This document shows, piece by piece, positions 1-33,363 of a stretch of DNA of 33,363 bases. The notes below the pieces were generated by a model. It was not told where the DNA came from and did no database searches. It was given only the letters and a program-made list of their open reading frames with translations. Within the stretch, counting starts at the first letter, position 1, and the number at the start of each line of letters is the position of its first letter. Made by a program: the position numbers and the translations under genes. Source of the stretch: Actinomycetota bacterium (lineage in GTDB: Bacteria; Actinomycetota; Actinomycetes; Nanopelagicales; Nanopelagicaceae); NCBI GenBank assembly GCA_014377015.1, contig JACMQL010000003.1, positions 1 through 33,363 on the forward strand. The letters run 5' to 3'.

Positions 1-567
1 TGGATCGAGCCACTCCTGCCATCTCTCGGGCGGCATCGTCACTGGCATCCGACTATGAATCTGGGCTAGGAAGCCAGTCGATTCTTGCGTGACGATGGCG
101 GTGCTGGGGATTCGTTCACCTTTCTCGGAGAGCCACTCGCTCCAGATTCCTGCCAGCGGCAGCGAGGCGCCGTCTGAGCGCGAGATGAAGAAGGGCTGCT
201 TCGGAGGGTACTGACCCAGCGCCGTTGCCCATTCGTAATACCCGTCCACCGGCACGAGACAACGGCGCTTTCGAAAGGAGTCGCGGAAGGTCGGCTTCTC
301 GAAGACCGACTCACTACGCGCATTAATTGCGTGAGATTGAGCGGCTCGCGCGGTGGCAAGATCTTTGTACCAGGGAGCGATCATTCCCCATGAGGCGATG
401 CCCAAATCCCTCAATTTTGTGTCGGGATTGGCGCGGATGATGTAGATCTCCCGACTGGGCGCGATATTCCAGCTTGCCGGTAATACCGCCCCGCGTGAAC
501 CCCCAGTGATGCCGAACTCTTCGACCAGCGCGTCTACCAACTTCGACTGAGCAAAACGTCCGCACAT
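1..567 (-). CDS. SOS response-associated peptidase (SRAP/YedK/HMCES family), 3' end outside window
   Basis: The frame stays open from the ATG at 567 down to base 1, giving 189 codons without a stop, so the C-terminus is missing. The protein begins MCGRF, which puts the SRAP catalytic Cys at position 2. Other family landmarks are in order: the NIAP stretch (34-37), NARSE with Asn82, YYEW with Glu112, and IHSRMP with His171. The family crosslinks to abasic sites in single-stranded DNA through Cys2 and shields them, so it acts in DNA damage tolerance on the nucleoid. Family members are usually about 200-250 residues, so little is missing. It is divergent from aroA, with 66 bp between the start codons. 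A TAGGCT hexamer ends 6 nt before the ATG, suggesting a leaderless transcript. Identification is secure; physiological role is inferred from the family. Confidence 0.93.
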   Translation of the reverse strand, partial: MCGRFAQSKLVDALVEEFGITGGSRGAVLPASWNIAPSREIYIIRANPDTKLRDLGIASWGMIAPWYKDLATARAAQSHAINARSESVFEKPTFRDSFRKRRCLVPVDGYYEWATALGQYPPKQPFFISRSDGASLPLAGIWSEWLSEKGERIPSTAIVTQESTGFLAQIHSRMPVTMPPERWQEWLDP

Positions 568-573
568 GAGGTC

Positions 574-627
574 AGCCTAGGGCAGAATTTTTCGGTGCAG
601 CAGGCGCAATCAGCGCAAGGGTAGGCT
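574..627. promoter_or_regulatory. Divergent leaderless promoters for the SRAP gene and aroA
   Basis: The hexamer TAGGCT occurs on both strands. On minus it lies at 579-574, 6 nt before the SRAP ATG. On plus it lies at 622-627, 6 nt before the aroA ATG. A TANNNT -10 element at this distance places the transcription start on or next to the A of ATG. Neither gene has a convincing Shine-Dalgarno sequence, and no good -35 hexamer was found. Assignment is by pattern only. Confidence 0.55.
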
Positions 628-633
628 CGGTTT

Positions 634-1947
634 ATGTCTTCATACGCGACGCCTAGATCCCCAGCCAGCCCCCACTGGCCCGCGCCGTGGCGTGGGAAAT
701 CTCCCGTTGCTGCCCGACTTGTCATCCCCGGCTCGAAGTCTGTGACCAATCGCGCGCTGGTGCTGGCCGCCCTGGCTGATTCGCCGTCGGTACTACGTCG
801 TCCGCTCATTTCTCGCGATACCACTTTGATGAAGGAAGGACTCGCGGCGATGGGCACGGCGATCTCTGAATCTGTCGACTCTGGTTTCCTGACATGGACT
901 CTCACTCCCGGGGCGCTCAGGGGTCCTGCCACCGTGAATGTGGGAAACGCCGGAACCGTCATGAGATTTCTCCCGCCGCTTGCTGCACTGGCGAACGGAG
1001 CTATCACCTTCGACGGAGATCCTCGATCGCACGAGCGGCCGCTCGCACCTGTGATTCGCGCGTTGGAAGAGTTCGGCGTAGTGATCGACCACGAGGGTCG
1101 TTACTCGCTTCCACTGACGGTGCATGGCGCAGGTGAACTTCGCGGCGGCGAAATTGATATTGACGCATCAGGATCAAGCCAATTTCTGTCCGCAATTCTT
1201 CTGATCGGCCCGGCCACACTTAAGGGAATCACTGCCCGCCACATCGGTGCCAAACTTCCGTCAATGCCACATATCGAAATGACAGTGGCGATGCTGCGCG
1301 ATTACGGAGCAGAAGTTGAAGTCGATAAAGAACGTCACCTATGGCGAGTGCACCCGTCACGATTGCATGGGCAAGACGTTATTGTCGAGCCCGACTTATC
1401 AAATGCGGCACCCTTCTTATCCATCGCGATGGTATGCGGGGGCAGCATCACGATTGCCGATTGGCCGCTGCACACAACGCAACCTGGTGACCAACTTAAA
1501 ACAATTCTCACCGCTATGGGCGCCGTCATAACACAAGACCACTCCGGTCTGACAATAACCGGCGCTGATTCAATTCACGGAATCGACATCGATCTTCACG
1601 ACGTCGGCGAACTCACTCCAGCAATTGCGGCGCTCGCAGCGCTGGCGGATTCACCTTCACACTTACGAGGAATCGGACATCTGCGTTTACATGAGACTGA
1701 TCGCCTTGACGCGTTGACGAATGAAATCAACGGATTGGGTGGCAAAGTGACGCAAGATGAAACTTCGTTGCACATCATCCCGGCGCCTTTGCGCGGCGGA
1801 GTATTCCATACCTACGATGATCATCGTCTCGCTACTGCGGGAGCGGTCATAGGACTGATAACGCCCGGAGTAGAAGTTGAAAACATCGCCACCACATCTA
1901 AAACAATGCCTGATTTTCCTTTACTTTGGGCCGAATTGCTTGCTTAA
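634..1947 (+). CDS. aroA: 3-phosphoshikimate 1-carboxyvinyltransferase (EPSP synthase)
   Basis: This 437-residue cytoplasmic enzyme joins shikimate-3-phosphate and phosphoenolpyruvate, the sixth step of the shikimate route to chorismate and aromatic amino acids. Family signatures appear in order: PGSKSVTNRAL (residues 32-42, substrate-binding Lys35 and Ser36), GNAGTVMRFL, DPRSHERPL, the ASGSSQF serine cluster, HETDRL and YDDHRLATAG. The length is normal for the family. The ATG at 634 is preceded by TAGGCT plus 6 nt, which fits leaderless expression and supports this start. rsgA follows almost immediately, and aroA-rsgA-hisN is a common actinobacterial run. About 20 residues precede the first conserved block, as is often seen in actinobacterial AroA. 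The active-site blocks look intact. Confidence 0.97.
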   Translation: MSSYATPRSPASPHWPAPWRGKSPVAARLVIPGSKSVTNRALVLAALADSPSVLRRPLISRDTTLMKEGLAAMGTAISESVDSGFLTWTLTPGALRGPATVNVGNAGTVMRFLPPLAALANGAITFDGDPRSHERPLAPVIRALEEFGVVIDHEGRYSLPLTVHGAGELRGGEIDIDASGSSQFLSAILLIGPATLKGITARHIGAKLPSMPHIEMTVAMLRDYGAEVEVDKERHLWRVHPSRLHGQDVIVEPDLSNAAPFLSIAMVCGGSITIADWPLHTTQPGDQLKTILTAMGAVITQDHSGLTITGADSIHGIDIDLHDVGELTPAIAALAALADSPSHLRGIGHLRLHETDRLDALTNEINGLGGKVTQDETSLHIIPAPLRGGVFHTYDDHRLATAGAVIGLITPGVEVENIATTSKTMPDFPLLWAELLA

Positions 1948-1958
1948 ATGAATCCATC

Positions 1959-2957
1959 ATGATGGCGAGAGAATACGACGAATCTGATGCAAAAACTCGT
2001 CCGCGCAGAAGCACACGTCCGCGCAGCAAAGATCGTCCATCACATGACAGCGCAATCAGCGCATTGGTGACAACGGTCGATCGGGGCAGAACTACATGTA
2101 TCACCGATGAAGGTACCGTTATAGTTTCAATGAAAGCTCGAGAACTAGGACACCAATCTGTCGTAGTCGGAGATATTGTTGGAATCGTCGGAGACACAAG
2201 TGGCAAGGCGGGCTCCCTGGCTCGAATCGTGTCCGTACAACCTCGCAAGAATACGTTATCTCGGACAGTAGACGATGCTGCAAAAGTCGAGAGAATCATT
2301 GTTGCCAATATTGACCAACTCATCATCGTTGTCGCCTCTGCCAATCCTGAGCCGCGACGTGGGTTGATCGATCGATTTCTAGTTAGCGCATTCCATGAAA
2401 GCGTCACGCCAATAATTCTCGTCACCAAAACAGACTTAGCACCTGTGCCGGATTTTCTTCAGGAATACCGCGACCTCGGCATAAAAGTTGTGTCCACGCA
2501 ACAAAATGGCGATCTAAGTGAGATAAGAAATCTTGTGCACGGTAAGACTTCAGTTCTTGTGGGGCACTCCGGGGTTGGGAAATCCACACTCATCAATGCT
2601 CTTGTGTCCCACGCGCAACGGATGATCGGAGAGGTGAATGAAGTCACTGGTCGAGGTCGCCACACTTCCTCCAGTGCCGTCGCGTTACCCCTCTCGCCAG
2701 AGTTGAAACTAGTTGATGGTTGGATAATCGACACTCCGGGCATTCGCGCATTCGGACTTGCCCACATTGATCCCGACCGAATCGTTGCCGCATTTGGTGA
2801 TTTGGCAGAAGCTGCCGCAGAATGCATGCCCAACTGCTCGCACGCTGAAGAAAGTTGCGCATTGACTCGATGGGCAAATCCCGCCGGAATTGCGAACCCG
2901 GAACGAGTTGCCCGTCTGCGCAGTCTGCGCAGTCTGTTGGAAATCAAGCTGGACTAG
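1959..2957 (+). CDS. rsgA: Small ribosomal subunit biogenesis GTPase RsgA
   Basis: RsgA is a circularly permuted GTPase that checks late 30S subunit maturation. The sequence shows an OB-fold-like N-terminal part, then the permuted G-motif order: G4 (LVTKTDLA), G1/P-loop (GHSGVGKST, residues 202-210), and G3 (DTPGIRAFGL). It ends with the family's zinc-binding knuckle, CMPNCSHAEESC. The N-terminus is rich in Arg, Lys and Asp and probably disordered. The start is uncertain. ATG 1959 and the adjacent ATG 1962 both lie just after the aroA stop; the frame also runs back to a TTG at 1926 inside aroA, which I disfavour. Expression is probably coupled to aroA. hisN starts 12 nt after its stop. Confidence 0.95.
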   Translation: MMAREYDESDAKTRPRRSTRPRSKDRPSHDSAISALVTTVDRGRTTCITDEGTVIVSMKARELGHQSVVVGDIVGIVGDTSGKAGSLARIVSVQPRKNTLSRTVDDAAKVERIIVANIDQLIIVVASANPEPRRGLIDRFLVSAFHESVTPIILVTKTDLAPVPDFLQEYRDLGIKVVSTQQNGDLSEIRNLVHGKTSVLVGHSGVGKSTLINALVSHAQRMIGEVNEVTGRGRHTSSSAVALPLSPELKLVDGWIIDTPGIRAFGLAHIDPDRIVAAFGDLAEAAAECMPNCSHAEESCALTRWANPAGIANPERVARLRSLRSLLEIKLD

Positions 2958-2969
2958 GCTTGTATAGCT

Positions 2970-3779
2970 ATGTCGCTCCCACAGTTCACTCGCGCCGATG
3001 ATCTTGTCATTGCGATGCAACTTGCTGATGCTGCCGATCAGATCACTATGGCTCGATATCAATCATTAGACCTAGTCGTTACGACCAAACCCGATCTCAC
3101 GCCAGTTACAGACGCAGATAAAGCAACTGAAGAGGCGATTCGCACTTTGTTGCAGAACGCCCGACCGCAAGATGGATTAGTTGGCGAAGAATTCGGTGGC
3201 GTTGCAGAAACAGAATCACAAAACGCTGGTTCGCGCTATTGGGTCGTCGACCCTATAGATGGAACTAAGAATTTCATGCGCGGAGTTCCGACGTGGGCCA
3301 CGCTCATCGCACTCGTCGAAAATGGCGAAGTAGTTGTTGGGGTGGCAAGTGCACCAGCTCTCGCACGGCGCTGGCATGCGACCAAAGGAGAAGGCGCGTT
3401 CGTGGCATTCAATGGAGCACCGCCGAAGAAACTTTCAGTCTCCGGCGTGAGTGAATTAGAAAGCGCCTCGCTCCTGTATTCAGATCTTGTCGGATGGAAT
3501 GAGCGACTTCCCAACTTCATGGCATTGATGGAGAAATCATGGCGCACTCGTGGCGTCGGAGACTTTTGGTCGCACATGCTCGTGGCGGAGGGCGCTGCCG
3601 AAATCGCAATCGAGCCCTCACTTGCGCTGTGGGACATGGCCGCGCTGGACATCATCGTTCGCGAGGCGGGCGGACGTTTTACCTCTTGCGCTGGCGAACC
3701 GGGACCCCACCACGGCAGCGGCGTTTCTACCAATTCCCTGCTACACGATCAAGTGATAAGGCAACTCAATGAAGAATAG
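2970..3779 (+). CDS. hisN: Inositol-monophosphatase-fold phosphatase, probable histidinol-phosphatase
   Basis: This 269-residue protein belongs to the Mg2+-dependent IMPase superfamily. Metal-binding motifs are intact: GEEFGG (Glu73-Glu74), DPIDGT (Asp94 and Asp97, Thr99) and WDMAALD (Asp222). In actinobacteria the copy next to rsgA and aroA is usually HisN, which dephosphorylates L-histidinol phosphate in histidine synthesis. Assignment to HisN rather than inositol or CysQ-like phosphatase rests on this neighbourhood. TAGGCT occurs 9 nt before the ATG, so a near-leaderless internal promoter is possible in addition to read-through from rsgA. The last 11 nt overlap the start of the P-type ATPase gene. 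The family is certain; the substrate is likely but not proven. Confidence 0.85.
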   Translation: MSLPQFTRADDLVIAMQLADAADQITMARYQSLDLVVTTKPDLTPVTDADKATEEAIRTLLQNARPQDGLVGEEFGGVAETESQNAGSRYWVVDPIDGTKNFMRGVPTWATLIALVENGEVVVGVASAPALARRWHATKGEGAFVAFNGAPPKKLSVSGVSELESASLLYSDLVGWNERLPNFMALMEKSWRTRGVGDFWSHMLVAEGAAEIAIEPSLALWDMAALDIIVREAGGRFTSCAGEPGPHHGSGVSTNSLLHDQVIRQLNEE

Positions 3780-6081
3780 ACAAGGTGTCAAGGAAAGCGA
3801 ATCTGTTTCGTCAACCAAGAGTTATCCCGTAGTTGCTGTGACAAGTGCCCTCGAACCATTTACTTTTCAAATCGAGGGCATGACGTGTTCTTCTTGTGTT
3901 GCAACGGTCGAGCGCACCTTGAAGAAGATCCCCGGAATTTCAGCTTCCGTTAACTTCGCATCCGAAACCGCTCATGTGATGGCCCCTGCCGAATTAAATC
4001 CCAAAGTTGTTATCGCGGCGGTCAAGTCAGCCGGATACAAAGCCACATTAGTTTCGGATACGAATCAACTCGCTCTTCACAACAGGCACTCGGCATCTGC
4101 CTTATTTTTTGCGGTTTTTTTCACGATTCCTCTCATTGTCATTTCAATGACGTCCGCCTGGCACTCACAAATTGATCAATGGCTAGGTAAGTTATTTAAG
4201 AATTTCAATCTGGTGCCACCGCAACACTCTCTAACGATGTGGCTCGTCATCGCGTTGAGCGCTCCCGTCGTGATAGTGATTGCGTGGCCAATTCATCGAT
4301 CCGCAGTGCGAAACATTCTGCACCCGACCATGGATACTCTGATAAGCCTAGGTTCGTTAAGCGCCTTCGGCTGGTCCATTTACTCCAATGCAACTGGCGA
4401 AGGGGATGTTTACGCCGAAGTTGCAGCAACCGTAATTTCGTTCGTTATTCTCGGGCGTTATCTCGAGTCACGCGCTAAGCGCCAAGCCAGCAGTGCCCTC
4501 GCAACCTTGTTAGCGTTGGGGAGCAAAGTTGTGACAGTAATTCGCGATGATGTCGAAGAAATCATCCCTATGGATCATCTGGATGTCGGCGATCACTTTG
4601 TAGTCAAGCCTGGCGAGAGAGTGGCAACTGACGGCGTCGTCATCTCAGGAACGAGCACCGTCGACAATTCACTTATCACCGGTGAATCTCGGCCAATTGA
4701 TGTTGCTACTGGAGCATCGGTAATCGGTGCTTCTCTTAATCGGAACGGTAGATTGGTTGTACGGGCTACTAGAATTGGATCTGACACTGAGTTGGCGCGC
4801 ATCACCGCCATGGTGATAAATGCACAAGGTACGAAAGCGCCTATTCAACGACTCGCAGATCGCATCAGCGCAGTGTTCGTACCTATCGTCACTTTGATCG
4901 CGATTGGCACATTCTTTGCGTGGGACTATTCAGGAGCGACTCTTACTAAGTCAATCACGGCAGCAATCGCGGTACTTGTCATTGCTTGTCCTTGCGCGCT
5001 TGGTCTTGCCACTCCGGTAGCGCTGTTGGTCGCTTCTGGGCGCGGTGCGCGTCGCGGAATCGTGATCAGAGAGCCGCGAGTTATCGAAGTAGCACGTAAA
5101 CTCAACGCAGTCGTCCTTGATAAAACTGGTACTTTGACAAACGGTCAGATGACGCTCATTCGCGCAACGGTCGTGCCGAGCGCTGGCGCGATGTTGGGTG
5201 GGGTTTACAAAGACTTACTAATCGAACCCACAGTGCTCTCATCCGCTCTCTCAATCGAATCCCAGAGCGACCATCCAATTGCAACAGCCATCGCCGCATT
5301 CGTCCAATCACGTGGCATCAAACCCACCACTGTTTCAGATTTCGCCGTGACCCCTGGTGCCGGATCTGCCGGTCGAGTGAATCTCGGCCTAGTCTCCCCC
5401 GTTGTACTTATCGGATCGCCAATCGCGGTCGCTCATGCCACGACGCCATTTGCTCCAGAGATAGAAGAGGCAATCAAACAAGCCGAGCGCGAAGGACTTA
5501 CCACCTCCGTTTTATCGTGGGATGGCGTCGCATTAGCAGTGTTCGCCATCGGCGATCAGATTAAGCGAGATGCAAAAGCCACCATTGCTGCCTTGCGAAG
5601 ACGTGGGATCGACCCGTGGCTAGTGACGGGAGACTCGCTAGAAGTGGCCCGGGTGGTAGCTAGTCAAGTCGGGATTGCCGCCGACCATGTTGTGGCCGCC
5701 GCCCTACCCGAGACGAAAGTGGCCCACGTTAAGAAACTCCAGAAAAAGGGCTACCGAGTCTTGATGATCGGCGACGGCGTCAACGATGCGGCTGCCCTAG
5801 CAACGGCAGACTTGAGTATGGCGATGGGAACTGGCACTGACACAGCTATCGCAACTGCAGATTTCGTATTAATGAGGCGCCAACTGCGCAGCGTTATTGA
5901 GGCCCTTGATCTTTCCAAGAAGACGTTGCGGATCATCAAGACAAATCTCGGGTGGGCGTTTTTATACAACATCATCTGCATCCCCATCGCAGCAATGGGC
6001 CAACTCCAACCGATGTACGCAGCCGGCGCGATGGCATTCTCGAGTCTTTTTGTGGTTACGAATTCCCTGCGGATTCGATAG
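3769..6081 (+). CDS. copA: Copper-type P1B ATPase with one N-terminal heavy-metal-binding domain
   Basis: This 770-residue membrane pump carries one HMA domain with GMTCSSC (Cys40 and Cys43). The core follows: actuator loop with TGES, the CPC metal motif (407-409), the phosphorylated DKTGT (Asp451), the SDHP motif, and GDGVND. The last two helices carry YN (in FLYNIICIPIAA) and MAFSS, which match the P1B-1 signature for Cu+/Ag+ export. About eight transmembrane helices are expected. The ATG lies inside hisN with an 11-nt overlap, so translation is probably coupled. No copper-responsive regulator gene or operator was recognised nearby, and placement behind a histidine gene is not an obvious functional pairing. 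Substrate assignment to copper is inferred from motifs. Confidence 0.93.
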   Translation: MKNRQGVKESESVSSTKSYPVVAVTSALEPFTFQIEGMTCSSCVATVERTLKKIPGISASVNFASETAHVMAPAELNPKVVIAAVKSAGYKATLVSDTNQLALHNRHSASALFFAVFFTIPLIVISMTSAWHSQIDQWLGKLFKNFNLVPPQHSLTMWLVIALSAPVVIVIAWPIHRSAVRNILHPTMDTLISLGSLSAFGWSIYSNATGEGDVYAEVAATVISFVILGRYLESRAKRQASSALATLLALGSKVVTVIRDDVEEIIPMDHLDVGDHFVVKPGERVATDGVVISGTSTVDNSLITGESRPIDVATGASVIGASLNRNGRLVVRATRIGSDTELARITAMVINAQGTKAPIQRLADRISAVFVPIVTLIAIGTFFAWDYSGATLTKSITAAIAVLVIACPCALGLATPVALLVASGRGARRGIVIREPRVIEVARKLNAVVLDKTGTLTNGQMTLIRATVVPSAGAMLGGVYKDLLIEPTVLSSALSIESQSDHPIATAIAAFVQSRGIKPTTVSDFAVTPGAGSAGRVNLGLVSPVVLIGSPIAVAHATTPFAPEIEEAIKQAEREGLTTSVLSWDGVALAVFAIGDQIKRDAKATIAALRRRGIDPWLVTGDSLEVARVVASQVGIAADHVVAAALPETKVAHVKKLQKKGYRVLMIGDGVNDAAALATADLSMAMGTGTDTAIATADFVLMRRQLRSVIEALDLSKKTLRIIKTNLGWAFLYNIICIPIAAMGQLQPMYAAGAMAFSSLFVVTNSLRIR

Positions 6082-6156
6082 ATGCAGTCTGCTTGCTCAA
6101 TCTCTTTAAATCGACAAAGGAGATTCGCTTCTGGCAAGAATAAGCGTGCCAATGTA

Positions 6157-6188
6157 AAAAGATCGCCACCAAAGTGACGATCTTTTCT
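6157..6188. terminator. Bidirectional intrinsic terminator between copA and tRNA-fMet
   Basis: A nine-base arm AAAAGATCG (6157-6165) pairs with CGATCTTTT (6178-6186). Three more pairs (CAC with GTG) follow after one mismatch, closing a CAAA loop. T-rich tails occur on both strands, so the hairpin can stop the copA operon on + and the tRNA transcript on -. Confidence 0.75.
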
Positions 6189-6191
6189 TAC

Positions 6192-6269
<78 letters not shown>

Positions 6270-6280
6270 TCGGTAGGCAT

Positions 6281-6310
6281 ATGGTAGGTGTGAAGTACCA
6301 CGACTTCCAA
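6281..6310 (-). promoter_or_regulatory. Probable promoter of tRNA-fMet
   Basis: On the minus strand TTGGAA (6310-6305) and TACCAT (6286-6281) are separated by 18 nt. This places a start point about 6 nt upstream of the mature tRNA. The -35 lies in the loop of an imperfect hairpin made by AGTACC and GGTACT, which follows the stop codon of the upstream UPF0182 gene and has no T-run. Confidence 0.45.
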
Positions 6311-6335
6311 ATCGAGGTACTAAGTCAGCGAAAAA

Positions 6336-9182
6336 TCACTTGCGATTTTGCGCTGCTATCGCGGCGGTGATTGCTGATTTCAATCGAGCTTGTGCCTGAC
6401 CGTATGCCGTGAAATCACCCTTCGCCAAGGCAGTCTGCGCATCTTTAAGTGCCTGCTCGGCACTTGATAGCGCCGATGCAAGATCAGATGACTTAGTGCC
6501 TCCAGCACCCGTAGGCGTTGAAGTCGATGGCGTACTGGTTCCGGAATTTCCGCCGAATACCTGATCTAGGGCGCCCTTCAGGGTTGCATCAAATCCAATT
6601 TGATCACCGAAGGAGACGAGCACCTTTTGCAATAACGGATACGCCGCAGAGTTAGAGGTAGCGCGAACGTAGACAGGTTGCACATAGAGAAGACCTCCGC
6701 CGACGGGAAGCGTCAACAGATTCCCGAGAACTACATCAGATCCACCTTGTCGCAGCAATGAAAGTGAGTTTGCCACTTCCGGCTTAGCTTCAAAGTTAGA
6801 CGCAACTTGAGATGGTCCTGCAATGTTTGTGCTGCGCGGTAATTGCAGAACCGTGATTTTACCGTAGTCCGGGCCAGCTTCAGCGATGACGGAAGCAAAA
6901 GCGCTGAGGTTTTCGCGACCGCCACGAGGGACAAATGGCGTTGTCAAAGAGAACGAGGACTTGGTTGCACCAGGCATCTTCAATGACAAGTAGTACGGAG
7001 GCTGCGCTCCAGCATTTGCTCCGAAGGTTGAAGGATCACGAGGTACGCGCCAGAAATCTTGACCACCATAGAACGCAGTTGCATTCTTGACGTGATAAGA
7101 ACTCAAGATATCTCGTTGAACTCGGAAGAGATCTTCTGGGTAGCGAATATGCGAAAGCAGTCCCTTTGAAATCGCGCTTTTTGGCTTGACTGTATTCGGG
7201 AATGCCTTGCTCCAGGTCTTTAAGACTGGATCACTTGTATCCCATTGATACAAATTAACGGTGCCATCGTAGGCATCCACAGTTGCCTTCACTGAGTTGC
7301 GAATGTAATTAACCGAAGTATCTGCTTGAGCAGTGATCGAATTAGAGTTAATAGTAAGAGCATCCGTTGTTGCGCTCGAAAGCGTAGTTGCCTTCGAATA
7401 CGGATATCCCGCACTCGTTGTGTATCCGTCGATAATCCAAATCAATTTGCCATCAACGATGGATGGATATGGATCTCCATCTAATGTCAGCCACGGAGCA
7501 ACTTTTGCAACGCGATCGCGCGGGTTGCGCTCAAAAAGAATCTTTGAATCCGCATTGATCAAGTTCGAAAGAACAATGCGTTGCTCCTGATATTTGATAG
7601 CGAATACCAGACGATTGATCAACGACCCAATTGGTACTCCGCCTTTACCAGAGTATGTAACGTTCTTCTGGCCGTTGGGCGATGCGTCATCCGGGTAGTC
7701 GAATTCAACTTTCGTGGCACTGGATTTTCCGCCGATGATGGAATAGTCAGGAACGTTCTCTCCGAAATACACGCGTGGCTCGAACTTGCCCAAGCCCTTT
7801 GTCGGAGGCAAGTCCCCTACAACAAAGGACGGCTTGCCGTCTGCATCGCGCAAGTTTCCGTAAGCAGCTACAAAGCCAAATCCGTGTGTGTAAACCAGGT
7901 GATCATTGATCCAGTTTCGGCTGGGGTTGCCTTCAATGTTCAATTCACGAACCGCAACAATCGTGTCGCGCTGCACGCCATTGACTGTGTAGCGGTCAAC
8001 ATCTAGTGACTCAGGGAAGGTGTAATAAGGCTTAATCTGTTGCAATTGTCGGAAAGTCGAGGACAGAACGTTCGGGTCCATCAAGCGAATATTTGAAATT
8101 GTTGAAGCGTCCTTGGACAACTGGCCCGCTGAGGTTGCGATAGTGGCCTGATAATCAGTCACGGTTACATCATCTAGCCCATATGCAGTGCGGGTAGAGT
8201 CAATATTCTTTTGAATATACGGAGCCTCTTTTGAAGACTCACTTGGCTTCACTTGGAATTGTTGAATCACCGCTGGGTACACACCTGAGATCAGCACTGA
8301 AGAAACGACTAACAATGCAACGCCAGCAGCAGGCAATACCCACGAACGACGAATGATATTTGCGAAGAAGAGCAGTGAGCACACAACGGCAATGGCGGCC
8401 AAGATTGCTTTTGCCGGTAGCACTGCGTTGACATCCGTGTAAGTCAAACCCGTGATGAGTTTTCCTTCTTTGAGTTCAAGTTGGTAGCGATCCATCCAGT
8501 ATGCGCCGCCCTTGAGCAGAACGATCACTCCCATCAACACTGAAAGTTGAACTCGAGCTGCAACAGTGGTGCGATCCTCGCGCACCTGCAAACGGATGCC
8601 GCCGTAAAGATAATGAACTGCAGCTGCCGCAATAAGAGCGAGGACTACTGTTGAAATTCCCCATGATAAGAGTGCTTGCCAAAATGGCAGACGGAAGGCG
8701 AAGAATGAGATATCCATACCAAATTGCGGATCTTTAATTCCAAAAGAAGTTGAGTTGCGAAATAACAACCATGACGTCCACATTTGCGTACCAGCCGTAC
8801 CTGCGAAGTAAAAGAGCACAACGCCCAGTCCGGCTGTTGCTAAACGGCGGATCGGCTCGATCTGTCCGCGGTAGCGCTCAAGATTATCTGCCTCAATGCT
8901 GAGGGGAACATAGAGCGGACGACGTCGGTAGGCGATGATGATGTTGACCAAGATGATGAGAGAGGTCAGCAACCCAGTGATGATGAAGAGTGAGGCCTTG
9001 GTCTTTAGCGTCGTGGTCCACACGCTGGTGAAACTTACCGAACGGAACCAAAGCAAATCAGCGTAAAAGCCACTCAGCGAGACCAGTGCCAGGAAGGCAA
9101 CACCCAGAATTGCCACTGTTACGACGAGTGGACTTCTGGAACGGAATGAAGCTGGTCGGGCAGGTCTATTAAATGAACTCAT
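6336..9182 (-). CDS. UPF0182 family large membrane protein
   Basis: This 948-residue protein matches the UPF0182 (COG1615) family, which is widespread in actinobacteria and lacks an established function. The first 320 or so residues hold about seven hydrophobic segments, beginning at residues 20-45. A large extracytoplasmic region with many Tyr, Trp and Pro residues follows. Near the C-terminus, a Gly/Ser/Thr-rich linker (about 872-897) leads to an Ala-rich, likely coiled-coil tail of about 50 residues. The length fits the family. It lies directly downstream of the Lon-like protease gene, 9 nt after its stop, an arrangement also seen in mycobacteria (Rv3194c-Rv3193c). TTGCAC, 16 nt, TAGCGT, then 6 nt to the ATG suggests its own leaderless promoter inside the end of the protease gene. 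No function is assigned. Confidence 0.92.
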   Translation of the reverse strand: MSSFNRPARPASFRSRSPLVVTVAILGVAFLALVSLSGFYADLLWFRSVSFTSVWTTTLKTKASLFIITGLLTSLIILVNIIIAYRRRPLYVPLSIEADNLERYRGQIEPIRRLATAGLGVVLFYFAGTAGTQMWTSWLLFRNSTSFGIKDPQFGMDISFFAFRLPFWQALLSWGISTVVLALIAAAAVHYLYGGIRLQVREDRTTVAARVQLSVLMGVIVLLKGGAYWMDRYQLELKEGKLITGLTYTDVNAVLPAKAILAAIAVVCSLLFFANIIRRSWVLPAAGVALLVVSSVLISGVYPAVIQQFQVKPSESSKEAPYIQKNIDSTRTAYGLDDVTVTDYQATIATSAGQLSKDASTISNIRLMDPNVLSSTFRQLQQIKPYYTFPESLDVDRYTVNGVQRDTIVAVRELNIEGNPSRNWINDHLVYTHGFGFVAAYGNLRDADGKPSFVVGDLPPTKGLGKFEPRVYFGENVPDYSIIGGKSSATKVEFDYPDDASPNGQKNVTYSGKGGVPIGSLINRLVFAIKYQEQRIVLSNLINADSKILFERNPRDRVAKVAPWLTLDGDPYPSIVDGKLIWIIDGYTTSAGYPYSKATTLSSATTDALTINSNSITAQADTSVNYIRNSVKATVDAYDGTVNLYQWDTSDPVLKTWSKAFPNTVKPKSAISKGLLSHIRYPEDLFRVQRDILSSYHVKNATAFYGGQDFWRVPRDPSTFGANAGAQPPYYLSLKMPGATKSSFSLTTPFVPRGGRENLSAFASVIAEAGPDYGKITVLQLPRSTNIAGPSQVASNFEAKPEVANSLSLLRQGGSDVVLGNLLTLPVGGGLLYVQPVYVRATSNSAAYPLLQKVLVSFGDQIGFDATLKGALDQVFGGNSGTSTPSTSTPTGAGGTKSSDLASALSSAEQALKDAQTALAKGDFTAYGQAQARLKSAITAAIAAQNRK

Positions 9183-9188
9183 GGCGCA

Positions 9189-9216
9189 ACGCTACCGAAT
9201 CTGTTGCCAAGTGCAA
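9189..9216 (-). promoter_or_regulatory. Probable leaderless promoter of the UPF0182 gene
   Basis: On the minus strand TTGCAC (9216-9211), a 16-nt spacer and TAGCGT (9194-9189) sit 6 nt before the ATG at 9182. The TAG of the -10 is also the stop codon of the upstream protease gene. This is one of the few leaderless candidates here with a good -35. Confidence 0.55.
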
Positions 9217-9998
9217 TGTGGGATTGATTTTGTCGAATTCTCGAGAACCAAAACTGCCTCCTTCAAAGTTGCGACGGAATAGACCGTCACGCCAGCTGGA
9301 ACATGCTTGATATCTTCGCAATTTGCCGTCGGCGCTAGAAAGACCGTGGCTCCTGCTCGGCGTGCAGCTATCAACTTCTCGTCAATTCCGCCGATGGCCC
9401 CGATTTTACCGGCCCTATTTATTGTGCCCGTTCCCGCCACAACTCGACCACGCAACAGATCTCCGCGCGTGAGTTTCTCGATGATCCCAAGTGCGAAGAC
9501 CAAGCCGCCACTGGGTCCGCCCGTGTTCTTCAGGGTGATTTCAACCCTAAAGGGAAAGACAAACTTCGCGATTTTCTCTCCCTTAGAGCCTTTTATATAT
9601 TCAGTTTTTACCTGGTACCCCAAGTACGAGAGTGCAGCTGCCGAGGAATCCTGCTGGGAGTCGACCATCTCCTGAATGTTTTGCGCGTCGATTTCCTTCG
9701 GCGAAGAATTAGGCGGGTAAATAACGTCGCGTGGGATGACGATCGAATCGCCCTCATACCAAGCTCGCAGAATATTTCCTGCAAAAAGTGAAGACTCTGG
9801 ACTCGTGGCATACACGGTCGTGAGCAGTAACTTTCCAGTCGATGGATAAGTCTTGCTGGAGATACGTATCGTGGAATCAAGCACATTGCGTCCACCGCCT
9901 GGTTGGACGATCACATACGGAAGCGGTGAAATCACACTAGCCGTGAGAAAGAGAGCAACAATAAGAATTGCAGAGCGCGGAATTTGCTTAGTCAACAT
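9192..9998 (-). CDS. YlbL-like secreted Lon-family (S16) serine protease lacking a PDZ domain
   Basis: This 268-residue protein has an N-terminal signal-anchor helix (about residues 9-30) and a C-terminal Lon-type proteolytic domain. The Ser-Lys dyad is visible: GGPSGG (Ser163) and GGIDEKL (Lys208). The following AGATVFLAPTANCEDI block is typical of the actinobacterial YlbL/Rv3194c family. Those relatives are about 340 residues and carry a PDZ domain between the N-terminal region and the protease. Here the equivalent stretch (about 131-155) is only some 25 residues and has no PDZ core. The active site faces outside the membrane by inference. It sits between a small membrane protein and the UPF0182 protein in the same direction. 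No Shine-Dalgarno was seen; translation probably follows the gene upstream. Family is well supported; substrate unknown. Confidence 0.88.
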   Translation of the reverse strand: MLTKQIPRSAILIVALFLTASVISPLPYVIVQPGGGRNVLDSTIRISSKTYPSTGKLLLTTVYATSPESSLFAGNILRAWYEGDSIVIPRDVIYPPNSSPKEIDAQNIQEMVDSQQDSSAAALSYLGYQVKTEYIKGSKGEKIAKFVFPFRVEITLKNTGGPSGGLVFALGIIEKLTRGDLLRGRVVAGTGTINRAGKIGAIGGIDEKLIAARRAGATVFLAPTANCEDIKHVPAGVTVYSVATLKEAVLVLENSTKSIPHCTWQQIR

Positions 9999-10018
9999 AA
10001 AATGGAAAAAAGGAAGTA

Positions 10019-10240
10019 CTACTGCTTTTTCTCGGGTAAGTCATTATTTACCCCCGGGATATCTGCCTCAGAACTAGCTTGAAAAGAACTCTGAAATCGT
10101 TGGAACTGCGTAACCGATCGAGTGGTCTCGTTCTGGAATCGTTCTTGAAATTTGGTGACCCAAAGTACGTATCCGAGTGCACCAAGCACCGCCGCGACGG
10201 GAACGAGCCACCAAATGAGGGCTGAGAAGGCGCTGGACAT
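10019..10240 (-). CDS. Small single-span membrane protein of unknown function
   Basis: The 73-residue product has one hydrophobic segment near the N-terminus (about residues 5-28, including WWLVPVAAVLGALGYVLW). A polar, Gln/Phe-rich tail follows that is probably cytoplasmic or amphipathic. I do not recognise a named family. It is probably real because it starts at an ATG with TAGCAT placed 7 nt upstream, fits the gap ahead of the protease gene (20 nt before it) on the same strand, and has a sensible membrane-protein composition. An alternative minus-strand frame over the same bases (10048-10269) lacks these features. Confidence 0.7.
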   Translation of the reverse strand: MSSAFSALIWWLVPVAAVLGALGYVLWVTKFQERFQNETTRSVTQFQRFQSSFQASSEADIPGVNNDLPEKKQ

Positions 10241-10247
10241 GATGCCA

Positions 10248-10253
10248 ATGCTA
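10248..10253 (-). promoter_or_regulatory. -10 element (TAGCAT) of the small membrane protein operon
   Basis: TAGCAT on the minus strand ends 7 nt before the ATG at 10240, the spacing expected for a leaderless start. A GGAGG lies 13 nt before the ATG, too far to act as a ribosome binding site. This would drive the membrane protein and Lon-like protease genes. Confidence 0.45.
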
Positions 10254-10309
10254 CCTCCATCGGGAACAAAGCGTTGACCTCATTTGTTATACCCTCAGTA
10301 AAGCAAACT

Positions 10310-10331
10310 TAAAGCGAGCATAAAGCGAGCA
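10310..10331 (+). repeat. Perfect tandem duplication of 11 bp in the DUF2342 gene leader
   Basis: TAAAGCGAGCA occurs twice head to tail (10310-10320 and 10321-10331), just before the AAGGAG ribosome binding site (10334-10339) of the next gene. A shorter relative (TAAAGCAAACT) precedes it. It may be a slippage product or a pair of regulator half-sites on one face of the helix. Confidence 0.85.
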
Positions 10332-10344
10332 CCAAGGAGCGCAG

Positions 10345-11730
10345 ATGACACCTTTTGGATTCACACCCGAAGACGACTCCGACGAGCCAACTAGCGATCC
10401 AAATGGGAATCCGTTTGAAATCCCGATCAATGTTCCCATCGGCCCCGATGGAAACCCAGATTTCGCGGCACTCTTCGCACTGCTTCAATCGCAAATGCAA
10501 AATGAACTCGGCGGGCAAATTCCTGAGAACATGGCGAGAGAAATACAAGAGCAGTTTGCCAAACTTGGAATAACCCAACTGGGCTTTATGAATCCTGCCG
10601 GACCTTCTGATGATTCTCTGCCGTTGGAATTATCGCGTGACATCGCAAAGAAGTTTGTCAGTGCACAAGGCTTTGCGCTTATCGGAAACAAGGACGTCGC
10701 TCTTGCGCAAGAAGCAATGGAGATTGCCGACTTGTGGCTCAATGATGCAACTGTATTTCCTGCGCATACAAATGAGAGAAAGATTTTTAGCAGAGCTGAC
10801 TGGGTCGATGCAACCATGGCTGGTTGGAAACTCAATATCGAACCGCTTGCAACTGGGCTGGCCAAAGCAATGACTTCGTTGATCGAAGGACAAGAGATTC
10901 CAGAGCAAGCTCTGCCGATGGCACAGGTTGCAGGTCTCTTGCGGACATTTATCAGTTCGATGATTGCGACGCAGTTGGGTCAATGCATAGGTGGACTTGC
11001 CTCTTCCGTAACTGGGGCGCACGATGTGGGATTACCGCTGCTTGATCCTGCTCGACCCGCTCTTATTCCAGAAAATATCGCGCAATGGGGAGCGGATATC
11101 GGAATTAATGAATCAGAGGTGCGAATTTTCCATGCGCTTCGCGAAGGCGCAGTGGCACGCTTATTCGATAATAATCCTTGGCTCATCGATTACATGCGAA
11201 ACGCGATTTCAGATTACGGATTAGGAATCAGAATCGACTTCGAACAAATGCAACGACAAGCTGAAGATGCAATCGGCTCCGGCGCAATAGATCCCAACAA
11301 TCCAGAATCATTTTCACTTGCACTCAATCAAGGAATGTTCACACCCGAAGAAAGTCCGCAACAAATCGCAGCACTTACGAAATTAGAAACAGCACTCGCT
11401 CTCATCGATGGTTGGGCTGATGATGTGACGAGCCTGGCTGCAGGCGATCGGCTTCCTTCACTAGACGCACTGCGCGAGACGCTGCGACGACGACGGGCAA
11501 CTTCGTCACCAGCGCAACAACTTTTTTCCGCGCTCTTCGGTCTGGAAGTTTCGCCTCGCCTGGCCCGCGAAGCGAGCGCCTTCTGGTCGCAAATCAGAGA
11601 CCTGCGTGATATCTCCGCGCGCGATCAGATCTGGAGCGGGATTCTTCCTACCAACGAAGAGTTGACATCTCCACTGAGTTACTTGTTGAGCGTTGAAGTG
11701 CCCGACGACCTGTCGGGTCTCGGTTTATAA
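10345..11730 (+). CDS. DUF2342 (zincin-like) protein, metal-binding motif degenerate
   Basis: This 461-residue cytoplasmic protein matches the actinobacterial DUF2342 / 'putative hydrolase' family, of which Rv3195 is the syntenic M. tuberculosis member. The N-terminus is acidic and Asp/Asn/Pro-rich, followed by mostly helical sequence. The block normally aligned to the zincin helix reads FHALREGAVARLFDNNPWL. It keeps the Arg-Glu and the Pro-Trp-Leu of the family but has no His at the expected metal positions, so protease activity is doubtful. A good ribosome binding site (AAGGAG, 5-nt spacing) supports the ATG at 10345. It is divergent from the membrane protein/protease operon. A 13-bp tandem repeat begins in its last codons. 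The family call is sound; biochemical function is unknown. Confidence 0.85.
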   Translation: MTPFGFTPEDDSDEPTSDPNGNPFEIPINVPIGPDGNPDFAALFALLQSQMQNELGGQIPENMAREIQEQFAKLGITQLGFMNPAGPSDDSLPLELSRDIAKKFVSAQGFALIGNKDVALAQEAMEIADLWLNDATVFPAHTNERKIFSRADWVDATMAGWKLNIEPLATGLAKAMTSLIEGQEIPEQALPMAQVAGLLRTFISSMIATQLGQCIGGLASSVTGAHDVGLPLLDPARPALIPENIAQWGADIGINESEVRIFHALREGAVARLFDNNPWLIDYMRNAISDYGLGIRIDFEQMQRQAEDAIGSGAIDPNNPESFSLALNQGMFTPEESPQQIAALTKLETALALIDGWADDVTSLAAGDRLPSLDALRETLRRRRATSSPAQQLFSALFGLEVSPRLAREASAFWSQIRDLRDISARDQIWSGILPTNEELTSPLSYLLSVEVPDDLSGLGL

Positions 11731-11770
11731 CTGGGGTTTATAACTGGGGTTTATAACTGGGGTTTATAAC
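11722..11770 (+). repeat. 13-bp tandem repeat, about 3.8 copies, spanning a stop codon
   Basis: GGTTTATAACTGG is repeated three times without change, plus 10 bases of a fourth copy. The first copy contains the last codons and TAA of the DUF2342 gene, so every copy repeats a potential TTA TAA. The period is not a multiple of three. Copy number could vary without altering the protein. Confidence 0.93.
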
Positions 11771-11826
11771 TAATTAATAACAATCTTGCGGGGTAGCTTT
11801 GAAATCAAGGCGAGCCGGCATGGCAT

Positions 11827-11906
11827 AAAAAAGCGAAGTCCCCGGGCGCACGATCCTGTATCTGCCTTCCCCTTGCAGATATAGAACGGTTATCCGAGGA
11901 CTTCGT
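11827..11906 (-). ncRNA. Candidate small structured RNA of about 80 nt
   Basis: Read on minus, a 12-bp closing stem is formed by CGAAGTCCTCGG (11905-11894) and CCGGGGACTTCG (11845-11834), with one G:T pair. An apical 7-bp stem TATCTGC/GCAGATA (11881-11875 with 11865-11859) carries a 9-base purine-rich loop. The two are joined by an internal region with several further possible pairs. A CTTTTTT tail follows immediately, and a promoter ends just before the 5' arm. The transcript would start and end at the base of one long hairpin, as discrete small RNAs do. It does not match the SRP RNA, 6C RNA or tmRNA as I know them. The hairpin is seen; transcription is inferred. Confidence 0.5.
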
Positions 11907-11912
11907 AAGGGC

Positions 11913-11941
11913 AAGGTACGTGAGATTTACCCGAGAATCAA
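11913..11941 (-). promoter_or_regulatory. Promoter of the candidate small RNA
   Basis: On minus, TTGATT (11941-11936), a 17-nt spacer and TACCTT (11918-11913) place the start 7 nt further on, at about 11906. That is the base just before the hairpin's 5' arm. No minus-strand protein gene lies upstream that would otherwise need a terminator here. Confidence 0.45.
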
Positions 11942-11986
11942 CCGAGTCAGCGACAAATATCTGACCCACTTTGCTACCGTCGAGAC

Positions 11987-12580
11987 ATGAGTGAGGCGTT
12001 CCACGTTTTCCAACCCGTCCCAGTCCCCAATCTGGCCCAAGAACTTCCAGGCATCGGCGAAGGCGAAATTGTGGTCATCCGCTCGACTAGGCGGAAGCGA
12101 AACATCGCCGCCTACCGCCAAGGCGGTCGAATCATCGTCTCCATCCCGGCCCGCCTGAGCAAAGCTGATGAACGCGAAATAGTCCCTGAGATGGTCGCCA
12201 AAATCCGCGCCCAAGAGGCTGCTAGGCGGATAGATGACTCGGTCCTGGCCCAGCGCGCCGTCGATCTACTGCGTTCCTTGGCTCCAGAGTTCGCCGAGCG
12301 CCCCACGAGCGTGAAGTGGAGCCATTCCATGCGCGAGCGCTGGGGATCGTGCACCAGCGTCGATGGCACAATCCGCATCTCAGCCCGCCTTGAGCCCATG
12401 CCCGCGTACGTCCTGGACTTCGTCCTCTTCCACGAGGCAATTCACCTGCGCTTTGGAGATCACGGACCGGAGTTTCGGGAAGTATTAGCCCGCTATCCGC
12501 ACGCCATCCGAGCCGAGGCCTACCTCGAAGGCTTCGAGGCCGCCGATGCGGCCCACAGAGCGCCTCTGCTCCACAAGTAG
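11987..12580 (+). CDS. YgjP-like (DUF45) metal-dependent hydrolase
   Basis: This 197-residue protein ends with the YgjP-type zincin core. LFHEAIHLRFGDHGPEF gives His149, Glu150 and His153, with His159 in the HGPEF motif as the likely third ligand. The preceding block RERWGSCTSVDGTIRIS is the family's characteristic substrate-side segment. The N-terminal half contains the basic IRSTRRKRNIAAYRQGGRIIVSIP strand-rich region, also typical. It is probably a cytoplasmic metallopeptidase or hydrolase; the substrate is unknown for most of the family. TACCGT lies 6 nt before the ATG, so it is probably leaderless. It stands between the candidate small RNA and the DUF5679 gene. Confidence 0.88.
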   Translation: MSEAFHVFQPVPVPNLAQELPGIGEGEIVVIRSTRRKRNIAAYRQGGRIIVSIPARLSKADEREIVPEMVAKIRAQEAARRIDDSVLAQRAVDLLRSLAPEFAERPTSVKWSHSMRERWGSCTSVDGTIRISARLEPMPAYVLDFVLFHEAIHLRFGDHGPEFREVLARYPHAIRAEAYLEGFEAADAAHRAPLLHK

Positions 12581-12615
12581 TACCCACAAATTCGAGGCTG
12601 ATTTCTCCGGCTTAA

Positions 12616-12635
12616 GCCAAATTGAGCCAAATTGA
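12616..12635 (+). repeat. 10-bp perfect tandem duplication
   Basis: GCCAAATTGA occurs twice in direct succession in the gap after the YgjP-like gene. It is the third short intergenic tandem duplication within 2.4 kb. Confidence 0.85.
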
Positions 12636-12698
12636 ACACCTTCCCAAAAAGTTCGGTTCTTGACCCGTCGGGAGGGACATTTTGCGCTCGTTGGGGGG

Positions 12699-12769
12699 TA
12701 TCGTGACGGTTGCACGCTCACGATCGAGACGGGAAATTCTCCCGAAAACCGTGTGCGTCGATTGGAGGG
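12699..12769 (+). promoter_or_regulatory. Possible promoter and structured leader of the DUF5679 gene
   Basis: TATCGT (12699-12704) could be a -10, but no good -35 was found. Downstream, ACGGTT (12706-12711) can pair with AACCGT (12747-12752), enclosing a hairpin CGGGA/TCCCG (12730-12744). A clear GGAGG ribosome binding site precedes the ATG at 12773. The enclosing pair overlaps the probable start point, so it is weak evidence. Confidence 0.3.
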
Positions 12770-12772
12770 AAC

Positions 12773-12934
12773 ATGACGGAGACATATAAGGGTGACGCTT
12801 ACTGCGTTAAGTGCAAAGAGAAGCGTGATTTTGAGGGAACCGTAAAGGTCTCAGACTCTGGTCGTCGCATGGCACAGGGCATCTGCTCGGTCTGCGGCAC
12901 CAAACTCAATCGCATCCTTGGTAAGGCGCAGTAA
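12773..12934 (+). CDS. DUF5679 small zinc-ribbon protein
   Basis: The 53-residue protein has two CxxC knuckles (Cys11/Cys14 and Cys38/Cys41), the pattern of a treble-clef or zinc-ribbon fold. It matches the short DUF5679 proteins common in actinobacteria. The GGAGG ribosome binding site and the position of the first knuckle support the ATG at 12773 rather than the longer frame from 12710. An intrinsic terminator follows 43 nt after the stop, so it is probably a single-gene transcript. Function is unknown; nucleic-acid or ribosome association would be typical of the fold but is not shown. Confidence 0.85.
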   Translation: MTETYKGDAYCVKCKEKRDFEGTVKVSDSGRRMAQGICSVCGTKLNRILGKAQ

Positions 12935-12977
12935 TTACCTAACCCGCACTTTAAAAACAGAAACAAAGTTACGAAAG

Positions 12978-13021
12978 CTGGCGTCTGCATCTCTTCACTG
13001 TGATGCGGGCGCCAGTTTTTT
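12978..13021 (+). terminator. Intrinsic terminator after the DUF5679 gene
   Basis: A 14-bp stem is formed by CTGGCGTCTGCATC and GATGCGGGCGCCAG, including two G:U pairs, with a 10-nt loop. Six T residues (13016-13021) follow. This is the strongest terminator on the plus strand of the window. Confidence 0.88.
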
Positions 13022-13129
13022 CACTCTCGCACGACATCAAGTTCACGCAGCGCTCGTTAAACGCATCGGGTTCCACACTCCGCTTATCCCGTAAGTTCTG
13101 CGCAAGCCAGAACGTTGAAAATTGCGCGC

Positions 13130-14308
13130 ATGACATCCCCTTTAACGCCTCAACTTACAACTCTTCAACATGCAACGCCGCAGCCAGACCCTTCCTCATT
13201 CACACCGCCATCCGCGGCGCCCGCAGGTGATCGCGTACGCCCGCGCCTAAAGCAAGGGGCCTTCGTCATTTCGCGCGCGCAATCAAGTTATGTCGGGCGC
13301 ATGGACTCTGGGATTGAAGTTTTCTCGCAAACCCGCGTCGCCCTCGCCTCACTTGAAGGCGTTCTTACCTGCGCGGAAATTGCGGATCTGCATAATCTTG
13401 CATCTTCGCAAGTTTTCGAGTTGATCTCAGTACTCGAGGATGCCCATCTACTGGACACCATGACTTCCAAGATCGCCGTCCACGCACGTTTTCATTCCGC
13501 AAACGCACATCGCGCGTCACATTCTTCTGACGACACCAATGACGGCGCATACCAGCAACTCCAGGCCAAACTTTCGCCCGAACTGAGTTTCACAACGTGG
13601 CTGCCACGGGTGCGCGATGGCGGCGTGCGCGCAATGGGAGAACGTCGCAACACGACCGTGGAAATTCATGGTGACTCACGCATTGCAGTTCTCATTTTCG
13701 GAATCCTGCTGGCCAGCGGAGTCTCATCAGCCCGTGTCATCAGCAAGGAGTCACGCACAATCACCGATACCGATCTTGCTGCCAACTTCCTGCGCACCAC
13801 CGATATCGGACTACCTATTCAGGATCGGCTGAAAGAATGCGTTCGTGACCTATCGCTCTTCCCAAGCGCCCCGGCCGGCACTGCTCAACTAGAAAATCGC
13901 ACAATTGCAGTCTGCGTCGGCCCCGTGCCTGCGGAAAAAGTTCAAGAGTGGCTGAGTCGAGGTATTGCACATCTTTTTGTAGACAATCCCGACGGAGCCT
14001 CCATCACAATCGGTCCGTTTGTCATTCCGGGGCAATCGCCCTGTCTTCGTTGCCTAGCACTCAAAAAAGATGAGTGTAACGAAGCGTGGAAGGACGTCTC
14101 CTGGCATCTCGCAACTGCTACGCCCAGAGAAGTTCCAGTAGCGGTCGCCCACCATGTTGCTGGATTAGCCGCATTAGAGATTCTTCGCTTCATCGATGAA
14201 GGCAAATCAACTCTTGTCGGGGCAAGTGATCGTATCGATTATCACAATCCGCGCGGAAGCGAGCGAAGCGTCTTCACTCGCCACCCGGCATGCGGATGTG
14301 CTTGGTAG
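13130..14308 (+). CDS. E1/ThiF-like (cyclodehydratase-type) protein without a RiPP cluster
   Basis: The protein resembles the actinobacterial family annotated as 'TOMM precursor leader peptide-binding' or ThiF-like, of which Rv3196 is the likely syntenic counterpart. The conserved part begins at RPRLKQGAFVISR, passes through a winged-helix-like segment (EVFSQTR to DAHLLD), and reaches an E1-like domain. It ends in a zinc site made by CLRC and the terminal HPACGCAW. The nucleotide-binding GxGxxG of true E1 enzymes is not evident; the aligned stretch reads HGDSRIAVLIFGILLASG. No YcaO, dehydrogenase or precursor peptide gene is present in the window, so RiPP synthesis is not supported. The start is uncertain: ATG 13130 is preferred over TTG 13115, and neither has a ribosome binding site. 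About 50 Pro/Thr-rich residues precede the domain. Confidence 0.75.
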   Translation: MTSPLTPQLTTLQHATPQPDPSSFTPPSAAPAGDRVRPRLKQGAFVISRAQSSYVGRMDSGIEVFSQTRVALASLEGVLTCAEIADLHNLASSQVFELISVLEDAHLLDTMTSKIAVHARFHSANAHRASHSSDDTNDGAYQQLQAKLSPELSFTTWLPRVRDGGVRAMGERRNTTVEIHGDSRIAVLIFGILLASGVSSARVISKESRTITDTDLAANFLRTTDIGLPIQDRLKECVRDLSLFPSAPAGTAQLENRTIAVCVGPVPAEKVQEWLSRGIAHLFVDNPDGASITIGPFVIPGQSPCLRCLALKKDECNEAWKDVSWHLATATPREVPVAVAHHVAGLAALEILRFIDEGKSTLVGASDRIDYHNPRGSERSVFTRHPACGCAW

Positions 14309-14344
14309 TAGTTGGGTGATCGTCTGTAAGTAATCCGCCAATGA

Positions 14345-14707
14345 TCACGCTGCGGTAGATCGCTCCTCATCTTCGACCAGCGGAGTCAGACGAGGACGAC
14401 CAACGGTGCGCTTGCGCGCCACGACAACTCCATCTTCAAAGAGTTCTCCGCCCCAAACTCCGCACGGCTCTTCACGAGAGAGCGCAGCTGCAAGACATTG
14501 CACAGCAACTGGGCATTGCGCACAGAGTGACTTCGCAACTTCAATCTGCGCAACAACTTCAGAGAAAAAAAGTTCCGGGTCAGCGTTGTGGCAAGGCAGA
14601 GTAAACGCTGTCGGCGAACCGTACGCACCAGTAACAGCGTCGAGCCCGATCTTGGTGCCGGTGTTCGCCCAACCGGGTACCAATAATTCGCTAAATAGAA
14701 CAGTCAT
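14345..14707 (-). CDS. whiB7: WhiB7 family redox-sensing transcriptional activator of antibiotic resistance
   Basis: The 120-residue protein has the four Fe-S cysteines of Wbl proteins (Cys39, Cys62, Cys65 and Cys71). It also has the GVWGGELF turn (83-90) and a C-terminal AT-hook VGRPR (102-106), which together mark WhiB7 rather than other Wbl proteins. Location beside uvrD2 is the same as in M. tuberculosis (Rv3197A beside Rv3198c). WhiB7 binds the primary sigma factor and AT-rich DNA next to -35 elements, switching on efflux, ribosome-protection and modification genes. The ATG at 14707 follows AGGTGAGG and begins after the leader terminator; a frame running 50 codons further upstream crosses that terminator and is rejected. 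The residue before the turn is Cys82, where I recall Trp in mycobacterial WhiB7 (EPWGVWGGE). Confidence 0.92.
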   Translation of the reverse strand: MTVLFSELLVPGWANTGTKIGLDAVTGAYGSPTAFTLPCHNADPELFFSEVVAQIEVAKSLCAQCPVAVQCLAAALSREEPCGVWGGELFEDGVVVARKRTVGRPRLTPLVEDEERSTAA

Positions 14708-14747
14708 TGTCCTCACCTCATCTCTACTGGTTTCCCAGTGCTGACTG

Positions 14748-14790
14748 AAAAAGAAAAAGGGCCCGAATCCGATTTGGATTCGTGGCCCTT
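14748..14790 (-). terminator. Leader attenuator terminator upstream of whiB7
   Basis: On minus, AAGGGCCACGAATCC (14790-14776) pairs with GGATTCGGGCCCTT (14770-14757) to give 14 bp with one bulged A and a 5-nt loop. The run TTTCTTTTT follows (14756-14748). It lies 40 nt before the whiB7 ATG and after the leader ORF stop, where an attenuator should be. It cannot be the uvrD2 terminator alone, because it lies 275 nt beyond that gene and after a promoter. Confidence 0.88.
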
Positions 14791-14833
14791 GGGGTCCTAT
14801 GTCGGGTGCTAACCGATTGGGCTCCAAGTGGCC
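14784..14833 (-). promoter_or_regulatory. Predicted antiterminator pairing in the whiB7 leader
   Basis: GGCCACTTGG (14833-14824), inside codons near the end of the leader ORF, can pair with CCAAGGGCC (14792-14784), with one bulged A. The second segment includes the first seven bases of the terminator's left arm, so the two hairpins exclude each other. A ribosome reaching the leader stop codon (14811-14809) would cover the upstream strand and free the terminator. A ribosome stalled earlier would leave the antiterminator free to form. Confidence 0.6.
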
Positions 14834-14949
14834 ATTTCGCCAAATGCGGGATTCCAAGCTGTGCGCTTGGTCGCATGTGCGGCGGTAACGGTGTATGAAT
14901 AATTACGAGCAGACGAAATCGCTGCAAAATCATGCGTAAACAACTGCAT
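14809..14949 (-). CDS. whiB7 leader peptide (upstream ORF, 46 codons)
   Basis: An ORF of 46 codons plus TAG starts at ATG 14949 with GGAG 6 nt upstream (14959-14956). It ends 19 nt before the terminator's left arm. The encoded peptide begins MQLFTHDFAAISSARNY and ends GEMATWSPIG. Regulatory upstream ORFs precede whiB7/wblC genes in mycobacteria and Streptomyces, where inhibition of their translation relieves termination. I infer the same use here from position and from the antiterminator sequence lying at its end. It need not make a functional peptide. A competing minus-strand frame (14724-14981) crosses the terminator and has no ribosome binding site. Confidence 0.65.
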   Translation of the reverse strand: MQLFTHDFAAISSARNYSYTVTAAHATKRTAWNPAFGEMATWSPIG

Positions 14950-15000
14950 TTTGCGCTCCATTCGTGCTCACACACAATCACGGTGATCGAGTGGTGCTAA

Positions 15001-15030
15001 AGAGTAAAGCACAACCCCACTTTCGTGCAA
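15001..15030 (-). promoter_or_regulatory. Predicted whiB7 promoter
   Basis: On minus, TTGCAC (15030-15025), an 18-nt spacer and TACTCT (15006-15001) place a start near 14994, about 45 nt before the leader ORF. Immediately upstream of the -35 is AT-rich sequence (GAAATCAAT). WhiB7 autoregulation in mycobacteria uses an AT-rich patch a few bases upstream of the -35, so this is consistent with self-activation. Confidence 0.55.
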
Positions 15031-15064
15031 ATTGATTTCGGCAAATAAATACGGTGAAGTAAAA

Positions 15065-16780
15065 CTACTTCAATCCGATCTCACCGAGAAAACGGCTCGG
15101 ACGTGAGCGATAACTCATAACTAAGTTCCGTCGTGCGCGAGTGATGCCCACGTAAAACAATCTTCGCTCTTCGGCAACAGAATTTTCATTCGTGGGCAGC
15201 GTGCCTTCGCTTACGCCGATGAGAAATACGTGATCCCACTCCAATCCCTTAGCGGCGTGCAATGTCGCAAGGGTTGTTACTGGCATGACAGGAGGATTGT
15301 TCTGCTCTGCCCTCTCTTCTACCTCGCGCAAATAGCTGCGCAAACTCTTGGGAGTGAATGCAGCATCTTGATCAAGTTCATAAGCCAAATGAAGTAGAGC
15401 CGTGATTCCATCAGTTGTTGCGGACGTAATAAAAGGTTGAGCAAGAGATCTCAACTCATCGAGCCACGAAGTTCCTTGGTTTGGAATTACCGATGCCTGC
15501 CGCACACCTTTGAGGAAATCCCGGACATCGCTTCGCTCAAAGAATCGTTCGTTGTTGCGAACTTGATATGGCACTTGTGCAGACAAGCATTGGCTGGCGA
15601 TTGCACTGAGTTGGGCGTTGGTACGCGCAAGAACTGCAATATCTTGCGGGGCTACTCCTTGCGCGATCAACTTTCTGATCTCCCCAACGACGCCGACAAC
15701 TTCGGCGGCCTCATCTTTGTATTCGTTCACCACAGGCGGCTGACCATGCGCACTAACTGCAACGAGTTCCTGCCCCATCGAGCCACTACGCAACACACTG
15801 TTGGCAGTAAAGGTGATCTCCGGAGTCGAGCGATATCCAGTCGTCAATCGCACAACTTGAGCGTCCGGAAAGCGTCCCGAAAAAGTATTCAAAAAAGTCG
15901 GAGTTGCTCCGGCAAAGGAATAGATAGTTTGCGCGGGGTCTCCCACCACACAAATTTCCTGCCGGTTCCCCAACCATGCATTGATAAGACGTTGCTGGAG
16001 CGGAGATACGTCTTGATATTCATCCACTGTGAAAAAGCGATACTGATCCTGAACCTGCTCGCGCACTTCACGCACTTCCTCAATCATCGCCGTCGTGAGA
16101 AGAAGTACATCCTCAAAATCAATGGTGCGCTCTTGCCGCTTGAGACTCTCATACGCCTCATAGACCTGCGCAAGTTGTCCGGTGTTGATGCGAGCGCGCT
16201 CTGATCGTCCTTTGGATTCTTCTATGTAATCCTGCGGACCAATTTCAGAAACTTTCGCCCATTCGATTTCACTTGCAATATCTCTGAGCAAATCTCGTGA
16301 CGAGTTGCCAATTTGACCAACCAGGCTCGCACGAGAAATCGCTTCTTTCACATATGCAGTCTTCGTCGTCAGGAGATCAGGTGTGCGCCCGCCAAAGACA
16401 CCTGGCCAGAAGTAAATCAATTGTTTGAGCGCGGCAGAGTGAATAGTCCGTGCCGCAACCGTCGGTACACCGAGTGAACGCAATCTGGCGCGCATCTCGC
16501 CAGCAGCGCGGGCTGTGAAGGTGAGCGCTAGTACGCGCTGTGGATTCATCGTCCCGATAGCGGAGGCATATGCAATTCGATGCGTGATGGCTTTTGTTTT
16601 TCCAGTGCCAGCGCCCGCTATTACGCAGACGGGACCGCGCGTTGCTAACGCTACTTCGCGCTGATCTTCGTCGAGGGCGGCGAGAATTTCTTCAGCCCTG
16701 ACTTCGTTTATTGAACCAGCAGGAATCAAATTTGACGCGGCCTCTAAGTAATTGAGTCGACCGACAGTTTCATTCTCCAT
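15065..16780 (-). CDS. uvrD2: UvrD2-type superfamily 1 DNA helicase, short form without HRDC
   Basis: The 571-residue protein has the SF1A helicase motifs: Q-motif-like LDEDQREVA, Walker A GAGTGKT (about 57-63), DEYQDVSPLQQ, GDPAQTIYSFAG, TTGYRSTPEI, TLHAAKGLEWD and YVGITRARRNL. It unwinds DNA 3' to 5' with ATP. The place between nudC and whiB7 identifies it as the UvrD2 ortholog. Mycobacterial UvrD2 is about 700 residues and ends in an HRDC domain; this one stops about 20 residues after motif VI with no such domain. Its ATG overlaps the nudC stop by 11 nt, so the two are translationally coupled. The whiB7 promoter begins 34 nt beyond its stop codon. Confidence 0.93.
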   Translation of the reverse strand: MENETVGRLNYLEAASNLIPAGSINEVRAEEILAALDEDQREVALATRGPVCVIAGAGTGKTKAITHRIAYASAIGTMNPQRVLALTFTARAAGEMRARLRSLGVPTVAARTIHSAALKQLIYFWPGVFGGRTPDLLTTKTAYVKEAISRASLVGQIGNSSRDLLRDIASEIEWAKVSEIGPQDYIEESKGRSERARINTGQLAQVYEAYESLKRQERTIDFEDVLLLTTAMIEEVREVREQVQDQYRFFTVDEYQDVSPLQQRLINAWLGNRQEICVVGDPAQTIYSFAGATPTFLNTFSGRFPDAQVVRLTTGYRSTPEITFTANSVLRSGSMGQELVAVSAHGQPPVVNEYKDEAAEVVGVVGEIRKLIAQGVAPQDIAVLARTNAQLSAIASQCLSAQVPYQVRNNERFFERSDVRDFLKGVRQASVIPNQGTSWLDELRSLAQPFITSATTDGITALLHLAYELDQDAAFTPKSLRSYLREVEERAEQNNPPVMPVTTLATLHAAKGLEWDHVFLIGVSEGTLPTNENSVAEERRLFYVGITRARRNLVMSYRSRPSRFLGEIGLK

Positions 16781-17720
16781 CTCGACTCAATTCAGTTTGC
16801 GCATTCGGGCCATACCAATGTTCGATCATGCGGCGCGAAACGCTGATACGCGGAGGTAACGAGAGCTCGCCGTCTTCAACCGCTTTCTTCATTTCTTCGC
16901 GCGAATACCAGCGAATCTCTGTGATCTCTTCACCGTCTGCTAGTGCAGTAGAAGGATCAGATGTCACAGACTCGAACGCGATCATGATAGAGGCTGGAAA
17001 CGGCCAAGGTTGTGATCCGAGATAATGCACTGAGTGAACGAGAACACCGCATTCTTCCGCTACTTCGCGCACAACGCATTGCTCAAATGATTCTCCTGGC
17101 TCGACGAAACCCGCAAAATTAGAAAATCGTTTTTCTGGCCAGATACTTTGCCTGCCTAGAAGTAATCGGTCATCCTCATCCTTTACCAAAACGATGATGG
17201 CGGGATCGGTGCGTGGATGATGCTGGCTCTGGTCTGCGGGACACACTCGCATGGCGCCACCGAGTTCGATAATCGTCTGCTCTCCACAACGCGAACATCG
17301 AGGATGCGTTGCATGCCAGTGCAACAACGCCAATGCGTGCGCGGCAAGTCCAGCATGAAGATCACTCAATACTGCACCGATTTGTCGCAAGCCCTTTAGG
17401 TCATCTTCGGTGACCTTTAAGGCATCTTGCAGCGAAGTATCACGAGAATTCCACACGAAATAACTCTGGCCAGATTCTTGATGAATCCCCAAGAAATACC
17501 TTTCGCCCTCACCACATAGGTCCGCCGCAGAGAAGAAGCGCAGGTGAGTTTCAGACGAAACGAAAAGTTCGTTGATCATGACAAGAATGTGCGCCGAATT
17601 CCATAACTCGTCGAGCTTGGCGTTGTCAGCACGAATAAGACTCGAACGGTCCACTGTGCTGCGGGCGAGAACAAGACTGCTCAATCGTCCGCGATTTCCG
17701 CTTTCGTTCACCATGGCCAT
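16770..17720 (-). CDS. nudC: NAD+ diphosphatase / Nudix NADH pyrophosphatase
   Basis: The protein has the three NudC landmarks. A zinc-binding segment contains HPRCSRCGE and a later Cys. The Nudix box is GFVEPGESFEQCVVREVAEECGV, interrupted here as GFVEPGESFEQC then VVREVAEECGV. The downstream SQPWPFPAS motif is diagnostic for NADH pyrophosphatases. The enzyme cleaves NAD(H) to NMN and AMP, and in several bacteria also removes NAD caps from RNA. The frame runs to a GTG at 17732; ATG 17720 and ATG 17714 are also possible. I chose 17720 because TAGTGT lies 8 nt before it. The stop overlaps uvrD2. It is divergent from the EEP gene. Confidence 0.92.
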   Translation of the reverse strand: MAMVNESGNRGRLSSLVLARSTVDRSSLIRADNAKLDELWNSAHILVMINELFVSSETHLRFFSAADLCGEGERYFLGIHQESGQSYFVWNSRDTSLQDALKVTEDDLKGLRQIGAVLSDLHAGLAAHALALLHWHATHPRCSRCGEQTIIELGGAMRVCPADQSQHHPRTDPAIIVLVKDEDDRLLLGRQSIWPEKRFSNFAGFVEPGESFEQCVVREVAEECGVLVHSVHYLGSQPWPFPASIMIAFESVTSDPSTALADGEEITEIRWYSREEMKKAVEDGELSLPPRISVSRRMIEHWYGPNAQTELSRDGE

Positions 17721-17735
17721 GATGGGCGACACTAC

Positions 17736-17741
17736 TAGGCT
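17736..17741 (+). promoter_or_regulatory. Leaderless -10 element (TAGGCT) of the EEP-family gene
   Basis: TAGGCT ends 6 nt before the ATG at 17748, the same hexamer and spacing as at aroA and the SRAP gene. There is no ribosome binding site in the intervening GGCCCC. It lies in the 27-bp gap between divergent nudC and the EEP gene. Confidence 0.55.
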
Positions 17742-17747
17742 GGCCCC

Positions 17748-18587
17748 ATGCGCATCACCTCTTGGAATCTCCTACACGGATTAGCCATGCCGCCTCGCGA
17801 ATCCGCCGCCACTACCGAGGAACTCGCGCAGTCGCTGGCTGTAAGTGTGAAAAAGCTTAATCCTGACGTCATAGGGGTTCAGGAAGTGGATTATTACCTC
17901 GCCCGCTCGGGGAACATCAACCAGGTCGCCAATGTGGCCGCCGCCCTCGGGGCACGTGATTGGGCTTTCGCGCCCTCCGTAATCGGCTCACCTGAAGCGG
18001 ACTGGATCGGAACAAACGCCGCGCATAAGCGCATCGTGACGAACAAGGATTCGCAGGCTGATCCGCAATTTCGCGCCGCTGCCGGATACGGGATCGGGAT
18101 GGTCTCCACGTTGCCCGTTAAAAGCTGGCACCGGGTCGAACTTCGACGATCGCCTGTCGGAGTCTTCATGACATTTCCGGTAAACGGGAAAATGACGAAG
18201 GTCTACGTGCAAGATCACCCGCGCTCGGCTCTCGCCTGCGTGCTTGAAAACGGGTGGATGATTATTAATACCCACCTCTCATTTGTGCCTGGTGTAAATA
18301 TTTTCCAGATCGCGAAAATTAAACGTTGGATCAAAAAGTTGCCAGTCAAGAACAAGCAGAAAATTCTGATCATGGGCGACATGAATCTTCCGTGGGATGG
18401 ATTGATCAAGGGCCTCAATTGGAATTCAGTAGCTAAGCAAAAAACCTATCCAAGTTGGAATCCAAAACTTCAACTCGATTACTTCTTGTCCCTAAAGGTT
18501 GCATCTGAGGATGTACAACATCAGATTCCGATCCATGACGGGATGAGCGATCACCTACCGTTGACAATCGATGTTGACGTCGATTGA
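17748..18587 (+). CDS. Endonuclease/exonuclease/phosphatase (EEP) family hydrolase
   Basis: The 279-residue protein has the EEP metal-site pattern: SWNLLHG (Asn7), VQEVD (Glu46), GDMNLP (Asp211 and Asn213) and SDHLPL (Asp268 and His269). No signal peptide is visible, so it is probably cytoplasmic. Family members act on DNA, phosphoinositides, sphingomyelin or nucleotides. Neighbouring repair genes make a nuclease or phosphodiesterase plausible but do not prove it. The 3' end overlaps the convergent adnB gene by 37 bp, so there is no room for a terminator between them. Confidence 0.85.
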   Translation: MRITSWNLLHGLAMPPRESAATTEELAQSLAVSVKKLNPDVIGVQEVDYYLARSGNINQVANVAAALGARDWAFAPSVIGSPEADWIGTNAAHKRIVTNKDSQADPQFRAAAGYGIGMVSTLPVKSWHRVELRRSPVGVFMTFPVNGKMTKVYVQDHPRSALACVLENGWMIINTHLSFVPGVNIFQIAKIKRWIKKLPVKNKQKILIMGDMNLPWDGLIKGLNWNSVAKQKTYPSWNPKLQLDYFLSLKVASEDVQHQIPIHDGMSDHLPLTIDVDVD

Positions 18588-21500
18588 TACTTTTCAATCA
18601 GCGCGACGATATCGGATTCGCTAAGTAAGTCTGCTGGTCGATCAGTCACGCCCGTCGGAACGTAATGGAATGCTGCACTCACATTTTCGACATCAACTTT
18701 GGCTAGCTTCGCCCATGCCAAGCGATACATCGCCAACTGAATAGCGGCAGCCTCCCCCAGCTTTTTGGAGCCAGTTTTCCAGTCGACGACTTCGTACTTG
18801 TCTTCCACCTTGTAAACAGCATCAATTCGACCGCGCACGAGTACGCCACCGATGACAGTTTCGAAGGGGACTTCAACTGCATGCGGAGTCTTTATCGAGA
18901 ACGAACTCTTGAGCCAGGCCCTCTTCAACTCTTCCAGAGTTTGGTCCTCCTCAAGCGGATCAACCGGATCCAAGTCTTCATCATCGAAGAGGGTTCCTTG
19001 CCCGAAATTCGACTCCACCCAAAGATGAAAAACAGTGCCCCGCCTTGAATATTCATCCTGCGGACGAGGCATGGGGCGGCGAATTGAAAGCGCCAACTCC
19101 GCCGGGTTCTCGCGCAAGGCAACAAGGGCAGAGACCGAAAGACGCGACGGAAGAATCACATCACGAGAAGTTTTGGCCTGATGAATTTCGTTGATGAGCG
19201 CTTGTGCATCTCTCATCCACGAACATTCCATTTCTCCTGGCGATTTCTCGCCTGCTTTATCATCGGTGGATGTAAGTGGGTGAGGCGTGGCTGAGCGCAC
19301 AAGTGCAACTGCTGCATCAAAGACAGCCCGCCGAGTACCGAGCGGGTCACGTGGCCAAAGTTGTGTATCCGGATCTGCTAACTGCGGATTTTCTGCTCCG
19401 TCCTCTGGAGGCGGCACTTCGCTGACGAGTACTCCTCCCCTACCAATGCGTTCGGCAACCATTGCTGCCACAATTTCATATATCGCACTAGGTTTTACAG
19501 GCTTGGTACCTTCGCGCCAACGCGATGTCGTACAAATTAAGTGCGTCTTTGCACGAGTCATAGCAACATAACCCAGTCGAATCTCTTCGGCGTATTTAAA
19601 TGCATCACACTCATCATCAAAGACTTCAAAAACTTTTTTAACTTCTGCATGACTTGTGCATTGCGAGATATCAATGCGTGGTAATTCAGCGCCGTCTCCG
19701 CGTAATTCAAAAGGAATGTGCTTCTCGTTAGTCAACCAATTATCTTTTTCGCGACCAGAACTCGGGAAAGTCCCCACTGAAAGACCTGGAATGGCCACAA
19801 CATCCCATTCGAGCCCTTTGGCCATATGAATGGTAAGAATGGATACCACGTCTCGGTTTATTTCAGGCGGGCCAGATTTGAGTCCGCCCTCTTGTTCTGC
19901 AGCAATATCCAACCACGTGAGGAAATCCGTGACACTCGCACCGCTGCGGGCAAATTTAGAAGCTTCATCGATGAACCTATCGAGATGGCGTCTGCCACTT
20001 TGTGATTGATCGCGAAGGAATACTTCTACGTCCAAGAAGAGATAGTTCTCGATTTCCATAATGAGATCGAGCATTGATCCGCCGGCTTTAGCCCGTAAAC
20101 GGCGCAAGTCAGCCGCAAAATGTGAGAGCCGCGTGAACCCAATTTCGGTAAAATTCGCTTGTTCTGCCTTAGCTATTTCATCAAGGGCATCGATCAGGCT
20201 TCCCGCGAATTGATCATCAGCATCCTCTTGGAGTGAATTGCCAGCAACTATTTTCGCGATCAACCCCTTGGATTCGGAATACGCATGCTGAGCCAAGGAC
20301 TTCGTATACCGCGAAAGGGCGGCAATATCGGCGGCGCCGATATTGAGACGCGGTCCAGTTAGTTGACGCATCAGTGCTGATCCCGCATCGGGATCAGTGA
20401 CGATTCGCATCATCGAAATAAGGTCCGCAACTTCGGCGACGTGGATCAACCCGCCTACACCGAGAACTTCATAAGGGATGTTAAACGCCCGCAAGGCTAA
20501 CTCGATTTCAGGAATTTGAGATCGCTTGCGAGTGAGAATTGCAAAGGTCTCCTGCGCGCGGTTTCCCTCGAGCGCGCGGTCGTCACGCACTGACCACAAT
20601 TTGCTTATATATTCGGCGACACCAATCGCCTCCGCTTCTTGAGTCTCGAAAATTCCACAGGCAAGTTCTCCATGGCCGGCCTTCGGTCCAGCTTGCAAGG
20701 GGGCCACAACGACCTTCCCGTTCTCACGAATCTGAGTTGAGATTTCGTTAGCTAAATCCAGAATGATGTGATCGTTGCGAAATGTCTGTGGCAATGAATA
20801 TTGCGCGGGTCCCACGTGATCTTCGATCTTAGGAAAATTCCCCGCGAAAGCACCGATGGTTCCAGCCGACGCGCCGCGCCAGGTATAGATCGCCTGACAA
20901 GGATCACCAACCGCCATTACGGGATGACCTTTTCCACCTGCTTGCCTACCGTGGCCGAAAAGGGCCGAAAGCATGCGAACTTGAGATTGCGAAGTGTCTT
21001 GATACTCATCTAACAGAACTACTTTGTACCGAGACCGTTCGAACTCGCCTATGTCAGCAAATTGTTCGGAGATTGTGGCCGCCAACGACATTTGATCGTC
21101 GAATGAAAGAGTTCCATCTCGACGTCGGCGGGCCAATAAATCAAAAACCATGGGAAGAATTGAATTTCGTTGGTTCAAGGCTCTATGAATACGTCGTACT
21201 ACATCATTGGAGAGCGGTCCAAGTGATTCAAGGTGTTCCAGAATAGGTTGGCTGACACGGCTGATTTCCTCTGCCGAAACCCCATGCTCAAGTACCAACC
21301 GCGAAAGTCCGATTACATCTTTAATCACAGTGCTCACCGCGCTATCGGAACGAAAATCTTCATCAGGCCAGTTATGCACCAATTCCGCGGTCATCTGCCA
21401 AAGGGCAACTTCGCCCATTGGCTCCTCCGCCGCGTCAACCCCATAACGAATTGCGTGCTCGCTGAGCAAGCGACCGGCGTATGAGTGATAGGTCATGATC

Positions 21501-21835
21501 GAGGTATCCAACCCGACGCGATCAGAAAGCAATTTTGTTTCATTCAATTGACGAAGCCGCTTCCGCACACGCAGACCAAGTTCGCCGGCAGCTTTGCGTG
21601 TGAAGGTAAGCCCGAGTATTTCGTCAGGACGCACTATCTCGTTCGCGACTAAGTACAGAACTCGTGCGCCCATAGTTTCAGTTTTGCCAGATCCCGCGCC
21701 GGCAATCACGACTGCTGGTTCGAGCGGTGCTTCGATGATAGCCATTTGCTCGGGCGAAGGCATGACATATTTATCGTCTTGTTTTAATAGGGCGAAGGAA
21801 ATTTCTGTCGCAGAATATTTAGGCAAGGTCGTCAT
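18551..21835 (-). CDS. adnB: AdnB-like helicase-nuclease subunit
   Basis: The roughly 1094-residue protein joins a UvrD-like motor to a C-terminal RecB-type nuclease. The motor has Walker A GAGSGKTET, DEYQDTSQSQ, GDPCQAIYTWRGA, TIHMAKGLEWD and GYVAMTRAKTHL. The nuclease has RGRIDAVYK, VDWKTGSK and a following Gln-x3-Tyr (QLAMYRLAW). AdnAB processes double-strand breaks in mycobacteria, with AdnB as the main motor. The start is set by the ATGA overlap with adnA (ATG 21835, TGA 21834-21832), a classic coupling of equimolar subunits. A frame 21 residues longer lies inside adnA and is rejected. The 3' end overlaps the convergent EEP gene by 37 bp. Confidence 0.92.
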   Translation of the reverse strand: MTTLPKYSATEISFALLKQDDKYVMPSPEQMAIIEAPLEPAVVIAGAGSGKTETMGARVLYLVANEIVRPDEILGLTFTRKAAGELGLRVRKRLRQLNETKLLSDRVGLDTSIMTYHSYAGRLLSEHAIRYGVDAAEEPMGEVALWQMTAELVHNWPDEDFRSDSAVSTVIKDVIGLSRLVLEHGVSAEEISRVSQPILEHLESLGPLSNDVVRRIHRALNQRNSILPMVFDLLARRRRDGTLSFDDQMSLAATISEQFADIGEFERSRYKVVLLDEYQDTSQSQVRMLSALFGHGRQAGGKGHPVMAVGDPCQAIYTWRGASAGTIGAFAGNFPKIEDHVGPAQYSLPQTFRNDHIILDLANEISTQIRENGKVVVAPLQAGPKAGHGELACGIFETQEAEAIGVAEYISKLWSVRDDRALEGNRAQETFAILTRKRSQIPEIELALRAFNIPYEVLGVGGLIHVAEVADLISMMRIVTDPDAGSALMRQLTGPRLNIGAADIAALSRYTKSLAQHAYSESKGLIAKIVAGNSLQEDADDQFAGSLIDALDEIAKAEQANFTEIGFTRLSHFAADLRRLRAKAGGSMLDLIMEIENYLFLDVEVFLRDQSQSGRRHLDRFIDEASKFARSGASVTDFLTWLDIAAEQEGGLKSGPPEINRDVVSILTIHMAKGLEWDVVAIPGLSVGTFPSSGREKDNWLTNEKHIPFELRGDGAELPRIDISQCTSHAEVKKVFEVFDDECDAFKYAEEIRLGYVAMTRAKTHLICTTSRWREGTKPVKPSAIYEIVAAMVAERIGRGGVLVSEVPPPEDGAENPQLADPDTQLWPRDPLGTRRAVFDAAVALVRSATPHPLTSTDDKAGEKSPGEMECSWMRDAQALINEIHQAKTSRDVILPSRLSVSALVALRENPAELALSIRRPMPRPQDEYSRRGTVFHLWVESNFGQGTLFDDEDLDPVDPLEEDQTLEELKRAWLKSSFSIKTPHAVEVPFETVIGGVLVRGRIDAVYKVEDKYEVVDWKTGSKKLGEAAAIQLAMYRLAWAKLAKVDVENVSAAFHYVPTGVTDRPADLLSESDIVALIEKYQSTSTSIVNGR

Positions 21836-24800
21836 CCGATCACCGTCTGTCCATCGCTTTGAATCGGGCAGGAAGAACGCACTGCGCAATGTGTGCAAAG
21901 TTTATTAATTGTGGCAAAGAAAGTACCACTCCCCATGCCTTCGGCGATCTCGTTTATTTCCTTACGTACAGACTCGACATCTACAGGCGGTTGCGATCGC
22001 TTGGTCGCGTCTTTGGATGACGTTCCCAAAAATACCAACTCCGCACCAGCCGATGTTGTACTCGGATGCAAGTAAGAAAAGCCCCCTTCAATTATTCCAA
22101 GTTGATACGCCTGCATTTGCTTATTTTCTGCGGCATCTGGAATTGATGTCGCCGTGCCGCCAGTTTTAAAGTCAATAACGTAAAGTCCGCCATCTGCAGT
22201 GACTTCAAGGCGATCAACATTTCCACTTATGCGCGCACGTCCAACTACGACTTCAAATTTCTTTTCCACTCCAACAATTGTGTTCTGAGAACTCTGGTGG
22301 TACTTAACGAACTTCCTAATCATCTCAATGGCCCGAGTGAGTTGCTTATTCCTTACCCACCCAGAGTTAGGGTCGATAAGATTCCAAGAACTTTTCAGTT
22401 TTTCAATGAGGGATTCTTCACTCAGGGATGAGTCTTGCTCCATCATGGCTGCGAAAGCATGAATGGCCGACCCCAATACTTGTGCCGTGCTGTCGCCGTC
22501 AGTGCCACCGTTTCTTTCTAAAAACCACTTGAGACCGCACTCACTGAAACTTTCGCTACTGCTCGGTGAGACTAAGACGAGCGCGCCAGGGGCAACGATG
22601 GGAGCATCCGAACTTATCGGAAGAACTCCGTACCAATTATCAGTGTCTGCGACTGCAACTCCTTCAATTGCCAATCTGGCAAGCAACGCGGCTGAAAGTT
22701 CTGCGCGTTCGCCAGCGAGTTCATTTCGCAAAGTCGCAACCAAAGCGTTTGTTGTCAGAGGGCGCGGGACTTCTGTTAACAATTCTCCTCGTGATTTCTC
22801 CCCGAGTACGAACTCCACGACCTCTTCAAAATAGATGGATGGTTCTTCGTCCTCCCTTCGAATACTAGTTACTATCAATTGAGATTTGGCGCGTGTGGCG
22901 GCAACGTAGATCAATCGACGTTCATCATTGGCGAGTCCATTGGCAGCAAATACATCGAGTTGGGCGTGCTCGACAATCCCATGGCGCAACCGCTCAACTA
23001 GGCGTTCACTGCCTAAGAGCGACCCACGTTGGCGCAAATTCGGCCACGTCCCTTCTTGCAGCCCAGCGATGGCAACCATCTCCCATTCGCGCCCTTTGGC
23101 CGAATGCACAGTCACAATTTCGACGACATCTGGTCTTTGTCCTTTGGCGGTGATGACATCGCCCGCAATATTCTCTTGCGTTATCTGTCGTATAAAACTT
23201 TCCGGCCCGGAATAGGGAAAACGATCTGCGAAGCGACGGGCGGATTCAAAAAGTTGCATAATCGCATCCAGATCGCGATCGGCAACTGCGCCTCTCGCAC
23301 CACCGCGCAGCGCTTGACGACGCCAACTTTCACTAAGTTTTTCTCCGTCACTAGTGACTGCATTGCTCCAGATTTCCCAGAGAAGATCCTCACCTTGCGC
23401 ATTCTTGCGGCGCAGAACTTTTCTGGCACGAGCCAGCAGATCATGAATTCGCAAAAGCGAATCCGCTCCTTCTATCGCCACATCACCTGACTTCACTGCC
23501 TCAATCAGAAGTTGCGCCCCCGTATGCAGGTTGCCTTCCTCACGTGACATCAGCAAAGCACGCCGGATTCTTCGCAAAGAAACCGCGTCCGCGCCTCCGA
23601 ATTCGCTTAAGACAAGGGTCTCGCACATCTGCGCAGTAAGTGACTCCTCGTGCAACGCCACCTTAGCCATCAGAATTAATGGGGCAATCGCTGGGTTACT
23701 CGAGAGCACTTCCATTTCCGTTGCAACGGGAATTCCTGCCTGCCCAAAAGCACGACGAAGTGCTGTTGCAACTGCTCCGGGTGCGCGAAGAATTACTGCC
23801 ATTTGCGACCACGGTACGCCTTCGATCAGGTGCGCGCGTCGGAACTGATAAGCGATGAAATGAGCCTCTTCGCTCTGCGTGCGCAAGCATGCAATCAGGG
23901 GAGGCTTATGAGCCTCCGATACTTCTACTGCACACCTTTGAGCTCGCGCATACTTCTCGTTGGAGAACTGAGACGCCAAGGATGTGGCAATCGAGAAGAT
24001 CTCTCGGCTACTTCGAAAATTATCTAAAAGAGTTATTTCTTTTCCTTTTGCAAGGTAAAACTCAAGCTCATCAGATAATTTATCCGGGTCGGCTCCGCGG
24101 AATCGCCCGACAGCACTAGCTTCGTCGGCACAGAGTAGGACATCGGACCCGACGAGTTCACGCAACAATAACCTTTGCGCAGGATCGGATTCCTGAAACT
24201 CGTCAACCATGATCGTGGTGAAACGCATACGCAGTTGATCTGCAAGTTCGGAATTATTTTGCAAGTGGTAATAAGCCTCAATGACAATCTGGCTTGGATC
24301 TACTTTTCGTTTTGCGTCCCCTGCGGAAATCTCCTGTATTGAAAGAATCTCAAGATACTGCTCCCAGAAATGCGCGCAGGATTGCCAATATTTCTCGTCT
24401 TGTTCAGCCCCCAACTTAGCCAGTTCCTTCGGAGAAATATCTCGCTCGGCAGCGCGCAGAATTAGATCGCGAAGCTCGCGGGCAAAACCGCGCGTAGCAA
24501 TCGCAGGCGCTTTCGGATCATTTAGATCGGCGTGCCAATATGTCGCACCGTTTTCGATATCACCTTGCAGTAATTCCCGAATGATCATGTCTTGCTCTGG
24601 TCCCGACATCAGAATCGGTTCTGGTTCATCAGGATTCTCACGCATCTTCAGGATCGAGAATGCGAGTGAATGGAAAGTCCGAGCAATCGGCTCGTTCATA
24701 ATTCCTGGCGAGCCGGCCGCGGCGCGCAACGCGATTTCATCCCGCAACTCAGCGGCGCGCTCTCGACCGTATGTAAGTATCAAAATCGAATTAGGATCTT

Positions 24801-25002
24801 GACCTTCCGCAATCCGCGCGAGCGCGCTTTCGATCAGCACGGTTGTCTTACCCGTGCCTGGCGCACCTCGAACTATGAGCGGGGTGCCGCGATGGGCGAT
24901 TGCTTCTTGTTGCTCAGGTGAGAATTCATACTGCGGTGGCACGATTGTGCGTCGAACCAATCCCGTGATGAAGGATCCAGGCGCAGAGTTCATGGCTCCC
25001 AT
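21832..25002 (-). CDS. adnA: AdnA-like helicase-nuclease subunit with probable Fe-S cluster
   Basis: The 1056-residue protein is the partner of AdnB. The motor shows Walker A GAPGTGKT (46-53), VDEFQESDPAQ, TVHSAKGREWE and YVAATRAKSQL. The nuclease domain shows GNVDRLEV, VIDFKTGG and QMQAYQLG. A Cys in FSECGLKWF together with CTHCAVRSSC could hold the 4Fe-4S staple found in AddB-type nucleases. AdnB's C-terminus lacks this set. ATG 25002 was chosen; ATG 24993 is possible. It lies 50 nt downstream of argG on the same strand and may be co-transcribed with it, though no functional link is evident. Position next to adnB, uvrD2 and nudC matches Rv3202c. Confidence 0.92.
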   Translation of the reverse strand: MGAMNSAPGSFITGLVRRTIVPPQYEFSPEQQEAIAHRGTPLIVRGAPGTGKTTVLIESALARIAEGQDPNSILILTYGRERAAELRDEIALRAAAGSPGIMNEPIARTFHSLAFSILKMRENPDEPEPILMSGPEQDMIIRELLQGDIENGATYWHADLNDPKAPAIATRGFARELRDLILRAAERDISPKELAKLGAEQDEKYWQSCAHFWEQYLEILSIQEISAGDAKRKVDPSQIVIEAYYHLQNNSELADQLRMRFTTIMVDEFQESDPAQRLLLRELVGSDVLLCADEASAVGRFRGADPDKLSDELEFYLAKGKEITLLDNFRSSREIFSIATSLASQFSNEKYARAQRCAVEVSEAHKPPLIACLRTQSEEAHFIAYQFRRAHLIEGVPWSQMAVILRAPGAVATALRRAFGQAGIPVATEMEVLSSNPAIAPLILMAKVALHEESLTAQMCETLVLSEFGGADAVSLRRIRRALLMSREEGNLHTGAQLLIEAVKSGDVAIEGADSLLRIHDLLARARKVLRRKNAQGEDLLWEIWSNAVTSDGEKLSESWRRQALRGGARGAVADRDLDAIMQLFESARRFADRFPYSGPESFIRQITQENIAGDVITAKGQRPDVVEIVTVHSAKGREWEMVAIAGLQEGTWPNLRQRGSLLGSERLVERLRHGIVEHAQLDVFAANGLANDERRLIYVAATRAKSQLIVTSIRREDEEPSIYFEEVVEFVLGEKSRGELLTEVPRPLTTNALVATLRNELAGERAELSAALLARLAIEGVAVADTDNWYGVLPISSDAPIVAPGALVLVSPSSSESFSECGLKWFLERNGGTDGDSTAQVLGSAIHAFAAMMEQDSSLSEESLIEKLKSSWNLIDPNSGWVRNKQLTRAIEMIRKFVKYHQSSQNTIVGVEKKFEVVVGRARISGNVDRLEVTADGGLYVIDFKTGGTATSIPDAAENKQMQAYQLGIIEGGFSYLHPSTTSAGAELVFLGTSSKDATKRSQPPVDVESVRKEINEIAEGMGSGTFFATINKLCTHCAVRSSCPIQSDGQTVIG

Positions 25003-25052
25003 TCAACCTGACTGCAGTGACACTTGCGGCGTTTTGGCCCAACGGGGCGGTC

Positions 25053-26504
<1,452 letters not shown>

Positions 26505-28406
26505 TTATACGTTTAGGTTTGCGCGCTTTTGACGAGAAGTGAGGCGTGCGCGCTCGTCTCCACTCAGAATAACTTTGCGGATACGTACAACCTTCGGCGT
26601 CACTTCTACACATTCGTCTTCCCGGCAGAATTCGAGTGCACCTTCCATATTGAGTTTCTTCGGCGGGATCAGTCTTTCGGACTCATCAGTACCGGAAGCG
26701 CGCATGTTGGTGAGCTTCTTCTCGCGAACGCAGTTGACGTCCATGTCATCAGAGCGAGAATTTTCGCCAATAACCATGCCCTCATAAACCTCATCGCCAG
26801 GTTCGACGAAGATGCTTCCGCGATCTTGAATTCCATACAGAGCGTACGAAGTAACCGCGCCCATACGGTCAGAAACCAATGAGCCAGTTCCGCGCGTGCG
26901 GATGTCGCCGTGCCATGCCTCGTATCCGTCGAATACGTGGTGAAGCAATCCTGTTCCACGAGTTTCGGTAAGGAACTCAGTGCGGAATCCGATAAGTCCA
27001 CGTGAAGGAACGCGGTATTCCAGGCGAATCCATCCGGTTCCGTGGTTGACCATTTGCTCCATGCGAGCCTTACGAAGTGCCATAAGTTGGGTGATGACAC
27101 CTAAATAATCTTCTGGGGCATCGATAGTTAAGTGCTCCATCGGCTCGTGGATCTTGCCATCGATTGTCTTGATAACAACCTGCGGCTTACCAACGGTAAG
27201 TTCGAAACCTTCGCGCTTCATGATCTCTACCAGAACTGCCAACTGAAGTTCGCCGCGACCTTGGACTTCCCAAGTGTCAGGACGTTCGGTATTCAAAACG
27301 CGAAGCGAGACGTTACCCACGAGCTCAGCATCAAGTCGACCCTTCACCTGACGTGCGGTGAGTTTGGTTCCACTGCGACCTGCGAGCGGAGAGGTATTAA
27401 TACCAATCGTCATCGAGATTGACGGCTCATCAACAATGATCAATGGAAGTGCAACCGGATTTTCTGTATCAGCAAGAGTTTCGCCCAAAGTAATTGTTTC
27501 GATTCCGGCTACGGCGATGATGTCACCAGGATGGGCTTCAAGTGCGGGTACGCGATCGAGTGCTTCAGTAATAAGGAGTTCTGAAACCTTTATCTTCTCC
27601 ATCGTTCCATCGGTCTTCATCCAGGTGACCATCTGGCCCTTCCTGATCACACCTTCGCGAACGCGACAGAGTGCAAGACGGCCAAGGAACGGAGATGAGT
27701 CGAGGTTGGTGACGTGTGCCTGAAGCGGTGCGCCCTCGTGATAAACAGGAGCAGGAATCGCAGAAAAGATAGTGTCGAAAAGTACGTCGAGGTTTTCTTC
27801 TTCGGGCATTCCACCGTCTGCTGGACGGGTGAGTGAGGCACGACCAGCTTTCGCAGAGGCATATACAACCGGGAATTCAATCTGTTCTTCATTTGCATCG
27901 AGATCGAGGAATAGTTCGTAGGTTTCATCGACAACCTGAGCAATACGTGAATCGGGACGATCAACTTTGTTGATGAGCAAAATTACCGGCAAATTCTTCT
28001 GTAACGCCTTGCGCAAAACGAAACGCGTCTGCGGAAGCGGACCCTCTGATGCATCCACCAACAAGATAACGCCGTCGACCATTTCAAGTCCGCGCTCTAC
28101 TTCGCCACCGAAATCGGCGTGGCCAGGAGTGTCAATAATGTTAACGATGGTGTCCCCACGCTTTACTGCGGTGTTCTTGGCAAGAATCGTGATGCCCTTT
28201 TCGCGCTCGAGGTCCATCGAGTCCATCATGCGCTCTTGGCCCTCGTCTTGCTTTTTGTAGGCGGCAAAAGCGCCCGACTGCCACAACATGGCATCTACAA
28301 GGGTGGTCTTTCCATGGTCAACGTGGGCGATGATGGCCACATTTCGCAGGTTTTCGCGTTTTTTGATCGGCAATCCAGCCAAATGCGCGCTTGATGACTT
28401 AGGCAT
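26505..28406 (-). CDS. typA: Translational GTPase TypA/BipA
   Basis: The 633-residue protein is a ribosome-associated GTPase of the EF-G/LepA class that aids 50S assembly and growth under stress. G motifs are intact: AHVDHGKTTLVDAML (G1), the GITI switch (G2), DTPGHADFGGEVERG (G3), NKVDRPDSR (G4) and YASAKAG (G5). Domain II and the EF-G-like C-terminal domains follow, and the length is normal. The ATG at 28406 gives MPKSSSAHL. No strong ribosome binding site is visible; TTGAG lies about 7 nt upstream. It heads the minus-strand run typA-argG-adnA-adnB. The 121-nt gap to mmsA upstream probably holds its promoter, which I could not place. Confidence 0.96.
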   Translation of the reverse strand: MPKSSSAHLAGLPIKKRENLRNVAIIAHVDHGKTTLVDAMLWQSGAFAAYKKQDEGQERMMDSMDLEREKGITILAKNTAVKRGDTIVNIIDTPGHADFGGEVERGLEMVDGVILLVDASEGPLPQTRFVLRKALQKNLPVILLINKVDRPDSRIAQVVDETYELFLDLDANEEQIEFPVVYASAKAGRASLTRPADGGMPEEENLDVLFDTIFSAIPAPVYHEGAPLQAHVTNLDSSPFLGRLALCRVREGVIRKGQMVTWMKTDGTMEKIKVSELLITEALDRVPALEAHPGDIIAVAGIETITLGETLADTENPVALPLIIVDEPSISMTIGINTSPLAGRSGTKLTARQVKGRLDAELVGNVSLRVLNTERPDTWEVQGRGELQLAVLVEIMKREGFELTVGKPQVVIKTIDGKIHEPMEHLTIDAPEDYLGVITQLMALRKARMEQMVNHGTGWIRLEYRVPSRGLIGFRTEFLTETRGTGLLHHVFDGYEAWHGDIRTRGTGSLVSDRMGAVTSYALYGIQDRGSIFVEPGDEVYEGMVIGENSRSDDMDVNCVREKKLTNMRASGTDESERLIPPKKLNMEGALEFCREDECVEVTPKVVRIRKVILSGDERARLTSRQKRANLNV

Positions 28407-28527
28407 TGTAATCTCAATTCCACTCGATTGTGCTCATGATCAACATCAATAGAGCGGTGCAGAATACCATCTAGCGCATACATCTCTTAAATCGTCTGTT
28501 TTCACTGCGCAAATTACAGCGTAAAAC

Positions 28528-30012
28528 TTAGCTATTTTGTGGGAAGCCTAAATTGATTCCACCATGGCTCGGATCCAGCCATCGACTAGTGACGACCTTT
28601 CCGCGAGTAAAGAAATGCACTCCCTCGGTGCCATGTGCATGCGAATCACCAAATAGGGAATTCTTCCAACCGCCGAATGAGTAATACGCCATGGGAACAG
28701 GAATCGGCACATTGATTCCAACCATTCCGACTTCTACTTCATTCTGGAATCTGCGGGCGGCGCCTCCATCATTTGTGAAGATCGCAGTGCCGTTTCCATA
28801 TGGATGTTCATTCACAAGTGCAAGAGCTTCGTCATAAGTATTCACGCGCAGCACGCTGAGCACCGGTCCGAAAATTTCATCCTGGTAAAGACTCATCTCA
28901 GATGTGACATTGTCAAAAAGCGTAGGTCCGAGCCAGAAGCCATCTCCTGCAACCTCAACGTTGCGTCCGTCCACAACGACTGTTGCACCTTGCGCCTCTC
29001 CCGCGGCAATATATCCAGCGACTTTGTCACGATGAATCTTTGTCACAAGCGGTCCCATATCGGCGCCCTTTGTTCCATCACCAGTTTTGAGATTAGCCAT
29101 GCGCGCCGTGATCTTTTCGATCAAAGTGTCCGCGATTGGACCAACAGCAACGAGTGCGGAAATCGCCATGCATCGCTCGCCCGCAGAACCAAAGCCCGCA
29201 TTAATCGCCGCATCAGCTGCCAGATCAAGATCGGCGTCGGGTAAGACAACCATGTGGTTTTTAGCTCCACCAAGTGCCTGAACGCGCTTACCAGATTTTG
29301 TTCCGGTTTCGTAAACATACTTCGCGATTGGAGTAGACCCGACAAAGGAGATGGACTTGATTCCAGGGTGGGTGAGCAAAGCGTCGACTGCAACTTTGTC
29401 TCCGTGCACAACGTTAAATACTCCGTCAGGTAAACCCGCTTCCTTCCAAAGTTTTGCGATAAACATGATTGCACTCGGGTCTTTCTCCGAAGGCTTCACG
29501 ATCACAGTGTTGCCTGCTGCAATTGCTACGGGGAAAAACCACATTGGCACCATGGCCGGAAAATTAAATGGCGAAATAATTGCTACCGGTCCCAACGGTT
29601 GGCGAATTGAGTACACATCAACGCCCGTTGAAACTTCTTCCGAGAATCCGCCTTTCAGAAGATGCGGAATTCCACATGCAAATTCAACTACTTCTAAACC
29701 ACGCGTGACTTCGCCCGCCGCATCGCTTAACACTTTGCCGTGTTCAGAAGTGATCAACGCGGCGATTTTCTCCTTATTAGTATTAACCAATTCTCTAAAA
29801 GCAAAAAGAACCTGGACGCGCTTAGTCAAAGAACTATGGCGCCACTCATCGAAAGCGCGCGCCGCGACTTTAACTGCCTCATCAACTTGTGCTTCGTCGG
29901 CGAACGCGACATTTCCCGTCACAACACCAGTAGCAGGATTGAATATTTCCCCTACACGATGAGATTCTTTTGTTGAAAGTGCGCCATCAATCCAATGCTG
30001 TACATGGTCCAT
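28528..30012 (-). CDS. mmsA: CoA-acylating methylmalonate-semialdehyde dehydrogenase
   Basis: The 494-residue NAD-dependent enzyme oxidises malonate or methylmalonate semialdehyde to acetyl- or propionyl-CoA. It has the MMSDH form of the aldehyde dehydrogenase fold: FNFPAMVPMWFFPVAIA, the cofactor segment VKPSEKDPS, and the catalytic motif GERCMA with Cys281. This differs from the EGxxC pattern of ordinary aldehyde dehydrogenases. It is divergent from a class-III aminotransferase whose product could be its semialdehyde substrate. TAGCGT lies 6 nt before the ATG, so the mRNA is probably leaderless. MMSDH also serves valine and inositol breakdown (iolA), but no such genes are seen here. Confidence 0.93.
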   Translation of the reverse strand: MDHVQHWIDGALSTKESHRVGEIFNPATGVVTGNVAFADEAQVDEAVKVAARAFDEWRHSSLTKRVQVLFAFRELVNTNKEKIAALITSEHGKVLSDAAGEVTRGLEVVEFACGIPHLLKGGFSEEVSTGVDVYSIRQPLGPVAIISPFNFPAMVPMWFFPVAIAAGNTVIVKPSEKDPSAIMFIAKLWKEAGLPDGVFNVVHGDKVAVDALLTHPGIKSISFVGSTPIAKYVYETGTKSGKRVQALGGAKNHMVVLPDADLDLAADAAINAGFGSAGERCMAISALVAVGPIADTLIEKITARMANLKTGDGTKGADMGPLVTKIHRDKVAGYIAAGEAQGATVVVDGRNVEVAGDGFWLGPTLFDNVTSEMSLYQDEIFGPVLSVLRVNTYDEALALVNEHPYGNGTAIFTNDGGAARRFQNEVEVGMVGINVPIPVPMAYYSFGGWKNSLFGDSHAHGTEGVHFFTRGKVVTSRWLDPSHGGINLGFPQNS

Positions 30013-30018
30013 ATACCC

Positions 30019-30059
30019 ACGCTACTTGAGAGGGTTATAGTTGCGCTACACGAGCGTAA
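30019..30059. promoter_or_regulatory. Divergent mmsA/aminotransferase control region with imperfect palindrome
   Basis: Between the two start codons lies TTGCGCT-ACACG-AGCGTAA (30041-30059), arms matching at 6 of 7 positions, a plausible dimeric repressor site. TATAGT (30036-30041) on + abuts it as a possible -10 for the aminotransferase gene. On minus, TAGCGT (30024-30019) stands 6 nt before the mmsA ATG. No regulator gene is adjacent. Confidence 0.4.
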
Positions 30060-30081
30060 AGAGAGTCAAGAGGTTTGTGCA

Positions 30082-31431
30082 ATGAGTGAGCCGATGGTGA
30101 ATCCCGAGACCGGCGCAGAGGTTTATGCAGATGATCGCGCCTATGTTTTTCATTCATGGTCTGCGCAGGCTCAAATAAAGCCCATTCCTGTCGCAGGTGC
30201 GCAGGGTTCCTATTTCTGGGATTACGACGGCAAGAAATACCTTGATTTCTCGTGCCAATTAGTTTTCACCAACATTGGACACCAGCATCCAAAAGTTGTC
30301 AAAGCAATCCAAGAGCAGGCCGCGGTGTTGACTACTATTGCACCGCAACATGCGAACATCGCACGCAACGAAGCCGCAAAAAGAATCGTCGAACTTGCCG
30401 GAGCGAACTTCCAGAAAGTCTTCTTTACCAACGCCGGTGCCGACGCGGTCGAAAACGCAATTCGCCTGGCGCGTCAACACACAGGGAAATCAAAAATACT
30501 CTCCACTTACCGTTCGTATCACGGCAACACTGGAGCATCTATTGCGGCAACAGGTGACCCCCGCCGCTTCCCTAATGAATATGCAAACGGCCACGTGCAT
30601 TTCTGGGGACCATACCTTTATCGATCTTCCTTCTGGGCGAGTAATGAAGCCGAGGAATGCCAGCGTGCCCTCGAACACTTAGAACAGACCATTATTTTCG
30701 AAGGTCCGAAAACCATTGCCGCAATATTATTAGAGAGCATCCCCGGTACCGCCGGAATCCTTGTTCCACCGAAGGGATATCTCGACGGAGTACGAGCCCT
30801 CTGCGACAAGTACGAAATCCTATGGATTGCCGATGAAGTCATGGCTGGATTTGGCCGCGCTGGTAAATGGTTTGCGTTTCAACATTCCAACTCAGTGCCT
30901 GATCTGATCGTTTTCGCAAAGGGCGTCACATCAGGTTATGTGCCACTGGGCGGAGTCATCATTCCTCCACATATCGCGAAGACTTTCGACGACCGCGTAT
31001 TTCCTGGTGGACTTACTTATTCAGGACACCCACTGGCTTGCGCAACTGCAGTTGCAACCATAGATGCCATGAAAGAAGAGGGAATCGTCGAAAACGCAGC
31101 GCGCATTGGTGAAAATATCTTGGGTCCAGGACTGCGCGCATTGGCACTAAAGCACGATGTCATCGGTGACGTCCGAGGAGTCGGCGTCTTCTGGGGCTTG
31201 GACATAGTTTCCAACCGCGCAACTCGTGCACCTATGGCTCCTTACGGCGGCACGAGTCCGGAAATGAACGAACTCGTCGCGGCTTGTCGCAAAAACGGCT
31301 TGATGCCATTTCCAAATTTCAACCGCCTTCATATGACACCACCGTGCAACATCTCAGAAGCCGATGCAAAACTCGGACTCGAACTTCTGGACAAGTCACT
31401 AGCTGAAATTGGCAAGTACTACACCAACTGA
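30082..31431 (+). CDS. Class-III PLP-dependent aminotransferase (omega-amino acid type)
   Basis: The 449-residue enzyme has the class-III pattern: GSYFWDYDGKKYLDF near the N-terminus, FFTNAGADAVENAIRLAR, YRSYHGNT, WIADEVMAGFGRAGKWF, and FAKGVTSGYVPLG with the PLP-binding Lys280. The best fit is an omega-amino acid:pyruvate transaminase acting on beta-alanine, beta-aminoisobutyrate or taurine. Divergence from mmsA favours the first two, since transamination yields malonate or methylmalonate semialdehyde. The pair would feed pyrimidine or valine breakdown products into CoA metabolism. ATG 30082 has AGAGG 8 nt upstream. The frame runs back to 29995, inside mmsA, and that start is rejected. Exact substrate is inferred. 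Confidence 0.85.
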   Translation: MSEPMVNPETGAEVYADDRAYVFHSWSAQAQIKPIPVAGAQGSYFWDYDGKKYLDFSCQLVFTNIGHQHPKVVKAIQEQAAVLTTIAPQHANIARNEAAKRIVELAGANFQKVFFTNAGADAVENAIRLARQHTGKSKILSTYRSYHGNTGASIAATGDPRRFPNEYANGHVHFWGPYLYRSSFWASNEAEECQRALEHLEQTIIFEGPKTIAAILLESIPGTAGILVPPKGYLDGVRALCDKYEILWIADEVMAGFGRAGKWFAFQHSNSVPDLIVFAKGVTSGYVPLGGVIIPPHIAKTFDDRVFPGGLTYSGHPLACATAVATIDAMKEEGIVENAARIGENILGPGLRALALKHDVIGDVRGVGVFWGLDIVSNRATRAPMAPYGGTSPEMNELVAACRKNGLMPFPNFNRLHMTPPCNISEADAKLGLELLDKSLAEIGKYYTN

Positions 31432-31481
31432 AAGAAACAGAGGTCCAAGTTGGAATGTGGCCCCTGGTTGCCCTCTAATCT

Positions 31482-31516
31482 GCCCATATTCCCACTTTGG
31501 GATTATGGGCTAAACT
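31482..31516 (+). promoter_or_regulatory. 29-bp palindromic operator and promoter of the toxin-antitoxin genes
   Basis: Arms GCCCATATTCCCA (31482-31494) and TGGGATTATGGGC (31498-31510) match at 12 of 13 positions around CTT. TTCCCA (31489-31494), a 16-nt spacer and TAAACT (31511-31516) form a promoter inside and beside it. The ATG is 6 nt after the -10, so the transcript should be leaderless. Autoregulation by the antitoxin is the expected use. Confidence 0.65.
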
Positions 31517-31522
31517 GTTGGG

Positions 31523-31771
31523 ATGGAGACTGAAACCGCGACAAGCATTGTTGAGACTGACGCACGCAGTCGAGTGGTGCTCCCTGGGCACAGCAACCGC
31601 AGATACATCATGGAAGATTTGCCTGATGGAGCCATTCTCCTGCAGCCAGCCGTCGTGGTCTCGGAAGCCCAGCTCGAATACCTTTCCACACCAGAATTGC
31701 GTGACCTCTTATCAAGGGCCGCTACTTCAAAGACAGTAGCTCGCCCGCGCCGTCAACGTCGCCCTGAGTGA
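31523..31771 (+). CDS. AbrB/MazE-like antitoxin
   Basis: The 82-residue protein has a central beta-rich segment (about 12-45) with TDARSRVVLPGH, resembling the SpoVT/AbrB-type swapped-hairpin DNA-binding domain. A helical part follows (SEAQLEYLSTPELRDLLSRAA), then a basic tail RPRRQRRPE. Its stop codon overlaps the GTG of the next gene (GTGA), and a strong palindrome lies just upstream, both usual for type II antitoxins. It would bind DNA and neutralise the partner toxin. The family name is by resemblance only; pairing and operator are the stronger evidence. Confidence 0.7.
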   Translation: METETATSIVETDARSRVVLPGHSNRRYIMEDLPDGAILLQPAVVVSEAQLEYLSTPELRDLLSRAATSKTVARPRRQRRPE

Positions 31772-32052
31772 CACCTTCTCCTGGGCCAGATGAGTACTCA
31801 GAAGTTGCTGACGCACAACTGGACCAATTAGAAAAAGGTCCCGACGCGGTTCTTTATAACCAAATACTCAATGTGTGCGAACAGATTCTCGATAATCCTG
31901 CATCCGTTCGGAAGTTTTCCGCGACAATCTCCACCACTGAGGGCGTGCGCTTTCGTACTCCTATACCCGGTCAAGAGCCATACAAAATCTTTTGGTCAAT
32001 GAGTCAAGCCAGTTCGGTTCGAATCGAAGCGGTCTTTCCATATCCCACCTAA
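31768..32052 (+). CDS. RelE/ParE-like toxin
   Basis: The 94-residue product starts at a GTG overlapping the antitoxin stop by 4 nt. After an acidic helix-rich first half (about 10-45), a strand pattern follows: VRKFSATISTTEGVRFRTPIPG, split as VRKFSATIST then TEGVRFRTPIPG, and YKIFWSMSQASSVRIEAVFPYP. The terminal strand RIEAVFPYP is typical of RelE/ParE toxins of this sort. Whether it cuts mRNA (RelE) or blocks gyrase (ParE) cannot be told. It converges on ychF with a 20-nt gap. Confidence 0.65.
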   Translation: MTPSPGPDEYSEVADAQLDQLEKGPDAVLYNQILNVCEQILDNPASVRKFSATISTTEGVRFRTPIPGQEPYKIFWSMSQASSVRIEAVFPYPT

Positions 32053-32072
32053 CGCTGATGAAGTGTTAAGAG

Positions 32073-33146
32073 TTAGACGTTAAATCTAAATTCCACGACG
32101 TCGCCATCGTGCATCACATAATCCTTACCTTCCATCCGTACTTTTCCTTTTGACTTTGCTTCAGCCATGGATCCACACGTAACGAGATCGTCATAGGAAA
32201 CGACTTCGGCCTTAATGAATCCCTTTTGGAAATCAGTATGAATCACGCCCGCCGCCACTGGTGCGGTATCGCCGACATGTATCGTCCACGCACGCGCTTC
32301 TTTTGGACCAGCCGTGAGATAAGTCTGCAATCCCAAAGTCCTAAATCCGACATGAGCAAGTGTGGCAAGTCCGGGTTCGGATAATCCGATGGAGTTAAGC
32401 AACTCGAGCGCATCTTCGTCACTTAGTTCGGCCAACTCTGCTTCAGTTTTCGCATCAAGGAAAATAGCTTCGGCAGGTGCGACAAGTGCTTCAAGATTCT
32501 TACGAAGTCGCGGGTCGTTGAGTTCGGCAGCATCAACATTAAATACATAAAGAAATGGCTTAGCAGTCATCAAGTGCAATTCAGCGAGCGCCGCTAAATC
32601 AACATTGCTACCCGACAATGGCTTGCCAGCATTAAGCACAGCCTCCGCAGCTTTAATTGCTTCAACGACCACTTGTCGATCTTTGTTGGTCTTGGCTTCC
32701 TTCTCAATTCGCGGAAGTGCTTTCTCTATTGTCTGCAGATCTGCCAGCGCAAGTTCGGTGTTGATGATCTCCATATCGCTGGCGGGATCAACTCGTCCTT
32801 CAACGTGCACGACATCATCATCATTGAAAACGCGAATTACCTGACAAATGGCATCGGTCTCGCGGATATTTGCGAGGAACTGATTGCCAAGGCCGGCTCC
32901 CTCGGATGCACCTTTTACTATTCCGGCGATATCCACGAAAGACACGACCGCCGGCAAAATCTTCTGCGACCCGAAGATCTGGGCCAAAACGCTCAGGCGC
33001 GAATCGGGCACGCCAACGACGCCCACATTTGGCTCGATCGTGGCAAAGGGATAGTTGGCGGCCAGGACGTTGTTCTTGGTCAGGGCATTAAAAAGAGTGG
33101 ACTTGCCAACGTTGGGCATTCCGACGATTCCGATTGAGAGGCTCAC
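32073..33146 (-). CDS. ychF: Redox-regulated ATPase YchF (Obg-related)
   Basis: The 357-residue P-loop protein has [15 protein letters not shown] at residues 8-22, [28 protein letters not shown] in the place of the Obg NKxD motif (which explains ATP over GTP preference in this family), and a C-terminal TGS domain ending VEFRFNV. It associates with ribosomes and affects stress responses. The start is GTG 33146. TAGGCT lies 9 nt before it, giving a possible 2-3 nt leader. It stands between the toxin-antitoxin pair and a divergent serine recombinase. Confidence 0.96.
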
Positions 33147-33187
33147 AAGGAGTAGAGCCTACGGTGCTTTGTGTCGGCTCCCAAATG

Positions 33188-33193
33188 TACTCT
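33188..33193 (+). promoter_or_regulatory. Leaderless -10 element (TACTCT) of the serine recombinase
   Basis: TACTCT ends 7 nt before the ATG at 33201. The same hexamer is the predicted whiB7 -10. No good -35 was found. Confidence 0.4.
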
Positions 33194-33200
33194 GCTAAGT

Positions 33201-33363
33201 ATGTCGCTCCGAGTCGCAATCTACTGTCGAATTAGTGATGATCGAGAAGGATCAGGACTGGGCGTAGCCCGCCAAGAAGAAGATTGCAGGGCACTCGCAA
33301 ACAAGCGTGACTGGTCGGTGGAGCAAGTATTCGTTGATAACGACATTTCTGCATACTGGGGAA
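33201..33363 (+). CDS. Serine recombinase (resolvase/integrase), 5' part only
   Basis: The visible 54 residues begin MSLRVAIYCRISDD and match the N-terminal catalytic domain of serine recombinases, with the nucleophile Ser12 in the CRIS motif and Arg10 before it. GLGVARQEEDC and VFVDNDISAY are also typical, and closest to large serine integrases. The rest lies beyond the window, so integrase cannot be told from resolvase. Its position, divergent from ychF by 54 bp, could mark one end of an integrated element, but no attachment site could be identified from this side alone. Confidence 0.85.
   Translation, partial: MSLRVAIYCRISDDREGSGLGVARQEEDCRALANKRDWSVEQVFVDNDISAYWG

Follow-up and report, generated by a model that had tools for sequence, protein, structure and literature searches.

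The whiB7/wblC genes of mycobacteria and Streptomyces are reportedly controlled by an attenuator built around an upstream open reading frame (uORF), which citing papers trace to Burian & Thompson 2018 and Lee, Lee & Roe 2022. As described in the actinobacterial literature, this device consists of a leader uORF, a terminator, and an antiterminator built from both, and it is induced by antibiotics as well as by amino-acid shortage (PMC13236596, PMC4128351, PMC11550727, PMC13393426, PMC10727445). The initial annotation of the locus studied here had stated that such attenuation is already known, and three of these papers indeed contain the published mechanism (PMC11550727, PMC13393426, PMC10727445). 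Comparable switches are described for the leaders of resistance genes, ABC-F genes among them (vmlR, lmrC, tiaA, rli53-lmo0919), in which a ribosome stalled by a drug on a short leader ORF shifts the RNA from terminator to antiterminator (PMC12421871, PMC11550727), and for the ilvB1 attenuator of M. tuberculosis and other amino-acid leaders, in which a ribosome that has reached the stop codon covers up the antiterminator (PMC13236596). A 2025 paper states that antibiotic-induced stalling inside the whiB7 uORF has not yet been tested (PMC12121999).

The locus described here shares with the whiB7/wblC attenuator of mycobacteria and Streptomyces a uORF with a Shine-Dalgarno site, a later terminator, whiB7 downstream, an AT-rich element at the −35 box, and an antiterminator formed from overlapping uORF and terminator sequences. 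It differs in its family-specific sequence and in a leader peptide (46-64 aa within the genus) from which Glu, Gln, Asp and Leu are nearly absent, and the T-tract of our locus is longer than in most high-GC relatives in the comparison. The responses to a drug-stalled ribosome and to a ribosome at the stop codon are both predicted here as well. Unlike vmlR, lmrC, tiaA and rli53-lmo0919, however, the gene controlled is a global regulator and the leader ORF is long; the predicted switch point lies near the uORF 3' end, whereas in tiaA it lies at the start codon. Unlike ilvB1 and amino-acid leaders, there is no run of end-product codons and no amino-acid biosynthesis operon; in fact, the peptide is a mixture of Ala, Thr, Ser and aromatic residues and the downstream gene is whiB7, which sets the leader outside the trp/his/ilv type. 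We read the whiB7 leader as a ribosome-mediated transcription attenuator of the whiB7/wblC kind, with a probability of about 90%. The mechanism is known; what is added is its occurrence in Nanopelagicaceae, and among the papers listed by the literature searches there was no whiB7 leader report for Nanopelagicales or freshwater actinobacteria.

The stretch analysed, hereafter the window, comprises 33,363 nt within a 1.72 Mb, 50-contig genome of the Nanopelagicaceae (acI freshwater lineage), with a GC content of 51-54%. In mycobacteria, the genes for an NAD(+) diphosphatase and a UvrD-family helicase precede whiB7 in that order, and the same order is found in the window. The helicase, which matched no NCBIfam model at cut-off, we take to be uvrD2 from its position and from prior knowledge. 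The gap between it and whiB7, first given as 358 nt, measures 357 nt (uvrD2 stop 15065, whiB7 ATG 14707). Hallmarks of WhiB7 are a Wbl domain, a GVWGG motif and an AT-hook. The product encoded in the window aligns with PDB entry 7kif over GVWGG and GRPR (AT-hook), the next best match being WhiB1 at E 1.1e-9, and the gene downstream of the leader is, judged by these alignments, a WhiB7 orthologue. Rfam searches of the whole window at gathering thresholds returned tRNA only. The features are collected in Table 1.

Table 1. Features of the whiB7 leader region and its flanking genes, in window coordinates.
Feature	Position	Strand	Basis
UvrD-family helicase, upstream, in uvrD2 position	15065..16780	-	ORF; Pfam UvrD-helicase + UvrD_C
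AT-rich element directly upstream of −35, candidate WhiB7 site	15031..15038	-	sequence; family conservation
Promoter: −35 TTGCAC 15030-15025, 18-nt spacer, −10 TACTCT 15006-15001	15001..15030	-	family conservation
Leader ORF Shine-Dalgarno site GGAG	14956..14959	-	6 nt upstream of ATG 14949
Leader ORF, 46 aa; ATG 14949, stop 14811-14809	14809..14949	-	ORF; conservation; pN/pS
W-N-P-A-F codons at the decision boundary; Ala GCA 14847-14845 = codon −12	14842..14856	-	conservation; masking
Antiterminator left arm, within uORF end	14824..14834	-	fold; swap and synonymous-codon tests
Antiterminator apical stem-loop UCGG/CCGA, uORF stop 14811-14809 in loop	14802..14816	-	fold; pair counts
Antiterminator right arm, overlapping terminator left arm	14783..14792	-	fold; swap test; pair counts
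Intrinsic terminator stem-loop	14757..14790	-	fold; terminator scan
Terminator T-tract TTTTTCTTTTT	14748..14758	-	sequence
whiB7	14345..14707	-	Pfam Whib 61.7 bits; PDB WhiB7 7kif E 6.3e-26

Several neighbouring genes were recorded on the way. The convergent neighbour of whiB7 (13115-14308, plus strand) encodes a 397-aa protein without a Pfam match, which scores 35.7 bits against a cut-off of 36.9 with NCBIfam TIGR03882 (TOMM precursor leader peptide-binding protein), and a DUF5679 match covers a short stretch within a small ORF at 12770-12934 (plus strand). Near the uvrD2-like gene, positions 18551-25002 (minus strand) hold two adjoining, overlapping UvrD-type helicase-nucleases with PD-(D/E)XK domains, which resemble an AdnAB/AddAB-like pair.

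The promoter annotated in the gap is present with both of its boxes. A sigma-70 consensus scan of the window found none between uvrD2 and whiB7; since the −10 rule of that scan misfits a TANNNT box, we relied on family conservation instead. The combination of an AT-rich stretch, TTG and TANNNT, a pattern composed after the genus leaders had been inspected, is kept in 70 of the 77 family leaders with enough upstream DNA, against 1.8 expected from letter shuffles. In its own genome, the genus-derived promoter pattern has the whiB7 promoter as its sole match, a result that is uninformative on the regulon because a reversed control pattern matched three times. The AT-rich motif found by ChIP-seq of M. 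abscessus WhiB7 lies 3 bp upstream of the −35 box (PMC10727445). The element at the corresponding place here is kept in sequence across the family, which makes it a candidate for a WhiB7-dependent promoter, and WhiB7 would then probably boost its own transcription.

The leader ORF was claimed to carry its own ribosome binding site, and we find 46 codons preceded by GGAG; an alternative start at ATG 14961 would extend the peptide to 50 aa. Some in-frame start with a Shine-Dalgarno-like site is seen in 18 of the 19 genus leaders printed, with GAG only in two, and the W-N-P-A-F of the window reads W-Y-P-A-F in most genus relatives. The family pool combined 80 named loci, 29 from further family genomes, and the window, and was reduced to 88 leaders by de-duplication. 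An in-frame ORF with a related C-terminus occurs in 85 of these 88, a count that is descriptive and not a test because the recognition pattern was written from the same sequences. The other three are shortened to 131-253 nt by contig ends; model search recovers the full antiterminator in one of them (L092) and the remaining part in the other two. Between codons −30 and −10, pN/pS within the genus is 0.40 in frame versus 0.81 and 2.22 off frame, and in a second clade 0.41 in frame versus 1.15 off frame (+1). The YFATK clade says little on coding, since its in-frame value of 0.79 is hardly below the off-frame values of 0.82 and 1.05. Taken as substitution patterns, these data support a leader ORF under coding constraint and a leader that is probably translated.

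Downstream lies the strong intrinsic terminator with a T-run, initially described as 14 bp with one bulge. We count 12 pairs (GGGCC-A-CGAATCC / GGATTCG-GGCCC), or 13-14 with the A-U closing pairs, and one bulged A; the T-tract ends ~40 nt upstream of the whiB7 ATG. The folds of 14850-14748 (z = −2.99) and of 15000-14708 (z = −3.17) were each equalled in stability by 1 of 200 shuffles. The competing pairing of GGCCACTTGG (14833-14824) with CCAAGGGCC (14792-14784) is also present, exact save for one bulged A. Because this pairing and the terminator both use GGGCC, the two structures exclude each other as had been claimed, and the family and class comparisons support this. The antiterminator arms are as initially drawn, but the whole structure is larger than described and also includes a second stem around the stop codon.

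Eighty-four of 85 leaders could be anchored at the terminator (L024 was dropped), 73 of them distinct. The nascent RNA was folded over a span that starts with the final 30 nt of the uORF and stops where the terminator left arm ends. In its minimum-energy structure, the uORF end pairs with the terminator left arm over at least 6 pairs in 72 of the 73 distinct family leaders, and the inner stem is present in all 73; the uORF stop codon sits in or beside the apical loop. The mean energy across these leaders is −26.6 kcal/mol for the antiterminator versus −22.4 kcal/mol for the terminator alone; in the window itself the two are equal (−22.4 and −22.8 kcal/mol, respectively). In a group of leaders that includes L047, L048, L052 and L060, part of the terminator right arm is repeated by the uORF codons GGATTCGGC (or GGTTCG), which enables the antiterminator to absorb nearly all of the terminator left arm.

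Evidence of selection on this structure comes from exchanging its parts. Among 42 unique arm pairs, arms fold better with their own partner (mean −18.3) than with permuted partners (mean −16.4), a difference reached in 0 of 20,000 permutations, and in 4660 single arm swaps the own partner was better in 3520 and worse in 957. Similarly, synonymous replacement of the last leader codons gives a mean z of −2.77, and in 48 of the 73 leaders no more than 2 of 200 variants equalled the native sequence in stability; the window on its own gives a weak result (22 of 200). Both tests argue for selection on the predicted antiterminator.

Compensatory changes, which the initial annotation had suggested seeking in related leaders, give a more divided picture. 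For the named 17-pair structure in 45 representatives, covariation is 0.160 compared with 0.104 in shuffles that leave the relatedness of the sequences in place (0/500 as high), versions of the structure slid along the alignment score lower, and 40 cells are changed on both sides versus 17 in shuffles (0/500). Two of the five measures are weak, namely pairs with two-sided change (10 versus 7.0; 22/500) and further pair types (20 versus 18.8; 170/500). For the family alignment of these representatives (A2), built on primary sequence, RNAalifold moreover yields no consensus structure, probably because the arms shift register between clades; in the same alignment, the apical stem UCGG/CCGA shows two-sided change in 4 of its 5 pairs. 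On an 18-sequence same-genus alignment (A3), RNAalifold recovers the hairpin with almost no covariation: 94.4% of cells are paired, no pair is changed on both sides and shuffles are identical, so that covariation within the genus is uninformative, nearly everything being conserved. An earlier family alignment (A1) was discarded for a misplaced terminator right arm.

In silico, the predicted fold of nascent RNA depends on the position of the ribosome. We masked the RNA codon by codon with an assumed footprint spanning 12 nt upstream and 16 nt downstream of the first P-site base. In the window's nascent RNA, an A-site at codon −12 or earlier leaves 9-11 antiterminator pairs, which fall to 4.4 at codon −11, 3.3 at −10 and practically none from −9 on; the boundary consequently falls in the W-N-P-A-F codons. 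With the ribosome beyond this boundary, the full window RNA folds into the terminator with all 11 pairs. The mean of the 25 of 73 leaders run behaves alike, with 7.9 antiterminator pairs at −12 and 3.4 at −11; with the ribosome at the stop codon, 4.2 pairs return in the nascent RNA of these 25 leaders and none in the full RNA. The switch is seen only in nascent RNA. Full RNA favours the terminator throughout, and without a ribosome the full-length window RNA at equilibrium holds 10.3 terminator versus 3.1 antiterminator pairs. The attenuator interpretation of the initial annotation is supported by placement and comparison, with the limit that the terminator wins in full-length RNA at equilibrium. 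Given this preference, the antiterminator must form first, and, under assumed kinetics, read-through would rely on its forming before the terminator.

In the model that these data suggest, RNA polymerase would initiate at the conserved promoter with a ribosome trailing on the leader ORF. On full translation, the ribosome would cover the last leader codons and the stop codon and block the antiterminator hairpin; the terminator would then form and whiB7 would go untranscribed. Should ribosomes be stalled or scarce before about codon −12, as the presumed inducing signals (a drug or amino-acid shortage) may bring about, the nascent leader would fold the antiterminator first, sequester the terminator left arm, and let the polymerase continue into whiB7.

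What such a leader might sense is suggested by its composition. Across codons −40 to −10 of 66 distinct family sequences, which are related so that the counts are not independent, Ala, Ser and Thr together make up 45% (Ala 22.7%, Thr 12.2%, Ser 10.6%), alongside His 6.1%, Trp 3.2%, Tyr 6.6% and Phe 6.8%, with Glu and Gln at 0.1% each, Asp at 0.7% and Leu at 1.2%. The corresponding values in 14 window proteins are Ala 10.9, Thr 5.7, Ser 7.1, His 1.9, Trp 1.3, Tyr 2.3, Phe 3.4, Glu 6.5, Gln 3.3, Asp 5.4 and Leu 9.6%. The other frames of the same leader DNA often encode Leu and Gln (19.6% and 11.3% in frame +1), which places the avoidance of these two at the codon level; Glu (0.3 and 1.4% off frame) and Asp (1.1 and 2.0%) are scarce whichever frame is read. 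Non-family leaders are less extreme (Ala 17.8, Glu 2.7, Leu 6.3% in 29 peptides minus their last nine residues). Chloramphenicol stalls ribosomes after Ala, Ser and Thr according to one paper (PMC12121999), and an aromatic/Ala motif (W-x-P-A-F, F-Y-A-A-F-Y-A) coincides with or immediately precedes the codons at which stalling is predicted barely to free the antiterminator arm. We hypothesize that the composition bias is tied to drug context or amino-acid supply. From residue composition and motif placement together, we tentatively propose, while holding it rather doubtful, that the family leader peptide is a composition-tuned, broad-spectrum stall tape that would sense many ribosome drugs and certain amino-acid shortages and ignore the supply of Glu, Gln, Asp and Leu.

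The same composition bears on a reading in which the leader is an amino-acid attenuator that mainly senses charged tRNA, alanine foremost, with antibiotics secondary. Alanine fills 22.6% of codons −40 to −10 versus 10.9% in the 14 window proteins, with local maxima close to the switch point (codons −11, −14, −15 and −18), and mycobacterial and Streptomyces whiB7 are described as answering alanine or amino-acid starvation (PMC11550727, PMC10727445). However, the highest Ala peak, at codon −7, sits within the antiterminator arm, the positional peaks derive from related sequences, the peptide lacks the single prevailing residue of trp or his leaders (Thr, Ser, His and aromatics are elevated too), and whiB7 is a regulator, not a biosynthetic gene. 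We consider this reading possible at clearly less than even odds; it overlaps the drug-responsive attenuator and does not exclude it.

Other explanations fit the layout less well. A strong intrinsic terminator placed downstream of uvrD2 is what would be expected if the hairpin constitutively ended uvrD2 transcripts while whiB7 used another promoter and the leader ORF were incidental; yet a conserved promoter sits between uvrD2 and the hairpin, the ORF is under coding constraint, and its codon choice supports the antiterminator, so that we reject this explanation as very improbable. The scan that found no promoter downstream of the terminator counts for little here, since it also missed the upstream one. 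Translational control of the erm kind, with the ribosome-binding site of whiB7 masked by leader structure, is a common way for drug-sensing leader ORFs to act, and the long-leader fold does pair part of the region before whiB7. It is nevertheless rejected as exceedingly improbable, given a conserved hairpin that ends in a T-tract well before the whiB7 ATG and conserved competing arms that leave out the whiB7 Shine-Dalgarno site. We give the overlapping +1 frame (85 aa, 14981-14724) next to no chance of being the true leader ORF: stops are few in this frame among genus leaders (0.7%) and several relatives have long ORFs in it, but the ends of these ORFs are not conserved, off-frame pN/pS is 0.81, 1.15 and 0.82 versus 0.40, 0.41 and 0.79 in frame in the three clades, and the Shine-Dalgarno site, conserved start and conserved C-terminus all belong to the 46-aa frame. 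This candidate is likewise rejected, and a transcription attenuator of the whiB7/wblC kind stays our preferred reading.

That predicted attenuator appears to be kept throughout the family. Members that keep whiB7 with the hairpins gone were looked for and none was seen: a covariance model of the antiterminator, to which 39 of the 80 named family whiB7 loci contributed (many of the 41 outside it being close to members), matched at all 80, two of them shortened by contig ends. In its own 1.72 Mb genome the model has a single match. In a search of 246 genomes of the class, it matched all 22 family genomes, in every case directly ahead of the whiB7 match, and gave 8 weak matches in the 224 non-family genomes (best E 9.2e-4); in the four with a printed whiB7 position (G303, G397, G408, G423), these fall away from whiB7. 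This specificity marks the modelled antiterminator sequence as a family trait. In genus g2 of the family (L129, L138 and G030), the part of WhiB7 from its start to the cysteine domain is divergent or lengthened with the leader element kept, as known for G030 from the covariance-model match only. The best WhiB7 matches of the family genomes G008 (98% complete) and G013 (93%) are at the level of paralogues (~2e-10), and a few family members may have lost whiB7 or lack it in the assembly.

The layout extends beyond the family. WhiB7 matches at E ≤ 1e-12 are found in 209 of the 246 class genomes, and 50 further leader loci (L128-L178 without L164) were compared, 49 after L178 was dropped for want of a WhiB7 motif. 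The same layout is seen in 31 of the 49, namely 29 outside the family and two divergent family members (L129, L138), with several of the uORF choices uncertain; the distance from the uORF end to the end of a strong terminator is 42-59 nt (72 in one). Pairing between that uORF end and the terminator left arm is found in each of the 31, with a mean z against synonymous variants of −1.97 that is flattered by keeping the best-scoring candidate stop per leader. Of the 49, the main scan left 16 without a terminator and 2 without a uORF, and a stricter terminator scan found fewer terminators. When these 18 were inspected under looser criteria, 17 showed a comparable GC-rich hairpin (GGCCGCGG, CCACGGACC or similar), some with hardly any T-tract (L169), and L147 did not. 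The window peptide ends TWSPIG, like the TWSPPV of some other families; among the 29 non-family leaders, the endings TWSPPV and AWSPPV each occur twice and TWSHPV once, and the others vary. From the shared layout and related peptide ends, we infer that the attenuator device, and not whiB7 alone, was probably inherited by common descent across families.

In sum, an abundant freshwater family appears to keep a full ribosome-stall sensor before whiB7 in its small genomes. The known mechanism is unchanged, and the composition bias and precise switch point merit specialist attention. The analysis supplies exact, testable stall positions, and it is the composition of the peptide that makes these predictions testable. 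The divergent leaders of the family constitute a natural data set on what makes a leader peptide a general sensor.
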